Positions 1 through 64,000 of a stretch of 64,000 nt of DNA are shown here, one piece after another; the stretch's first letter is position 1; every line of letters starts with the position of its first letter. Position numbers and translations under genes: made by a program. The stretch spans positions 1 through 64,000 of the forward strand of contig VBFY01000063.1 of assembly GCA_005889405.1 (NCBI GenBank), in the 5' to 3' direction. A model generated the notes under the pieces. That model was not told the DNA's origin. It made no database searches and saw only the letters and a program-made list of their open reading frames with translations. This DNA is from Chloroflexota bacterium. Lineage in GTDB: Bacteria > Chloroflexota > Limnocylindria > P2-11E.

Positions 1-316
1 AAACTCGTACCGCGAAAGATGCCGCGTGTCCCAGGCATAAAGTCCCGCGCCGCGGCGAGAGGGTCCGCGGATGTCGCCACCCTTTGTCGCGACGAATACG
101 AGGCCGGATCCCTTAAGAGACAGACCGGGCCGTTCGGGCTTGCGCGCGCGCTTCGCCAACCGCGAGACCCTAGCGGGCCCTCGGCTCCGACGCGACGAAC
201 GTCGCCCGCTCGGCGACGCCAGCGCGTGCAAGTTCATTTTTTGGTCTTTTCAATGCCGGGCCGTCGCAGCCATCCTTCCGAAGGCGCTGAAATCTGAGGC
301 TGTTGGGGAGGACACG
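1..316. other. Gene-free upstream region
   Basis: I see no convincing gene here. Open frames exist on both strands but show only Arg/Pro/Ser-rich shadow translations. The one compositional feature is an A/T-rich patch around 232-256 (a run of T residues), which could belong to the promoter of the following secreted protein. A GGGGAGG ribosome-binding site lies at the right end of the stretch. Confidence 0.4.
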
Positions 317-1597
317 ATGAGATCAACGACGTCGAAGCTCCACCGAATGCTCTTGGTGTCACTGCTCGTGACCGCGGCGGTCGGAGGCCCGACGGCCACG
401 CGATCGGTCGCCGCGGATCTCGACGTGGTGCTCGAGTGGAACGCGCTGGCGATCTCGACGATGAGCAGTCAACCCCCGTTCGCACAGGCGCGCTTCGCAG
501 CGATCGCGCAGCTCGCGGTATTCGAAGCCGTGAACGCCGTCACGAGTGACTACCAGCCCTACCTTGGGACGATCGATGCGCCGGACGGTGCGTCGGCCGA
601 CGCGGCAGCAGTGGCCGCGGCGCACGCAGTGCTCAAGAACTACTTTCCGGCGAGCGCGACGTCCCTCGACGCGGCCCGGGCGAGCTCGCTCGCTGCGATC
701 CCGGACGGCACGGCCAAGGACGACGGCATCGCGACAGGTGTCGCCGCGGCCGCCGCGATGATCGCGGCCCGAGTGGGCGACGGCTCCGCACCGCCCACGA
801 ACAAGCCGCCGGGGCCGGCAGCCCCGGGCGTGTGGCAGATGACGCCGAGCTGTCCAGCTGCCGGCGGTATCTTCTTCAACTGGCAGAACGTGACGCCGTT
901 CGGCATCGACAGCGTCGCGAGCTTCATGCCCGGTCCGCCGCCGTCGCTCACCAGCAACACCTACACGAAGGACTATCTGGAGGTGAAGACGGTCGGGAGC
1001 CTGAGCAGCACGGCGCGACCGCAGGACCGCGCCGATGTGGTGCGGTTCTACGCAGTGTCCTCGCCGACGAGGGTGCTGAACGACGCGGCACGGCAGGTCT
1101 CCGTTGCGCAGGGTCGCTCACTGTCCGAGAACGCGCGCGCCCTCGCCCTCCTGAACATGGCGATAAGCGACAGCCTGGTGACCTCGTTCGCCACGAAGTA
1201 CCACTACAACTGGTGGCGGCCAGAAACGGCGATCCGTGCCGGCGACACAGATGACAATCCGAAGACGAATCCCGACGCTAGCTTCGTCCCCTTCATCACG
1301 ACGCCGTGCTTCCCGAGTTACCCGTCGAACCACGCGAGCGGAACGGGCAGCGGTGCCGAGATCCTTCGCCGGCTCTATGGCGCCGGTGGCCATTCGATCA
1401 CTCTCTCGAATCCCGCGGTCGCCGGGATCACCCTTCACTACACGACGTTCAAGCAGATCACGGACGATGTTGACGACGCGCGCGTCTACGGCGGGATCCA
1501 TTTCCGGTTCGAGCAGGAGGTTGGTGGCCGTCTGGGGCGCGACATCGCGACCTACATCGTCAAGCATGATCTGCGCGGTCCCGACGATCCCGACTGA
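317..1597 (+). CDS. Secreted vanadium-dependent haloperoxidase / PAP2-like protein
   Basis: This 426-residue protein has the three-part signature of the vanadium haloperoxidase/PAP2 phosphatase fold: a WWRPETAIR block near residues 299-306, a PSYPSNHASG block near 334-343 with the catalytic-type His, and a GGIHFRFE block near 393-400 with the Arg that binds the oxyanion. Family members oxidise halides with hydrogen peroxide using vanadate, or act as phosphatases; the sequence alone does not say which. The N-terminus is a signal peptide (basic residues, then a hydrophobic stretch to about residue 33), so it should act outside the cytoplasm. The start at 317 was chosen over an upstream in-frame ATG because GGGGAGG lies 5 bases before it and the signal peptide begins there. 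It is monocistronic, with a hairpin after the stop. Confidence 0.8.
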   Translation: MRSTTSKLHRMLLVSLLVTAAVGGPTATRSVAADLDVVLEWNALAISTMSSQPPFAQARFAAIAQLAVFEAVNAVTSDYQPYLGTIDAPDGASADAAAVAAAHAVLKNYFPASATSLDAARASSLAAIPDGTAKDDGIATGVAAAAAMIAARVGDGSAPPTNKPPGPAAPGVWQMTPSCPAAGGIFFNWQNVTPFGIDSVASFMPGPPPSLTSNTYTKDYLEVKTVGSLSSTARPQDRADVVRFYAVSSPTRVLNDAARQVSVAQGRSLSENARALALLNMAISDSLVTSFATKYHYNWWRPETAIRAGDTDDNPKTNPDASFVPFITTPCFPSYPSNHASGTGSGAEILRRLYGAGGHSITLSNPAVAGITLHYTTFKQITDDVDDARVYGGIHFRFEQEVGGRLGRDIATYIVKHDLRGPDDPD

Positions 1598-1616
1598 CGG
1601 GGCAGCAACCCAATTA

Positions 1617-1653
1617 CGAGAGGGCCCCGGCAAGCACTGCCGGGGCCCTCTCG
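1617..1653 (+). terminator. Perfect 16-bp hairpin after the haloperoxidase gene
   Basis: The two arms (1617-1632 and 1638-1653) are perfectly complementary over 16 bases, mostly G/C, with a 5-base loop AGCAC. No T-run follows, so termination would rely on stem strength or Rho. It lies 20 bases after the stop codon, the usual place for a terminator. Confidence 0.65.
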
Positions 1654-1721
1654 CGAACAGCGTGCGATAGCTCTTAGCGAACTTTCATCCTTTATGAGGA
1701 CTCGCGGCGCAGGATGAGCCC

Positions 1722-2939
1722 ATGCGAAAGCTCCTCATCGGTCTCGCGATCGTCCTCACCAGCTGCGCGGGTCAAGTGGATCTCGGGCGCGCTGTCCAGC
1801 AACTGCAGCGGCCCGCCGCCTCGTCGCCGGCCGCTGCCGCCGCTGATGCGACCGCCGAGGCGGTGAAGCAGGTGATCGAGACCGCCGACCGCGCGCAGGA
1901 GAAGGCGTTCGCGACGGGCAATCCTTTCGTCATGCGCGACACCGCGACGGCCGACTACTACGACGAGCTGACGCAGATCAACAGCGATCTCGCGCGCGGC
2001 GGGGTCACGGGCTTCACGCTCGTCGGCATCGAGTGGGGCGACGTGACGATCTCGGGTACGACAGCGGCGGCCACCGCGTACGAGACCTGGCGCACGACGT
2101 ACACCGACGGATCGCAGGACCAGCGCACCGATCGAAACGACTACGCACTCGTCCTCGACAACGGTGCGTGGAAGATCCAAGCCGACGTCCAGCCCAGCGC
2201 GCAGGGCGTCACGCCCGGATCGGGCACGGCGCCACAGACGCAGCCGGACACCACCACCACGACGCCGGCGCGCATCTCCGACACGTCGAGTAACTGGTCG
2301 GGCTACGTCGCGAGCGGCGGGACGTACACGTCCGTCACCGGCACCTGGATCGTTCCGCAGGTCGGCTCGACGACGACTGGCGCCGACGCGACCTGGGTCG
2401 GCATCGGGGGCGTGAGCGGCACCGATCTCATCCAGGCGGGAACGCAGGCAACGGTCTCCGGCGGCGATGTCAGCTACGAAGCCTGGACCGAGATGCTGCC
2501 CGATTCGTCGCGCACGGTCTCGCTCGCTGTCGCAGCCGGCGACTCGATCACCGTCAGCATCACCGAGCAGGCGAGTGGGCAGTGGCTCATCACGATGGTG
2601 AACAACACGACGAAGGCCACATACCAGCGGACCGTTCGCTACAGCTCGTCGCGCTCATCAGCGGAGTGGGTCCAGGAGGCGCCGAGCGCGGGCCGCGGGA
2701 TCATCCCGCTCGACGACTTCGGCACCGTTCGCTTCACCGCCGGCAGCGCGGTGCGCGATGGCAAGACGCAGGGCCTCGGCGCCCTCGGCGCGACGGCGGT
2801 CGCGATGATCAACCGCGCGGGTCAGGCGATCGCGCAGCCTTCGACGCTCGGCGCCGACGGCAGCTCCTTCACGGTCACACGCACGAGCGCGCCCGGCACG
2901 GTGCAGGGCGGCGGGCGCACCTTCCGCCGGCGCCCGTGA
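1722..2939 (+). CDS. Lipoprotein with C-terminal glutamic peptidase (G1/eqolisin) domain
   Basis: The N-terminus is a lipoprotein signal with lipobox LTSC (Cys15), so the 405-residue product should be anchored outside the membrane. Residues about 45-150 resemble a small SnoaL/NTF2-like domain (conserved Trp and Tyr, ending in GAWKIQAD). A Thr/Pro/Gln-rich linker follows. From about 185 onward is an eqolisin-type domain: NWSGYV, TGTWIVP, DLIQAG with candidate catalytic Gln238, YEAWTEMLPD, and SAEWVQEAP with candidate catalytic Glu315. In the fungal enzymes a Gln/Glu pair cleaves proteins at acid pH. The assignment is from motifs; activity is inferred. No partner gene is linked; a promoter for the tRNA-Thr/tuf unit starts 20 bases after the stop. 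Confidence 0.75.
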   Translation: MRKLLIGLAIVLTSCAGQVDLGRAVQQLQRPAASSPAAAAADATAEAVKQVIETADRAQEKAFATGNPFVMRDTATADYYDELTQINSDLARGGVTGFTLVGIEWGDVTISGTTAAATAYETWRTTYTDGSQDQRTDRNDYALVLDNGAWKIQADVQPSAQGVTPGSGTAPQTQPDTTTTTPARISDTSSNWSGYVASGGTYTSVTGTWIVPQVGSTTTGADATWVGIGGVSGTDLIQAGTQATVSGGDVSYEAWTEMLPDSSRTVSLAVAAGDSITVSITEQASGQWLITMVNNTTKATYQRTVRYSSSRSSAEWVQEAPSAGRGIIPLDDFGTVRFTAGSAVRDGKTQGLGALGATAVAMINRAGQAIAQPSTLGADGSSFTVTRTSAPGTVQGGGRTFRRRP

Positions 2940-2960
2940 GCCCGCGTTTCGGGGCTTTCC

Positions 2961-2990
2961 TTGACCCGCCGAGGCGGACAGGCGGATAAT
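2961..2990 (+). promoter_or_regulatory. Sigma70-type promoter for tRNA-Thr/tuf
   Basis: TTGACC at 2961-2966 and GATAAT at 2985-2990 are separated by 18 bases. Transcription would start near 2997 and run through tRNA-Thr and tuf into the ribosomal protein genes. Confidence 0.7.
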
Positions 2991-3011
2991 CTTCTGGACC
3001 CAGCGGCTCGA

Positions 3012-3038
3012 GGGAGTTGCGCCAAGCAACTCTCTTTT
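3012..3038 (+). terminator. Hairpin plus T-run between promoter and tRNA-Thr
   Basis: GAGTTGC (3014-3020) pairs with GCAACTC (3026-3032) around a GCCAA loop and is followed by TTTT at 3035-3038. It looks like an intrinsic terminator, yet it lies about 15-40 bases after the predicted start of the tRNA-Thr/tuf transcript. It may therefore be a leader attenuator rather than only an end signal for the peptidase gene upstream. Confidence 0.55.
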
Positions 3039-3059
3039 CGTGTCCGGAAAAAGAGCTCT

Positions 3060-3132
3060 GCCCACCTAGCTCAGTTGGTAGAGCACGTCCTTGGTAAGGA
3101 CGAGGTCTCGGGTTCGATCCCCGAGGTGGGCT
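3060..3132 (+). tRNA. tRNA-Thr (GGT anticodon)
   Basis: The cloverleaf closes fully: acceptor GCCCACC/GGTGGGC with discriminator T, D-arm with AGCTCAGTTGGTAGAGC, anticodon stem CGTCC/GGACG with loop TTGGTAA (anticodon GGT), and T-arm TCGGG/CCCGA with loop TTCGATC. CCA is not encoded. It lies 23 bases upstream of tuf and is probably cotranscribed with it, as tRNA genes are with tuf in several bacteria. Confidence 0.95.
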
Positions 3133-3155
3133 CTAGTTAGAAGGAGAGACACAGC

Positions 3156-4355
<1,200 letters not shown>

Positions 4356-4366
4356 GCAACGCATAG

Positions 4367-4675
4367 ATGGCAAAGCAGCGCATCCGGATCCGGCTCAAGG
4401 CCTACGACCACAAGCTGATCGATCAGTCCGCCGCGCAGATCGTCGAGACCGCGCAGCGGACCGGGTCGACGGTCACGGGTCCGGTCCCGCTGCCGACGCG
4501 CATCGAGAAGTTCACGGTGATCCGCAGCCCGTTCATCTACAAGGACTCGCGTGAGCAGTTCGAGATCCGGACGCACAAGCGCCTCATCGACATCAACGAT
4601 CCGTCGCAAAAGACGGTCGACGCCCTCATGAAGCTGAACCTTCCGGCCGGCGTCGACATCGAGATCAAGCTCTAA
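4367..4675 (+). CDS. rpsJ: 30S ribosomal protein S10
   Basis: The product has 102 residues, the normal length, with the typical [13 protein letters not shown] start, a P-L-P-T-R-I segment, and the Q-F-E-I-R-T-H-K-R block. S10 lies in the 30S head and, with NusB, in antitermination complexes. It opens the S10-spc-alpha superoperon, 11 bases after tuf and 11 before rplC, and probably shares the tRNA-Thr/tuf promoter. Confidence 0.98.
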
Positions 4676-4686
4676 AGGACCAAGAC

Positions 4687-5358
4687 ATGACCGACGAGAC
4701 CACCACGACAGAGACGACCGAGCAAGCCGCGGCGCCGGCGATGGCGAAGGCCGTCATCATCGGCCGCAAAGTCGGCATGCTCCAGCATTTCCGACCCGAT
4801 GGGTCGGTGGTGGGCGCGACGGTCATCGCGACCGAGTCGAACCTGATCACGCGCGTGGCCACCAAGGAGCGCGACGGCTACACCGCGGTGCAGATCGGCT
4901 TCGGTGCCGTCGCCGAGAAGAAGATGTCGAAGGGCGAGCGCGGACATCTCGGGGAGCTGCCGCCGCTCAAGCACCTGCGCGAGGTCCGCGTCGATGACGT
5001 GACCGGCTTTGTCCCCGGGCAGCGCATCGGCGTCGACAGCTTCGCGGTCGGCGACAAGGTCCACGTCACCGGCATCTCGAAGGGCAAAGGCTTCCAGGGT
5101 CCGGTCCATTTGCACCACTTCACGCGCGGGCCGAAGTCCCACGGCTCGGACCACCTGCGCCGCCAGGGCTCGGTCGGCTCGGGCACGACGCCCGGCCGCG
5201 TGCTCAAGGGACTGCGCATGGCCTCGCATCAGGGTGTGGACCGCGTCACCGTGAAGAACCTGGTGGTGCTGCGCGCCGATGGGGAGCGCTCGCTCCTCAT
5301 CCTGTCCGGCGCGATCCCCGGCCCGCGGAACGGCGTCGTGATGGTGAAGAAGGCCTGA
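4687..5358 (+). CDS. rplC: 50S ribosomal protein L3
   Basis: The product has 223 residues. The family core starts at about residue 19 (MAKAVIIGRKVGM); before it lies a Thr/Glu/Ala-rich extension, so an internal ATG at 4741 is an alternative start. ATG 4687 is preferred because AAAGGA lies just upstream. Conserved landmarks are GKGFQG, FTRGPKSHGSDHLRRQGSVG and PGRVLKGLRMA. L3 binds domain VI of 23S rRNA near the peptidyl transferase centre. Its stop overlaps the rplD start (TGATG). Confidence 0.96.
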   Translation: MTDETTTTETTEQAAAPAMAKAVIIGRKVGMLQHFRPDGSVVGATVIATESNLITRVATKERDGYTAVQIGFGAVAEKKMSKGERGHLGELPPLKHLREVRVDDVTGFVPGQRIGVDSFAVGDKVHVTGISKGKGFQGPVHLHHFTRGPKSHGSDHLRRQGSVGSGTTPGRVLKGLRMASHQGVDRVTVKNLVVLRADGERSLLILSGAIPGPRNGVVMVKKA

Positions 5359-6359
5359 TGGCGAAGACCGAAGAGAAGACCAAGAAGGGCGCTCCCGCGG
5401 CGAAGTCGGGCGCACGACCGTCAGCCGCGGCAGCGAAGCCGGCGACGAAGAAGACGACGGCCGCGAAGGCGACCGCGGCGAAGGCGCCGCCGAAGGTCGC
5501 GGCGAAGGCCGCGGAGCCGAAGGCCGCACGGAAGTCGGCCGCGCCCGCGAAGCGTGTGGTCGCGCGACCGGTCACGCGCGTCGCGCGCCGCGCCGAGCCC
5601 CCGCGTCAGCGCGAGGCGGCGCGCGAAGAGCAGCCCAAGCGCGCGAAGGTCGCCGCGCGCGCGCTCCCGACCGCGCCCGACGGCCAGGCGCCGCTCATCG
5701 CGGCGGACGGCTCATCGTCCGGATCGATCGCACTTCCGGCGGCGTTCCTGAAGGGCGCATCGCGCGCGGCGACGCTCTTCCAGGCGTTCATCGCGGAGCG
5801 GGCCAACGCGCGGCAGGCGACGGTCGCGACGAAGAACCGCGCTCGCGTGGCCGGCGGCGGCAAGAAGCCATGGGCCCAGAAGGGCACCGGTCGCGCGCGT
5901 CAGGGCAGCATCCGCTCGCCACTGTGGCGCCACGGTGGCGTGGTGTTCGGACCGAACGGACGACGCTACGAGCAGCGCATGCCCGAGAAGATGCGGCGCG
6001 CCGCGTTCGGCGAGGCCGTGAGCGAGCGCGCCGCCGCAGGTCGCGTGCTCGTGCTCGAGGAGCTTCGATTCGACGGCGAGCGCCCGCGCACGCGCGAGGT
6101 CGTCGCGTGGCTCCGCCAGATCGGCGACACCGGCCGCACGATGGTCGTCTCGCCGGAGCTCGATGAGCGCGTCGGCCGCGCGGTGGCGAACCTCCCCGAC
6201 GTCGAGCTGCGCACGCCCGGTTCCCTGCGACTCTCGGATGTCATGGAGTCGGACACGCTGATCGTCACGCGCCCGGCGCTCGATGCTCTCGCGGCGCGCG
6301 CCGGCGGCGAGCGACGGACTCAGGGGCCAGGCGCAGCCGGCGAAGGGAGCAGGGGTTGA
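5358..6359 (+). CDS. rplD: 50S ribosomal protein L4 with long Ala/Lys-rich N-terminal extension
   Basis: L4 normally has about 200-210 residues; this one has 333. The first roughly 110 residues are low-complexity Ala/Lys/Pro/Arg sequence with AAK and AAKA steps, resembling a histone H1 tail. The recognisable L4 core follows: [27 protein letters not shown] in the exit-tunnel loop region, [16 protein letters not shown], and a C-terminal Rossmann-like half. L4 helps assemble 23S rRNA and lines the exit tunnel. The tail is basic enough to bind RNA or DNA, but its role is unknown. The start overlaps the L3 stop. Confidence 0.95.
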
Positions 6360-6646
6360 GAGGAACTCTCGTGCTGCTGCGCCCGGTCATCACCGAGCGC
6401 TCGATGACGGAGACGGGCAGCGGTCGCTACACGTTCGAGGTCGCGAAGGACGCGACGAAACAGGAGATCGCGGCCGCCGTGGCGGAAGCGTTCAAGGTGG
6501 ACGTCGTCGACGTGAACACCATGACCGTTCGCGGCAAGGAGCGCCGACTCGGCCGCCGCATCGGTCGGAGACCGGACTGGAAGAAAGCCATCGTCACCAT
6601 CGCCCAAGGTCAGAAGATCGAGCGCTACTTCGTGGAAGGGGTCTAA
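6356..6646 (+). CDS. rplW: 50S ribosomal protein L23
   Basis: The product has 96 residues and conserved [11 protein letters not shown] near the start and YTFEV...A-T-K-Q-E-I in the middle, ending in a Lys-rich strand. L23 lies at the tunnel exit and is the docking site for trigger factor and SRP. I use the TTG at 6356 because it overlaps the L4 stop (TTGA) and GGGAG lies 7 bases upstream; a GTG at 6371 is possible. Confidence 0.95.
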
Positions 6647-6649
6647 AGG

Positions 6650-7486
6650 GTGCCGCTGAAGCAATACAAAGCGTTCACACCGGTCCGCCGCTTCCGGCAG
6701 TCGGCGTCATACGCGGAGATCACAAAGGACAAGCCCGAGAAGAGCCTGACGGAACGCAAGCTGCGACAGGCCGGCCGCAACGCTCAGGGCCGCGTGACCA
6801 CGCGCCACCGCGGGGGCGGCGAGAAACGGCGCTACCGGATCGTTGACTTCAAGCGCAACAAGGACGGGATCCCCGCGCGCGTGCTCGCGATCGAATACGA
6901 CCCGAACCGCTCGGCGCGCCTCGCGCTGCTCGGGTACCGCGACGGCGAGAAGCGCTACATCCTGGCGCCGAACGAGCTCAAGGTCGGCGACACCGTGCTC
7001 TCCGGCCCCGAGGCCGAGGCGCGCGTCGGCAACTGCCTGCCGCTCGAGCACATCCCGACCGGCACGACGATCCATGGTGTCGAGCTCCAGCCCGGGCGCG
7101 GCGCGCAGCTGGTGCGCGCCGCCGGTGGTATGGCACAGCTCGTCGCGAAGGAAGGCGAGTTCGCCCAGATCCGTCTCCCGTCGGGTGGCATCCGCGTCGT
7201 GCAGGTGCGCTGCCGCGCGACGGTCGGACAGCTCGGCAACGTCGAGCACGAGAACCGCAAGATCGGCGGCGCAGGGCACAAGCGCCGCATGGGTTGGCGA
7301 CCGGCCGTCCGTGGCGTCGTGATGTCGCCGCGCGACCACCCGCACGGTGGTGGCGAGGCGAAGTCTCCCGTTGGCGGCCAGGCGCAAACGCCGTGGGGCA
7401 AGCCCGCGATGGGCCTCAAGACGCGGCGCAACCCGAAGACGGATCGCTTCGTGACCGAGCGTCCAAAGAAGAGGAAGAGCAAATGA
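6650..7486 (+). CDS. rplB: 50S ribosomal protein L2
   Basis: The product has 278 residues, the full family length. Landmarks are [11 protein letters not shown], the [18 protein letters not shown] block, [14 protein letters not shown], and the C-terminal [16 protein letters not shown] loop with the conserved His near the peptidyl transferase centre. The start codon is GTG with only three bases after the L23 stop. The stop overlaps the rpsS start by four bases. Alanine codons are mostly GCG, the usual pattern of this genome. Confidence 0.98.
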
Positions 7487-7782
7487 CCCGTTCGATCCGG
7501 AAGGGCCCGTTCGTCCACGACTCGCTCAAGAAGAAGATCGAGCAGCTCAACGCGCGCAACGAGAAGAAGGTGGTCAAGACCTGGTCGCGCGCATCGCTCG
7601 TGCTCCCGACGATGGTCGGCCACACGATCGCCGTGCACGACGGTCGCCGTCACGTGCCGGTCTTCATCACGGAGAACATGGTCGGTCACCGCCTGGGCGA
7701 GTTCGCGCCGACGCGGACGTTCCGCGCGCATGGTCGCGGCGCCGCCGCCGAGACGGCCGCGACCGTGAAGCCGGGGGCATGA
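7483..7782 (+). CDS. rpsS: 30S ribosomal protein S19
   Basis: The product has 99 residues, starting [15 protein letters not shown] and containing [10 protein letters not shown] and the GHKLGEF-like motif [15 protein letters not shown]19 forms part of the 30S head with S13 and contacts the A-site finger. It starts inside the L2 stop (ATGA overlap) and ends inside the L22 start. The C-terminal Ala/Thr-rich tail is a few residues longer than usual. Confidence 0.97.
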
Positions 7783-8123
7783 CGATGGAAGTGCGCGCGT
7801 CCGCGAAGTTCCAGCGGTTCTCGCCCCGCAAGGCGAGGCTCGTGACCGACCTCATCACCGGGAAGTCGGCTGAGGAGGCGATCTCGATGCTCGAGAACCT
7901 GCCGAAAGGCGCGGCGCTTCCGATCGGCCGGGTCGTGCGGTCGGCGGTCGCGAACGCGGAGAACAACTTCAACATGACGCTCGAGAATCTGTATGTGAAG
8001 CGGGCCATCGCCGACGAGGGCCCGCGCATGAAGCGCATCTGGATGCGTGGCCGCGGGCGGCGCGACACGAAGCTGCGCCGCACGAGCCACATCACCGTGG
8101 TCGTCGACGAAAGGAAGGCTTAA
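7779..8123 (+). CDS. rplV: 50S ribosomal protein L22
   Basis: The product has 114 residues, with [12 protein letters not shown] near the N-terminus and the long beta-hairpin segment [25 protein letters not shown] that reaches into the exit tunnel, where macrolide-resistance mutations fall in other bacteria. It is translationally coupled on both sides by 4-base and 1-base overlaps with rpsS and rpsC. Confidence 0.97.
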
Positions 8124-8881
8124 TGGGTCAGAAGGTCCATCCGCTGGGGTTCCGACTCGGGTTCGTGAAGACGTGGAACGCGAAGTGGTACGCCGGATCG
8201 AAGAACTACCCGATCCTCCTCAAGGAGGACGTGACGATCCGCGCGGCGATCCGCGCTCGACTGCGCGACGCGGCGATCTCGCGCATCGACATCGAGCGCT
8301 CCACGAACCAGGTCACGGTGACGATCCACACCGCGAAGCCGGGCGTCGTGATCGGTAAGGGCGGCGCGAAGGTCGAGGAGCTGCGCCAGGTCCTGGGGAA
8401 GACCACCGGCAAGGCCGTGAAGGTGAACATCTTCGAGATCCGTTATCCGGAGCTCGACGCGGTCCTCATCGCGGAGAACGTTGCGCAGCAGCTCGAGCGA
8501 CGGGTGTCCTTCCGGAAGGTGCTCAAGCAGACCGTCCTCCGATCGATGAAGTCGGGCGCGAAGGGCGTGCGCGTCGCCGTGGCCGGCCGGCTCGGTGGCG
8601 CGGAGATGAGCCGGCGCGAGTGGGAGCGCGAGGGTCGCGTCCCGCTGCACACGCTGCGCGCGGATATCGAGTTCGGCCGCGCGATCGCCAAGACGACCTT
8701 CGGCACGATCGGCGTGAAGGCCTGGGTCTACAAGGGCGACATCGAGCCCACGCCGCGGCAGGTCGCGCAGAACGCGCCCGGCAGCGGCGCGCAGCGTCCC
8801 GTGGCGCCGCCGGCACCTGCCCCGGCGCCTGCACCGGCACCCGTGACTGTCGCGAGCACACCGCCGGCGGTGGGGGTCTAG
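8123..8881 (+). CDS. rpsC: 30S ribosomal protein S3
   Basis: The product has 252 residues. It carries [13 protein letters not shown] at the start, a KH domain with [16 protein letters not shown] (about 72-87), and the [13 protein letters not shown] block of the C-terminal domain. S3 helps form the mRNA entry channel and its helicase activity. After about residue 215 there is a Pro/Ala-rich tail (repeated P-A-P) not found in standard S3 proteins. The start overlaps the L22 stop by one base. Confidence 0.97.
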
Positions 8882-8883
8882 CG

Positions 8884-9339
8884 ATGCTGCAGCCGAAGCG
8901 CATGAAGCACCGCAAGTTCCAGCGCGGCCGCATGAAGGGGCACGCGCAGGCCGGCGCGACGATCGCGTTCGGCGACTACGGGCTACAGGCGCAAGAGCCG
9001 TGCTGGATGACCGCGCGCCAGATCGAAGCCGCGAGGCGAGCGATCGTCCATCACTTCAAGCGTGGTGGAAAGGTGTGGTTCCGTCCGTATCCGGACAAGC
9101 CGGTAACGAAGAAGCCCGCCGAGGTCCGCATGGGATCGGGAAAGGGCGCGCCGGACCACTGGGTCGCCGTGATCCGCCCGGGCCGGATCCTGTTCGAGGT
9201 CGCCGGCGTGAGTGAGGGCCTGGCGAAGGAAGCCCTGCGCCTTGCCTCGTACAAGCTTCCGATCAAGACGAAGTTCGTATCCCGAGAGGGCCAGGAAGGG
9301 GGCGGCAGTGCAACTGAAGGAAATGCGGAGGCTGTCTGA
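8884..9339 (+). CDS. rplP: 50S ribosomal protein L16
   Basis: The product has 151 residues starting [17 protein letters not shown], followed by [19 protein letters not shown] and [16 protein letters not shown]16 organises the A-site region of the large subunit. The ATG at 8884 begins three bases after the S3 stop. The last 15 or so residues (Gly/Glu/Ala-rich) extend beyond the normal end and overlap the rpmC start. Confidence 0.97.
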
Positions 9340-9508
9340 CACCGAGCTCGCCGACGAGCTCAGGAGCGCGAAGGAAGAGCTCTTCGACTTCCGCTTCAAG
9401 CTGGCGACCCGCCAGCTGAAGAACTATCGCGGGCTGCCCGCCGCCCGCCGCCGTATCGCGCGTGCGCTGACCGTGCTGCAGGAGCGAGAGAGAGCGACGA
9501 ATGGCTGA
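9308..9508 (+). CDS. rpmC: 50S ribosomal protein L29
   Basis: The product has 66 residues, the standard length, and forms two helices: [16 protein letters not shown] and then [16 protein letters not shown]...[13 protein letters not shown]29 sits beside L23 at the tunnel exit. I chose GTG 9308, inside the end of rplP, because AGGAAGGGGG precedes it by a normal distance; a longer frame upstream is only the shadow of rplP. Confidence 0.93.
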
Positions 9509-10097
9509 GAAGACCACCAAGAAGGTAACGGCCGCGAAGTCCACCGCCGCGAAGACGACGGCGGCGAAGAAGACCACGGCCGCGAAGAAGACCACCACCG
9601 CGGCACCGCGCGCGGCCGCGACCGCTCCGCGTCCCGCGGTCCGCAAGACCGTGACGCGCAAGCGCGCCGCGGCCACGGTGTCGCATTCTGCGGCGGCGAC
9701 GCAGGCCGTCACCGGCTGGCGCCGCTTCCATCGCAAGAGCAAGGTCGGTGTGGTCGTCTCGGCGAAGCAGCCGCGAACCGTCATCGTGACCGTCGAGCGC
9801 CTGCGCGAGCACCCGATCTACCGGAAGGTCGTTCGCGTGCGCAAGCGCTTCGCGGCGCACGACGACGCGGGCGACGTTCGCGAGGGCGACCTCGTGCGCA
9901 TCCAGGAAAGCCGCCCGTACAGCGCGACCAAGCGCTGGCGGGTCGTCGAGGTCATCTCGCGGCTCGGTGAGGCCGGCGCGGCTGCGCCACGTCCCGCCGA
10001 CATCGAGAAGGCGCTCGAGGAGTCCGAGGGCGCGGCGGAATTCCTGTCCAAGCCGGCCGACGAGGGCGATGAAGAGACGGAGGAGACCGAGGCTTGA
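9501..10097 (+). CDS. rpsQ: 30S ribosomal protein S17 with Ala/Lys-rich N-terminal and acidic C-terminal extensions
   Basis: S17 is normally about 80-90 residues; this product has 198. Residues 1 to about 70 are a Lys/Ala/Thr repeat tract (AAKKTT steps). The OB-fold core follows: [61 protein letters not shown]. After about residue 155 comes an acidic tail rich in Glu and Asp. S17 binds 16S rRNA helix 11. The opposite charges of the two tails could let them interact with each other or shield rRNA binding, which is speculation. The start overlaps rpmC by 8 bases. Confidence 0.93.
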
Positions 10098-10462
10098 TCC
10101 GGCCGTACACCCGCGTCCGCGTCGCCGACAACACCGGAGCGAGAGAGCTCTCGGTGATCCGCGTCCTCGGCTCGTCCACGGGGACGACCGCCGAGATCGG
10201 CGACGTGTTCATCGCGGCCGTGAAGAACGCGATCCCGAACTCGGGCGTGAAGAAGGGTGAGGTCGTGCGCGCGGTCGTCGTCCGCCAGACCAAGGAATAC
10301 CGCCGCAACGACGGATCCTTCATCCGCTTCGACGACAACGCCGCGGTGCTGCTCAATCCGCAGAACCAGCCGCGTGGCACGCGCATCTTCGGCCCGGTCG
10401 CGCGCGAGCTGCGCGAGCGCAACTTCATGAAGATCGTTTCGCTCGCACCGGAGGTGCTCTAG
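10094..10462 (+). CDS. rplN: 50S ribosomal protein L14
   Basis: The product has 122 residues with [17 protein letters not shown] near the start, [15 protein letters not shown], and [28 protein letters not shown] at the end. L14 forms bridge B8 to the small subunit. The start codon is TTG, overlapping the S17 stop as TTGA, and the stop overlaps the GTG of rplX. Confidence 0.97.
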
Positions 10463-10803
10463 TGGCGAGCAATCTGCGCATCCGCAAGGGCGACGAGGTG
10501 GTCGTGATCGCCGGACGCGATCGCGGCAAGCGCGGCAAAGTGCAAGAGGTCGACCGCGTCTCGGGCAAGGTGATCGTGGCCGGCGTGAACATCGGCAAGC
10601 GTCACACCAAACCCAACCCGTCCAAGAACCAGAAGGGCGGGATCATCGACCAGCCCATGGGCCTCTCGCTTGGGAAGGTCATGGTGATCTGCCCGCACTG
10701 CGGCGAGGCCACGCGTGTGGCGCACCGCATCGAAGAGGACAACAAGGAGCGCATCTGCAAGCGCTGCGGCGAGTCCATCGTGGTCGAGGAGAAGGAATCG
10801 TGA
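10462..10803 (+). CDS. rplX: 50S ribosomal protein L24 with C-terminal zinc-knuckle
   Basis: The product has 113 residues. The KOW motif ([22 protein letters not shown]) is near the N-terminus, and [10 protein letters not shown] and [10 protein letters not shown] follow. The C-terminal half carries CPHC and CKRC pairs that could bind one zinc ion, a variant known in part of the L24 family. L24 initiates 50S assembly near the tunnel exit. The start is GTG overlapping the L14 stop. Confidence 0.97.
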
Positions 10804-11372
10804 CAGTGGCGAGCGTGCTGAAGGAGCGCTACGACTCAGCGGTGCGCGACGAGCTGCGCAAGCAGTTCGGCTTCACGAACGTGATGCAGATCCCGCGCCT
10901 CGAGAAGATCGTGCTCAACATCGGCATGGGCGAGGCGATCGGCAACGCGAAGGCCATGGACGCCGCGGCGTCGGACCTCGCCCAGATCACCGGCCAGCGT
11001 CCGGTCGTGACGAAGTCCCGCCGCGCGATCTCGAACTTCAAGCTGCGGATCGGAATGCCCATCGGCCTCAAGGTCACGCTGCGCGGCGAGCGCATGTGGC
11101 ATTTCTACGAGAAGCTCGTCACGGTCGCGCTGCCCCGCATCCGCGACTTCCAGGGCATCCCGGACCGCAGCTTCGACGGTCGTGGGAACTTCTCGCTCGG
11201 TCTCAAGGAGCAGCTGGTCTTCCCGGAGATCGACTACGACAAGATCGACCGGCTGCGCGGCATGGAGATCACGATCGTGACCACGGCGAAAACGGACGAA
11301 GAGGCGCGCGCGCTCTTGCGCGGCCTCGGCATGCCGTTCAAGGCATCCTCGAAGGGGGTGGAAGGGGCCTAG
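10800..11372 (+). CDS. rplE: 50S ribosomal protein L5
   Basis: The product has 190 residues: [20 protein letters not shown] near the start, [21 protein letters not shown], and [24 protein letters not shown]5 binds 5S rRNA and contacts S13 across the subunit interface. The GTG at 10800 overlaps the L24 stop (GTGA); a second GTG two codons later is an alternative. Confidence 0.97.
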
Positions 11373-11380
11373 CCCCGCTC

Positions 11381-11566
11381 ATGGCGAAGAAGAGCCTGAT
11401 CCTCAAGTCCCAGCGGCCGCCGAAGTTCAAGGTGCAGGGCTATCACCGGTGCCAGGTATGCGGCCGCCCGCGTGGCTACATGCGCAAGTTCGGGCTGTGT
11501 CGGATCTGCTTCCGCGAGCGCGCGCTCATGGGCGAGCTGCCGGGCGTGACGAAGTCGAGTTGGTGA
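11381..11566 (+). CDS. rpsN: 30S ribosomal protein S14, zinc-binding type
   Basis: The product is the short, 61-residue form of S14. Two Cys pairs (CQVC and CRIC, about 24-27 and 39-42) form a zinc ribbon, with [12 protein letters not shown] between them and the conserved [11 protein letters not shown] end. It lies within a longer open frame shadowing rplE; ATG 11381 gives the family start AKKS. S14 completes the 30S head next to S3 and S10. Confidence 0.97.
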
Positions 11567-11567
11567 G

Positions 11568-12080
11568 ATGGAAATGAACGAGACGACACCCCCCATCGAG
11601 ACCGGCGAGCAACAGGCCGGAGAGAGCCTGGCCCCGCGGCCTGCGGTGAAACGCACCGTCGCGCAGAAACCGAAGAAGCCGCGCGTCGGTGGCGCGCCGA
11701 GCGATCCGCTGGCCGACATGCTCACACGAGTGCGGAACGGCGCCGGCGCGCGTCACGAGACCGTGACCATTCCGGCGAGCCGAACGAAGCTCGAGGTCGC
11801 GAAGATCCTGAAGGCCGAGGGGTTCATCAGCTCGTTCGAACAGCCGACACCTCGCGAGATCGTACTCAAGATGAAGTACATCGGCGGCAAGGTGCCTGCG
11901 GTCTCCGGACTCCGGCGCATCAGCCGGCCGGGCTTGCGCGTCTACGCACGGAAGACCGAGATGCCGCGCGTGCTCGGCGGTCTCGGTGTCGCGATCGTCT
12001 CGACCTCGTCCGGTGTCATGACCGGGCGCGAGGCCGAGAAGAAGGGGTTGGGCGGGGAAGTCCTCGCCTACATATGGTGA
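11568..12080 (+). CDS. rpsH: 30S ribosomal protein S8 with N-terminal extension
   Basis: The product has 170 residues; the standard S8 of about 130 starts near residue 45 (DPLADMLTRVRNG). Before it lies an extension that is first acidic, then rich in Lys, Arg and Pro. The C-terminal hallmark GVAIVSTSSGVMTGREAEKKGLGGEVLAYIW is intact. S8 nucleates the 16S central domain and in E. coli represses the spc operon; whether that holds here is not visible. The gap after rpsN is a single base. Confidence 0.95.
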   Translation: MEMNETTPPIETGEQQAGESLAPRPAVKRTVAQKPKKPRVGGAPSDPLADMLTRVRNGAGARHETVTIPASRTKLEVAKILKAEGFISSFEQPTPREIVLKMKYIGGKVPAVSGLRRISRPGLRVYARKTEMPRVLGGLGVAIVSTSSGVMTGREAEKKGLGGEVLAYIW

Positions 12081-12084
12081 TCAG

Positions 12085-12636
12085 ATGAGTCGCATCGGTC
12101 GCCTCCCCGTACCGGTCCCGCAGGGCGTGGACGTCAAGATCGACGGCCAGAGCGTGCGCGTGAAGGGCCCGAAGGGTGAGCTCGTGCGCACCTTCCATTC
12201 CGACGTGTCGGTGACGCGTGAGGACGGGACGCTCGTGGTGAAGCGCAAGGACGACGCGAAGGCGACGCGGGCGCTGCACGGACTCACTCGCGCGCTCCTG
12301 CAGAACATGGTCACCGGCGTCACCACCGGGTACGCTCGTGATCTCGAGATCAGCGGCACCGGCTATCGCGCCGTGCTCGCGGGGAAGAAGCTGCAGCTCG
12401 CGCTTGGTTTCTCGCACCCGATCGAGATCGACCCGCCCGCCGGGGTGTCGTTCACCCTCGAGACCCCGCAGAAGGTCAAGGTCTCGGGTAGCGACAAGCA
12501 AATGGTCGGGGAGATCGCCGCGCGCATCCGCGCGCTGCGGGTGCCGGATCCGTACAAGGCGAAGGGCATCAAGTACGCGGAAGAGCGCATCAAGAAGAAG
12601 GCCGGCAAGGCTGGCAAGGTCGGCGCGAAGGCGTAG
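12085..12636 (+). CDS. rplF: 50S ribosomal protein L6
   Basis: The product has 183 residues: [15 protein letters not shown] start, [10 protein letters not shown], and the conserved C-terminal [25 protein letters not shown]6 supports the sarcin-ricin loop region where elongation factors bind. The end is Lys/Ala-rich as is normal for the family, though slightly extended. Confidence 0.97.
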
Positions 12637-12647
12637 CGGGGAGAGAG

Positions 12648-13001
12648 ATGGCGAAAGCAACCCGGAACGACGGTCGGACACGGCGCCACGTGCGGGTGCG
12701 CGAGAAGGTGCGCGGCAGTGCGGCGCGCCCGCGTCTCGCGGTGTTCCGCTCGCTCACGCACATCTACGCGCAGCTCGTCGACGACGACGCCGGCACGACG
12801 CTCGCCGCGGCCTCTTCGCTCGACACGAAGGACGCCAAGGGAAAGAGGACGGAGCTCGCGAAGAGCGTCGGCACGCTCCTCGGCGACCGCGCGAAGCAGA
12901 AGGGCGTCACCGAGGTCGTGTTCGACCGCGGCGGCTACCGGTATCACGGAAGAGTGAAGGCGTTGGCCGAGGGTGTCCGCGCCGCGGGGGTCAAAGTCTG
13001 A
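12648..13001 (+). CDS. rplR: 50S ribosomal protein L18
   Basis: The product has 117 residues. [41 protein letters not shown] and the terminal [25 protein letters not shown] fit the family well. L18 binds 5S rRNA together with L5. GGGGAGAG lies about 6 bases before the start. The stop shares one base with the rpsE start. Confidence 0.97.
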
Positions 13002-13522
13002 TGCCGAGGATCGATCCAACACGTTTGGAGCTCACCGAGCGCGTCGTGCAGATCAACCGCGTCTCCAAGGTCGTCAAGGGCGGCCGGCGGTTCAGCTTCT
13101 CGGCCGTGGTCGTCGTGGGTGATGGCCGCGGACACGTCGGTGCAGGTCTGGGGAAGGCCGACGAGGTGCCGGCGGCGATCACGAAGGGCATCGCGGACGC
13201 GAAGAAGCAGCTCATCCTCGTGCCGCTCGTCGATCGCACGATCCCGCACCCGGTGACGGCGGACTTCGGCGCTGCGAAGGTGCTCCTCCGGCCCGCATCG
13301 AAGGGCACCGGCGTCATCGCCGGCGGTTCGGTACGCGCGGTCGTCGAATCCGCGGGCATCAGCGACATCCTGTCGAAGTCGCTGGGCAGCACGAACCCGG
13401 TGAACGTGGTCATGGCGACGATGAAGGCCCTCGGAGCGCTTCGCTCCTCACAGCGGATCACGGAGATGCGCGGCGTCGATATCCGGCGCGCCCGCGCCGA
13501 GCCCGAGCCGGTGGCGCCGTGA
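13001..13522 (+). CDS. rpsE: 30S ribosomal protein S5
   Basis: The product has 173 residues: [23 protein letters not shown] (double-stranded RNA-binding-like domain), [17 protein letters not shown], and [19 protein letters not shown] followed by KSLGS-NP-NVV. S5 lies at the mRNA entry site and affects decoding accuracy. A much longer open frame begins upstream inside rplF but reads as shadow sequence; the true start is ATG 13001. Confidence 0.97.
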
Positions 13523-13731
13523 CGCGGCTCGTCATCCGTCAGCACCGCAGCTCCATCGGCGAGAAGATCGCCGCGCGCCGGACGCTCGAGGCGCTCGGCC
13601 TCCGACGCACCGGTCAGAGCGTCGAGCAGACGGATTCGAAGGCCGTACGCGGGATGTTGCGCCGCGTCGCGCACCTGGTCGAAGTGAGCGAACAAGACGC
13701 GAAGTCGGAGACGGCGGGTAGGAAGATATGA
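13519..13731 (+). CDS. rpmD: 50S ribosomal protein L30
   Basis: The product has 70 residues with [18 protein letters not shown], the [13 protein letters not shown] helix and [13 protein letters not shown]30 is a small peripheral protein, missing in some phyla, that binds 23S domain II. The start GTG overlaps the S5 stop and the TGA overlaps the rplO start. The last ten residues are an extra tail. Confidence 0.94.
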
Positions 13732-14180
13732 GACAGCACGAGCTGCGCGCTCCGCATGGCGCGCGGAAAGCCCATCGCCGCGTCGGCCGCGGGATCTCCT
13801 CCGGCCAGGGCAAGACCGCGGGCAAGGGCACGAAGGGCCAGCTCGCCCGAAGCGGTCCTGGCATCCCGGGCTGGTTCGAAGGTGGCCAGACGCCGATCCA
13901 CATGCGCATCCCGAAGATGCGCGGCTTCAAGAACACGCGCTTCCGCGTTTCTTATGTCGGCGTGAACGTCGGCCGCCTCGGCGACTACGCCGTTGACGGC
14001 AAGGTCACCCCGGAGACACTCGCGGCGAAGGGCCTCGTACGACCCGACGCGCGCGTGAAGGTGCTCGCCGACGGCGAGGTCAAGGCTGGCTACGAGGTGC
14101 ACGCGCACGCGGTCTCGGCGACCGCGCGAAAGAAGATCGAATCCGCGGGCGGGTCGATCGTGATCATCGGCGGCTCATAG
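13728..14180 (+). CDS. rplO: 50S ribosomal protein L15
   Basis: The product has 150 residues. The N-terminal extended region has RVGRGISSGQGKTAGKGTKGQ and GPGIPGWFEGGQTPIHMRIPK, and the globular end has KVLADGEVK and ATARKKIESAGGSIVII. L15 is a late assembly protein with an extended tail that penetrates 23S rRNA. secY starts five bases after its stop, the usual order. Confidence 0.97.
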   Translation: MRQHELRAPHGARKAHRRVGRGISSGQGKTAGKGTKGQLARSGPGIPGWFEGGQTPIHMRIPKMRGFKNTRFRVSYVGVNVGRLGDYAVDGKVTPETLAAKGLVRPDARVKVLADGEVKAGYEVHAHAVSATARKKIESAGGSIVIIGGS

Positions 14181-14184
14181 CCCC

Positions 14185-15468
14185 ATGGGCATGTTCGCCG
14201 CGCTGCTCGAGGCGTTCCGTACCCCGGACCTGCGCAACAAGATCCTCTTCACGCTGGGCATGCTCGTGGTGTTCCGTTTCCTCGCGCACGTGCCGCTGCC
14301 GGGTGTGGACCAGGCGCAGCTCCAGAACGTCCTCAACTCGAGCCAGCTGCTCAACCTGCTCGATCTCTTCTCGGGCGGCGGCCTCGCGAAGCTGTCGGTC
14401 GTCGCGCTCGGTGTGAATCCCTACATCAACGCCTCGATCATCATGACCCTGCTCAACCAGACGATCCCCGCGCTCGAGCGCCTCTCGAAAGAAGGGGAGT
14501 ACGGGCGGAACAAGATCAATCAGTACACGCGCGTGCTCACCGTCCCGCTCGCGCTGCTGCAGGGAATCGGCGTCGCCGTGTTCATGCAGCGCTCGGGCGT
14601 GCTGCCGGGCTTCGGTCCCGACAACCTCGGCCTCACGCTCGCGATCCTCGCCTCGCTCACGTCGGGAACGCTCATCCTCATGTGGCTGGGTGAGCTGATC
14701 AGCGAGCGCGGCATCGGCAACGGGATCAGCTTCATCATCTTCGCGGGCATCGTTGGCCGCCTGCCCACCACGGTGTCGCAGACGTTCGAGGTGCAGCAGA
14801 ACGTATTCGCCCTCGCGTCGATCGCGGTCATCGCGGTCCTGGTGATCGCCGCGATCATCTTCATCCAGGAGGGCCAGCGTCGCGTCCCCGTGCAGTACGC
14901 GAAACGCGTGCGCGGAACGCGGATGTACTCCGGCGGCAGCACGCACATCCCGCTACGCGTGAACAGCGCGGGCGTCATCCCGATCATCTTCGCGATCTCG
15001 ATCCTGCTGCTGCCGAGCCAGGTGGCGCAGTACTTCACGAACAGCGATACCGACTGGGTGAAGAACCTCGCGACCGGGATCGTCGGCGCGTTCGGCAATC
15101 CGGTCTTCTACAACTCGCTCTACTTCCTGCTCGTAGTCGCGTTCACCTTCTTCTATACCGCCTTCACATTCGTGCCGAACGACGTTGCGGACAACATCAA
15201 GCGGTACGGCGGGTTCATCCCGGGGATCCGGCCGGGCCGGCCGACCGCGGAGTTCCTCGGCCGCGTCGTCACGCGCATCACCATCGCCGGCGCGTTGTTC
15301 CTCGGCATCGTCGCGGTGATGCCCACGCTCATCGGCGACATCACCGGGGTGCAGACGCTCCGCCTCGGTGGCACGAGCATCCTCATCGTGGTCGGCGTCG
15401 TCGTGGAGACGATGAAGCAGCTCGAAGCGCAGCTGCTGCAGCGTAGCTACGAGGGGTTCATCCGCTAG
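14185..15468 (+). CDS. secY: Preprotein translocase subunit SecY
   Basis: The product has 427 residues and ten predicted membrane helices. SecY forms the Sec channel with SecE and SecG for export and membrane insertion. Landmarks are FRFLAHVPLPGVD, the plug-region sequence LLDLFSGGGL, GVNPYINASIIMTLL, the RVPVQYAKR loop, GGSTHIPLRVN and PGRPTAEFL. It follows rplO with a short gap, and adk starts within its stop codon (TAGTG). SecE and SecG are not in the window. Confidence 0.97.
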   Translation: MGMFAALLEAFRTPDLRNKILFTLGMLVVFRFLAHVPLPGVDQAQLQNVLNSSQLLNLLDLFSGGGLAKLSVVALGVNPYINASIIMTLLNQTIPALERLSKEGEYGRNKINQYTRVLTVPLALLQGIGVAVFMQRSGVLPGFGPDNLGLTLAILASLTSGTLILMWLGELISERGIGNGISFIIFAGIVGRLPTTVSQTFEVQQNVFALASIAVIAVLVIAAIIFIQEGQRRVPVQYAKRVRGTRMYSGGSTHIPLRVNSAGVIPIIFAISILLLPSQVAQYFTNSDTDWVKNLATGIVGAFGNPVFYNSLYFLLVVAFTFFYTAFTFVPNDVADNIKRYGGFIPGIRPGRPTAEFLGRVVTRITIAGALFLGIVAVMPTLIGDITGVQTLRLGGTSILIVVGVVVETMKQLEAQLLQRSYEGFIR

Positions 15469-16151
15469 TGACTCAGGGCGATCTCGTCCTGATGGGCCCA
15501 CCGGGCTCGGGCAAGGGCACGCAGGCGCGACGGATGGTGGACGAGCTCGGCTACGTGCAGCTCGCGACCGGCGATCTGTTCCGCGCGCACCTGGCGCAGG
15601 GCACCGAGCTCGGCAAGCTCGCGCAGAACTACATGTCGAAAGGCCAGTACGTACCCGACGACGTGACGGTGAAGATGGTGCGCGAGCGCCTGGCGGATAT
15701 CCCGCGCAAGACGCGCATCGTGTTCGACGGCTTTCCGCGGACGGTCGCGCAGGCCGAGGCGCTCGACCGGCTATTAAAGGAGTGCGGGCGGTCGCTGACC
15801 GCGGTGCTCCTGCTCGAGGTTCCGCGCGACGAGCTCCTGAAGCGTCTGGGCACGCGCGCGACGTGCTCGCGCTGCCAGACGGTGTACTCGCTGGCGGTGC
15901 GACCGCCGAAGGTGCCGGGCGTCTGCGACCGCTGCGGCGGGCCGGTGAGCGCGACCGCGCGCTCCGACGAATCGCCCGAGGTCGTGAAGAAGCGGCTCGA
16001 GGTCTACGAGGCCGAGACGAAGCCCGTGATCGAGTACTACGAGAAGCGCGGGATCCTGAAGCGCGTCTCCGGTGTGGGCGCGATGGACGAGATCGGCGCG
16101 CGCCTGATGGCGCTCCTCGAACGGCGAAAGACGCCGAGGTCGACCGCGTGA
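15468..16151 (+). CDS. adk: Adenylate kinase, zinc-LID type
   Basis: The product has 227 residues and interconverts ATP + AMP with 2 ADP. GPPGSGKGTQA (P-loop, about 10-20), ATGDLFR, FDGFPRT and the LID segment with Cys pairs CSRC and CDRC are visible, so the LID is the long form bound to zinc. It starts with GTG overlapping the secY stop, and map starts inside its own stop. The secY-adk-map-infA order is classic. Confidence 0.97.
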   Translation: MTQGDLVLMGPPGSGKGTQARRMVDELGYVQLATGDLFRAHLAQGTELGKLAQNYMSKGQYVPDDVTVKMVRERLADIPRKTRIVFDGFPRTVAQAEALDRLLKECGRSLTAVLLLEVPRDELLKRLGTRATCSRCQTVYSLAVRPPKVPGVCDRCGGPVSATARSDESPEVVKKRLEVYEAETKPVIEYYEKRGILKRVSGVGAMDEIGARLMALLERRKTPRSTA

Positions 16152-16933
16152 TCACACTGAAAACCCCACAGGAGACCGCGAAGATGCGCGAGGCGGGTCG
16201 CATCGTCGCCGAGATGCTCGCCGCGTGCCGCGCGGCCGTGCGCCCGGGCGTCACGACCGGAGAGCTCGACCGGATCGCCGCCGACATCCTGAAACGTCAC
16301 GGCGCGACGTCGAACTTCAAGGGCTACGGCGTCCCGATCCTCCCGCCGTTCCCGGGCGTGATCTGCACCAGCGTGAACGAGCAGATCGTGCACGGGATCC
16401 CGGGCAAGCGCCGCCTGAGAGAGGGCGAGATCCTCAGCATCGACGCGGGCGCGATCGTCGAGGGCTGGCACGCCGACGCCGCGATCACCGTGCCGGTCGG
16501 CGCCGTGTCAACGCAGGCGGCGCAGCTCATGCTCGTGACCGAGCAAGCCCTCGGGCACGCGATCGCGGCGGCAGTCGTCGGGAAACGCCTCGGCGACATC
16601 GGCGCCGCGGTCCAGCGCTTCGTCGAGGCCCAGGGCTTCAGCATCGTCCGCAATTACGTCGGTCACGGGATCGGCCGGGCCATGCACGAGGAGCCGCAGG
16701 TCCCCAACTACGGCGCGCCCGAGCGCGGGCTCCAGATAAAGGAGGGCCTCTGCATCGCGATCGAACCGATGGTCAATATCGGCCGCCCCGAGACGAAGAC
16801 CCTGGCCGACCAGTGGACCGTGGTCACGGCCGACGGCAGCTTGTCCGCCCATTTCGAGCACACCCTCTGGTGCACGGCGGGCGGGCCCGTGGTCCTCACC
16901 GCCCCTGAAGGCCGGGCGGCGGCCGCCGCATGA
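16148..16933 (+). CDS. map: Methionine aminopeptidase, type I
   Basis: The product has 261 residues and removes the initiator Met from new proteins. All five metal ligands of the pita-bread fold are present in context: Asp in SIDAG, Asp in WHADAA, His in VGHGIGRAMHEEPQ, Glu in IAIEPM, and Glu in HFEHT. The start is GTG 16148 overlapping the adk stop (GTGA); the longer open frame upstream is a shadow of adk. A short Ala-rich tail ends the protein. The next gene has its own promoter. Confidence 0.97.
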   Translation: MITLKTPQETAKMREAGRIVAEMLAACRAAVRPGVTTGELDRIAADILKRHGATSNFKGYGVPILPPFPGVICTSVNEQIVHGIPGKRRLREGEILSIDAGAIVEGWHADAAITVPVGAVSTQAAQLMLVTEQALGHAIAAAVVGKRLGDIGAAVQRFVEAQGFSIVRNYVGHGIGRAMHEEPQVPNYGAPERGLQIKEGLCIAIEPMVNIGRPETKTLADQWTVVTADGSLSAHFEHTLWCTAGGPVVLTAPEGRAAAAA

Positions 16934-16940
16934 ACGCCCG

Positions 16941-16969
16941 TTGCTCCGCTTGGGCGGTTTCGGTACAAT
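16941..16969 (+). promoter_or_regulatory. Internal promoter upstream of infA
   Basis: TTGCTC at 16941-16946 and TACAAT at 16964-16969 are separated by 17 bases. Transcription would begin near 16976, about 40 bases before the infA start. This gives the infA-rpmJ-rpsM-rpsK-rpsD-rpoA-rplQ part independent expression. Confidence 0.65.
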
Positions 16970-17017
16970 TTTGGTTCCCGTGGGCACACGCCGCGGAGAC
17001 CCCTGTGTCTGGAGTCC

Positions 17018-17251
17018 ATGGCAAGTAACAAGCCGTCCAAGGACGTGATCGAGGTGGAGGGCACCGTCTCAGAGGCCCTCCCCAACGCGATGTTCAAGGT
17101 CGAGCTCCAGAACGGCCACGCGGTCCTGGCACACATCTCGGGAAAGATGCGGATGAATTTCATTCGTGTCGTCCCCGGGGACAAGGTCCTCGTGGAGCTA
17201 TCGCCGTACGACCTCAAGAGAGGTCGCATTACGCGTCGAGTGAGGTACTAG
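17018..17251 (+). CDS. infA: Translation initiation factor IF-1
   Basis: The product has 77 residues and is a single OB-fold protein that blocks the A site during initiation. [25 protein letters not shown] and [24 protein letters not shown] then RGRITRR are diagnostic. A GGAG lies about 6 bases before the ATG. It leads the alpha-operon portion with rpmJ three bases after its stop. Confidence 0.97.
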
Positions 17252-17254
17252 AGC

Positions 17255-17368
17255 TTGAAGGTCCGGGCGTCAGTCAAAAAGCGTTGCGACAAGTGCAAGA
17301 TCATCCGGCGCGACCGTCAGATCCTCGTGATCTGTTCGGAGCCGAAGCACAAGCAGCGCCAGGGTTAA
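17255..17368 (+). CDS. rpmJ: 50S ribosomal protein L36
   Basis: This 37-codon gene starts with TTG at 17255. The product begins (M)[14 protein letters not shown], continues [22 protein letters not shown], and has the zinc ligands Cys11, Cys14, Cys27 and His32 of the Cys-containing form of L36. It is too short for most gene callers at default length. GAGG lies upstream in the end of infA. Two hairpins separate it from rpsM. Confidence 0.93.
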
Positions 17369-17427
17369 GAATGACGACTTCGTTGCACTCGTCGTCATTC
17401 ATACGTGCACCTCGTGAACGAGGTGCA
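17369..17427 (+). promoter_or_regulatory. Tandem hairpins in the rpsM leader
   Basis: The first hairpin has perfect 10-base arms (17369-17378 and 17391-17400) with a 12-base loop. The second has perfect 9-base arms (17406-17414 and 17419-17427) with a TGAA loop. Neither has a T-run. They end 16 bases before the rpsM start, so they occupy the leader of the rpsM-rpsK-rpsD-rpoA genes, where S4 acts as translational repressor in E. coli and B. subtilis. Confidence 0.6.
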
Positions 17428-17443
17428 GTAGGGGAGGCTCGTC

Positions 17444-17827
17444 ATGGCACGTATCGCCGGCGTTGACATCCCGCGCGAGAAGCGCGTCGACGTGTCGCTC
17501 CGCTACATCTTCGGCATCGGACCGACCACCGCGCGTGACGTGCTCGAGCAGGCGCGGGTCGACGGCGCCGTGCGCGTGCGCGATCTCACCGAGCCTCAGG
17601 TCGCGAAGATCCGAGAGATCATCGATCGCGGCTTCACCGTCGAGGGTGACCTCCGCCGCGAGGTCGCCATGAACATCAAACGCCTTCAGGAGATCGGCAG
17701 CTATCGCGGGCTTCGGCATCGCAAGGGGCTACCGGTCCGCGGTCAGCGTACGCGCACCAACGCGCGTACCCGAAAGGGTCCACGTAAGACGGTGGCCGGA
17801 AAGAAGAAGTCGGTGTCGAAGACCTAA
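17444..17827 (+). CDS. rpsM: 30S ribosomal protein S13
   Basis: The product has 127 residues: [19 protein letters not shown], a helix-hairpin-helix segment with FGIGPTTA, and the basic tail [34 protein letters not shown] that contacts tRNA in the P site. GGGGAGG lies 7 bases before the ATG. It overlaps the rpsK start by one base. Confidence 0.97.
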
Positions 17828-18339
17828 TGGCGAAGGACAACAAGGACGTCGCCACGAAGGAACGGCCGGGCAGGCGCGACGCGGGGAAAGCTCAAGACGC
17901 GTCGGCGAAGGACAAGAAGGCCGGCGCGCCCGAGGCCGAGGGTGCCGCGGGCGCCGAGAAGGCCGCGCCGCGCAAGAAGCGCGAGCGGCGGGTCGTGCCG
18001 CGCGGCGCGGCGCATATCAAGGCATCTTTCAACAACACGATCATCTCGATCAGCGATCCGGTCGGGAACATCATCGCGTGGTCGTCCGCCGGCGCGTCCG
18101 GATGGAAGGGCTCGCGCAAGAGCACGCCGTACGCGGCGCAGGTCGCCGCCGAGAACGCGGCGCGCAAGGCGGTCGACACCGGCATGAAGACCGTCGAGGT
18201 GTTCGTGCGCGGTCCGGGCGCCGGGCGTGAAGCGGCCATCCGCGCGCTGGAGGCGACCGGTCTCGAGGTCACCGCGATCACCGACGTCACGCCGATCCCG
18301 CACAACGGTTGCCGCCCTCCAAAGCGGCGGAGGGTCTAA
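17827..18339 (+). CDS. rpsK: 30S ribosomal protein S11 with N-terminal extension
   Basis: The product has 170 residues against about 129 in the family. The first roughly 55 are a charged Lys/Ala/Asp/Glu-rich extension. The core begins near [22 protein letters not shown] and includes [32 protein letters not shown] and [19 protein letters not shown]11 forms part of the platform and contacts mRNA near the E site. Confidence 0.96.
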
Positions 18340-18963
18340 ATGGCGCGTTACACCGGTCCCGTCTGTCGTCTCTGCCGCCGCGAGGGCATGAAGCTCTTCC
18401 TCAAGGGCGAGAAGTGCTTGACGAAGTGCACCTTCGAGCGGCGCAGCTCTCCGCCCGGTATGCACCAGCAGCGTCGTCGCAAAGTGTCCGACTTCGCGCT
18501 TCAGCTTCGTGAGAAGCAGAAGGCGCGTCGGATCTACGGCGTGCTCGAGCGCCAGATGAAGAACACGTTCGAGCAGGCGGCGGAGATCAAGGGCGCGACC
18601 GGCGAGGTGATGCTGCAGAACCTCGAGCGGCGCCTCGACAACACCGTGTACCGCTCCGGCTTCGGGAAGTCGCGCTCGCAGGCGCGGCAGCTCGTGGCGC
18701 ACGCGCACATCAAGGTCAACGGCAAGATCACGAAGACGCCGAGCTATCAGGTGAAGGCCGGCGACCTCATCACGGTGAGAGAGTCGAGCCGCGACTCGAA
18801 CTACTTCAAGGAGATGCTGGCCTGGGCGAAGACGCAGACGCGCCCCGGCTGGCTCGAGACCGACCCCGAGAACTTCAGCGCGAAGGTGCTCTCGGTGCCG
18901 ACGCGCGACCAGATCGAGGCGCAGGTCAACACGCAGCTCATCGTTGAGCACTATTCCCGTTAG
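18340..18963 (+). CDS. rpsD: 30S ribosomal protein S4, Cys4 type
   Basis: The product has 207 residues. The N-terminal zinc site uses CRLC (9-12) and CLTKC (27-31), the C+ form of S4. The S4 RNA-binding domain reads RLDNTVYRSGFGKSRSQARQLVAHAHIKVNGK. S4 starts 16S assembly and in many bacteria represses its own operon. The ATG immediately follows the rpsK stop. Confidence 0.97.
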   Translation: MARYTGPVCRLCRREGMKLFLKGEKCLTKCTFERRSSPPGMHQQRRRKVSDFALQLREKQKARRIYGVLERQMKNTFEQAAEIKGATGEVMLQNLERRLDNTVYRSGFGKSRSQARQLVAHAHIKVNGKITKTPSYQVKAGDLITVRESSRDSNYFKEMLAWAKTQTRPGWLETDPENFSAKVLSVPTRDQIEAQVNTQLIVEHYSR

Positions 18964-18984
18964 CGCTGCAGGAAGGAACACCGA

Positions 18985-19998
18985 ATGACCATCGTGGAAC
19001 TCGAGTACCCCAAGATCGAGCGCATCGAAGGCGACGAGCGCTACGCGAAATTCGCCTGCGAACCGCTCCCGCCGGGATACGGCACGACGCTCGGCAATTC
19101 GCTCCGTCGCGTGCTGCTGTCTTCGCTGCCGGGCGCGGCCATCACCGCCGCGCGTGTGCGCGGTGTCGCGCACGAATTCTCGACGATCCCCGGCGTCAAG
19201 GAGGACGTCGTCCAGATCGTCCTCAACCTCAAGCAGATCCGTCTCCGCTCGTTCTCCAACGAGCCGGTGACGCTCACCATCGAGAAAGAGGGACCCGGTG
19301 TCGCGACCGCGGCGGACATCGCCACGACCAGCGAGATCGAGATCGTGAATCCGGAAACGCCGGTCGCCACGCTCGAGCCCGAGGCCTCGCTCTGGATGGA
19401 GCTCACGATCGAGACCGGTCGCGGCTTCCACTCTGCCGAGCGGCGTGAGGGCCTGCCCATCGGGGTGATCCCGATCGACGCCCTCTACAGCCCGGTGAAG
19501 AAGGTCAACTTCGCGGTCGAGAGCACCCGCGTCGGACAGGTCACGAACTACGACCGCCTCATTCTCGAGGTGTGGACCGACGGCACGACCACGCCCGACG
19601 AGGCGGTAGCGCAGGGCTCGAACATCCTGGTCCAGCAGTTCAGCCTGTTCGCCGGTCTCACGAAGACCCAGACGGCGATCGCCGCGCCGGACCGCACGAA
19701 CGGCAGCGCCCTGCCATCGGCGATCGCGGACATGCCGATCGAGGATCTCGATCTGCCCCAGCGGGCGTTCAACTCGCTCAAGCGGCATGGCATCACGAAG
19801 GTCGGTCAGCTGCTGCAGACCCCGGACGAAGAGCTGCTCCGCATGCGTAACTTCGGCAAGAAGTCGCTCGACGAGATCAAGGAGCGCCTTGCGGCGCGCG
19901 GTCTCATCGAGCCGCCGGTCCGCGACGAGACCATCACCGACGACGGCGGTCCCTCGGAGGACGGCGAGGAAGAGCTCCCGGCGGGCGAGGAGTCCTAG
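18985..19998 (+). CDS. rpoA: RNA polymerase alpha subunit
   Basis: The product has 337 residues. The N-terminal assembly domain has FACEPLPPGYGTTLGNSLRRVLLSSLPG and the C-terminal domain (about 245-310) has IEDLDLPQRAFNSLKRHGI, LRMRNFGKKSLDEIKERL. A Glu/Asp-rich tail follows. The alpha dimer is the scaffold for beta and beta-prime and its C-terminal domain contacts UP elements and activators. AGGAAGGA lies upstream, and rplQ starts directly after the stop. Confidence 0.98.
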   Translation: MTIVELEYPKIERIEGDERYAKFACEPLPPGYGTTLGNSLRRVLLSSLPGAAITAARVRGVAHEFSTIPGVKEDVVQIVLNLKQIRLRSFSNEPVTLTIEKEGPGVATAADIATTSEIEIVNPETPVATLEPEASLWMELTIETGRGFHSAERREGLPIGVIPIDALYSPVKKVNFAVESTRVGQVTNYDRLILEVWTDGTTTPDEAVAQGSNILVQQFSLFAGLTKTQTAIAAPDRTNGSALPSAIADMPIEDLDLPQRAFNSLKRHGITKVGQLLQTPDEELLRMRNFGKKSLDEIKERLAARGLIEPPVRDETITDDGGPSEDGEEELPAGEES

Positions 19999-20538
19999 GT
20001 GCCCCATCAGGTCCATCAGCGCAAGTTCGGACGCAAGATCGGCCCACGCCGCTCGATGCTGAAGAACCTGACGCTGTCCGTCCTGCGCTACGAGCGCGTC
20101 AAGACGACCGAGGCGAAGGCCAAGGAGATCCGCGGCTTCGTCGATCGGATGATCAACCTGGGCAAGGACGGCTCCCTCGAGGCGCGCCGCCGTGCGCAGG
20201 GCTGGCTGCCCGAGCAGGCGATCGTGGAGAAGGTCTTCGACGACCTCGCGAAGCGATACGGCGACCGTACCTCAGGTTACCTGCGCACGACTCACCTGCC
20301 GCGCCGTGTCGGCGACTCCGCGCCGCTGATGTTGCTCGAGCTCATGCCGGCGACCGAAGCGAAGAAGCCCGAAGCGGAGACGGAGGCCGCGCCGCGGCGC
20401 CGTCGACTGGCTCTTCCGCGCCGCCGCGAGAAAACGGCTTCGGCTGAGAAGACCGCGGCCGAAGCGGCCGAGAGCGCACCGGCAAAGAAGCGCGCACCCG
20501 CGCGAAAGAAGACGACCGCGGGCGCGAAGGAGGCGTAG
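19999..20538 (+). CDS. rplQ: 50S ribosomal protein L17 with basic C-terminal tail
   Basis: The product has 179 residues. The first 115 are standard L17 (HQRKFGRKIGPRRSMLKNLTLSVLRYERVKTTEAKAKE...). The last 60 are Lys/Ala/Arg-rich, with AAAAK-like steps similar to the extensions on L4 and S17. The start is GTG immediately after the rpoA stop. The TAG stop is in the same reading frame as truA, with no further stop between them. Confidence 0.95.
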   Translation: MPHQVHQRKFGRKIGPRRSMLKNLTLSVLRYERVKTTEAKAKEIRGFVDRMINLGKDGSLEARRRAQGWLPEQAIVEKVFDDLAKRYGDRTSGYLRTTHLPRRVGDSAPLMLLELMPATEAKKPEAETEAAPRRRRLALPRRREKTASAEKTAAEAAESAPAKKRAPARKKTTAGAKEA

Positions 20539-20571
20539 CGAGCGGCAGACACGAAGCACTGGAAGGCGCGT

Positions 20572-21318
20572 GTGGCGTATGACGGGACCGCGTACGCGGG
20601 GTTCCAGATCCAGCCGAACGCGCCGACGGTGCAGGGAGAGCTCGAACGCGTCCTCGCGGTGATCTGCGGGGAGCCGGTGCGCATCACCGGTGCGGGTCGG
20701 ACCGACGCGGGGGTGCATGCGAGCGGACAGGTCATCGATCTTCGGACGAGGAGCGGTCTGGCAGCAGCGGAGCTGGAGAGAGGGGTCAACGCCCTTCTTC
20801 CCGAGGACATCGCGATCTCGGAGCTGGAGCCCGCGCAGGACGCGTTCCACGCGAGGTTCTCGGCAACGGGACGCACATACGAATATCGGATCCGGAATGC
20901 GGCGGTGCGCGATCCGCTCTGGACGCGGCGAGAGCACTGGCACCCGGGCGAGCTCGACGTCGCGGCGATGCGCGCGGCCTCAGCTCACCTCGTGGGACGC
21001 CACGACTTCGCGGCGTTCGCCGCGGGCGAGTCGGGCGAGCGAACCGTGAAGCGCGCCGACTGGACGCACGAGGGGAGCATCCTGCGCTTCGAGATCGAAG
21101 CGGACGCCTTCCTCCGCGGGATGGTGCGCGGCATCGTCGGGACGCTGCTCTGGGTCGGTCGCGGAAAGCTGACGGTTCCCGCCTTCGCGGAGGTGCTCGC
21201 GGCGAGGGACCGCGGTCTCGCGGGGCCGAGCGCGCCGGCGAGGGGTCTGTGTCTGGTGTCGGTCCGGTATGGTGACGGGGAACGAAGACGACAGGACGGA
21301 AGCGAGAACTGGGAATGA
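20572..21318 (+). CDS. truA: tRNA pseudouridine(38-40) synthase TruA
   Basis: TruA isomerises uridines 38-40 in the tRNA anticodon arm. The product has the catalytic Asp in [15 protein letters not shown] (about residues 43-57), the YRI...DPLW segment, FAAFA, and [19 protein letters not shown] near the C-terminus. The first available start is GTG 20572, with GGAAGG five bases upstream. It yields a protein beginning [12 protein letters not shown], a few residues shorter at the first strand than most homologues, and no ATG, GTG or TTG occurs between it and the rplQ stop. The stop overlaps rplM. Gene order rplQ-truA-rplM-rpsI is widespread. Confidence 0.93.
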
Positions 21319-21761
21319 TGACGAAGACATACGCGGTGAAGAAGTCTGAGATCCAGCGAGAGTGGCGCCTCGTCGACGCCGATGGCGCGACGCTCGGCCG
21401 CCTCGCGACGCGTATCGCGACGCTGCTTCGAGGGAAGCATCGCGCGACGTTCTCGACGCACATCGATACCGGCGATCCGGTCATCGTGGTCAACGCGTCC
21501 AAGATCAAGGTCACCGGAAAGAAGCTCAAGGCGAAGCAATACGTGCGCCACTCCGGCTATCCCGGCGGCATGCGGACGGAGAGCCTCGAGCGGCTTCTCG
21601 CGCGACGCCCCGAGGAAGTGATCCGCCGGGCCGTTCGCGGGATGCTGCCGCAGAACCGGCTGGGCGAGCAGATGATGCGCAAGCTCCACGTGTACGCCGG
21701 TGGCGAGCACCCGCACGCGGCACAGCGTCCGACCGAGCTCAAGGAGGCGACAGCGCGATGA
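21315..21761 (+). CDS. rplM: 50S ribosomal protein L13
   Basis: The product has 148 residues: [34 protein letters not shown]-like [51 protein letters not shown]13 is an early assembly protein of the large subunit. The start overlaps the truA stop (ATGA) and the stop overlaps rpsI (ATGA). Confidence 0.97.
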
Positions 21762-22153
21762 AGTCAGCACCGTACTTCCAGGGGACCGGCCGCCGAAAGA
21801 CGTCGATCGCGCGTGTCCGCCTGGTGCCCGGCGAGGGCACCGTCGTCGTCAACGGCAAGGCGCTGGACGACTACTTCGGCCGCGACGGCGCCACCGACCG
21901 CGCCACGCTGCCGTTCACCGTCACCAATACCGCGCGCCGCTTCAACGCGATGATCAAGGTGGAAGGTGGCGGCGTGACCGGGCAGATCGGCGCGATCGCC
22001 CATGGGATCGCCCGCGCGCTCCAGCAGATGGACAAGGAGCTCGGGCCGGCCCTGCGCCGCGCCGGGCTCCTCACGCGAGACCCTCGCGCCAAAGAGCGGA
22101 AGAAGCCGGGTCTCAAGAGGGCGCGGAAGGCGCCGCAGTTCACGAAGCGGTAG
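21758..22153 (+). CDS. rpsI: 30S ribosomal protein S9
   Basis: The product has 131 residues with [51 protein letters not shown] and the C-terminal [17 protein letters not shown], whose last Lys-Arg reaches the P-site tRNA. The ATG at 21758 is inside a longer shadow frame. It closes the ribosomal gene cluster. Confidence 0.97.
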
Positions 22154-22188
22154 CCGATTCACACCCAGCCAGCGCACACTAGAGCGCA

Positions 22189-23349
22189 GTGGGAACACGT
22201 TCGTCCGACTTCAACTACAAGGTCGCGCTGGCGTCTGGTCTGAAAAGCCTTCAGGCGGGGCGGCTGCGTCAGGCCGAGGAGCAATTCCGTTATCTCCTGA
22301 CACGTTTTCCGGCTGCCGACGGTGGTTATCGCGGCCTCGCGAAGGTGCTCATCGAGCAGGAGGATCGTCCCGCCGCGCTGCGCATGCTTCTCGACGGAGG
22401 AGCCGCGGTCGCGAAGGCCGGTCAGCGCACCGGTGCGATCGGCCTGTATCGCGACGCGACGGCGCTGGACGGGCAGGATCTCACCGCGCATCGACGCCTC
22501 GCCGCCGCGCTGGTGCTCGCGGACGATCGGAACGCAGCCACCGCCGAATTCGTGCGGTACATCCAAGCCGCGCTCCTCCTCGGTTCGCGCGAGCGAGCGC
22601 GTCTGGAAGCGGAGTTCGCGCTCGAGCGGCTTCCGCATTCGAGCGAGCTCGTGAAGCTCGCGCGCACCCTGGGGTTGGACGTCGAGGAACCGACGCCGGG
22701 ACCCGCGGAGGCGCCCGAGCCCACGCACGCGCCGGCTCCCGCGGCGGAAACGGTAGCGCCGCGCGTCGCAGAGGATCGCGCCGCGCTGATGCGTTCCGCA
22801 TTCGGCGGCGCGCAACCGACACGGGAGTCACCGCTTCCGACGCAAGCGTCGCGGCGCGACGCGCCGCCTGCCCCATCCGAAACCGCCGCGGCGCCCGAGC
22901 CCTTACCTGCGGCCGTACCGCTCGAAGCCTCGCCAGCGGCGTCGAATCCGTGGTCCTCGGACGGCGATCCGGTGATCGATCCAGAGGCGGTGACGCTCGG
23001 CGGCAGCGACGGCGAACATCCGGCGGAGGACGCCGATTCGCGGGCGGTGGAGGCGGACGCCGCGCGCTACCTCGCGAAGCACGATCCGCGCGGCGGCGAC
23101 GCGGCGCTCGAGGCGGCGCGCCGCTACATCGCGGACGGTCGGAACGACGCGGCATCCGATCTGTTGCTCCAGCTCATCGCGAGCGGTGTGGCGGATCACG
23201 ACGCGCAGCGGTTGCTTGTCGATGTGGTGCGCACCCTCGGCAAGCGCGACGTCGCGAAAGCGAAGTGCCAGCTCCTGGTGCAGGCGCTTCGGCTCGACGG
23301 GCGCGAAGACCTTGCTGCGGAGGTCGAGCAGCTGGCGCTGGCGGATTAG
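22189..23349 (+). CDS. TPR-repeat protein preceding the c-di-AMP cyclase
   Basis: This 386-residue protein has no signal peptide or membrane segment. Residues about 10-150 form tetratricopeptide-like helix pairs (SLQAGRLRQAEEQFRYLLTRFP, then GLAKVLIEQEDRPAALRMLL, GLYRDATALDGQDLTAHRRLAAAL). A long Pro/Ala/Glu-rich linker spans about 165-265, and a second short helical block (KHDPRGGDAALEAARRYIADGR...) ends the protein. TPRs are protein-binding scaffolds. The stop is directly followed by the cdaA start, so the two are cotranscribed and may interact, but I do not recognise a named family. The start is GTG without a clear Shine-Dalgarno. Confidence 0.75.
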   Translation: MGTRSSDFNYKVALASGLKSLQAGRLRQAEEQFRYLLTRFPAADGGYRGLAKVLIEQEDRPAALRMLLDGGAAVAKAGQRTGAIGLYRDATALDGQDLTAHRRLAAALVLADDRNAATAEFVRYIQAALLLGSRERARLEAEFALERLPHSSELVKLARTLGLDVEEPTPGPAEAPEPTHAPAPAAETVAPRVAEDRAALMRSAFGGAQPTRESPLPTQASRRDAPPAPSETAAAPEPLPAAVPLEASPAASNPWSSDGDPVIDPEAVTLGGSDGEHPAEDADSRAVEADAARYLAKHDPRGGDAALEAARRYIADGRNDAASDLLLQLIASGVADHDAQRLLVDVVRTLGKRDVAKAKCQLLVQALRLDGREDLAAEVEQLALAD

Positions 23350-24180
23350 ATGGACGCGATCAACGAGGCACTGCAGAGGGTCTTCAACGGACAATGCTGT
23401 GGCTGGAACAACGTCCTCGACATCGGGATCGTCGCGGTCTTCATCTACTACGTACTGGTCCTGATCCGCGGCACGCGCGCGGTGCAGCTGCTCCTCGGCG
23501 TTCTCGTCCTCGTGGCGATCTATGGGCTCGCCGTGCTGCTGAAGCTCGAGCTCACGAAATTCGTGCTCTCAGCCGTGTTCGCGTTCGCGGTGTTCGCGCT
23601 GCTGATCGTGTTCCAGCCGGAGCTGCGTCGCGCGCTCGGACAGCTCGGCCAGCTCGGTCCCCTGAACCGCCTGCTGGTCCAGCAGCCTGAGGAAGAAGTC
23701 GATCACATCGTCGACGAGCTCGTCCGCGCAGCCCTGCTCATCGCCGAGGCACGGCACGGCGCGCTCATCGTGGTCGAGCGGAGCACCGGACTCCAGGACT
23801 ACAGCGAGACCGGCGTCCCGGTGCACGGAAAGCTCACCGCGGAGCTCCTCGCGTCGATCTTCATGACGCGCTCGCCGCTGCACGACGGCGCGGTCATCGT
23901 GCGCGGTGGCCAGATCCTCGCCGCCGCGTGCCTGCTGCCGCTGGAGGAAACGCCGGAGCGCGCGGCGCACCGCTACGGCATGCGTCACCGCGCGGCGCTG
24001 TCGGTGAGCTCGCAGACCGACGCGGTCGTCGTTGTCGTCTCCGAGGAGACGCAGGCGATCTCGATCGCGTCGAACGGCCGCATGATCGGCGGCCTCGACG
24101 AGGAGCGTCTGCGCCGCGTCCTCTCGTCGTTGCTGCGCAGCCGCATCCAGCCGCTGCCCTTCCGCAGCAAGGCGTCCTAG
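23350..24180 (+). CDS. cdaA: Membrane-bound diadenylate cyclase (c-di-AMP synthase)
   Basis: CdaA joins two ATP into cyclic di-AMP, a second messenger for potassium and cell-wall homeostasis. The 276-residue protein has three membrane helices in about residues 22-95, then a short coiled coil, then the DisA_N (DAC) domain. Catalytic motifs are intact: HDGA at 178-181 and RHR at 212-214, with the GALIVVER and AGGIL-like GGQILAAACLLPL segments. It is followed by cdaR and glmM, the conserved cdaA module in which GlmM binds and modulates CdaA in Firmicutes. Confidence 0.95.
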   Translation: MDAINEALQRVFNGQCCGWNNVLDIGIVAVFIYYVLVLIRGTRAVQLLLGVLVLVAIYGLAVLLKLELTKFVLSAVFAFAVFALLIVFQPELRRALGQLGQLGPLNRLLVQQPEEEVDHIVDELVRAALLIAEARHGALIVVERSTGLQDYSETGVPVHGKLTAELLASIFMTRSPLHDGAVIVRGGQILAAACLLPLEETPERAAHRYGMRHRAALSVSSQTDAVVVVVSEETQAISIASNGRMIGGLDEERLRRVLSSLLRSRIQPLPFRSKAS

Positions 24181-24182
24181 CC

Positions 24183-25451
24183 GTGCGCGCGGTCGAGGGC
24201 ACGCGGCCCGCCTGGCTGCGCCGGCGGATCGACGTCCGCCGCCTCGTGACGCACGACTTTCCCCTGAAGGCGATCGCGGTCGTCATCGCCATCGTCTTCT
24301 GGGTCGCGATCACGCAGAACGCCGCCCCGCGGTTGATCACCGTCGCGTTCGATGGACGCGTTCCCGTCGAGCGCCCCGACAACGTACCTTCTGGGTACGT
24401 ACTGCGGGGACAGCTTCCGGATGTCGGAGTGACGTTCCGAGGAAAACCCGGCGTCGCGGATCGCGTCGTACTGGCGGATCTGCACGCGAGCTTCGACGCG
24501 CAGGCGCTCACGCTCGGGTCCGCCGAACCGCAGGACGCGCGCGTCAACGTGACGGTCGCAAAGGAGGGCGTCGAGGTCATCGACGTTTCGCCGCCCACGG
24601 TCTCGGTGCGCATCGAGCGCCTCACGTCGCGCACGCTCCTGGTGCAGCCACGATTCGCGAACGATCCGCCGTCCGGAACGCGCGCGGGCGACGCCGCGGT
24701 GACGCCAAGCGAGGTCAGGGTGACCGGTCCGGAGAGCGACGTCGCGCGGATCGCCGCGGTGCTCGGCACCGTGCGCTTCGGCGATGTGCAGACCGACATC
24801 GTGGCCCCCGGCACACCCGCGATACCGGTGGACGCACAGGGTGTCCCGATCGACGGACTTCAGGCCGAGCCGGGCATCGTCACGGTCACGGTTCCGGTGC
24901 TGCCCACGGCGACGACGCGGACCGTGCCGGTGGTGTTCACGCTGCGCGGTGTCGTGGCGCCCGGCTACTGGGTCGTCGGCGTTGCGATGGATCCGTTCGC
25001 CGTGACAGTGCGCGGCGAGGAGAAGGTGCTGGCGTCCCTCGACCGCATCGAGACGCTGCCGATCGACGTCGGCGATCTCAGCGCGACGAGGACACTGAGC
25101 GTTGGTCTCTCGGTGCCGGCCGGCGTAACTTTGCTTCGCCCGACCGACGTGACCGTCACCGTGACGGTGCAGGCGCTCGCTGGGACGCGCACGTTCAACT
25201 CGGCGGTCGTCGTGACCGGCCTTCCCGCGAATCAGACGGCCGAGCTCGAGGTCACGAGCGTTTCGGTGCTGGTCGCGGGCCCGGTCCCGACCCTCGCCGC
25301 CCTGCCGGCCGAGCAGGTCGTGGCATCCATCGATGCGGGCGGGCGCGGTCCGGGCACGTACACCCTCGATGTGGTCGTCCGCGCGCCCTCGGGTGTGAGC
25401 GTGCAGACCGTGCAGCCCGCGCGAGTCACCCTCACGATACGTGCGAAATGA
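24183..25451 (+). CDS. cdaR: YbbR/CdaR-like regulator of the diadenylate cyclase
   Basis: The product has 422 residues. A single membrane helix (about 32-48, PLKAIAVVIAIVFWVAI) is followed by four YbbR-type repeats, each rich in V-T-V strands and ending in sequence such as PPTVSVRIE or PTDVTVTVTV. YbbR/CdaR proteins lie outside the membrane and modulate CdaA. I use GTG 24183, two bases after the cdaA stop; an upstream frame inside cdaA is shadow. The stop overlaps the glmM start (ATGA). Confidence 0.88.
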   Translation: MRAVEGTRPAWLRRRIDVRRLVTHDFPLKAIAVVIAIVFWVAITQNAAPRLITVAFDGRVPVERPDNVPSGYVLRGQLPDVGVTFRGKPGVADRVVLADLHASFDAQALTLGSAEPQDARVNVTVAKEGVEVIDVSPPTVSVRIERLTSRTLLVQPRFANDPPSGTRAGDAAVTPSEVRVTGPESDVARIAAVLGTVRFGDVQTDIVAPGTPAIPVDAQGVPIDGLQAEPGIVTVTVPVLPTATTRTVPVVFTLRGVVAPGYWVVGVAMDPFAVTVRGEEKVLASLDRIETLPIDVGDLSATRTLSVGLSVPAGVTLLRPTDVTVTVTVQALAGTRTFNSAVVVTGLPANQTAELEVTSVSVLVAGPVPTLAALPAEQVVASIDAGGRGPGTYTLDVVVRAPSGVSVQTVQPARVTLTIRAK

Positions 25452-26776
25452 GTCGCTTGTTCGGGACCGACGGCATACGCGGGGTCGCGAACAAGGACCT
25501 CACGTGCGAGCTCGCGCTGCGGCTCGGCCGGGCGGCGGGCCACGTCCTGGGCGGACCGGGGCATCGGGTCGTCGTCGGCCGCGACACGCGACGAAGCGGC
25601 CGCATGCTCGAGAGCGCGCTCGCGGCAGGCCTCTGCTCGGTCGGGATGGAGGTCCGCCTCGTCGGTCACATTCCCACGCCGGGTCTCGCGTACCTCGCCC
25701 GCACCGGCGACTTCGTCGCCGGCGGCGTGATCAGCGCTTCACACAACCCGGCGCCGGACAACGGCATCAAGTTCTTCGATCACGGTGGCCTCAAATTGCC
25801 GGACGCGACCGAGGACCAGATCGAGGCCGCGATGACCGGCGACGACACGCTCCCGCGGCCGACCGAGGGTGGCATCGGCCTGGTCGGCGACTCGCGCGGC
25901 CTGGTGAAGGAGTACGAGGACTTCCTCGTATCACTCGCGCCAAAGCTCGAGGGCGCGCGCGTGGTCCTTGACTGCGCGAACGGCGCGACCTACCGCGTCG
26001 CGCCGTCGGTGTTCGCGCAGACCGGCGCGGAGGTGCTGACCCTCTTCGACACCCCGGACGGCGCGAACATCAACGCCGGCTGCGGCGCGACCCAGCCTGA
26101 GGCGCTCCAACGGGCGGTCGTAGACCGCAAGGCCGACATCGGTTTCGCGTTTGACGGCGACGGCGACCGCGTCATCACCGTGGACGCGCGCGGCGCGGTG
26201 CACGACGGCGACTTCGTTCTGGCGCTCGCGGCCCGACACTTCGCCCGGCATGGGGAGCTGGACCCGAGGCTCGTCGTCGGCACGGTCATGTCGAACGGCG
26301 GTCTCGAGGCGACCCTCGCTCGCGACGGCATCGACCTGGTACGCACCAAGGTCGGCGACCGATACGTGTGGGAGGAGATGGTGCGCACCGGCGCCCTCTT
26401 CGGCGGCGAGCCGTCTGGCCACGTGATCTTCCGCAAGTACCACACGACGGGAGACGGGATCCTCACTGCGCTCGAGGTGATGCATCTCATCCGAGCAGAG
26501 GGACGACCGCTCGCAGAGCTGTCCGCGGACATGGAGCGCTGGCCACAGGTCACGCAGAACGTGAAAGCGTCGCGCCGCGCGCAGTGGGAGTCGAGCACGG
26601 CCTTCGTCGCCGCGATCAAGGAAGCGACGGACGCGCTGGGCGCGACCGGTAGGCTGCTGGTGCGGCCGTCCGGCACGGAGCCCGTGCTGCGGATCACGGT
26701 CGAGGCGCGAGACGCGGCCGTCGCGTCGACGACCGCGGCGCGTCTGGCCGAGGTCGCGCAGAAGGAGCTGACCTAA
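25448..26776 (+). CDS. glmM: Phosphoglucosamine mutase
   Basis: GlmM converts glucosamine-6-phosphate to glucosamine-1-phosphate on the way to UDP-GlcNAc. The 442-residue protein has LFGTDGIRGVAN at the start, the phosphoserine loop ISASHNP (catalytic Ser98), the metal loop DGDGDRV near 236-242, the sugar-binding GEPSGHVIF and the phosphate-binding RPSGTEPVLRITVE at the end. It is the third gene of the cdaA-cdaR-glmM set, with glmS next. Confidence 0.97.
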   Translation: MSRLFGTDGIRGVANKDLTCELALRLGRAAGHVLGGPGHRVVVGRDTRRSGRMLESALAAGLCSVGMEVRLVGHIPTPGLAYLARTGDFVAGGVISASHNPAPDNGIKFFDHGGLKLPDATEDQIEAAMTGDDTLPRPTEGGIGLVGDSRGLVKEYEDFLVSLAPKLEGARVVLDCANGATYRVAPSVFAQTGAEVLTLFDTPDGANINAGCGATQPEALQRAVVDRKADIGFAFDGDGDRVITVDARGAVHDGDFVLALAARHFARHGELDPRLVVGTVMSNGGLEATLARDGIDLVRTKVGDRYVWEEMVRTGALFGGEPSGHVIFRKYHTTGDGILTALEVMHLIRAEGRPLAELSADMERWPQVTQNVKASRRAQWESSTAFVAAIKEATDALGATGRLLVRPSGTEPVLRITVEARDAAVASTTAARLAEVAQKELT

Positions 26777-26781
26777 GAAAG

Positions 26782-28622
<1,841 letters not shown>

Positions 28623-28626
<4 letters not shown>

Positions 28627-29000
28627 CCGCGGCCGGCACCGAAGTGGGCATCGACATCATCGAGACGCATCGCATCCGTCGTGTGCTCGAGAAGCACGAC
28701 ACGCGCTTCCTGTTGCGTGTCTACACCGAGTGGGAGCGCATGTACTGCAGGCGCAACGTGCTGCATCTCGCCGGCCGGTGGGCGGCGAAGGAGGCGGTCT
28801 CGAAAGTCCTCGGGCTCGGCGTGCGCGGCGTCGGTTGGCGCGAGATCGAGATCCGCCGCACGCCCTACGGCCAGCCGATCGTGAAACTGCACGGTCGTGC
28901 CGAGCAGCGGCGTCGCGCCATAGGCCTGACCGAGCCGCTGACGGTGAGCATCTCCCACATCCGCGATCTCGCCGTGGCCGTCGCCGTGGGCGTGCGCTGA
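28623..29000 (+). CDS. acpS: Holo-[acyl-carrier-protein] synthase
   Basis: AcpS transfers 4'-phosphopantetheine from CoA to acyl carrier protein. The 125-residue product has the two signature motifs: VGIDIIETHRI near the N-terminus (Asp for magnesium) and AGRWAAKEAVSKVLG near residues 50-64 (Glu for magnesium and Lys). The C-terminal block is VSISHIRDLAVAVAVG. The GTG start overlaps the glmS stop as GTGA. The acpS-nnrD-alr order is common in Gram-positive bacteria. Confidence 0.95.
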
Positions 29001-29884
29001 CCGCTCCGAGCCAGGCGCTCGATGCGCGGATCGTGCGCGCGTCGCTCCGGCCGCTCCCGCCCGACGTCGGCAAGGAAGCGCGCGGGCGGGTGCTCATCGT
29101 CGGCGGATCCCATCGCTATCCCGGTGCGGTCCTTCTCGCGGCCCGCGCCGCGCTCCGGTGCGGCGCGGGCGTCGTCACGGTCGCCGCGGCCCGCTCGCTG
29201 GTGGAGATGGTCGCCGGTCAGGATCCCAACGTGACCTTCTTCCCGCTCGCCGAGGCACAGCCCGGCGTCGTCGCGACCGGCGCAGCCGCACAGGTCACGC
29301 CGATCTTCGGCGACAAGATCCGCGCGATGCTCATCGGGCCGGGCCTCGCGCACGCCTCAGGGACCGACGACTTCGTCATCGCGCTGCTTCGCAACGCGAA
29401 GGCGGTGGGCACGGTGATCGACGCCGACGGTCTCAATGCGCTTGCGCGTACCGAAGACTGGGCGGCGGCGCTGCCGAAGGCCACCGTCCTCACGCCGCAT
29501 GACGGCGAGGCCGCGCGGCTTGCCGGGCGTGTCGTCCCCACCGGCGCCGCGCGCGTCGCGTTCGCCGAGCGCCACGCGACCTCGTGGAACGCGGTTGTCG
29601 TTCTAAAGGGCGCCGTGACGGTCGTGAGCGACGGCAAGCGCACGTATGTACACGACGCTCCGAATCCGACGCTCGGTGTCGGCGGCTCGGGCGACGCGCT
29701 GGGCGGCGCGGTCGCGGCGTTCATCGCGCGCGGGCTCGCGCCGCTCGCTGCCGCCGCCGCGGCGGTCTGGGTGCACGGCCGCGCCGGAGCGCTGCTCGCA
29801 TCGGAGATCGGTGAGTCCGGCGCCCTCGCGACGGACATCGCCGATGCGATGCCGCGCGCGCTGCGCGAGATCCTCGCGAAATGA
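28997..29884 (+). CDS. nnrD: ADP-dependent NAD(P)HX dehydratase
   Basis: NnrD repairs hydrated NAD(P)H. The ribokinase-like fold is clear: GRVLIVGGSHRYPGA near the N-terminus, GPGLA, a DADGLNAL strand, LTPHDGEAARL, VVLKGAVTVV, and the NPTLGVGGSGDALGG anion-hole motif. The sequence needed for the first helix (ALDARIVRASLRPLPP) lies upstream of the first GTG (29033), and no ATG, GTG or TTG precedes it in frame. A CTG at 28997 overlaps the acpS stop as CTGA, exactly like the NTGA overlaps elsewhere here, so I chose it. The epimerase half (NnrE) is absent from this protein. Confidence 0.85.
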   Translation: MTAPSQALDARIVRASLRPLPPDVGKEARGRVLIVGGSHRYPGAVLLAARAALRCGAGVVTVAAARSLVEMVAGQDPNVTFFPLAEAQPGVVATGAAAQVTPIFGDKIRAMLIGPGLAHASGTDDFVIALLRNAKAVGTVIDADGLNALARTEDWAAALPKATVLTPHDGEAARLAGRVVPTGAARVAFAERHATSWNAVVVLKGAVTVVSDGKRTYVHDAPNPTLGVGGSGDALGGAVAAFIARGLAPLAAAAAAVWVHGRAGALLASEIGESGALATDIADAMPRALREILAK

Positions 29885-31053
29885 GCGTGTCCACGCCGCT
29901 CCGGTCGACCGTCGTCGACGTCGATCTCGACGCGATCGCGGCCAACCTCAGTGCGCTGAAGGCCAGAGGCGGCGGCGAGGTCATCGCGGTGGTGAAGGCC
30001 GACGCCTACGGTCACGGCGTCGAAGCCGTGGCGGAGACGCTGGTGGAGGCGGGCGCCGCCATGCTCGCGGCGTTCACGGTCGAAGAGGCGCTGGTGATCC
30101 GCCGGGCCGGGATCACCGCGCCGGTGCTCGTGCTCTCCGGCGTATCGGACCGGGCGGAGGCCGAGGCCGCGATCGCGGCGGACTGCGCGCTCGTCGTGTG
30201 GGATCTCGAGCGCGCGCGCCTCGTCGACGAGGTGGCGGCCGCGGCGGGGCGCATCGCGCGCGTGCATTTCAAGGTGGACACGGGCCTCACGCGCCTTGGC
30301 GCACCGCTCGCGGAGGCGCCGGCGCGGCTCGCCGCGATCCGCGAGCTCCGTCACCTCGAGGTCGACGGTTTGTTCACGCACCTCGCCACCGCGGACGAGC
30401 CGGACGTCGCGAACGATCGGGCGCAGCTCGCGCGTTTCGCCGACGTGATGCGCGCGATCGCGACGCCGCCACGCTGGGTCCACGCGGCGGCGAGCGCGGG
30501 CGTCGCCGCGTTCGGCGCCGTCCCGGGCTGCAACGCGATCCGTCCAGGTGTCTCGCTCTACGGGCTCCATGCCGCGCCGCATCTCGCCGGCGCGCTCAGG
30601 CTGCGACCCGCGCTCGAGTGGCGCTCGCACGTCCATCGGGTCGCCGCGGTGCCCAAGGGGACCGGCGTTTCATACGGTCTGGAGTACCGCCTGCCGCGCG
30701 ACGGTCGTGTCGCGACGGTGCCCGTCGGCTACGGCGACGGTCTCCCGCGTGCGCTCGGGCGCCACGGTCGGGTGCTCCTCGGCGGGCGCGCCCTGCCGTT
30801 CGCGGGACGCGTGGCCATGGACCTCGTCATGCTTGACGTGACTGAACTTCCGGCGACGCGCGAAGGTGACGAGGTGGTGGTGATCGGAGATCAGGGTCCG
30901 GCGCGGCAGACCGCGGACGACCTTGCTGCGGCGGTGGGCACGATCAGCTACGAGATCGTGGTGGGCATCCGTCGCCGCGTACCGCGGCGTTACCACCGCG
31001 GCGGCCGCGTCGTCGCGGTGCGCACGCTCGCCGACGGTTACCGTCGCCTGTGA
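29881..31053 (+). CDS. alr: Alanine racemase
   Basis: Alr makes D-alanine for peptidoglycan. The 390-residue protein has the PLP-binding lysine in AVVKADAYGHG (Lys39), the FTHLATAD segment, the catalytic Tyr region SYGLEYRLPRDGRVATVPVGYGDGLPR, and GRVAMDLVMLDVT near the end. It starts in the nnrD stop (ATGA). The next gene starts inside its own stop (GTGA). Confidence 0.97.
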   Translation: MSVSTPLRSTVVDVDLDAIAANLSALKARGGGEVIAVVKADAYGHGVEAVAETLVEAGAAMLAAFTVEEALVIRRAGITAPVLVLSGVSDRAEAEAAIAADCALVVWDLERARLVDEVAAAAGRIARVHFKVDTGLTRLGAPLAEAPARLAAIRELRHLEVDGLFTHLATADEPDVANDRAQLARFADVMRAIATPPRWVHAAASAGVAAFGAVPGCNAIRPGVSLYGLHAAPHLAGALRLRPALEWRSHVHRVAAVPKGTGVSYGLEYRLPRDGRVATVPVGYGDGLPRALGRHGRVLLGGRALPFAGRVAMDLVMLDVTELPATREGDEVVVIGDQGPARQTADDLAAAVGTISYEIVVGIRRRVPRRYHRGGRVVAVRTLADGYRRL

Positions 31054-32999
31054 TCGTGCCGCGCCGTCTTGCGATCCTTCTCGCGCTCGTGCTCGTCGGC
31101 GGCGCGTGCCTGCCGCCGCAGACGGGTCCCGACCGTTCGCCCACGCCGGGTGCGAGCGCGACCACGTCCGCCAGCGCGGGCGCGAGTGCGAGCACGGCGC
31201 CGGTCGCGTCCGACATGAGCGCCGCGCTACTGGCGAACCCACTGCCCGAGGCGAACATCTTCGACCTCACGCGGCGTATGCGCGGCCGCAACGGGCAGCC
31301 CGCCGACGCGTTCCAGCCCGTCCGCGCCACCCCGCTGGTCGAGAACGTCGGCACGCAGGTCCCGTTCTGGACCTACGACTTCGCAGCGAAGAAGCCCACG
31401 CGGATCACGGCGACGCTGCGCGTGGTCAGCGATCACGCGAAGTGGTGGGTGCAGAACGACGTGCAGGTCGACCTCGATCAGCTCGGAGCGAGCGCGGCGT
31501 CGTTCGAGAACAAGGTCTATCCGACGGACCGCAGGCTCTACGGCGAGGAGTGGACGCCCGGCGTCGACTCCGATCCGCACATCAACATCCTGCTCGCGAA
31601 GATCCCGGGTGCGGCCGCGGGCTATTTCAGCTCGTCCGACGAGCTACCGCTCTGGGTGAACGAGTTCTCCGCGGAGCGCGAGATGGTCTACATCAACTCG
31701 CTCGCCGCGCGTCCCGGCACGAGCTATCTCAGCTCGATCGTCGCGCACGAGTTCTGTCACATGATCCAGTACGGGAAGCGCAAGAGGTCGTCGGTGTGGT
31801 TCAACGAGGGCCAGGCGCAGCTCTGCGAGCAGGCGAACGGTTTCCCGGTGTCGCACGCGCAGACGTTCCTTTCGCTTCCGGACACGCAGCTCAATGACTG
31901 GCCCGAGCTCGAACAGTCGCAAGCCCACTACGGGCTCGCGTATCTGTTCCTCGAGTTCGCACGGCAACAGGCGGGCGGCGACGACCTCATCAACGCGTTC
32001 ATGGCGAAGGGCATCGACACGCCGGCCGACCTCGACGCGGTGCTTCGCGCGCGCGGCCAGCGGGGCCTCGAGGAGCTCTTCGCCGACTTCGCGGTGGCGA
32101 ACGCGTTCATCGGGTCGTCGGCCGAAGCGCGGTACAGCTACCCGACCGGCATCGCGAGTCGGACGCCCGCGGGGCCGACGGACCAGGACCGCGTGACGCT
32201 GGGCAACACCCTGGCGACGAGCACACACGAATATGCAGCGCGCTACGTCGAGCTGCCACGCGCGGCGATGAAGGTCCATTTCGACGGCGCCCGGCAGACG
32301 AAGCTGCTGCCGACCGATCCCCACTCGGGCAAGGCGATGTGGTGGTCGGATCGCGCCGACGGGCTGGACAGCACCCTGACACGCACGGTCGACCTGCGGG
32401 CGGCGACACGACCGACGCTTTCGTTCTGGACCTGGTACGAGATCGAGAAGGACTACGACTACGCGTATGTGGCCGCGTCGACCGACGGCGGCGCGCACTG
32501 GACGACGCTCGCCGCACCCGCAACGACGAAGGACGACCCGAACGGCGACAACCTCGGCAACGGCTTCACCGATGTCTCCGGAGGCGGCAAGGCGCCCGCG
32601 TGGATCCAACAGGAGGTCGACCTTTCGCCGTACGCCGGCAAGGAGATCCAGCTGCGCTTCGAGTACGTGACGGACGGAGCGCTCAGCCTCCACGGCATGG
32701 CGCTGGACGACATCGCGATCAGCGGAGGAGTGCTGACCGACGATGCCGAAAGCGACAACGGCTGGCTGGCGAGCGGCTTCGTGCGCTCGACGAACGCGGT
32801 CTCGCAGCGGTTCCTCGTGCAGCTGCTCCGCTTCACGGCCGGCGGCACGACGGTGGACCGCCGCAGCGTCGACGCGGGGACGCTCGACCTGGAGGTGGAT
32901 ACGTCGAGCGATCGGCGCGCGCCGCTCCTCGCCGTCACCGGATTCGCGGTGCGCACGACGGAGATCGTGCCGTTCAGCGTCTCGGTCGATCGGCGATGA
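31050..32999 (+). CDS. Lipoprotein metalloprotease, immune inhibitor A-like
   Basis: The 649-residue protein has a lipobox VGGAC near residue 20, a Ser/Thr/Ala-rich linker, and then a metallopeptidase region containing AHEFCHMIQY (HExxH zinc motif, about residue 232) followed by WFNEGQAQ, where the Glu could be the third ligand. The C-terminal part (about 420-640) has two jelly-roll segments like those of InhA/M6 proteins: LSFWTWYEIEKDYDYAYVAASTDGG, then IQLRFEYVTDG. It should be a surface protease. It is embedded in the alr-galU operon by 4-base overlaps. The exact peptidase family is uncertain. Confidence 0.75.
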   Translation: MIVPRRLAILLALVLVGGACLPPQTGPDRSPTPGASATTSASAGASASTAPVASDMSAALLANPLPEANIFDLTRRMRGRNGQPADAFQPVRATPLVENVGTQVPFWTYDFAAKKPTRITATLRVVSDHAKWWVQNDVQVDLDQLGASAASFENKVYPTDRRLYGEEWTPGVDSDPHINILLAKIPGAAAGYFSSSDELPLWVNEFSAEREMVYINSLAARPGTSYLSSIVAHEFCHMIQYGKRKRSSVWFNEGQAQLCEQANGFPVSHAQTFLSLPDTQLNDWPELEQSQAHYGLAYLFLEFARQQAGGDDLINAFMAKGIDTPADLDAVLRARGQRGLEELFADFAVANAFIGSSAEARYSYPTGIASRTPAGPTDQDRVTLGNTLATSTHEYAARYVELPRAAMKVHFDGARQTKLLPTDPHSGKAMWWSDRADGLDSTLTRTVDLRAATRPTLSFWTWYEIEKDYDYAYVAASTDGGAHWTTLAAPATTKDDPNGDNLGNGFTDVSGGGKAPAWIQQEVDLSPYAGKEIQLRFEYVTDGALSLHGMALDDIAISGGVLTDDAESDNGWLASGFVRSTNAVSQRFLVQLLRFTAGGTTVDRRSVDAGTLDLEVDTSSDRRAPLLAVTGFAVRTTEIVPFSVSVDRR

Positions 33000-33919
33000 C
33001 GCGCGAGGGCGCTGGCCACGCACCGGCGGTGCGGCCGGTGAGGTACGGCGTCATCCCGGCAGGGGGTCTCGGCACGCGCTTCCTTCCGATCAGTCGCGCG
33101 GTCCCGAAGGAGCTGATCCCGATCGTCGATACACCGGTGATCGAGCTCGTCGTCACGGAGATGACCGCCTCCGGGATCGAGCGCGTCGTCCTCGTCGTCG
33201 GGCCGGGCAAGGAGTGGATCGAGGCGTACTTCAAACCGAACCCGCGCATCGAGGCGCGTCTCGCGGCCGACATGCGAAGGGAGGACCTCGAGCTCCTGAA
33301 GCGTGCCGAGCGCCTGGCGCAGGTGAAGTCAGTTCTGCAGGCCGAGCCGAAGGGGAACGGGCACGCGGTCCTTCAGGCACGTCCGCTCGTGGGCGACGAG
33401 CCCTTCGCGATGCTCTGGGGTGACGACATCATGCTCGGCGAGGAGCCCGCGCTCGTGCAGCTGATGAAGGCGCGCGAGCGACTCGGCGGCGGAAGCGTCG
33501 TCGGCTGCATCCGCGTGGGAAAGAAGGACATCAGCCGCTACGGCGTCGTCGCCGGCACCGAGGTCGACGACCAGACGCGTCGAGTGATCGCGATCGTGGA
33601 GAAGCCGGCGCCCGAGGACGCTCCCAGCGATCTCGCGGCGGTCCACGGCTACCTCCTCGAGCCGGAGATCTTCGACGCGCTGGCGAAGCAACCGCCGGGT
33701 CGTGGTGGGGAGGTCTGGCTCACCGATGCCGTCGCCGAGCTCGCTCGCCAGGGCGCGCCGGTCTGGGCCGTCGAGCTGAAAGGCCAGCGTTACGACTGTG
33801 GCGACAAGATCGGCTACGTGAACGCCTTCGTGGACGCGGCGCTGGGCCGGAACGACACCGGGCCCGCCGTTCGGGCCCATTTGGAGGCACTCGGCTGGAA
33901 GGCGCCCCGCGCACGATAA
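32996..33919 (+). CDS. galU: UTP-glucose-1-phosphate uridylyltransferase
   Basis: GalU makes UDP-glucose for glycolipids and polysaccharides. The 307-residue protein contains the nucleotide-binding signature IPAGGLGTRFLPISRAVPKELIPIVDTP, plus EPKGNGHAVLQA, the metal Asp in MLWGDDIM, and VEKPAPEDAPS. ATG 32996 overlaps the preceding stop; the longer open frame is a shadow. It is the last gene of the operon, followed by 113 gene-free bases. Confidence 0.95.
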   Translation: MTREGAGHAPAVRPVRYGVIPAGGLGTRFLPISRAVPKELIPIVDTPVIELVVTEMTASGIERVVLVVGPGKEWIEAYFKPNPRIEARLAADMRREDLELLKRAERLAQVKSVLQAEPKGNGHAVLQARPLVGDEPFAMLWGDDIMLGEEPALVQLMKARERLGGGSVVGCIRVGKKDISRYGVVAGTEVDDQTRRVIAIVEKPAPEDAPSDLAAVHGYLLEPEIFDALAKQPPGRGGEVWLTDAVAELARQGAPVWAVELKGQRYDCGDKIGYVNAFVDAALGRNDTGPAVRAHLEALGWKAPRAR

Positions 33920-34032
33920 CCGTCCAGTTGCTCGCCTAAACAGGCACCCACGCGCCTGAACCTCGCCTCGGGACCCTCTGCTAGGATTCTCTCCGTTCCC
34001 CCTCAGTACACCTAGGGCATCGCCATGTCCGG

Positions 34033-34974
34033 GTGGTCGGGGAATGGGGAAGGGGTCGGGAGCTGAGGCGGACATCAGTCTCTGAGCTGCTGCGCGTCGG
34101 GTCGCTTGCGCTGCTGACGCTGTTCGTCTTCGGCGCGTCCTGGGCGCTCGCGTCGCTCGGAGCGCGCGATGCGACAGCGACGACTGTCGACGCCCAGCGT
34201 GTCGCTCCAGTATCACGCTCGCTCCCGCGAGACGTTCCGCCGCCAGCTCCAGCGCTCCTGCGCCTGAGCGCGCCGAGCGTGCCGCTCACGCTCGTCGACG
34301 CGTCCGGCGTGACTCCGCTGCGCGCGCCCCGGGCGGTCACGGTCGCCGAGGCGCTGGCCGTGAACGGCATCGAGCTCGGCCCGCAGGACAGCGTCTCGAT
34401 CGCGGCCGAAGCGATCGTGAACGCCGGCGACGTCATCCAGCTCACGCGGGTTGCCGACTACGACGCCGTCGTCCGGGAGACGCTGGACTTCTCCGTCCAG
34501 GTCATCTACGACGCCGAGCTCGCGGCGGGGCGGACCGTCGTGGTGACCGCCGGCGTGCCGGGACTCGCAGACAATACCTACCGCATCCACGTCGTCGACG
34601 GCGCGGAGGCTGGCCGGGCCCTGGTGGGCAGCGCCCTCGTCGTCTCGCCAGTGGCCGAGGTGCGCCGCGTTGGCACGAAGCCGGCGCCTGCGCCCGCGGA
34701 CATCGAGTCGGTGATCCGCTCCGCGGCCGCGGCCTGGGGCGCCGACCCGAGCCAGCTCCTGCGTGTCGCGTGGTGCGAGAGCCGTTACAACCCATACGCC
34801 GTCAACGCGCGATCCGGCGCGGCCGGCCTCTTCCAGTTCATGCCCGCGACCTGGGCGGCCAACAGCGTGCGTGCCGGTTACGGCGGTGCGAGCGTGTTCG
34901 ACGCGGTCGCGAACGCGAACGTCGCGGCCTACATGTTCAGCCGCGGGCAGGCGGCGCAGTGGAGCTGCAAATAG
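34033..34974 (+). CDS. Rpf-like secreted protein: DUF348, G5 and transglycosylase domains
   Basis: The 313-residue protein has an N-terminal membrane segment (about 22-40). Then come a DUF348-like module (PRAVTVAEALAVNGIELGPQDSVS), a G5-type strand pair (DFSVQVIYDAELAAGRTVVVTAGVPGLADNTYRIHVVDG) and a C-terminal SLT/resuscitation-promoting-factor-like domain with catalytic Glu in RVAWCESRYNPYAVN and the AAGLFQFMPATWAAN block. It should cleave the glycan backbone of peptidoglycan. No ydaO riboswitch, common before such genes in Actinobacteria, is visible upstream. The GTG start is the first in frame. Confidence 0.85.
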   Translation: MVGEWGRGRELRRTSVSELLRVGSLALLTLFVFGASWALASLGARDATATTVDAQRVAPVSRSLPRDVPPPAPALLRLSAPSVPLTLVDASGVTPLRAPRAVTVAEALAVNGIELGPQDSVSIAAEAIVNAGDVIQLTRVADYDAVVRETLDFSVQVIYDAELAAGRTVVVTAGVPGLADNTYRIHVVDGAEAGRALVGSALVVSPVAEVRRVGTKPAPAPADIESVIRSAAAAWGADPSQLLRVAWCESRYNPYAVNARSGAAGLFQFMPATWAANSVRAGYGGASVFDAVANANVAAYMFSRGQAAQWSCK

Positions 34975-34985
34975 TCGCAGCCACT

Positions 34986-34991
34986 TAGGCT
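34986..34991 (+). promoter_or_regulatory. Leaderless -10 box for rsmA
   Basis: TAGGCT ends 6 bases before the ATG of rsmA. With the normal -10 to start-point distance, transcription would begin at the start codon itself. There is no Shine-Dalgarno sequence. Confidence 0.5.
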
Positions 34992-34997
34992 GCGCCG

Positions 34998-35867
34998 ATG
35001 GACGTCGCCGACCCGAGCGCCCTCGAGAGCGTCCTGCGCCGGCATGGCGTGCGCGCCGCGACCTCGCTCGGCCAGCGTTTCCTCGTCGACCGCGGCGTCC
35101 TCCGCGCCATCCTCGATGCCGCTGAGCTCTCGGCCCGCGACGACGTCCTCGAGGTCGGGCCCGGTCCCGGCGTGCTCACCGCGCAGCTTGCCGAACGTGC
35201 CCGCTCGGTGACCGCGGTCGAGATCGACGAGCGCATGGTGGCGGTGCTGGGGGAAACGCTCGCCGGCCACGAGAACGTCAAGATCGTCCGCGCCGACGCG
35301 CTCGCCGTGGACCTCTTCGCTCTGGGCGATCGACGGCCCACGCGGATCGTCGCGAACCTGCCCTACCAGATCACGACGCCGCTGCTCGAGCGCTTCATCG
35401 GTGACGACCGGCGCCCGCCCCTCGTCGTCGTGCTCGTGCAGGAGGAGGTCGCGCGCCGCATCGTCGCGACGGCGTCGTCGGCGAAGGAGCGCGGATATCT
35501 CTCCGTGTTCGTGCAGTCGTTCGCCGACGCGAAGATCGTCCGCCGCGTCCCGCCGACCGCATTCCGGCCCGCACCGAAGGTGAGCTCCGCGGTCGTCGCG
35601 CTGCGCCCGCATGCGCGCCCGGTATTCGCGCCGCTCGAGCGGAACGCGTTCCTGCGACTGGTGAGCGACGTGTTCCGTCACCGTCGCAAGCAGCTGCGCG
35701 GCGCCCTCGGTCACGAAGCAGGCGTCACGCCGGATCGCGCCGAGGCCGCGCTGCGAGCGAGCGGCATCGAGCCGCGTCGCCGCGCGGAGGAGCTGACCCT
35801 CGAGGAGTGGGTCGCGCTCGCGCGCGCGCTCGGCGTGCCGACAGACGGCTCGCGGTCGCGGCGGTGA
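34998..35867 (+). CDS. rsmA: 16S rRNA dimethyladenosine transferase
   Basis: RsmA/KsgA dimethylates two adjacent adenines in the 3' end of 16S rRNA during late 30S assembly. The 289-residue protein has SLGQRFLVD, the SAM-binding LEVGPGPGVLTAQLAE, VEIDERM, VRADAL and the catalytic NLPYQITTPLL (Asn-Leu-Pro-Tyr). The C-terminal helical domain is VFRHRRKQLRGAL to EEWVALARAL. It has its own leaderless promoter, and ispE overlaps its stop. Confidence 0.96.
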   Translation: MDVADPSALESVLRRHGVRAATSLGQRFLVDRGVLRAILDAAELSARDDVLEVGPGPGVLTAQLAERARSVTAVEIDERMVAVLGETLAGHENVKIVRADALAVDLFALGDRRPTRIVANLPYQITTPLLERFIGDDRRPPLVVVLVQEEVARRIVATASSAKERGYLSVFVQSFADAKIVRRVPPTAFRPAPKVSSAVVALRPHARPVFAPLERNAFLRLVSDVFRHRRKQLRGALGHEAGVTPDRAEAALRASGIEPRRRAEELTLEEWVALARALGVPTDGSRSRR

Positions 35868-36718
35868 CGCGCGCGGTCACGCTGCTCGCGCCGGCGAAGA
35901 TCAACCTCGCGCTGGCGGTCACCGGGAAGCGATCCGACGGCTATCACGAGCTTCGCAGCGTGTTCGCGACGATCGATCTCGCCGATCGCGTGCGCGTCGC
36001 GCCGAACCGGCGACTCGAGGTGCGCATTGTGCCCGACGTCGGCGCCGCTCCGGGCGACGAGCTCGCCAGTCGCGCGGTGCACGCGCTGGCCGAAGCCATC
36101 GGTCGCGAACCCGCCGCGTTCGTGCATGTCAGAAAACGCATCCCGGTCGCGGCGGGCCTGGGCGGGGGATCGAGCGACGCGGGCGCGGTGCTTCGCGCTC
36201 TGGCGAGGATCTGGCGACGCCCGGACGTCGACCTCGTCGCGCTGGCGGCGACCGTCGGCTCCGACGTTCCGTTCTTCGCGAGTGGCGCGCGCGTCGCGCT
36301 CGTCAGCGGGCGGGGCGAGCGCGTCGATCCACTACCTGGTCTGGCGCGGACCCACATCGTGGTCGTGCGCCTCGACGCGCGTCTCCAGACGCGGGATGTC
36401 TTCGCGGCGCTGCGAAGCGAGGATCGGGGCGCCGATGGCGCGGTGGTTGCGCTGCTGGATGCGTTCTCGCGCCGCGGCGTGTCCGGGCGGCTGCTCCGCG
36501 AGAGCGCGCGGAACGATCTGCTCAGGGCCGCCGAGCGTCTTTGTCCCGCCGTCGCGGATGCGCGGTCGCGCGCGGCGGAGCACGGCATCGCTCTCTCGCT
36601 CAGCGGCAGCGGGCCGACACTTTTCGCGGTCGCGGATGACCGCCCCCACGCCCTCCGAATCTCGCGCGCGCTTCGGCGGATCGGCCTCGCGGCACACGCG
36701 CACACGATGGGTGGCTAA
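35864..36718 (+). CDS. ispE: 4-diphosphocytidyl-2-C-methyl-D-erythritol kinase
   Basis: IspE phosphorylates CDP-methylerythritol in the MEP isoprenoid pathway. The 284-residue protein has LLAPAKINLALAVTGKRSDGYHEL, the GHMP ATP loop PVAAGLGGGSSDAGAVLRAL (about 94-113), the GSDVPFF segment and the C-terminal SLSGSGPTLFAV. The GTG start overlaps the rsmA stop. The rsmA-ispE pairing is common in Gram-positive genomes. Confidence 0.95.
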   Translation: MTRAVTLLAPAKINLALAVTGKRSDGYHELRSVFATIDLADRVRVAPNRRLEVRIVPDVGAAPGDELASRAVHALAEAIGREPAAFVHVRKRIPVAAGLGGGSSDAGAVLRALARIWRRPDVDLVALAATVGSDVPFFASGARVALVSGRGERVDPLPGLARTHIVVVRLDARLQTRDVFAALRSEDRGADGAVVALLDAFSRRGVSGRLLRESARNDLLRAAERLCPAVADARSRAAEHGIALSLSGSGPTLFAVADDRPHALRISRALRRIGLAAHAHTMGG

Positions 36719-36768
36719 GGGTCGCTAGACCGGGCGAGCGAGGGCTGTCCCCTTAACGTGAAAGGGCA

Positions 36769-37134
36769 ATGGACGACAAACGCGGAGACATGACCGTGCG
36801 CCAGGCCGGCCAAAAGGGCGGCACCTCCACGGCCGGGAAGCACGGGGCGTCCTTCTACCGTGAGATCGGCAAGCGCGGCGGTCAGGCGCGCAAGGGTCAA
36901 CTGGGCACCGAGGGCTACGCGAAGCTCGGACGCAAAGGGGGCGAGGCGCGCAAGACGCAGCTCGGCTCGAAGGGCTACGCGGACCTCGGGCGCAAGGGCG
37001 GGGAAGCGCGAAAGACGCAGCTTGGCAGCGAGGGCTACGCGCAGCTTGGGCGCAAGGGCGGCCGCCGTGTCGCGGAGCTCATCCGGCGCGGGAAACAGCC
37101 GCCAAACGGCGAGAAGACGGGCGACCACCGCTAG
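36769..37134 (+). CDS. KGG-repeat stress protein
   Basis: The 121-residue, Lys/Gly-rich, hydrophilic protein is built of three near-identical 20-residue units of the form G-[KR]-[KR]-G-G-x-A-R-K-x-Q-L-G-[TS]-x-G-Y-A-x-L (about residues 34-93), preceded by one divergent copy and followed by a partial one. This is the KGG motif of GsiB/con-10/YciG-type stress proteins, which are disordered and accumulate in starvation or desiccation. The ATG at 36769 is preceded by AAAGGG; a second ATG lies seven codons later. The repeats are also 60-base direct repeats in DNA. No linked partner; a tRNA follows. Confidence 0.85.
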   Translation: MDDKRGDMTVRQAGQKGGTSTAGKHGASFYREIGKRGGQARKGQLGTEGYAKLGRKGGEARKTQLGSKGYADLGRKGGEARKTQLGSEGYAQLGRKGGRRVAELIRRGKQPPNGEKTGDHR

Positions 37135-37160
37135 TCCCCCTATCCTTTGGCCGTGTCCGA

Positions 37161-37231
37161 TGGGGCGTGGCCAAGTGGTAAGGCAGGGGACTTTGAATCC
37201 CCGATCCCAGGTTCGATCCCTGGCGCCCCAA
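37161..37231 (+). tRNA. tRNA-Gln (TTG anticodon)
   Basis: The cloverleaf is complete: acceptor TGGGGCG/CGCCCCA with discriminator A, D-arm GCC/GGC, anticodon stem GGGGA/TCCCC around loop CTTTGAA (anticodon TTG), and T-arm CCAGG/CCTGG with loop TTCGATC. CCA is not encoded. glmU starts 37 bases downstream. Confidence 0.94.
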
Positions 37232-37268
37232 CCCGCCGCGCAGCCACCCGCCTAAGCCGTCGAGCGCT

Positions 37269-38636
37269 ATGACCGCGGGGACCCCAGCCGTCGTGCTCGC
37301 GGCGGGTCTTGGCACGCGGATGCGGTCGCAGACGAGCAAGGTCCTGCATCTGGTGGCCGGCAAACCGCTTCTCGCTCACGTGCTCGAAGCGGTCCGGGGC
37401 GCCGGCGGGCGCCCGATCGTCGTACTGTCGAAGGAAAGCGAGCCCGCGCGCGCGATCGTCGGCGACGGCGCGATCGTCGCGATGCAGGACCCGCCGCGCG
37501 GCACCGGCGATGCGGTGCGTGTCGCGCTCGACGCGATCGCGGACCCCTCGGGCGAGGCGTTCATCGTCTACGGCGACACGCCGCTGCTGTGGCCGAAGAC
37601 GCTGCGCACTCTCGCCGAGCTGCGCGCGAAGCGCGGCGCGGTGCTCGCGCTCCTCTCGGGCAAGGTCGGCACCACGAACGCCTACGGTCGCGTCGTTCGC
37701 GACGCGAGTGGCGACGTCTCGCGTGTCATCGAGGCCCGCCTGGCCACCGCCGACGAGCGGAATCTGCCTGAGTCGAACCTGGGCGCCTACGCCATCGACC
37801 TCGCGTGGTTGCGGAAGGCCGTGCCAAGATTACGCGCGAACGACACCGGCGAGGTGTTCCTCACCGACATCGTCGCGCTCGCGGCTGCGGACGGCGCCCG
37901 CGTCGTGGCGTACTGCACCGAGGATCCAGAAGAAGCGATGGGCGTGAACACACGGGTAGAGCTCGCGGCCGCGGAGGACATCGTGCGACGGCGGATCCGC
38001 GAACGTCACATGCTCGCCGGTGTCACGTTCCACGATCCCGCCTCATCCCTGGTCGACGCCGATGTCGAGATCGCGCCGGATGTCGTCATCGAGCGCGGCT
38101 GCATCCTCGAGGGCCGCACCCGTATCGGCGCCGGCACGCGCGTGGGTCCGTACGCGATCGTGCGCGACACACAGGTCGGCGAGCGCTGCCGGGTGGAGGC
38201 ATCGGTCCTCGAGGGCGCGACGCTCGAGGACGATGTGACGGTCGGTCCGTATTCGCACCTTCGACCCGGTGCGCATCTCGAGAAGGGCGTCCAGCTCGGG
38301 AATTTCGGCGAGGTGAAGAACGCGCGTCTCGGCAAAGGCACGAAGATGCACCACTTCTCGTACGTGGGCGACGCGCAGGTCGGGCAGCGCGTGAACATCA
38401 GCGCTGGCGTCATCACGCTCAACTACGACGGCGTGCGCAAGCACCGCACCGAGATCGGGGACGACGCGTTCATCGGCTCGGACTCGCTGCTCCGCGCGCC
38501 GATCAAGATCGGCGCGCGCGCGATGACCGGCGCGGGCTCCGTCGTGACGAAAGACGTTCCCGACGACATGCTGGGGGTCGGCGTACCCGCACGCATCCGC
38601 AAGAAGACGGAGCGGCAGAAGGACAAGGCGACCTGA
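37269..38636 (+). CDS. glmU: Bifunctional UDP-GlcNAc pyrophosphorylase / GlcN-1-P acetyltransferase
   Basis: GlmU acetylates glucosamine-1-phosphate and then makes UDP-GlcNAc. The 455-residue protein has the uridylyltransferase half with VVLAAGLGTRMRSQTSKVLHLVAGKP, and QDPPRGTGDAV and YGDTPLL. The C-terminal left-handed beta-helix has repeated hexads (VGPYSHLRPGAHLEKGVQLGNFGEVKNARLGKGTKMHHFSYVGDAQVG), including the His of the acetyltransferase centre. With glmS and glmM in this window the pathway from fructose-6-phosphate is complete. The stop overlaps the next start (TGATG). Confidence 0.97.
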   Translation: MTAGTPAVVLAAGLGTRMRSQTSKVLHLVAGKPLLAHVLEAVRGAGGRPIVVLSKESEPARAIVGDGAIVAMQDPPRGTGDAVRVALDAIADPSGEAFIVYGDTPLLWPKTLRTLAELRAKRGAVLALLSGKVGTTNAYGRVVRDASGDVSRVIEARLATADERNLPESNLGAYAIDLAWLRKAVPRLRANDTGEVFLTDIVALAAADGARVVAYCTEDPEEAMGVNTRVELAAAEDIVRRRIRERHMLAGVTFHDPASSLVDADVEIAPDVVIERGCILEGRTRIGAGTRVGPYAIVRDTQVGERCRVEASVLEGATLEDDVTVGPYSHLRPGAHLEKGVQLGNFGEVKNARLGKGTKMHHFSYVGDAQVGQRVNISAGVITLNYDGVRKHRTEIGDDAFIGSDSLLRAPIKIGARAMTGAGSVVTKDVPDDMLGVGVPARIRKKTERQKDKAT

Positions 38637-39958
38637 TGGACGCCATCGCCTGGCAGCTACTTCTGCTGGAGCTCGCCCTCGTCGTCGTGCTCGCGGTGCT
38701 CTCCGCGGGCGAGGCCGCCATCAACATCGCTCGGCGGCCGGGTGTCATCGACGAGCTCGCGCTGCGCGGACGCCGCGGGCAACGCGCGAGCGCAATCGGC
38801 CGTCGTGCCGGCTACTACCTCGCGGCGATCCAGGTGGCGGAGTTCCTCATCGTGTTCACGTACGCGGGCATCGCGGCCGCGTTCATCGCGCCGCGTCTGT
38901 CGGCGCTGCTCGCGTTCTTCCTGCGCATCGACACGACCGCGGTCTTCACGGACGTGAGCGCCGTCGCGGTCACCGTCGCGGTGCTGTCGCTCATCGCCGT
39001 GCTGCTCGGCCTCTTCGTGCCGCGCGCCATCGCCGCGCGTCACGCGCAGGACACGCTCCTGCTGCTCGCGTTCCCGCTCGAGCTCATCACCTGGCTGACG
39101 CGGCCCGTCGTCACCGTGCTGTTCCGCGTGACGCAGGTCATCGTGCGTCCCTTCGGCGGGACGGCACCGCAGCCGGGCGTGGTGACCGAGGAACAGATCC
39201 GCGCGCTGATCGAGACCGGTCAAGCGCAGGGCGTGCTCGAGCGCAAGGAGCAGGAGATGATCAGCTCGATCTTCGAGCTGGGTGAGAAGACCGTCGCCGA
39301 GGTCATGGTCCCGCGCACCGACATCGTCGGCCTCGATGTGGAGACCTCGGCGCAGGAGCTTCTCGACCGCATCACCACCGTGGGGCACTCGCGCATCCCG
39401 GTCTACGAGGGATCGGCCGACAACATCATCGGCATCCTCTACGTGAAGGACGTGTTCCGCCGCATCGCTCGCGGCGACCGCCAGCTCGAGCTCCGTCAGT
39501 TCCTGCGTCCGGCGGTGTTCGTTCCGGAGACGAAGAAGGTCGACGCCCTGCTGCGCGAGATGCAGAAGGACAAGGTCCATATCGCGATCGTCGTGGACGA
39601 GTACGGCGGCACGGCCGGGCTCGTCACGATCGAGGACGCCGTCGAGGAGATCGTGGGCGAGATCCGCGACGAGTACGACGTCGAGCACGAGCTCGTGCTG
39701 CCGGTCTCGGAGCACGAGGCGCTCATGGACGCGCGCATCCCGTTCGAGGACGTGCGCGAGACCTTCGCGCTCGAGGTGGAGCCGACCGAGGCATACGACA
39801 CGCTCGGCGGCTTTGTCACGGCGCAGCTCGGACGCTTCCCGCGCCAGGGCGAGTCGTTCGAGGCCGCCGGCGCGCGCTTCGTCGTCGAGACGATCGAGGG
39901 CAAGCGCATCCGCCGTGTCCGCGTCACGCGCCTGCAGCCGAGCCCCGAACCAGCGTGA
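38636..39958 (+). CDS. CNNM/CorC-type membrane protein with CBS pair
   Basis: The 440-residue protein has an N-terminal DUF21 (CNNM) membrane domain with four hydrophobic segments (about 8-30, 60-85, 100-130 and 140-160). A CBS-domain pair follows (about 215-335, beginning VAEVMVPRTDIVGLDVE and containing HSRIPVYEGSADNIIGILYVKDV), then a CorC_HlyC domain (about 355-430). The family is linked to magnesium/cobalt homeostasis and often called hemolysin-related, but a toxin role is not supported. It is coupled to glmU and to cdd by overlaps. Confidence 0.9.
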   Translation: MDAIAWQLLLLELALVVVLAVLSAGEAAINIARRPGVIDELALRGRRGQRASAIGRRAGYYLAAIQVAEFLIVFTYAGIAAAFIAPRLSALLAFFLRIDTTAVFTDVSAVAVTVAVLSLIAVLLGLFVPRAIAARHAQDTLLLLAFPLELITWLTRPVVTVLFRVTQVIVRPFGGTAPQPGVVTEEQIRALIETGQAQGVLERKEQEMISSIFELGEKTVAEVMVPRTDIVGLDVETSAQELLDRITTVGHSRIPVYEGSADNIIGILYVKDVFRRIARGDRQLELRQFLRPAVFVPETKKVDALLREMQKDKVHIAIVVDEYGGTAGLVTIEDAVEEIVGEIRDEYDVEHELVLPVSEHEALMDARIPFEDVRETFALEVEPTEAYDTLGGFVTAQLGRFPRQGESFEAAGARFVVETIEGKRIRRVRVTRLQPSPEPA

Positions 39959-40365
39959 GCGACATCGGTCCCGGCGACGAGGAGCTGATCCGCGTCGCTT
40001 CTCTCGCGCGGCAGCGCGCGTACGCGCCGTACTCGAAGTACAGGGTCGGCGCGGCGATCCGGACGAAGCGAAACAAGGTGCACAGCGGCGCGAACGTCGA
40101 GAACGCGTCGTACGGCCTGACCGTCTGCGCGGAGCGCACCGCCGCGTTCGCCGCGGTCAACGCCGGCGACACGGCCCTCGATGCGATCGCGATCGTCATC
40201 GACGACGAGCGGCTCCCGACGCCGTGCGGAGCGTGCCGTCAGGTCCTCGCCGAGTTCTCGCCGGACATGCGGGTGATCCTCGCGACGACCGGCGGCAAAC
40301 GAAAGGTGACGACACTCGGCGAGCTGTTGCCCGACCCGTTCCTGCCGGAGAATCTGCGCCGGTGA
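39955..40365 (+). CDS. cdd: Cytidine deaminase
   Basis: Cdd deaminates cytidine and deoxycytidine in pyrimidine salvage. The 136-residue protein is a tetrameric-type enzyme with AYAPYSKYRVGAAI, the zinc motifs C-A-E-R-T (CVNAER-like LTVCAERTA) and PCGACRQVLAEF, and the NVENASYGLT substrate loop. The Glu of CAE is the proton shuttle. GTG start overlaps the previous stop (GTGA). Confidence 0.95.
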   Translation: MSDIGPGDEELIRVASLARQRAYAPYSKYRVGAAIRTKRNKVHSGANVENASYGLTVCAERTAAFAAVNAGDTALDAIAIVIDDERLPTPCGACRQVLAEFSPDMRVILATTGGKRKVTTLGELLPDPFLPENLRR

Positions 40366-41546
40366 GCGGTCGGCCGTTCCTCCAGATCCCCGGTCCGACG
40401 AACGTGCCCGACCGCGTGCTGCGCGCGATGGACCGCGCGGTGATCGATCACCGCGGCCCGGCCTTCGCCGCGCTCGTGCGCGGTCTCCTACCTGACCTGG
40501 CGCGCGTCTTCAAGACCGAGCGCGGCCGCGTGATCATGTATCCCTCATCCGGGACGGGGGCGTGGGAGGCATCCCTCGTCAACGTGCTCGCGCCGGGCGA
40601 CCGTGTGCTCGCGTTCGACCACGGCCATTTCAGCGCCGGCTTCGCGGCCGCGGCCCGCAGCCTCGGCTTCGCCGTCGACCTGGTGCCTCTGCGCTGGGGC
40701 CGGAGCGTGCCCGCGTCGGCGGTGGCGGAACATCTTCGGCCGGAGCATCGCGCCGTCCTCGTCGTGCACAACGAGACCTCCACCGGCGTGCGCAGCGACG
40801 TGCGCGCGGTGCGCGAGGCGATCGACGCGAAGCGCAGCGACGCGCTGCTCATCGTCGACACGGTGAGCTCGCTCGGCAGCATGGACTTCCGATTCGACGA
40901 ATGGGGCGTCGACGTCGCGCTCACCGGTAGCCAGAAGGGCCTCATGCTCCCGCCCGGTCTCGCGCTGGTGTGCGCGTCGCCGCGCGCGATCGAGGTGGCC
41001 GCGAAAGGCGGCAGCCCGCGGAACTTCTTCGACTGGCGCCCGATCCTCGAGGACAATGCCGCCGGCTTCTTCCCGTACACGCCTGCGACGCTGGTGCTGT
41101 TCGGGCTGCGCGAGGCGCTCGACATGCTCCTCGCGGAGGGCCTCGACCGCGTCTTCGCGCGCCATCGTCGCCTCGCCGACGGCGTGCGCGCGGCGGTACG
41201 CGCGTGGGGCCTCGGCATCCTGTGCGAGGAGGCCGATGCGTACTCGGACAGCCTCACCGCGGTCGTCATGCCCGAGGGTCTCGACTCGAACGCGCTGATC
41301 GCCCGCGCGCGCGATCGCTTCGACCTCGCGCTCGGGGTGGGCCTGAGCAAGCTGCGCGGCCGCGTGTTCCGCATCGGCCACCTCGGCGCGCTCGGCGAGC
41401 TCGAGGTCCTTGCCACGCTCGGCGGTGTGGAGCTGGCGCTTCGCGAATGCGGTCACGCCTTCGCGCTCGGCGCGGGCGTTGCCGCGGCGCAGGAAAGCTT
41501 CTTGCTGCGCGAGCCGGCCATGGCGAAGGCCGGGCCTCGGGCATAG
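40362..41546 (+). CDS. Class V aminotransferase (serine/alanine-glyoxylate type)
   Basis: The 394-residue protein resembles serine-glyoxylate and alanine-glyoxylate aminotransferases: QIPGPTNVPDRVLRAMDRAVIDHRGP at the start, YPSSGTGAWEASLVN, HNETSTGV, DTVSSLGSMDFRFDEWGVDVALTGSQKGLMLPPG with the PLP lysine in SQK, and FFPYTPAT. Substrate cannot be fixed from sequence; a role in glyoxylate or serine metabolism is inferred. The start is GTG 40362, overlapping the cdd stop. It converges on a minus-strand gene only seven bases away. Confidence 0.88.
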   Translation: MSGRPFLQIPGPTNVPDRVLRAMDRAVIDHRGPAFAALVRGLLPDLARVFKTERGRVIMYPSSGTGAWEASLVNVLAPGDRVLAFDHGHFSAGFAAAARSLGFAVDLVPLRWGRSVPASAVAEHLRPEHRAVLVVHNETSTGVRSDVRAVREAIDAKRSDALLIVDTVSSLGSMDFRFDEWGVDVALTGSQKGLMLPPGLALVCASPRAIEVAAKGGSPRNFFDWRPILEDNAAGFFPYTPATLVLFGLREALDMLLAEGLDRVFARHRRLADGVRAAVRAWGLGILCEEADAYSDSLTAVVMPEGLDSNALIARARDRFDLALGVGLSKLRGRVFRIGHLGALGELEVLATLGGVELALRECGHAFALGAGVAAAQESFLLREPAMAKAGPRA

Positions 41547-41563
41547 CGCCGCGTTAGGCGGCG
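41547..41563. terminator. Short GC hairpin between convergent genes
   Basis: CGCCGC (41547-41552) pairs with GCGGCG (41558-41563) around a GTTAG loop. It spans the seven-base gap between two convergent stops and could serve both directions, but it has no T-run and only six pairs. Confidence 0.35.
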
Positions 41564-41943
41564 AAGCGCAGTCGCGCGACCTCTCGCCACTCGCCATCCG
41601 CGAGGTCGTGCACGATGAGCTCGGTGACGATGAAGTCCTGAGCGAGGTCGAGATCGCCCAGCGCCGCCCACGCTTCATCGACCTGCTCCCGGCTGTCGAT
41701 GCTGTCGCGATGCAGCAGCGTGACATGCGCGCGATAGGTCGCGCGCTCGGGGCCAAGCACGCCCTCACGGAAACGCCTCAGGTCACCGTAGGGATCGTCG
41801 ACGACGAAGAACACGCCGGGATCCGGAGCGATCCACCGCGCAGACCGCGACACGCGCAGGCGGAGCGGGGGCATCGATGCGGCCACGGCACCCAGGCGCT
41901 CGAGGTCGGCCGGCTCGTCGATGACGGTCAGGTGCGATTCCAC
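41554..41943 (-). CDS. 2H phosphoesterase (2'-5' RNA ligase-like) protein
   Basis: Two H-x-T motifs, HLTV just after the start and HVTLLHR about 70 residues later, are the double His signature of the 2H/LigT superfamily. It would act on 2',3'-cyclic or 2'-5' phosphate bonds of RNA or nucleotides. The product from the first GTG (41943) is 129 residues, but the frame upstream continues as RIAIAELAGPLRERVDELRR..., which looks like the expected first strand and helix of the family. It continues back to the stop of the preceding gene with no ATG, GTG or TTG. The real start may thus be non-standard near 42048. It follows the PH-domain gene on the same strand. Confidence 0.65.
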   Translation of the reverse strand: MESHLTVIDEPADLERLGAVAASMPPLRLRVSRSARWIAPDPGVFFVVDDPYGDLRRFREGVLGPERATYRAHVTLLHRDSIDSREQVDEAWAALGDLDLAQDFIVTELIVHDLADGEWREVARLRFAA

Positions 41944-42044
41944 CGTCGCTGCCTGCTGCGGATCCCAGCGTCGTCGTAGCTCGTCGACCCGTTCTCGGAG
42001 CGGCCCGGCGAGCTCCGCGATCGCGATGCGACGCGTCGGCGAGT

Positions 42045-42557
42045 CTATCGGCCCGGGGTCTGCGCGTCCGTGAGCGCGCTGTAGAAAGCTGTCGCGTTCG
42101 TCATGTCGAGCTCGCGCAACCCGCCACTGATCCGCTCCTCGGCATGCGGGCCGGCGGACTCGAGGTGCAGCACGCCAAACCCGCGGATCAGCCGCAGCGG
42201 GAAGGGACGCGTGAGGCTTGCGTCCTGGATGCGCTCCAGCAGCAGCGCGGCCTGATTACGATTGAGGACGCCCCAGCTCGCGATGACGCGGCGGTCGGTC
42301 AGCACGAAGTGCCGCCGGCTCCAGGGGATCCAGCGCACGACGATCCACACGAACAGGATCAGCGCCGCGATGAGCAGCGTCCCGGCGAGCACGTCGTCCG
42401 CCTGACCGGCCGCGTAGAGCGCGCCGATCACGAGAAGGACGAGGATGATCACGAGCGGCTCCCAGAGGAAGAGCGGTCGAGTCGCGACGAGAACGCGCTC
42501 GTTCGGCTCGAGGATGAGATCGCTGGGCGCAGCCCCCCGCCGCTCGCGGTCCGACAC
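42045..42557 (-). CDS. Membrane protein with bacterial PH domain
   Basis: The 170-residue protein has two close hydrophobic helices (about 33-50 and 56-75) followed by a bPH2/YdbT-like domain: WIPWSRRHFVLTDRRVIASWGVLNRNQAALLLERIQDASL, then a strand with GFGVLHLESAG. Such proteins are membrane-anchored and their function is mostly unknown. A TAAGAT box lies 6 bases before the GTG, so the message is probably leaderless. Confidence 0.8.
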   Translation of the reverse strand: MSDRERRGAAPSDLILEPNERVLVATRPLFLWEPLVIILVLLVIGALYAAGQADDVLAGTLLIAALILFVWIVVRWIPWSRRHFVLTDRRVIASWGVLNRNQAALLLERIQDASLTRPFPLRLIRGFGVLHLESAGPHAEERISGGLRELDMTNATAFYSALTDAQTPGR

Positions 42558-42563
42558 GCCCGA

Positions 42564-42569
42564 ATCTTA
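42564..42569 (-). promoter_or_regulatory. Leaderless -10 box overlapping the upstream stop codon
   Basis: TAAGAT on the minus strand ends 6 bases before the GTG of the PH-domain gene. Its first three bases are the TAA stop codon of the polyprenyl diphosphate synthase, so one trinucleotide serves both purposes. Confidence 0.45.
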
Positions 42570-43673
42570 GGCGGAGAGCGTCGGTGCCGCCGCTGGTTCC
42601 TCGGCCGCGCCGGTCGCGCTCGCGACGAGGTGATCGAGGAGCCGCAGCGGCGGCCCTCCGGTGGCTGCGACGCCGTGAAGCAGATGCAGCGCCCGGCCGC
42701 GGTGCGCTTCGATCTCGCGTTCGAGCATCGGTCGCACGCCGAGGTCGTCGAGGATCGCGCGGATCCGGTCTACGTTCTCCGCCGCCAGCGGCGCCTGCGG
42801 CGCGAAGAGCTCATCCAGCTGCGCGCGCACGCGCGGGGACGCGCGCTCGAACGCCAGCACGACCGGCAGCGTCTTCTTGCGCTTCACGAGGTCGTTCATC
42901 TCGATCTTCCCGGTGCGTTCGGTAGAGGCCCAGATGCCGAGGAGGTCGTCGTGCGCCTGGAACGCTTGCCCGAACTCCTCGCCGAAGCGCGCGAGCTGCT
43001 CGCGGACCGACGGGTCGTCGCTCGCGAGCATCGCGGCGCTCTGCGCCGACGCGGCGAAAAGCGCGCCCGTCTTGCGCGTCGCCATCACGCGGTAGCGCTC
43101 CGCGGTGACGTCGGTGCGCGACTCGAAGCTGATGTCGAGGAATTGACCCTCGCAGACACGCACGCAGGTCTGGTCCAAGAGGCTCGCGAAGTCGAGGATC
43201 CGCTCCGGCGGAAAGCCCAGCTTCCGCAGACGCTGCACGGCGAGGCGGGAGACCGCGTACATACCGTCTCCGGCGTTGATCGCCTGCGGCACGCCCCAGA
43301 CGGACCATACCGTCGGGCGGTGGTGTCGCGCCGGGTCCTGGTCCTCGATGTCGTCGTGGATGAGCGTGAAGTTGTGGAGCAGCTCGATCGCCGCGACGGC
43401 GGGCAGGACGCGCTGCGGCTCGCCGGCGAGCGCCTCGAACACGAGCAGGCAGAGCAGGGGGCGGAGGCGTTTGCCACCACGCGGCCGTCCCGCATCGAGG
43501 CCGAGGTGGTACAGCATCATGCCGTAAAAGGGCTGCAGCGCCGGCTCGGGCTGCGTCAGCAGCGACCGGATCTCCTCATCGATGGAGGCGACGCGCGCTT
43601 CGAGAGATGCCTGCGACGTCTGCGTTCCCACCGTGTTCGATGATACGTGTCGCGGACCTTCACGCAGCGTCAT
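42567..43673 (-). CDS. Polyprenyl diphosphate synthase
   Basis: This enzyme chains isopentenyl diphosphate units onto an allylic primer. Visible are GGKRLRP (start of the fold), the first Asp-rich motif [10 protein letters not shown] (DDxxD), and the second motif [12 protein letters not shown], where the family's DDxxD has become DDLLG, a pattern seen in short- and medium-chain IdsA-type enzymes. The [10 protein letters not shown] segment follows. Chain length cannot be fixed from sequence. ATG 43673 gives 368 residues, but the first conserved residues are near residue 20. An internal GTG at 43631, with TATCAT 8 bases upstream, is an alternative leaderless start. Confidence 0.88.
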
Positions 43674-43680
43674 GAGCGAT

Positions 43681-43686
43681 TAGCAT
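43681..43686 (+). promoter_or_regulatory. Leaderless -10 box for recO
   Basis: TAGCAT ends 6 bases before a TTG and 9 bases before the ATG of recO. The gap to the divergent prenyl synthase start is only about 20 bases. Confidence 0.45.
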
Positions 43687-43695
43687 GCGTGCTTG

Positions 43696-44478
43696 ATGGC
43701 GTCGCGCACGTATCGCGCCGAGGCGATCGTCCTTCGGACGGTCGATTTCGGAGAGGCCGATCGCATCCTCGTGCTCTTCAGCCGCCACTTCGGGAAGCTC
43801 CACGTCGTTGCCAAGGGCATCAGGCGTGCGACGAGCCGTATGGCGGGGCACGCGGAGCCACTGACGCATGCCACCTATCAGCTCGCTCGTGGACGCGAGC
43901 TCGACGTTCTCACCGGCGCCGAGACGCGCGCGGTGTATCCGAGCATCCGCGACGACCTGATGCGGATCGCGGCGGGCTGGTACGTTGCCGAGCTCACCGA
44001 CCGCTTCACGCTCGAGCACGAGCCATCGGCGCCGCTCTTCGATCTGCTCGAAACGGCCCTGCGACATCTCGACGCGGGGCACGCCCCTGGCCTCGTGTGC
44101 CGCTGGTTCGACCTGCACCTGCTCGATCGCGCCGGCTTCCGCCCCGAGCTGTACGAGTGCGTCTCGTGCCGCGAGGCACTGCAGGAGCGACAGAACGCGT
44201 GGAGCGCGGCCGCCGGCGGGGCTGTGTGCGCCTCGTGCGCGGCCAAGCTGAGCAGCGGCCTGGGGCTCACCGTCCGCGCTCTCAAGTCGCTGCGCTATCT
44301 CTTGCAGAGCGACTTCGCGGGCGCGGCTCAGCTCCGTGTCGACGGATCGCTCGCGAGCGAGCTCGAGCACCACATGCGCTTCTTCGTGCAGCACGTCATC
44401 GACCGCGAGATCACGGCCGCGCGTCTTCTCGACGAGATCCGCGCGCTGCCTCCGCTCACGAGTCCCGCGGCCACGTGA
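43696..44478 (+). CDS. recO: DNA repair protein RecO
   Basis: RecO loads RecA onto SSB-coated single-stranded DNA with RecF and RecR. The 260-residue protein has [39 protein letters not shown] (N-terminal OB fold) and a zinc finger made by CVSC and CASC pairs. Start choice is between TTG 43693 and ATG 43696; I chose ATG. The gene is divergent from the prenyl synthase, and glyS overlaps its stop (GTGA). Confidence 0.93.
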
Positions 44479-45833
44479 CCGCGCCGGATGTAGCGGAGAA
44501 GCTCACCTCCCTCGCGAAACGGCGTGGCTTCGTGTTCCCGTCGAGCGAGATCTACGGCGGCGCCGGCGCGACGTGGGACTTCGGACCGCTCGGGGTCGAG
44601 CTCAAGAACAACGTCAAGCGCGCGTGGTGGCGAGACATGGTGCAGACGCGCGAGGACATCGTCGGCCTCGACGGCGCGATCCTCATGCATCCGAAGGTCT
44701 GGGAGGCATCGGGCCACGTCGAGAACTTCACCGATCCGCTGGTGGAGTGCGGGAACTGTCGCAAGCGCTATCGCCTCGACGAGCTTCCCGACGGCGAACG
44801 GCTCACGGAAGCCTGGCGCGCGAAGAGGCTCGACCTCGCGAGCACCGCATGCCCGAACTGTGGCCAGAAGAAACTGTCCGAGCCGAGACAGTTCAACCTC
44901 ATGTTCAAGACGTTCGTCGGTCCGGTCGAGGACACGGCGTCGGTCGCGTGGCTCCGGCCGGAGACCGCCCAGAGCATCTTCGTCGACTTCGAGAACGTGC
45001 AGCAATCGTCACGCAAGCGGGTCCCCTTCGGCATCGCACAGATCGGCAAGGCCTTCCGGAACGAGATCACGCCGGGGAACTTCATCTTTCGATCCCGCGA
45101 GTTCGAGCAGATGGAGATGCAGTACTTCACGCGCCCGGAGGACGCGCCGCGCTTCTTCGAGGAATGGAAGGCGCGTCGACGCGAGTGGCACGAGCGCCTC
45201 GGGATGCCAGCGGAACGACTTCGGTTCCGCGACCACGCCGCCGACGAGCGCGCGCACTACGCAGCCGCGGCGACGGACATCCAATTCGAGTTCCCATTCG
45301 GGTGGCAGGAGATGGAGGGCATCCACAACCGTACGGACTACGACCTCCGCCGCCACTCCGAGTTCTCAGGGAAGGATCTGAGCTACCGGGACGATGTCAC
45401 GAACGAGAAGTTCCTCCCGTACGTGGTCGAGACATCCGTTGGGGCGGACCGTGCGACGTACGCGTTCCTTTGCGCTGCCTATGACGAGGAGCCGGACAAG
45501 GAGGGCGTGCGCGTCGTGCTCCGTTTGCATCGCACGCTTGCGCCGTACAAGGTCGCGGTGTTGCCGCTCTCGAAGAACGAGAGGCTCACGCCGCTCGCGC
45601 GTGAGGTCTGGGCCGTCGTCCGCCCGCATGTCATGAGCACGTACGACGAGACGCAGGCCATCGGTCGACGCTATCGCCGCCAAGACGAGATCGGGACACC
45701 GCTCTGCGTCACCGTCGACTTCGATTCCCTCGAAGATCGCGCCGTCACGATCCGCGACCGCGACAGCATGGCGCAGGTGCGCGTGCCGATCGCCGAGCTC
45801 GTGCCGGCCCTGCAGGAGCGGCTCGGCGCCTAG
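44475..45833 (+). CDS. glyS: Glycyl-tRNA synthetase, alpha2 type
   Basis: This class II synthetase charges tRNA-Gly. The 452-residue product is the homodimeric type found in Actinobacteria, Thermus and eukaryotes, not the alpha2beta2 type. Landmarks are [25 protein letters not shown], Cys pairs CGNC and CPNC, motif 2 [24 protein letters not shown], and a C-terminal anticodon-binding domain starting near [13 protein letters not shown]. The GTG start at 44475 overlaps recO; the longer open frame upstream is a shadow. Confidence 0.96.
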
Positions 45834-45951
45834 CGCCGCCGCGGTCGCCGCGCTCCTCTATCTCGCCGCGCACGGCGCGCGCACGCCCGTCCTCGCGCTG
45901 CAGGGTCTCCGGCGGCTCCGGAACCTCACGCTCGTCATCGCGCCGTACGCG

Positions 45952-46563
45952 GTGAGCGTGCCGCTCGCCTTCGCGGTGGCGGGGCGGCTCGACGCGGCGA
46001 CCGGCGCCGGGCTCGTCGCGCTTGCGCTCGCGCCGGGTGCGCTCGTCGCGCCCGCGGTCGTGAGCGCCGCCGGGGGACGGCGCGCGGACATGGCCGGCGC
46101 GCTCCTCCTCGGGACGGTCGTCCTCTCGTTCGTGCTCGTCGTCACCCGACCGGAGGGAAGCGCGCTCGCGCTGACGGCCGCGCAGGCCTTCGCCGTCGCG
46201 TCGGTCGTCGCTGGCGCGATGCCGACCGTCCGCGACCGGCTGCTGGCGCCGCTGCGTTGGGGCGGCCACCTCGCCGCGCTCGCGGTGATCGGACTCGCGA
46301 TCGCCGGCGCTCCGCGGATCGACATCGGCACGGTGATCGTCGCGTCCGCCGCCGTGGTGCTCACGCTCGGCAGCGCCGCGGCCGTCGCGCTCGCACTGCG
46401 GCGCGACGTGCTGTCCGCTGTCGCGGCAGTGGGCACCCGCGATCCGGTCGTCGCGACGGCGCTTGCGTGGTCGACCGGCGGATCGGATGCGACGGCCGTC
46501 CCGCTCGTAAGTGCCGCAATCCTGGGTATCGTGGCGGGAGCGCTCGTCATCCGCCGGCGCTAG
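45952..46563 (+). CDS. Polytopic membrane protein, function unknown
   Basis: The product from GTG 45952 (203 residues) is Ala/Val/Leu-rich with about six hydrophobic segments and short Arg/Asp loops; I do not recognise the family. The same frame upstream, back to the glyS stop, reads as another hydrophobic helix (ALLYLAAHG) with an Arg-rich turn, which suggests the coding region begins earlier. No ATG, GTG or TTG is present there; a CTG occurs at 45895. It is probably cotranscribed with glyS. Confidence 0.55.
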   Translation: MSVPLAFAVAGRLDAATGAGLVALALAPGALVAPAVVSAAGGRRADMAGALLLGTVVLSFVLVVTRPEGSALALTAAQAFAVASVVAGAMPTVRDRLLAPLRWGGHLAALAVIGLAIAGAPRIDIGTVIVASAAVVLTLGSAAAVALALRRDVLSAVAAVGTRDPVVATALAWSTGGSDATAVPLVSAAILGIVAGALVIRRR

Positions 46564-46566
46564 TCT
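46561..46566 (+). promoter_or_regulatory. Leaderless -10 box overlapping a stop codon
   Basis: TAGTCT ends 7 bases before the GTG at 46574. Its TAG is also the stop codon of the preceding membrane protein gene. Confidence 0.45.
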
Positions 46567-46573
46567 CGGTGCC

Positions 46574-47206
46574 GTGCTCCCGCTCGTCACCGCGCTCGTG
46601 TCTGGAGCGTTCGCTGTCGCGGTGGCATTGCAGTACCTGCGCAAGCGACGCCCTCCGCAGCTGGCGTGGGCCATCGGTCTTTCGCTCTTCACGCTCGCAG
46701 CGTTCATGGGTTTCCTCGCGCGAAGCGGCGGCGCGACCGATGTCGAGTACCGACTCTTCTATCTGTTCGGAGCGATCACGAACGTCGCCTGGCTCGCGCT
46801 CGGCACGATCTACATCGTCGCGCCGCGGTTCGGCCGTGCGGCGCTCGCCGTCGTGCTGGCGCTCTCCGCGGTCGCGATCTACGCCGTGTTCGCGGCTCCG
46901 GTCGACATCGCGGTCGCCATCGACACCGGCAAGGGATATCCGGACGGCTCGCTGCCGCGCATCCTGGCCGCGATCGGGAGCGGCGTGGGAAGCCTCGTCC
47001 TCATCGGCGGCGCGCTCTGGTCGGCCTGGGTGTTCTTCCGCCGGCGGAACCAGGGACGCCGCGCGCTCGCGAACGCGATCATCGCGGTCGGCGTCTTCAT
47101 CGTCGCGGCAGGCGGCACGGTCGCGTTCACCGGCGCGTCCGGGATCCTGGAGCTGACGAACCTTCTCGGCGTCAGCGTGATGTTCGTCGGATTCCTGCTG
47201 GCGTAG
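46574..47206 (+). CDS. Polytopic membrane protein, function unknown
   Basis: The 210-residue product has about seven hydrophobic segments, an internal KRRPPQLAWAIGLSLFTLAAF turn and a positively charged WVFFRRRNQGRR loop. No family is recognised and no catalytic motif is visible. I chose GTG 46574, which lacks a Shine-Dalgarno but has the leaderless TAGTCT box; an upstream ATG in the same frame would overlap the previous gene with shadow sequence. Confidence 0.65.
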   Translation: MLPLVTALVSGAFAVAVALQYLRKRRPPQLAWAIGLSLFTLAAFMGFLARSGGATDVEYRLFYLFGAITNVAWLALGTIYIVAPRFGRAALAVVLALSAVAIYAVFAAPVDIAVAIDTGKGYPDGSLPRILAAIGSGVGSLVLIGGALWSAWVFFRRRNQGRRALANAIIAVGVFIVAAGGTVAFTGASGILELTNLLGVSVMFVGFLLA

Positions 47207-47248
47207 CCCGCACTAAACTCGGCGCAATTCCTCAGAAGGAGGGGAGCC

Positions 47249-48202
47249 ATGAGGAAACTCGTGTCGCTCGCCACGCTCGCACTCGTTGTCTCGCTCGCGC
47301 ATCCGGCGGCCGCCGCGCCAAGCGCCGGCGAGGTCCGCAACTTCGGTCCGGAGCTGAGCGCGACCTGCAATCTCCCTGAAGGCGTCGCGGTCGATCCCCA
47401 GGGCAACGTGTACGCCTCGTCACTGAACTTCAACGCGACGAGCGGACCCGCGAACATCTGCGTGCTCGATCGCAGCGGCGCGCTCGTGGATGTGATCAGC
47501 GTCGCAGCGGTGCCGGGCGGCGTCGCGAGACTCCTTGGAATGCTCTTCGTGCCCGACGAGGGTCTGTACGTCGGCGACGTCGGAGGCGGTCGGGTGCTGC
47601 GGATCGACGTCACGACGCACGCCGCGACGACGATCGCCACCGGCTTCGGCGCGCCCAACGCGTTCGCGCGCGACCACGCCGGCAATATCTTCGTCTCCGA
47701 CTCGTTCCCGGGGACGGTCACCAAGATCGCTCCCGACGGCGCGACGACGACGTTCGCCTATCCCGTCGAGCTCGCGCCACGAGCCGGCGAATCGCCGCCC
47801 TTCGGGGCGAACGGGCTCGCGTTCGATCGGAACGAGCGCTACCTCTACGTCGCCGAGACCTCGCGCGACGAGATCTACCGCATCGCGTATGCGGACGGCG
47901 CCCTCGGGGCGATCGAGCTGTTCGCCCGCGGAAGTGGGACCGGGGCGCTGGACGGCGCCGACGGGATCGCGTTCGACGTCCGCGGGAACCTTTACGTGTG
48001 CTCCAACCAGTCCGACGAGATCGCGGTGCTGTCGCCAGGCGGAGATGTGATCGCGGAGTACCGCGGCACGGGAGGCAACGCGTTCAACTCGCCCGCGAGC
48101 ATCGCCTTCAATGGACGCACGGTCTATGTCGCCAACCTGGCGCTGTTCCACGGCGGGCCGAACAAGGTCAGCGTGTTCACCGCGCCGTATCCGGGCAGCT
48201 AG
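47249..48202 (+). CDS. Secreted SMP-30/NHL-type beta-propeller protein
   Basis: The 317-residue protein has a signal peptide (about 1-23, ending AAA) and repeated propeller blades of the form LPEGVAVDPQGNVYASS, VLRIDVTT, FARDHAGNIFVSDS, GLAFDRNERYLYVAET and GIAFDVRGNLYVCSN. These match SMP-30/NHL or strictosidine-synthase-like folds, which serve as lactonases or as binding scaffolds. An AGAAGGAGGGG ribosome-binding site precedes the ATG, and TAAACT at 47214-47219 is a plausible -10. Its stop overlaps the stop of a convergent gene. Confidence 0.8.
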   Translation: MRKLVSLATLALVVSLAHPAAAAPSAGEVRNFGPELSATCNLPEGVAVDPQGNVYASSLNFNATSGPANICVLDRSGALVDVISVAAVPGGVARLLGMLFVPDEGLYVGDVGGGRVLRIDVTTHAATTIATGFGAPNAFARDHAGNIFVSDSFPGTVTKIAPDGATTTFAYPVELAPRAGESPPFGANGLAFDRNERYLYVAETSRDEIYRIAYADGALGAIELFARGSGTGALDGADGIAFDVRGNLYVCSNQSDEIAVLSPGGDVIAEYRGTGGNAFNSPASIAFNGRTVYVANLALFHGGPNKVSVFTAPYPGS

Positions 48203-48666
48203 GAGTCTTCGGGCAGCTCCTCGTCCCCGACAAGGCGTGACGCGAAGCGGCGTGCCACGAGCGTGAGGGCCGCGGTCACCGCGCTCGTGACCGCGGTGAA
48301 GAGCGCCTGCTGCGCTCGCGGTCCCTGCTCGACCTCGCCGATCTCTTTGCGCAGCGTCTCCCGCAGGCGCTTGCGTGCTCCGCCCTTCAGCTTGTCGACG
48401 CGTCCGCCGAGCCTCGCGATGACGGCGTCGAGCTCGGTGTCCGCGCGACGCAGACGCCGCTCGCGCATGCCGCGCGCGGCGGTCACCAGGCCGACGGCGA
48501 CCATCGATCCGAGCGTCCCGAACACGGCGACGGGCTGACGGCGGGCGACGCGGCGCGGATCGACGTCTTCGCGGAGCCGCGTCCGCAGTTCCTGCAGGTC
48601 GACGTCGAGGCTCGCGCGCAGGTCGGCTAGCTCGCGCTCCGTCCGAGCAGACGGCTTTTCGCCCAA
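48199..48666 (-). CDS. DUF3618-like small membrane-associated protein
   Basis: The 155-residue product begins GEKPSARTERELADLRASLDVDLQELRTRLRED, a pattern like DUF3618 proteins that usually follow a holin-like gene. A hydrophobic stretch (VAVFGTLGSMVAVGLV) and Arg/Lys-rich helices follow, then a second hydrophobic stretch (FTAVTSAVTAALTLVA). I chose TTG 48666 because AAGGAG lies 8 bases upstream; the long open frame beyond it is a shadow of the holin gene. It overlaps that gene by about 40 bases. Function unknown. Confidence 0.65.
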   Translation of the reverse strand: MGEKPSARTERELADLRASLDVDLQELRTRLREDVDPRRVARRQPVAVFGTLGSMVAVGLVTAARGMRERRLRRADTELDAVIARLGGRVDKLKGGARKRLRETLRKEIGEVEQGPRAQQALFTAVTSAVTAALTLVARRFASRLVGDEELPEDS

Positions 48667-49049
48667 CGCATCGTCTCCTTCAATGAATTGATGGTTCGCG
48701 TGGGGCCGCGAAGCTCGAGCTTCCTGTATCCGATGTAGCCCGTCAGCGCGGCCAGCGCGATGAACAGGAGCAGCACGACGAGGGCGGCGGCCCACAGCGG
48801 CAGCACGAGCGCGACGAGCGCGATGAGCAACACCGTGAGCGCGATGAGCGTGCCCAGGACGAACGCGAACGCGACCCCGAACCACATCGCCGCGCGGAGG
48901 TTCGCCCGCACGATCTCGGCGATCTCCTGCCGCGGTAGCTCGAGCTGCTTGCGGATGTACAGGCGGACGTTGTTGCGGATCCGCCCGAGGAGCGTGCGAT
49001 AGCCAGGTCGTTCGTACAAGGAGGGCGACTGTACCGCAGGCACGCGCAT
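48627..49049 (-). CDS. Holin-superfamily-like membrane protein
   Basis: The 140-residue product has an amphipathic N-terminal helix (IRNNVRLYIRKQLELPRQEIAEIVR), two adjacent hydrophobic helices (about 54-78 and 83-108) and a basic C-terminal tail. This is the layout of the Phage_holin_3_6 family common in Actinobacteria and Chloroflexota chromosomes next to DUF3618 genes, where it is not phage-derived lysis machinery. Start is ATG 49049. Confidence 0.7.
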   Translation of the reverse strand: MRVPAVQSPSLYERPGYRTLLGRIRNNVRLYIRKQLELPRQEIAEIVRANLRAAMWFGVAFAFVLGTLIALTVLLIALVALVLPLWAAALVVLLLFIALAALTGYIGYRKLELRGPTRTINSLKETMRWAKSRLLGRSAS

Positions 49050-49091
49050 CGCGGGGGTCTGGCGAGCACGAAGTCTGCCAGCGCTGAGCGG

Positions 49092-49565
49092 CTAGTGTCC
49101 GACCGCCACAACGAGACCGGTGTCCGTGCCGTCCACGACAAGGCGCCAACAGGTGTCCGAGAACGAGATCGGCTTCCAGCCGACCTTGAAGGCCACATCG
49201 CCCCACGGTGTCGTGCGCGGCGACCCCGTCGCGTTGTATTCGACCCACGTCGCGGGTGCTTTGCCCGCTGTCTGCTCGAAGTGGAGCGCGATGCTGTCGC
49301 CTAAGGCCGCGCCTTTACGAACGAGCCAGAAGGTGCCCTCCGTGTCCCCGCCGTAGGTGGACGCCTCGCCGACGATGCCAAACCCGCCGTCGACCGTGAC
49401 GACGCCCGCGGCGTCAGTCTTCCGCGTCGGCTCGCAGGACAGAACCACTGCCCTGGTGGTGGACGTTGGAACGATCGCGGGCGTTGCGACCGGCGGCGTC
49501 GTGCGCGACACGGCCGGATCGACGCACGCGACGAACAGCAGCCCGAGCACGATCAAAGAGCGCAC
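49092..49565 (-). CDS. Small lipoprotein, function unknown
   Basis: The 157-residue product has a lipobox FVAC near residue 14, a Thr/Pro-rich linker, and a beta-rich C-terminal domain with EGTFWLVRKGAALGDSIALHF and ISFSDTCWRLVVDG; two Cys could form a disulfide outside the membrane. I do not recognise the family. The start is GTG 49565, divergent from ppdK. Confidence 0.6.
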   Translation of the reverse strand: MRSLIVLGLLFVACVDPAVSRTTPPVATPAIVPTSTTRAVVLSCEPTRKTDAAGVVTVDGGFGIVGEASTYGGDTEGTFWLVRKGAALGDSIALHFEQTAGKAPATWVEYNATGSPRTTPWGDVAFKVGWKPISFSDTCWRLVVDGTDTGLVVAVGH

Positions 49566-49643
49566 GCCCTCGATACAACCTGTGAACGGACGGGTTCCGC
49601 CTCATTTCTGCGAGAATCGGCTCATCCGCCGGGGAGGTACGTG

Positions 49644-52379
49644 ATGCCCGCACGCCGCAGCGCGACGAGGAAGAAGACGACCACGAAGGCGAAGAAGTGG
49701 GTCTACCTCTTCGTCGATGGCAAGGCCGAGGGCAGCGCCAAGATGCGCTCGCTCCTCGGGGGCAAGGGCGCCGGCATCGCGGAAATGACGAACGCGGGGC
49801 TGCCGGTCCCTCCGGGCTTCACGATCACGACCGAGGCCTGCAACGCGTACTTCGCGTCGGGTAAGAAGTTCGCGCCCGGCCTATGGGATCAGGTCGAAAA
49901 GGCGCTCGCGCGCGTCGAGAAGTCCACCGGCAAGAAGCTCGGCGACCCGAGGAACCCGCTGCTCGTGTCCGTCCGCTCGGGCGCCGCGATGTCGATGCCC
50001 GGGATGATGGACACCGTCCTCAACCTCGGCCTCAACGACGAGAGCCGTGCCGCACTCGAAAAGCTGACAAAGAATCCGCGCTTCGCGTGGGATGCATACC
50101 GGCGCTTCATCTCGATGTTCGGTCGCATCGTGCAGGACATCCCAGCCGAGAAGTTCGACCACGCCCTCGAGGCGAAGAAGAAGGCGACCGGCGCGAAGAA
50201 CGACACCGACCTCACGCCGAAGTCCCTCCAGGACCTCGTCGTCGAGTTCAAGGAGATCGTTGGCCGCGAGACCAAGAAGCCGTTCCCCACGGAGCCGGTG
50301 GAGCAGCTGCGCCTCGCGATCGAGGCGGTCTTCGGCTCGTGGTTCGGCCGCCGTGCGGTCGACTACCGCAATGCGTTCAAGATCCGTCACGACCTCGGCA
50401 CGGCTGTGAATGTCCAGTCGATGGTCTTTGGAAACATGGGCGACGACTCCGGGACCGGCGTCGCGTTCACGCGCAATCCGAACACCGGCGCCAAGGAGCT
50501 GTACGGCGAGTACCTCGTGAACGCCCAGGGCGAGGATGTCGTCGCCGGCGTCCGCACGCCGTCGAAGATCGCCCAGATGAAAGACGAGCTGCCGAGGGTC
50601 TACACGCAGTTCGAGAAGATCGCGCAGCGCTTGGAGAAGCATTACCGCGACGTGCAGGACCTCGAGTTCACGATCGAGCGCGCGAAGCTCTACATGCTAC
50701 AGACGCGCAGCGCGAAGCGGACGGCGCGCGCGGCGGTGAAGATCGCGACCGACATGGTGCGCGAGAAGCTCATCAACAAGGACGAGGCGCTGCAGCGCGT
50801 GGACCCGCTGCACGTCGAGCAGCTCCTCCTGCCGCGCTTCGACGAAGCCGAGGTCGAGAAGGCGCGGAAGGCCGGTCGCTTCCTCGCGAAGGGCCTCAAT
50901 GCCTCGCCCGGAGCCGCGACCGGGCGCGCGGTGTTCGACGCCGATCGCGCCGTCGAGCTCAAGGGATCGAAACAGCTCGTCGTGCTCGTGCGCCCTGAGA
51001 CGAGCCCGGACGACTTCCACGGCATGATCGCGGCGACCGGCATCCTGACCGCACGCGGCGGGTCGACCAGTCACGCCGCGGTGGTCGCGCGCGGCCTCGG
51101 CCTTCCGTGCGTGGCCGGGGTCGCGGCGCTCGACATCGATCTCGCGAAGCGGCTGATGCGCGTCGGCGACAAGGTGGTGCGCGAGGGCGACGCGATCTCG
51201 ATCGACGGAACGACCGGCGAGGTCTTCCTCGGCGAGCTCCCGACGATCCAGCCGAACTTCCGCGAGGAGAAGGAGCTCATCGAGCTGCTCACGTGGGCCG
51301 ACCAGCGCCGCACCCTCGGTGTCTGGGTCAACGCGGATACGCCCGAGGAGTGCCGTCTCGCGCGCGAGCTCGGCGCCGAGGGTGTCGGTCTCGCGCGGAC
51401 GGAGCACATGTTCCGGCAGGCCGAGCGCCTGCCGATCGTGCAGGACATGATCATGGCCGACGAAGTTGACGGTCGAAGGAAGGCGCTCGCGAAGTTGCTT
51501 CCGTTCCAGCAGGGCGACTTCTTCGAGATGTACAAGGCGATGGATGGTCTCTCCGTCGTGATCCGACTCATCGACCCGCCGCTGCACGAGTTCCTCCGCG
51601 AGTACGCCGACGTGGACGTGGACATCGCGGTGATGCGCGCGACCGGCAAGGACGGCGCGGAGCTCGAGCGCAAGGAGAAGATCGAGCGACGGCTGCAGCA
51701 GCTGCACGAGGACAACCCGATGCTCGGCCTGCGCGGCTGCCGTCTCCTGCTGGTGTACCCCGAGATCCTCGAGATGCAGATCCGCGCGATCCTCGGCGCG
51801 GCGATCGATGCCTCGGAGAAGGGGATCAAGGCGAAGCCCGAGATCATGATGCCGCTCGTCGGCGTCATGGGAGAGCTCGACCGCCTGCAGCAACAGGTCG
51901 TCGCGGTCGCCGAGGCGATCTTCAAGGAGCGCGGCAAGAAAGTACCGTACAAGTTCGGGACGATGATCGAGATCCCGCGCGCGTGTCTCATCGCCGACGA
52001 GATCGCGACGAAGGCGGAGTTCTTCTCGTTCGGGACGAACGACCTCACGCAGACGATCCTCGGCATCTCGCGTGACGACGCGCAGAAGAGCTTCCTCACG
52101 AAGTACGTCGAGCAGAAGATCATCCCCGCGGACCCGTTCCAGGTGCTCGACCGCGACGGCGTCGGAGCGATGATGCGCATCGCCATCGAGCGCGGACGCA
52201 AGGCGCGGCCCGACCTCAAGATCGGTATCTGTGGCGAGCACGGCGGGGATCCGTCGTCGATCGCGTTCTGCCACGAGGTCGGCCTCACGTATGTGTCACC
52301 GTCGACGTACCGCGTGCCCGTAGCGCGTCTCGCGGCCGCGCAGGCCGCCATCGCTGGGGCAAGGGACAAGGACCGTTAG
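49644..52379 (+). CDS. ppdK: Pyruvate, phosphate dikinase
   Basis: PPDK interconverts pyruvate, ATP and phosphate with phosphoenolpyruvate, AMP and pyrophosphate. The 911-residue protein starts with a Lys/Arg/Thr-rich stretch, then the ATP-grasp domain (LLGGKGAGIAEMTNAGLPVPPGFTI), the phosphohistidine domain ARGGSTSHAAVVARGLGLP (His477) and the PEP-binding barrel with GLRGCRLLLVYPEI and ICGEHGGDP (Cys near 863). I chose ATG 49644 because GGGGAGG is at the right distance; a GTG one codon upstream is too close. It allows gluconeogenesis or pyrophosphate-linked glycolysis. Confidence 0.97.
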   Translation: MPARRSATRKKTTTKAKKWVYLFVDGKAEGSAKMRSLLGGKGAGIAEMTNAGLPVPPGFTITTEACNAYFASGKKFAPGLWDQVEKALARVEKSTGKKLGDPRNPLLVSVRSGAAMSMPGMMDTVLNLGLNDESRAALEKLTKNPRFAWDAYRRFISMFGRIVQDIPAEKFDHALEAKKKATGAKNDTDLTPKSLQDLVVEFKEIVGRETKKPFPTEPVEQLRLAIEAVFGSWFGRRAVDYRNAFKIRHDLGTAVNVQSMVFGNMGDDSGTGVAFTRNPNTGAKELYGEYLVNAQGEDVVAGVRTPSKIAQMKDELPRVYTQFEKIAQRLEKHYRDVQDLEFTIERAKLYMLQTRSAKRTARAAVKIATDMVREKLINKDEALQRVDPLHVEQLLLPRFDEAEVEKARKAGRFLAKGLNASPGAATGRAVFDADRAVELKGSKQLVVLVRPETSPDDFHGMIAATGILTARGGSTSHAAVVARGLGLPCVAGVAALDIDLAKRLMRVGDKVVREGDAISIDGTTGEVFLGELPTIQPNFREEKELIELLTWADQRRTLGVWVNADTPEECRLARELGAEGVGLARTEHMFRQAERLPIVQDMIMADEVDGRRKALAKLLPFQQGDFFEMYKAMDGLSVVIRLIDPPLHEFLREYADVDVDIAVMRATGKDGAELERKEKIERRLQQLHEDNPMLGLRGCRLLLVYPEILEMQIRAILGAAIDASEKGIKAKPEIMMPLVGVMGELDRLQQQVVAVAEAIFKERGKKVPYKFGTMIEIPRACLIADEIATKAEFFSFGTNDLTQTILGISRDDAQKSFLTKYVEQKIIPADPFQVLDRDGVGAMMRIAIERGRKARPDLKIGICGEHGGDPSSIAFCHEVGLTYVSPSTYRVPVARLAAAQAAIAGARDKDR

Positions 52380-52380
52380 C

Positions 52381-53148
52381 GCTGAGTCGCTCGGAAAGAT
52401 CTGCGACCGTGGGGAGAACGACGATACCCGCGGATATCCAGATCCTCGGCACGAGACCAAGATCATCGAACGCCACGCCAGGCTTGCCGGTCGTGATGTG
52501 CTGGAGGTGGGCTGCGGGAACGGACGGCTCACCTTGGAATACGCCGCGCGCGCAGCACGTGTCGTCGCCATCGAACCCAACGGCGAGATGATCCGGGAGG
52601 CGCGCGCGCGCGCGCTCTCCCGCGGCATCGAGAACGCGTTCTTCTTCGCGCGCCCGGCCCAGACGGGAATCCGCGGTGGACCATTCGATGTAGTGCTCTT
52701 CTCCTGGTCACTCTGCTGAATCGCGCAGGAGGGCATGGTCGATGCCCTGCGGAACGCCCGACGCGTGCTGCGGAGGCGTGGGCTGGTGGTCGTCGTGCAG
52801 CCCGCGGATGACTACACGCCACGTCTCGCCATCGCGCACGACCGCGGCCGAACAGAACTCGGTCCGATATTGCGGACGCCGGACGAGGGCGTCGCCGCCG
52901 CCCACCGCGCACGGCGCAGCGCGGTCGCCGAAGGTGGCTTCTCACTGCTCGTGTCGACGCACGGCACGCATCGCACGCGCTACCGCGGTCTCACCGAGCT
53001 GCGCTGGTTACTCCGCCAGAACGAGAACTGGCGGATCGACCCGCCGCTCTGGCGACGACTGGTCGCGCTGTGGGCGCGACGGCCTCAGGGCGCGCAGATC
53101 GAAGTGCGTCGAGCGTACTCGCTGGCCGTCCTGCGAAAGCGCGAGTGA
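52381..53148 (+). pseudogene. Class I SAM methyltransferase interrupted by an in-frame TGA
   Basis: The frame encodes a Rossmann methyltransferase: DVLEVGCGNGRLTLEYA (SAM-binding motif I), VVAIEPNGEMI, PFDVVLFSWSLC, then TGA at 52717-52719, then IAQEGMVDALRNARRVLRRRGLVVVVQP and 137 codons to a normal stop. Both halves are in the same frame. The TGA sits just after the fourth strand, where homologues have Trp, His or Cys, so TGG to TGA is the simplest explanation. The upstream coding-like sequence (GKICDRGE..., PDPRHETKIIERHARLAG) has no ATG, GTG or TTG before a GTG at 52498. That also favours a decayed gene. A hairpin directly after the TGA raises selenocysteine as an alternative. Substrate unknown. 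Confidence 0.6.
52720..52751 (+). promoter_or_regulatory. SECIS-like hairpin after the in-frame TGA
   Basis: Six pairs GGGCAT (52731-52736) with ATGCCC (52742-52747) enclose the loop GGTCG. A lower CGCA/TGCG stem (52724-52727 with 52748-52751) is separated by a three-base bulge. The loop begins 17 bases after the TGA. The E. coli fdhF element likewise has a GGUC loop and a bulged stem 18 bases after its UGA. GC-rich coding DNA forms many hairpins, so this may be chance. Confidence 0.3.
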
Positions 53149-53155
53149 GCCCCGC

Positions 53156-53161
53156 TAGTCT
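53156..53161 (+). promoter_or_regulatory. Leaderless -10 box for dgt
   Basis: TAGTCT ends 7 bases before the ATG of dgt, the same box and spacing as at 46561. No Shine-Dalgarno is present. Confidence 0.5.
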
Positions 53162-53168
53162 TAGCGCT

Positions 53169-54257
53169 ATGGCCACCAAAGTTGAGCGCGGCGGAAAACT
53201 ATCGCGCGACAAGAGCGTCGCGTCGCTGCGGATACGCGAGCGTTCAGAGGAGCTCGAGGGCACGACCCTCGCGCCGTATGCCACGAAGAGCGCGGACGGC
53301 CGGCGCGACAGACCGGACGAGCCGTCGCCGACGCGGATGGCGTTCGCGGTCGACCGCGACCGGATCATCCACAGCAAGGCCTTCCGCCGCACGAAGCACA
53401 AGACGCAGGTCTTCCTCGCTCCGGTGGGCGATCACTACCGGACGCGCCTCACGCACATCCTCGAGGTGAACCAGATCGGTCGCGCGATCGCGCGCGCGCT
53501 GCGTCTCAATGAGGATCTGGTCGAGGCCATGGCGCTCGGCCACGACATCGGGCACACGCCGTTCGGTCACACCGGCGAGGAGCTGCTCGCGCGGTTCCTG
53601 CCCGAAGGGTTCCGTCACAACCAGCAGAGCGTCCGCATCGCCGAGAAGCTCGAGAACAACGGCGCGGGTCTGAGGCTGACGATGCAGACGCTCGACGGCA
53701 TGCTCAAGCACAGCTCGCCGACGGAAGGCGGGCTCGAGACGGCGGCATGGGGCGAGCCGGAGACGCCGGAGGGCTGGGTCGTGCGGTACGCGGACAAGAT
53801 CGCGTACCTGCACCACGACATCGACGACGCGATGCGGGCCGGGATCATCACCGAAGCAGACCTGCCTCCGGACCTTCGCGCCGCGCTTGGGAGTGACCGC
53901 GCGGAGCGCCTCGATACGATGATCTACGACGTCATCGTCACGTCGTACGGCAAGCCCGACGTGACGATGAGCGCCGCGGTGCTCGAGGCGACGAACGCGC
54001 TGCGCAAGTTCATGTTCGATAACGTGTACCTCTCCGGGCCGGCCAAGACCGAAGACGAGAAAGCGCAGGGTGTCCTCTGGGAACTCCTGCGGTACTTCGA
54101 AGCCCACCCGGAGCGCATGCCGGCGGAGCACCAGCGGATCGCCGCCCAGGAGAACACCAAGCGGGCCGTCGCCGATTACATCGCCGGGATGACGGACACC
54201 TACGCCCTCGACACGTTCACGAGCCTGTTCATCCCCGCCGCCTGGAGCCATCTCTAG
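53169..54257 (+). CDS. dgt: Deoxyguanosinetriphosphate triphosphohydrolase-like HD protein
   Basis: The 362-residue protein belongs to the dNTPase branch of the HD superfamily, which splits dNTPs to deoxynucleosides and triphosphate. Metal ligands are in TRLTHILEVNQ (His) and LGHDIGHTPFGHTGEE (His-Asp). The FRRTKHKTQVF lead-in, FRHNQQSVRI and RYADKIAYLHHDIDDA are typical of the shorter, non-E. coli subtype. I chose ATG 53169 over an upstream in-frame start because of the -10 box and because the extra N-terminus is shadow of the methyltransferase frame. Confidence 0.92.
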   Translation: MATKVERGGKLSRDKSVASLRIRERSEELEGTTLAPYATKSADGRRDRPDEPSPTRMAFAVDRDRIIHSKAFRRTKHKTQVFLAPVGDHYRTRLTHILEVNQIGRAIARALRLNEDLVEAMALGHDIGHTPFGHTGEELLARFLPEGFRHNQQSVRIAEKLENNGAGLRLTMQTLDGMLKHSSPTEGGLETAAWGEPETPEGWVVRYADKIAYLHHDIDDAMRAGIITEADLPPDLRAALGSDRAERLDTMIYDVIVTSYGKPDVTMSAAVLEATNALRKFMFDNVYLSGPAKTEDEKAQGVLWELLRYFEAHPERMPAEHQRIAAQENTKRAVADYIAGMTDTYALDTFTSLFIPAAWSHL

Positions 54258-54271
54258 CCTCCGACCGACGA

Positions 54272-56290
54272 TCAGCCGTCGGGCCGAAGCCACCGGCGGA
54301 TCTGCTGGTGCAGCGCGACCGCACCCACGAGCGGCGCTCCGATCGTCCACTCCGTCGGGTGGAGGATGAACGCGGCGCTTTGCCTGCCCCCGAGTCCTCC
54401 GTGGGTGCCGATCTGCTCCTCGAATGAGGCCACCTCGCCCGTCACCGGATCGAACGTGCTGACGATCACGAGGTCGCCGCACTCCGTCATCCCGTCGACC
54501 CGGCGCAGGCCCTCGAGGGCGGTCGCCCCAAATCGCATGAGCGGGTCCGTGCCGTCCGCGCGTTCGCCCGCCAGGTCCACCATGCCGCCGGCTCCGAGGA
54601 CGAGGGATCCGCGGCTCTCGCTGCGGACCATGACGAGTCCGATCCCAGGATGGCGGACGAGCCCATCCACCAGTCCCGGGTAGGTCGCGTCGATCGTCTC
54701 CCTCGTCGCCCGCCCCGACACGGACGGGAACGAGATCAGAGCGAGATTCCCGGAGGCGGCGACAACGATGTCCGACGGCTTCTCGGCGTCATCCAGGGCG
54801 CCGGCGTGGCGCCGGAATGGCGCGCTCGCGACCACCCGCGTCATCCCGCTGATCCCAGACGCCACGGAGAGGAGCGGGCTGAGCGTGCCCCAGTGCTCGA
54901 CGTGGGCGGTCGCGCCCTGCACTTTTACCTGTTCGCCCACCAGCTCCTGAACGAGGCCTTCGAGTGGCTTGCGATACCGCTGCGCGAACATCGCGCCTGG
55001 GCTCTGCCCGTGATCGGAGAGCACGACGAAGCGATAGGGCCGCGGTGCGTCCGCGGCCGCCTTCTCGATGATCCCGATGATCTTGTCGAGCCCGGCTACG
55101 GCATCGCGTGCTTCCACGCGGTCGGGTCCGGCGTGGTGGGCGATCTCGTCGTAATCGACGAAGTCCACATAGATGGGTGAGGTGCCGCGCCACATCTCCT
55201 CGATCACCAGGGAGGTGCTGAGATGGCGCAGGAGCACGTTCGTCGCGGCACGCGCGAGCGGATAGGGAAAGCCCCGCGGCCCACCCGGCTCGGTCCGCGC
55301 CGCGCCGCGCGCCTGCACAAGCTCTTTGACGATCTCGCCGATCGATAGCAGCGTCCATCGGACGTAGCTGTACGGACTGATGAAGAACCAATCGAGGACG
55401 TGGCTGCGGCCGATCTCCCGTGCCGGATCCTCGAGGGTCGCGGCCGTGAGGAAGCTTCGCGTCGCATCGCCGGAGACGAGATTGCCGATCGACGCGCCGC
55501 CCTTCGCAAGAAGGCCGTCGCCGTTCGAGACTCGACGCATGATCTCGCGGGCGTCTTTCGGATGGTTCGAGACGATGAGCCGGCGCGCGTTCTTGTCCCA
55601 CCAGCGGAACCCCGGGATACCGTCGTTATTCCCGTGGAGGACGCCCGCCTGGCTCGCCGACGTCTGTGTCGGCAACAGCGGCTCCCAGCGATCGAGGGTC
55701 ATGGTGCCCGAGCTGAGCCACCGCGCGAGATTCGGCGTGCGTCCCGCCCGAAGGTGTTCTTCGAGCATCGGATGCGCGAGTCCATCGATCTGGATGAACA
55801 CGACGCCCGGCTCGTCGGTGATGCCGCTCTTGCCGCGCCGTGCCTCGAGCTGGCGGACGAGGGTGCCGAAGAACGAATGATCGTCGCCGGTCCACAACAC
55901 GGCGTTCACCAGCGCGTTGACCGTCGAAAAGATCACCGAGCCGATGAGCGCGTCGACCGGCGTGTCATCCGCGATCCATCCGACCTGTGAGATGAGCCAG
56001 AACGCGAACGCCTGCGCGAAGACCGTCACGATGCTCGCGACAGCCATCGAGACTCGCGAGACGTACGCCACGAGCGCCGGACGCAGGAGCGTCCTCAGCG
56101 CGGCGAGAGCGAACGCGGCGAAGACACCGGATGGGATGTCCCGCAGGGTGATGCCGGGAAGGACCCACGCCGTGACCACGAGCGCGAGCGTGGCGATGAC
56201 GAACGTCGCCATGCCGCGGCGCGCGACGCCCCCCCGGCCACCGGTCCATCTCGAAAGGAGACGGAGCTGGGCCGCGTAGAAGCCGATCAC
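54272..56290 (-). CDS. Membrane-anchored alkaline-phosphatase-superfamily phosphodiesterase
   Basis: The 672-residue protein joins an N-terminal membrane part of about four helices, like the mycobacterial 4-helix holin family (residues about 27-145), to a type I phosphodiesterase/nucleotide pyrophosphatase-like domain. The latter shows VVFIQIDGLAHPMLE (metal Asp), a LLPTQTSASQAGVLHGNN segment (nucleophile Thr region), YVDFVDYDEIAHHAGPDR (metal Asp and His) and VVLSDHGQSPG (Asp-His). The substrate is unknown; lipid or teichoic-type phosphodiesters are possible. The start is GTG 56290, 20 bases from a divergent gene. Confidence 0.82.
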   Translation of the reverse strand: MIGFYAAQLRLLSRWTGGRGGVARRGMATFVIATLALVVTAWVLPGITLRDIPSGVFAAFALAALRTLLRPALVAYVSRVSMAVASIVTVFAQAFAFWLISQVGWIADDTPVDALIGSVIFSTVNALVNAVLWTGDDHSFFGTLVRQLEARRGKSGITDEPGVVFIQIDGLAHPMLEEHLRAGRTPNLARWLSSGTMTLDRWEPLLPTQTSASQAGVLHGNNDGIPGFRWWDKNARRLIVSNHPKDAREIMRRVSNGDGLLAKGGASIGNLVSGDATRSFLTAATLEDPAREIGRSHVLDWFFISPYSYVRWTLLSIGEIVKELVQARGAARTEPGGPRGFPYPLARAATNVLLRHLSTSLVIEEMWRGTSPIYVDFVDYDEIAHHAGPDRVEARDAVAGLDKIIGIIEKAAADAPRPYRFVVLSDHGQSPGAMFAQRYRKPLEGLVQELVGEQVKVQGATAHVEHWGTLSPLLSVASGISGMTRVVASAPFRRHAGALDDAEKPSDIVVAASGNLALISFPSVSGRATRETIDATYPGLVDGLVRHPGIGLVMVRSESRGSLVLGAGGMVDLAGERADGTDPLMRFGATALEGLRRVDGMTECGDLVIVSTFDPVTGEVASFEEQIGTHGGLGGRQSAAFILHPTEWTIGAPLVGAVALHQQIRRWLRPDG

Positions 56291-56298
56291 TCGAGCAT

Positions 56299-56304
56299 TA
56301 GGCT
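56299..56304 (+). promoter_or_regulatory. Leaderless -10 box in a 20-bp divergent gap
   Basis: TAGGCT ends 6 bases before the GTG of the metallo-beta-lactamase-fold gene. The whole gap between the two divergent start codons is 20 bases, so promoter elements for both genes must overlap each other and the coding regions. Confidence 0.5.
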
Positions 56305-56310
56305 CGGTCT

Positions 56311-57066
56311 GTGCTCTCGCATGTTCGTTACCTCGGACACTCGACCGTCCTCATCGAGATCGACGGCGTCAGCATTCTCACGGACCCTCTGCTTGTCGAT
56401 CGGCTGGGCTTGCTCCACCGCCACACGGCCAAAGTGGCTCACCTCATCGAGGACGTCGAGGTGGACGTCGTCCTCATCTCCCACGCGCATCACGATCACC
56501 TGCACCTGCCGTCCCTGCGGCGGCTTCGCGGGCGCCCACGGGTGGTCGTGCCAAAGGGGGTCGGGCAGCTCCTGAGCCGGTCCGGTCGTGACGTCGTGGA
56601 GGTCACGGCCGGCGAGCGGTTCGACATCGGCAGCGTCGTGTTCCAGGCGATACGCGCCGAACACGACGGGCGACGAGGGCCGTTCGGCCCGGCCGCCGAG
56701 GCGCTGGGGTACCGGATCGCCGGGAGCTCGCGCGTGTACTTCGCGGGGGACACCGACCTCTGTCCCGAGATGGACGGTCTTGCCGGGGCGGTCGACGTCG
56801 CCCTTCTGCCGGTCTGGGGCTGGGGGCCGCGACTCGGGATGGGCCATCTCGATCCAAGGCGTGCGGCCGAAGCGGTGCTGCGGATCCGGCCACGCATCGC
56901 CGTCCCGATCCACTGGGGCACGTTCTATCCATATACGTTCGCGCGGTTCTGGCCGCACCCGCTCGGCGATCCACCGCGGGACTTCGCGCGGGAAGCGACG
57001 CGAGTCGCGCCCCGAACAGAGGTGCGGATACTCGCGCCCGGTGAGGCGATGGCGCTCGATAGCTAG
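56311..57066 (+). CDS. Metallo-beta-lactamase-fold hydrolase (UlaG-like)
   Basis: The 251-residue protein has the metal motif SHAHHDHLHLP (HxHxDH, near 57-67), an early LGHSTVLIEIDGVSILTDP strand as in UlaG/YddR-like hydrolases, FAGDTDL (metal Asp) and a late PIHWGTF (metal His). The natural substrate is not predictable. No signal peptide is present, so it is cytoplasmic. It probably has a leaderless message. Confidence 0.85.
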   Translation: MLSHVRYLGHSTVLIEIDGVSILTDPLLVDRLGLLHRHTAKVAHLIEDVEVDVVLISHAHHDHLHLPSLRRLRGRPRVVVPKGVGQLLSRSGRDVVEVTAGERFDIGSVVFQAIRAEHDGRRGPFGPAAEALGYRIAGSSRVYFAGDTDLCPEMDGLAGAVDVALLPVWGWGPRLGMGHLDPRRAAEAVLRIRPRIAVPIHWGTFYPYTFARFWPHPLGDPPRDFAREATRVAPRTEVRILAPGEAMALDS

Positions 57067-57122
57067 CATCGCATGACCGCGCGCGCCGCGTGGTGCCGCG
57101 AATGTTCGCAACGCCCGGCCGC

Positions 57123-57128
57123 TAACGT
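57123..57128 (+). promoter_or_regulatory. Leaderless -10 box for dnaG
   Basis: TAACGT ends 7 bases before ATG 57136, the dnaG start. This box supports ATG 57136 over the in-frame ATG at 57073. Confidence 0.5.
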
Positions 57129-57135
57129 TGTGGCG

Positions 57136-60030
57136 ATGCCTGGTGATTTCGACCTGGTCAAAGAGCGCGTCGACATCGTCCAACTGATCAGCGAGAGCGT
57201 TCCCCTCAAGAAAGCTGGTCGCGGCTACGTCGGGCTGTGCCCGTTCCATCTTGAGAAGACGCCCTCGTTCCATGTCGATGCCGAGCGCCGGACGTACAAG
57301 TGTTTCGGTTGCTTGCCGCCGGATGCGCTGATCAAGACCGCAGACGGCCCACGGCCCATTCAAGACATTAAGCCGGGTGAGTTGGTGTACGCGGGAGACG
57401 GACGGCTCCACGAAGTGGTGGTGACGCATGAGCACGCTTTTACCGGGTCCCTCGTGAAGTTGATCTGCGCTCCGTTCAAGGTGCCGCTGCTTCTCACGCC
57501 AGATCACAAGATCCCGATCCTGCGCCCGAAGAGTCGGCGCGCCGAGGAGATCGAGGCTGTGCGGATCAGACCGCAGAACTATCTGATCTATCCGCCCGTG
57601 GACCGCCACGCCGGATCAATCAGCTGGGACGCCCTGTCAGCGTGGCTCCGCCCCAAGGGAAAGCGTCCCAAGCCGTTACCGCTTCAAGTGGAGACCGTGG
57701 TCTTCGCGGAGTGGCTTGGCTGGTATCTCGCCGAAGGGAGCGTCAGCAACGATCGGAGTGTTCGATTCAGCCTGTCGTCGGATGAGTTCGCAGTCGCGCA
57801 GCGCTTGGCGGAACTGACCGACGGACTGTTCGAAGAGAAACTGAAGATGTCGCGGGAAGGTTCACGTATCGAACTGTGGTTCTGCCACGCCCTCCTAGCA
57901 CGCTGGCTAAAGCATTACTGTGGAGACGGCTCTCATAACAAACGACTTCCCGACTTCGTCTGGGGATGGCAGTCCCGTGAGCAATGGGAACTGCTACGTG
58001 CGCTGGTCCAAGGAGATGGGAGCATTTCTCGCGGCGGATACGTCGCGCAATATGGATTTGTCGCGAAGCCTTCGTGGGAACTGACACTGGCGTCGGCGCG
58101 GCTCATCGATGACGTTCGCGACCTTGTAATTGCGAATGGCGTGATTCCTACCGTTAGGGAATACCACCACCAGGATGGGCGCAGGGCTTGGACGGTGGGT
58201 GTCAAGGGAGACCCGCGACAAGGTTGGAGCGGTGGCGAGCACCGACCGACGGATCTCGTGTGTGTCCGTGTGCGGAAGGTTGAGCGTGTCGAGTACGACG
58301 GCCCGGTGTTCAACCTCACGGTTGCAGACCAACACACATATCTCACGATGTCCGGCACAGTCTGCAACTGTGGTGAAGGGGGCGATGTTTTCACCTGGCT
58401 CGAAAAGCAGAGAGGTCTTTCGCCTTCGGAAGCGCTCAAGGAACTCGCCGATCGCGCCGGTGTCGAGCTGACGCGCCGCGCGCCCGAGGAGCGCAAGTTC
58501 GAAGATCGGCTGCTTCAGGCCAACGACGCGGCGGCGTTCTACTTCCGCCAGGCCTTGCGCGGCACGCCACGCGGCAAGACCGTGGCGGAATACCTCGGCA
58601 AGCGCGGCATCACGCCCGAGTCGATCGACGCCTTCGGCATCGGGTACGCGCCGGACGAGCGCGGCAGCCTCCTCGCCTACCTAAAGAAGAAGGGTTTCAG
58701 CGAGGACGAGGGCGTCGCGGCGGGGTTGATCTTCAAGAACGAGAACGGGCTGTGGGATCGGTTCCGAGACCGACTGATGGTCCCGATCCGCGACCGGCGC
58801 GGCCGGGCCATCGCCTTCGGCGGCCGGGCCATGCGCGCGGACCAGCAGGGGAAGTACGTCAATTCCGCCCAAACCGCGCTGTTCAACAAGAGCGCCACGC
58901 TCTACGGCCTGGACAAGGCAAGCGCGGCCATCCGCAAGGAGGGCACGGCGGTGATCGTCGAGGGGTACTTCGACACCATCGCCTGCCACCAATCGGGTTT
59001 CACCAACGTCGTGGCTTCGATGGGCACCGCGCTCACCGAAGACCAGTACCGCGTGCTCAACGACATGAAGATCGAGCGGGCGATCGTCGCCTTCGACGGC
59101 GACGCCGCCGGGCAGCGCTCCGCCGAGTCACGCGGCCGGGAGCTCCTGAGCGCCCTCAGCCGATTCGGCTCAGATGCGGGCGGCGGGAGCCTCGGCACCC
59201 GCACCGGCCTCGCGCTCTTCGTCACCGTGCTGCCCGAGGGTCTGGACCCCGACGACGTCGCCCGAAAGGAGCCCGAGGTCTTCCGCCAACTGTTGGCCGA
59301 CGCCAAGCCCCTGCTCGAGTTCCTGATCGACCGGGTCCGCGCGGCCTCGCGCCTCGACCAGTCCGAGGGCAGGCTGCGCTTTCTTCAGCGGACCGCGGCG
59401 CTCATCGCCGAGGAGCCCGATCCGGTCCGGCGTGAGGTCTATCTGTCCGAGGTCGCGGGAAGCGCCGGGGTCGACCCGGCGTTCTTGAGAGAGCGGCTCC
59501 CAGCGGCCGGAAAGGGTACGCAGCGGACAGCGCGCACTCCGGCGGAGCCGGTCAAAGCAGCCAGCGAAGGCCCGACTCCGAAACAAACTCCTTCTCGCGA
59601 GCGTTACGTAATCGCACTATTAATTCGCTATCCGGAGGAGATCGCGCGCGCCGACCTCGCCCCAACTGACCTGGTAGACCCCCTCCTGCGTGCGCTCTAC
59701 GAACAGCTCCAGGCGGGGAAGCGTCCGGACTCTGACTTGCCGGCTCAACAGGCCGCCCTTGCCGCGGCACTTGGCGCCAATGCGCCTGAGCTCGACGAAC
59801 AGACGGACCCAGGCCAGGTGATCGAGATCGCAGCGCGCAACCTCCGGGTAGAGAACTTGCGGCGGCGTCTGGGTGACGCGCGGGAGCAGCTCGCGCGCGC
59901 CGAAGGTGACGTCGGGGGGTTGGATGGCGAGATCGCGCGGATGGTCGAGGACCTCGATCAGCTCATGAAACGACGCGAGCGCCGGACCGTCCTGCACAGC
60001 AGCGAGCTGCTACGAGAAGAGGATCGATGA
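57136..60030 (+). CDS. dnaG: DNA primase with an intein in its zinc finger
   Basis: DnaG makes RNA primers for replication. The precursor has 964 residues; removing the 353-residue intein leaves 611, the normal length. The zinc-binding domain has Cys35, His38, Cys56 and, after splicing, the Cys that directly follows the intein, giving the usual [13 protein letters not shown]. Downstream are the catalytic core with [34 protein letters not shown], the TOPRIM motif [17 protein letters not shown] (Glu), [10 protein letters not shown] (Asp-x-Asp), and a helical C-terminal DnaB-interacting part. I chose ATG 57136 because the family begins there and TAACGT lies just upstream. The stop overlaps rpoD (ATGA). 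Confidence 0.96.
57310..58368 (+). mobile_element. LAGLIDADG-type intein in DnaG
   Basis: The 353-residue intein has all expected parts in order. Cys1 opens block A ([13 protein letters not shown]). Block B has T63-P-D-H66 in LLLTPDH. The homing endonuclease domain has two LAGLIDADG-type helices, [10 protein letters not shown] (136-145) and [12 protein letters not shown] (228-239). Block F is [14 protein letters not shown] (333-346), and block G is VCN ending at Asn353, followed by extein Cys. The penultimate residue is Cys instead of the usual His. The G+C content is about 52-60% in three 60-base samples against 72-77% in two flanking dnaG samples, a sign of recent arrival. Both endonuclease motifs look intact, so the element may still be mobile. 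Confidence 0.93.
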
Positions 60031-61688
60031 AAGCGACAACGAAGGAAAAAGAGACCGAGAAGGCCGCTCCCGAGCGCACCGGGATCCACCCGGAGCACAA
60101 GGAACAGGCCGAGCGTCTGCTCGCCCGCGGGCGCCAGCAGGGCTACGTCACGCAGGAGGACATCGTTCGGGCCATCCCGGACGCCGAGCCAGGCGAGATC
60201 GAAGAGCTGCTCCTCGCCCTCGACGACAACAACGTCGAGATCCTCGAGGCCGAGCGCGGCCCCAACTGGGCCCAGGTCAAAGAGGAAGAGGAAGAAGCCG
60301 AGGAGCTGCAGCGCGAGGACGCCATCTCGGCGGTCCTCGCCAGCGACCTCATCAGCGTCGACGACCCGGTCCGCATGTACCTCAAGGAGATCGGCAAGGT
60401 CCCTCTGCTCACCGCGGAGGAAGAGGTCAACCTCGCCAAGTCGATCGAGCTCGGGGAGCAGGCGCTCGTATCGCCGGCGCTCTCGGTCGTCCACCTGTAC
60501 GAGCTGGGCGTCGAGGTCAAGAAGCGCATGGCGCTCGGGCGTCCTCGCGAGTTCGTCGACGAGGCGACGCGATTCACCGTCAAGGCGCTCACGCGCACGC
60601 TCGGGGATGTCGAGGGTGGCAAGGAGCTGCGCCGCCTCACGAACCGTCTGCTGAAGCTGCGCGATCCGCTGAAGGCCGAGTCGAACAGCAAAGAGATCTC
60701 GACCGAAGCGAAGGTCCTCATCGACGAGACGGTCGCGCTGATCGACGCCGCGAAGCGCGATCCGCAGCGTCTCGCGTTCCGCATCCTGCCGCAGTACGCG
60801 AAGATCCACGGCCCCGCCGAAGGTGCGGAGCGCTTGGGTGAGCTCGTCATGCTCGGCCAGGAGATCCGCGACGTGCTGGTGAAGAACCTGAACATGCTCG
60901 TCGAGTCCGACGCCGACGAGCAGCGCGCGCTACGCCGTCTCGCGGATGAGCTCATCCAGAAGGGCGACGACGCGCGGCACAACCTGACCGAGGCGAACCT
61001 GCGACTCGTCGTGTCGATCGCGAAGAAGTACATCGGCCGCGGGATGTCGTTCCTCGACCTGATCCAGGAAGGGAACATCGGCCTCATCCGCGCCGTCGAG
61101 AAGTTCGACTACCGGAAGGGCTACAAGTTCTCGACGTACGCGACGTGGTGGATCCGTCAGGCGATCACGCGCGCCATCGCCGACCAGGCGCGGACGATCC
61201 GCATCCCGGTCCACATGGTGGAGACGATCAACAAGCTCATCCGCGTGTCGCGTGGCCTGCTCCAGGAACTCGGCCGCGAACCGACCGCGGAGGAGATCGC
61301 CGAGCGAATGCTCATCACGCCGGACAAGGTGCGCGAGATCGTGAAGGTCTCGCAGGAGCCGGTCTCGCTCGAGACGCCGATCGGCGAAGAGGAGGACAGT
61401 CACCTCGGTGACTTCATCCCCGACAACCAGGCCCTCGCGCCATCGGACGCGGCCTCGCACAAGCTGCTCAAGGAGCAGGTGGAGAGCGTCCTCGAAGGAC
61501 TGACCGGACGCGAGCGTCGCGTGCTTCAGCTGCGCTTCGGTCTCGAAGACGGACGTACGCGCACGCTCGAAGAAGTGGGTCGCGAGTTCAACGTGACCCG
61601 CGAGCGCATCCGACAGATCGAGGCGAAGGCGCTGCGCAAGCTGCGTCACCCGAGCCGGAGCCGCAAGCTCAAGGACTACCTGGAATAG
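60027..61688 (+). CDS. rpoD: Primary RNA polymerase sigma factor (sigma70/RpoD)
   Basis: The 553-residue protein has a Lys/Glu-rich N-terminus and a region 1.1-like segment, region 1.2 ([26 protein letters not shown]), region 2 ([59 protein letters not shown]), region 3 and region 4 ([50 protein letters not shown]). It recognises -10/-35 promoters, including the TANNNT boxes reported here. It follows dnaG by overlap, the common order. Confidence 0.97.
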
Positions 61689-61691
61689 AGG

Positions 61692-61720
61692 AAGGGCCGC
61701 GACGCGAGTCGCGGCCCTTT
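61692..61720 (+). terminator. Rho-independent terminator after rpoD
   Basis: AAGGGCCGCGAC (61692-61703) pairs perfectly over 12 bases with GTCGCGGCCCTT (61708-61719) around a GCGA loop, followed by a short T stretch. It lies between rpoD and a convergent gene and could serve both. Confidence 0.75.
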
Positions 61721-61757
61721 CCGATCGAGTTATCGATGGCGCGATCGACCTTCCTGC

Positions 61758-62693
61758 TCAGGGATGGACCTTGCCGCGTGTGCTCATGTAGAGGTCACCC
61801 AGCCCGAGACCGCCGGCCCGCTCGGATGCGAAGTAGATCTCGCCTCCATCCGCCGAGAGGTAGGGCGTGTAGTCGTTCGCTGATGTGTTCAGCGTGACGA
61901 GGGGCGTGGGCGTGGACCACGGCGCGGTGGTGCTGTCGCGCGTGGAGTGCCACAGGTCGAGCTGTCCCTGCACGCTTCCAGTCTGGCGATTCGAGAGGAA
62001 CACGATCTCGAGGCCGTCGTGCCTCACAGAACTGCGCGCATCGATGAACGGGCTGTTCAACTCTCTCACGTTGGAAATGCCGGCGAACGAGCCGTCGGGC
62101 TGGCGCGTGGCGACATAGATGTCCTGTGCGCCGAGACCGCCTGGTCGGGTGCTGTTGAAGAACAGGTACGTGGCGGCCACCTCGTCGTCTTGGAAGAAGC
62201 TTGGCCCGGCCTCGCCGAAAGCCGTGTTGAGTGAGCTCACTGGCTGCGCGGCCTGCCAACCAAAGTCACCGAAGTCCTCGTCGGTATGCAGACGATATGA
62301 GACCCAAATGTCGAGCGCATTCGCCGCGCCTCTCGCGAAGAACATCCAATGTCCGTCGCGCGAGAACGCGGGAACGCGCTCAAGGGCGGCAGTGTTGATC
62401 GTCGCCGCGAGGGCCAGCGGCGCGCCCCACGCGCCGTCTAATGAGGAGCGATAGGAAACGTAGATGTCCTCGCCGCCCTGGCCGCCCGCCCGCGTCGAGT
62501 AGAAGTACAACGCGAGGCCATTCTTCGAGATCGCCGGCCCGGCGTCTTCTGCCGTGGAGTTCACCACATCGCCGAGCCACGTGGGCGTGGCCCAGTCCGA
62601 GTACTTCGGCGCACCGAGCGCCTGAGCGCCGATCAGGACGATGATCGCGAGCGTTGCCAGCCCGGTGCCGGCATGACGGATGTTCCGATCCAT
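61758..62693 (-). CDS. Secreted TolB/WD40-like beta-propeller protein
   Basis: The 311-residue protein has a signal peptide (about 1-27) and PD40-type repeats: AGPAISKNGLALYFYSTRAGGQGGEDIYVSYR, RVPAFSRDGHWMFFARG, ARSSVRHDGLEIVFLSNRQ and YTPYLSADGGEIYFASERAGGLGLGDLYMS. Such propellers bind peptides or sugars outside the membrane. No linked partner was found. An AGGAGGGG ribosome-binding site precedes the ATG. Confidence 0.8.
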   Translation of the reverse strand: MDRNIRHAGTGLATLAIIVLIGAQALGAPKYSDWATPTWLGDVVNSTAEDAGPAISKNGLALYFYSTRAGGQGGEDIYVSYRSSLDGAWGAPLALAATINTAALERVPAFSRDGHWMFFARGAANALDIWVSYRLHTDEDFGDFGWQAAQPVSSLNTAFGEAGPSFFQDDEVAATYLFFNSTRPGGLGAQDIYVATRQPDGSFAGISNVRELNSPFIDARSSVRHDGLEIVFLSNRQTGSVQGQLDLWHSTRDSTTAPWSTPTPLVTLNTSANDYTPYLSADGGEIYFASERAGGLGLGDLYMSTRGKVHP

Positions 62694-62780
62694 TGCGTTC
62701 CCCTCCTGTCGCGCCCGGGGCGATACCGAAGATCCGACCGGGCGCAGGCCGCGCGAGTCTACGGCACGATTCGCGCTGAA

Positions 62781-63299
62781 CTACTTGGAATAGCGCTCGT
62801 AGCTGACGATCTCTGAGAGGGCCCTGCGTCCTCCTCGAAATGCGTTGGGACGCGGATCCTTGGCCGAGACGGGCCGCCCGATCATGACGATCGATCGGGC
62901 GGTCCGCTCGGCCGGTATGCCGAGGATGCGCTTCGCCTCCGCCTGATGGGTGTCATCGCCGAACCAGGCGACCCCACCACCGAAGCCGAGCGCATGCGCC
63001 GCGATCAGGATGCGCTCGGTCACACGTCCTTCGTCGTATGACTCGAACATCGGATTCTCCCCGTCCAGGACGATCGCGATGCCGAGAGGTGCGGCAGCCA
63101 GCCAATTGATGAGAGCGCGCAGCCGGCTGATCTTTCGCAGCTGATCCTTGTCGGTGACGACGACGAAGTGCCACGGTTGCGCGTTTCGGGCGCTCCCGGT
63201 CCATTGCGCGACCCGCAGCAATTGCTTGACGACATCGTCCGGGATCTTCTCGTCCGTGTACTGCCGTACCTGACGGACGGTGCGGATGCGTTCGATCAT
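62781..63299 (-). CDS. Nitroreductase-family oxidoreductase
   Basis: The 172-residue protein starts MIERIRTVRQVRQYTDEKIPDDVVKQLL and contains WTGSARNAQPWHFVVVTDKDQL, typical of the FMN-dependent nitroreductase family. It also has RVTERILIAAHALGFGGGVAWFG and the C-terminal IGRPVSAKDPRP. The substrate is unknown. The ATG at 63299 is chosen because a TAACGT box lies 7 bases upstream; the longer open frame is a shadow of the divergent gene. Confidence 0.85.
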   Translation of the reverse strand: MIERIRTVRQVRQYTDEKIPDDVVKQLLRVAQWTGSARNAQPWHFVVVTDKDQLRKISRLRALINWLAAAPLGIAIVLDGENPMFESYDEGRVTERILIAAHALGFGGGVAWFGDDTHQAEAKRILGIPAERTARSIVMIGRPVSAKDPRPNAFRGGRRALSEIVSYERYSK

Positions 63300-63306
63300 C
63301 GCATGG

Positions 63307-63316
63307 ACGTTAGCAT
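63307..63316. promoter_or_regulatory. Bidirectional promoter with overlapping -10 boxes
   Basis: TAACGT on the minus strand (63312-63307) is 7 bases before the nitroreductase ATG. TAGCAT on the plus strand (63311-63316) is 8 bases before the GTG at 63325. The two boxes share the central TA, and the divergent starts are 25 bases apart. Confidence 0.5.
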
Positions 63317-63324
63317 CTGCAGCC

Positions 63325-63531
63325 GTGGCGGCACCGGAGGTCGACCAGGGTGAGCTCGAGAGACTGAGCTCGGCACTGCGCCTCGCGGAGTCCGCGCTCG
63401 AGGAGGCTCTCGAGGCAGCGGAGAATCTCGGCAACTTCGACCGGCGCTTCGATGTCCCACGCGCGATCGGCGGCGCGCAGCGTTTGGTGCAGAACGCCAA
63501 TGAAGCGGTGGACGCGGCGCGACAAACATGA
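63325..63531 (+). CDS. Small helical protein, function unknown
   Basis: The 68-residue product is a highly charged helix with a heptad-like pattern (LERLSSALRLAESALEEALEAAENL) and no membrane segment or signal. No family is recognised. GTG 63325 has a TAGCAT box 8 bases upstream; the longer frame from 63280 is a shadow of the divergent nitroreductase. It is coupled to the next gene by an ATGA overlap. Confidence 0.55.
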   Translation: MAAPEVDQGELERLSSALRLAESALEEALEAAENLGNFDRRFDVPRAIGGAQRLVQNANEAVDAARQT

Positions 63532-63911
63532 ACGAGACGCCCGTCCCGGTCGGCGCGGGCGTCAGCCCGAATCGCGACCGGATGTGGGGCCTGGTCGGTG
63601 GCCTGCTCGGCATCGCCGTCGGTCTTGGATCAGCCGCCATCGCGGTGTTCATCGAAGGCGCCGACCCTCTGTCGTCGACGTCGCCCTACCCCGCGTTCTT
63701 CGGGAAACGGCAGCTCCTGGTCTACGACGTGTTTCTCGCGGCGGTGATCGTCGTCGGGGTCGCCTTCGCCATCACCGGGATCGTGCTCACCAGACATAGC
63801 AAGTTCCCGCGCACAGACGCGCTCGGGACGCTGCTGGTGAGTGCGGTCCTCAGCGCCCTTGGTGCCGCGCTGCTGTTCACCCGCCTCGTCGCGGTCATAC
63901 GCGGCGCCTGA
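63528..63911 (+). CDS. Small membrane protein with three helices
   Basis: The 127-residue product has three hydrophobic helices: LVGGLLGIAVGLGSAAIAVFI (about 22-42), VYDVFLAAVIVVGVAFAITGIVL (about 64-88) and LLVSAVLSALGAALLFTRLVAVI (about 102-124). The N-terminus carries Pro and Arg-Asp and no signal peptide. No family is recognised. It overlaps the previous stop and is opposed at its end by a partial minus-strand frame. Confidence 0.6.
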   Translation: MNETPVPVGAGVSPNRDRMWGLVGGLLGIAVGLGSAAIAVFIEGADPLSSTSPYPAFFGKRQLLVYDVFLAAVIVVGVAFAITGIVLTRHSKFPRTDALGTLLVSAVLSALGAALLFTRLVAVIRGA

Positions 63912-64000
63912 CCGCCGGCGAGATTCGGGCCTGCGTCAGCTCATCGGCAAGCGTCCCCTCGTGATCGAGGTCGGTTAGATCGTCGAGCTCGCCCGCGCTC
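63895..64000 (-). CDS. C-terminal end of an unidentified minus-strand gene (partial)
   Basis: A minus-strand frame enters at the window edge and ends at TGA 63897-63895. The visible 34 residues are acidic and helical (SAGELDDLTDLDHEGTLADE followed by LTQARISPAVRRRV), more protein-like than the shadow frames. The start is outside the window, and the end overlaps the preceding gene by 17 bases. Confidence 0.35.
   Translation of the reverse strand, partial: SAGELDDLTDLDHEGTLADELTQARISPAVRRRV

Follow-up and report, generated by a model that had tools for sequence, protein, structure and literature searches.

In the window (the whole 64,000-nucleotide stretch of Chloroflexota DNA analysed here) a class I SAM-methyltransferase frame at positions 52384–53148 of the forward strand runs through an in-frame TGA at 52717–52719, directly after the residues ...FSWSLC. 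Does this TGA mark the death of a gene, or does it encode selenocysteine (Sec)? A sequence-only reading had set these two possibilities against each other – a nonsense change of tryptophan (TGG to TGA) in a dying gene, and a selenocysteine in a new selenoprotein – and had preferred the first. The analyses below leave that preference unsupported and, for the family to which the gene belongs, provide strong support for the second.

No stop other than the internal TGA interrupts the frame between a TAG at 52321 and its terminal TGA at 53146–53148; from 52384, and with the internal TGA read through, it comprises 254 residues plus the terminal stop. The read-through product matches PF13649 with an E value of 7.8e-17 (62.2 bits, against a gathering cut-off of 27) and six further methyltransferase models, and the matches cover residues 25–140, spanning the TGA. 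GC content by codon position is of the coding type on both sides (0.68/0.51/0.77 before the TGA and 0.77/0.54/0.82 after it). These matches and the GC pattern bear out the earlier observation that the frame is open on either side of the TGA, and an in-frame UGA with coding sequence to both sides is what is expected of a selenoprotein gene. SAM-binding motif I, LEVGCGNGRL, lies at 52501–52530 (+; ends approximate) and is defined by its sequence and by the invariant G43, G45, G47 and R48 in an alignment of 21 members. By profile and by motif I the product is thus a predicted class I SAM-dependent methyltransferase, enzymatic function being putative.

The residues found at the TGA position in homologues discriminate between the two readings. 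Relatives from the same genus, family and order carry WSL or WTL followed by TGA-TGA or TGA-TGC. A family profile built from 21 members, all of one order (alignment A1), detected members in 24 of the 177 class genomes, again all of one order and with one or two TGA codons in each match, and in 48 of 400 genomes sampled from the phylum. The lone match listed without a TGA (G085) proved to be frameshifted: its other frame reads LSLUU-IAIQGMVHAL. The family is characterised by a dyad of adjacent residues. In the window copy position one is a TGC (Cys111; 52714–52716, +), a site at which 63 of 66 distinct relatives have TGA, and position two is the in-frame TGA (Sec112; 52717–52719, +), at which every relative has either TGA or Cys. 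Among the 66 distinct proteins 43 are Sec-Sec (UU), 20 Sec-Cys (UC) and three Cys-Sec (CU); Cys-Cys, Trp and His occur at the dyad in none of the 66 from the sampled genomes of this phylum. The alignment of homologues at this residue, which the sequence-only reading had proposed as a check, hence speaks for selenocysteine: Sec aligns with Cys and with no other residue.

The dyad layouts require 13 changes on an IQ-TREE tree, and the three CU layouts (the window copy, G289 and G512) represent three separate events. A second family copy in G512 (contig C19) also has the Cys-Sec layout, with one TGA and one in-frame TAA, and may be decaying. All 21 members of the order encode Leu110, just before the UGA, by CTC, and most of the phylum uses either CTC or CTT, a hint that the sequence 5′ of a recoded UGA is itself constrained.

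Downstream of the TGA, at 52731–52747 (+), is a hairpin with the form of a bacterial SECIS element, GGGCAU-GGUCG-AUGCCC, with a 6-bp stem and its loop at 52737–52741. It had been described as a hairpin beginning 17 bases after the TGA; the hairpin is real, but 17 nt is the distance to the loop, and the stem begins at 11 nt. Even with two mismatches allowed, the window holds a single instance of the hairpin core, GGGCATGGTCGATGCCC (0.04 expected). The free energy of the surrounding 60-nt stretch is not by itself unusual (z −0.71), and it is the comparative evidence of covariation and synonymous constraint, rather than the free energy of a single sequence, that marks the hairpin as more than a product of chance. 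When 64 distinct sequences from the phylum are compared with the spacing held constant, pairing is kept in 99.5% of stem cells, and five of the six stem pairs have double changes (a total of 19 cells). None of 500 shuffles reaches this level of pairing, sliding the partner strand gives 27–60%, and an unguided structure search recovers the same hairpin. In the loop, every sequence has G at column 25, and 63 of the 64 have the U that follows it. At the codon level the hairpin (GGC-ATG-GTC-GAT-GCC) is identical in 21 members of the order: not one synonymous change separates them, whereas codon entropy averages about 1 bit at the remaining invariant residues. A caution is that F87 and L110 likewise use a single codon each.

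Published criteria for bacterial SECIS elements are an apical loop of 3–9 nt, an upper stem of 4–16 bp, a G in loop positions 1–2, a distance of 16–37 nt from UGA to loop and a minimum free energy of −7.5 or lower (PMC13188914). The hairpin has a loop of 5 nt (GGUCG), a stem of 6 bp, a spacing of 17 nt and, for the bare 17-mer, −9.0 kcal/mol, and so falls within all of them. It resembles the SECIS of E. coli fdhF in lying directly 3′ of the UGA and in its GGUC-type apical loop, but differs in the codons ahead of it: in the family, UGAUGA, UGAUGC/UGAUGU or UGC/UGU-UGA precedes one hairpin at a constant distance.

Selenocysteine also requires dedicated machinery, and a search of the genome for it, likewise proposed beforehand, found every component. 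The genome encodes a tRNA-Sec with anticodon UCA (C48:5461-5552, 74.3 bits), selA (C70:191994-193304), selB (C70:193888-195732) and a Sec-type selD (C99:38989-39909), the last with one in-frame TGA and probably itself a selenoprotein; selA, selB, selD and tRNA-Sec thus occur together, as in a selenoprotein-producing genome. Across the phylum a strong tRNA-Sec match is present in 30 of the 38 other family-positive genomes, and the remaining eight (six of family f19, plus G289 and G454) all have selB above the cut-off. The four genomes tested that have neither tRNA-Sec nor the family gave only EF-Tu-level selB matches. Seven f19 genomes count to some degree against the selenocysteine reading: they have selB above the cut-off, and six of them carry Sec-Sec family genes, but at E<=1e-11 none of the seven gives a match to tRNA-Sec. 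Possibly they have a divergent form of this tRNA.

Taken together, these comparisons make it very probable that selenocysteine is encoded by the TGA at 52717 and that the gene belongs, as a divergent member, to a family of selenoproteins with a class I SAM methyltransferase fold. The possibility that the sequence-only reading had ranked second, a new selenoprotein, is the one that has gained ground, through the family-wide TGA, the exchange of Sec for Cys, the covarying hairpin and the presence of the Sec machinery. The nonsense change that it had thought the more likely draws on the missing start codon of the window copy (see below), but no relative has Trp at this position: all have Cys or TGA, never TGG or a His codon, and the same TGA recurs in dozens of genomes accompanied by the covarying hairpin. 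The alignment of homologues rules this explanation out, and we accord it next to no probability. Much the same applies to a genome-wide reassignment of UGA (for instance to Trp or Gly), under which the frame would be that of an ordinary gene. The frame is indeed open under such a code, but UGA otherwise acts as a stop, ending three of the 14 confident genes in the window and the 52384–53148 gene itself; moreover in-frame TGA is confined to positions at which it exchanges with Cys and is accompanied by a SECIS hairpin, and the genome carries tRNA-Sec(UCA) and selAB. In view of the TGA stops in the window and the tRNA-Sec(UCA), reassignment is rejected as exceedingly improbable.

How would such a dyad be decoded? 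The family signature, W-S/T-L-X-X just after strand beta-4, is Sec-Sec, Sec-Cys or Cys-Sec. We suggest that SelB carrying Sec-tRNA(UCA) would bind the hairpin 11 nt after the second UGA and that one or both UGAs would then be decoded; selenium insertion itself is predicted from these sequence features. In tandem members the same hairpin stands 14 nt after the first UGA of TGATGA and 11 nt after the second, UC members use the first UGA only and CU members the second only. In Sec-Sec members a single hairpin would thus have to serve the UGAUGA tandem, and apparently it does, given that the aligned stretch holds no second conserved element. It is likely that two adjacent UGAs are both decoded as Sec by way of one SECIS hairpin, in the active site of a SAM methyltransferase, and that at least one Sec is obligatory; the latter is suggested by the presence of Sec in 66 of 66 distinct proteins, none of them Cys-Cys. 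The combination of UGAUGA with a single hairpin offers a natural test of SECIS reach and SelB reuse, and the lack of a Cys-Cys form in the sampled phylum suggests chemistry beyond that of sulfur alone, which makes the reaction worth finding.

The family appears to be undescribed: methyltransferase-like selenoproteins with one or two neighbouring UGA codons. Seven members, including the window protein, were scanned against NCBIfam release 20 and none passes the cut-off of any model. Among the closest known systems, the Sec forms of ArsM (NF008823) and the fusions NF041536 and NF041537 likewise have a class I SAM methyltransferase fold, but partial matches to the ArsM and fusion models reach at most 61 bits against cut-offs of 263–575 bits; for ArsM itself the seven members score at most 55 against 263, and the listed Sec motif is UxxG, whereas the family has WSL-UU/UC/CU after beta-4. 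No ars context was seen. MduS (NF045649), a methyltransferase-domain double selenoprotein, shares the PF13649 domain and has two Sec, but its listed motif is CxxU in a 338-position model, and the scanned proteins score 23–44 bits against a cut-off of 380. Of the NCBIfam models, CpaM (NF043040), a corrinoid protein-associated methyltransferase, gives the window protein its highest score, 69 bits against a cut-off of 180; matches to this model have ordinary residues (SGLCFSE..) at the dyad site and no TGA. With scores so far under the cut-offs, identity with CpaM, MduS or ArsM is ruled out.

The 2026 inventory of prokaryotic selenoproteins includes MduS (CxxU), ArsM and its fusions (UxxG) and others (PMC13188914). 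Its 119 families, taken as the citing review presents the primary papers, hold no adjacent Sec-Sec and no WSLUU. By motif the family is therefore missing from both the inventory and NCBIfam, yet about 12% of the phylum genomes sampled contain it. Standard gene calling would truncate its members at the TGA.

What the family does is a separate question. An AlphaFold2 model (pLDDT 88.3, pTM 0.86) places strand beta-4 at residues 101–107 and the dyad, 111–112, directly after it; Foldseek and sequence profiles find nothing more specific than generic class I SAM methyltransferases, and in many ordinary relatives HH or HE takes the place of the dyad. In class I methyltransferases the loop after beta-4 borders the acceptor pocket. 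A dyad at the methyl-acceptor pocket would be placed to bind or activate a soft substrate – a metalloid, a chalcogen or a thiol – for methylation. Because of this position, directly after beta-4 in the loop bordering the pocket, we tentatively prefer to a redox role a reaction in which the Sec/Cys dyad holds or activates a soft substrate for SAM-dependent methylation, and regard it as somewhat short of an even bet. The fold could instead have been reused, the dyad serving as a redox couple (selenenylsulfide or diselenide) and not in methyl transfer. A vicinal diselenide or selenenylsulfide could arise between neighbouring Sec-Sec or Sec-Cys residues, and a redox role is the one presumed for most selenoproteins (PMC13188914); against this, the glycine-rich SAM motif is near-invariant, and there is neither a Trx-like fold nor a redox-partner gene nearby. 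We consider a redox couple rather unlikely. The neighbourhoods of family genes give no clue to the substrate: they are not conserved across the phylum and consist of varying, ordinary genes (lysyl-tRNA synthetase, GH57, gas vesicle, ADH, UPRTase and RNase PH).

The window gene is the second copy in its genome, has diverged, and sits as an insertion between a pyruvate phosphate dikinase gene (ppdK; 49641–52379, +) and a gene for an HD-domain dGTPase-like phosphohydrolase (53169–54257, +). In G002 and G004, whose dGTPases are 92–94% identical, the gap between PPDK and dGTPase is about 10 nt with no gene between them; in the window it is 785 bp, bordered by 8-bp direct repeats, TTAGCGCT, at 52376–52383 (+; left border) and 53161–53168 (+; right border, directly before the dGTPase ATG). 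Other repeats of 8–9 bp arise by chance in this stretch, and only the placement at both borders is suggestive. No transposase was seen at the 52376–53168 insertion, and plasmid records gave no match. The other copy in the same genome (C38:18414-19025) has the motif WTL-TGA-TGC. A contig scan with the single protein gave just one generic match. The tree places the window copy not with its own-genome counterpart but with proteins from families f19 and f22 (support 92/75, on a long branch).

Is this copy itself expressed? The missing start codon reported earlier is confirmed: upstream of the SAM motif there is no ATG, GTG or TTG in frame, so expression of the window copy is unproven. The most plausible start is an ATC at 52399–52401 (+), about where the nearest members of the subfamily have ATG; it may be an AUC at which translation begins, what is left of a lost start, or an error in the consensus. 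The copy could be the non-expressed relic of a genuine selenoprotein gene that was inserted and then lost its start, its TGA being still the old Sec codon. The lack of an in-frame ATG, GTG or TTG, the site left empty in G002 and G004 together with the flanking 8-bp direct repeats, and the long branch (1.22) all point this way. Against it, the copy retains 20 of the family's 21 near-invariant positions, which argues against long decay, and the exact hairpin; it runs for 250 codons without a frameshift or further stop, the one TGA that it has being common to its relatives; its GC by codon position is coding-type; and the ATC stands where a start is expected, with AUC initiation or a consensus error as possible accounts of it. 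The copy does not display the decayed conserved positions, frameshifts and unshared stops by which a pseudogene is recognised. It has no orthologue in its genus, so that selection on it cannot be measured. On balance we think a relic conceivable, though doubtful.

Elsewhere in the window, the gene for DNA primase DnaG (57073–60030, +) seems to be interrupted within its CHC2 zinc ribbon by an intein, with a LAGLIDADG-like stretch at residues 306–373.
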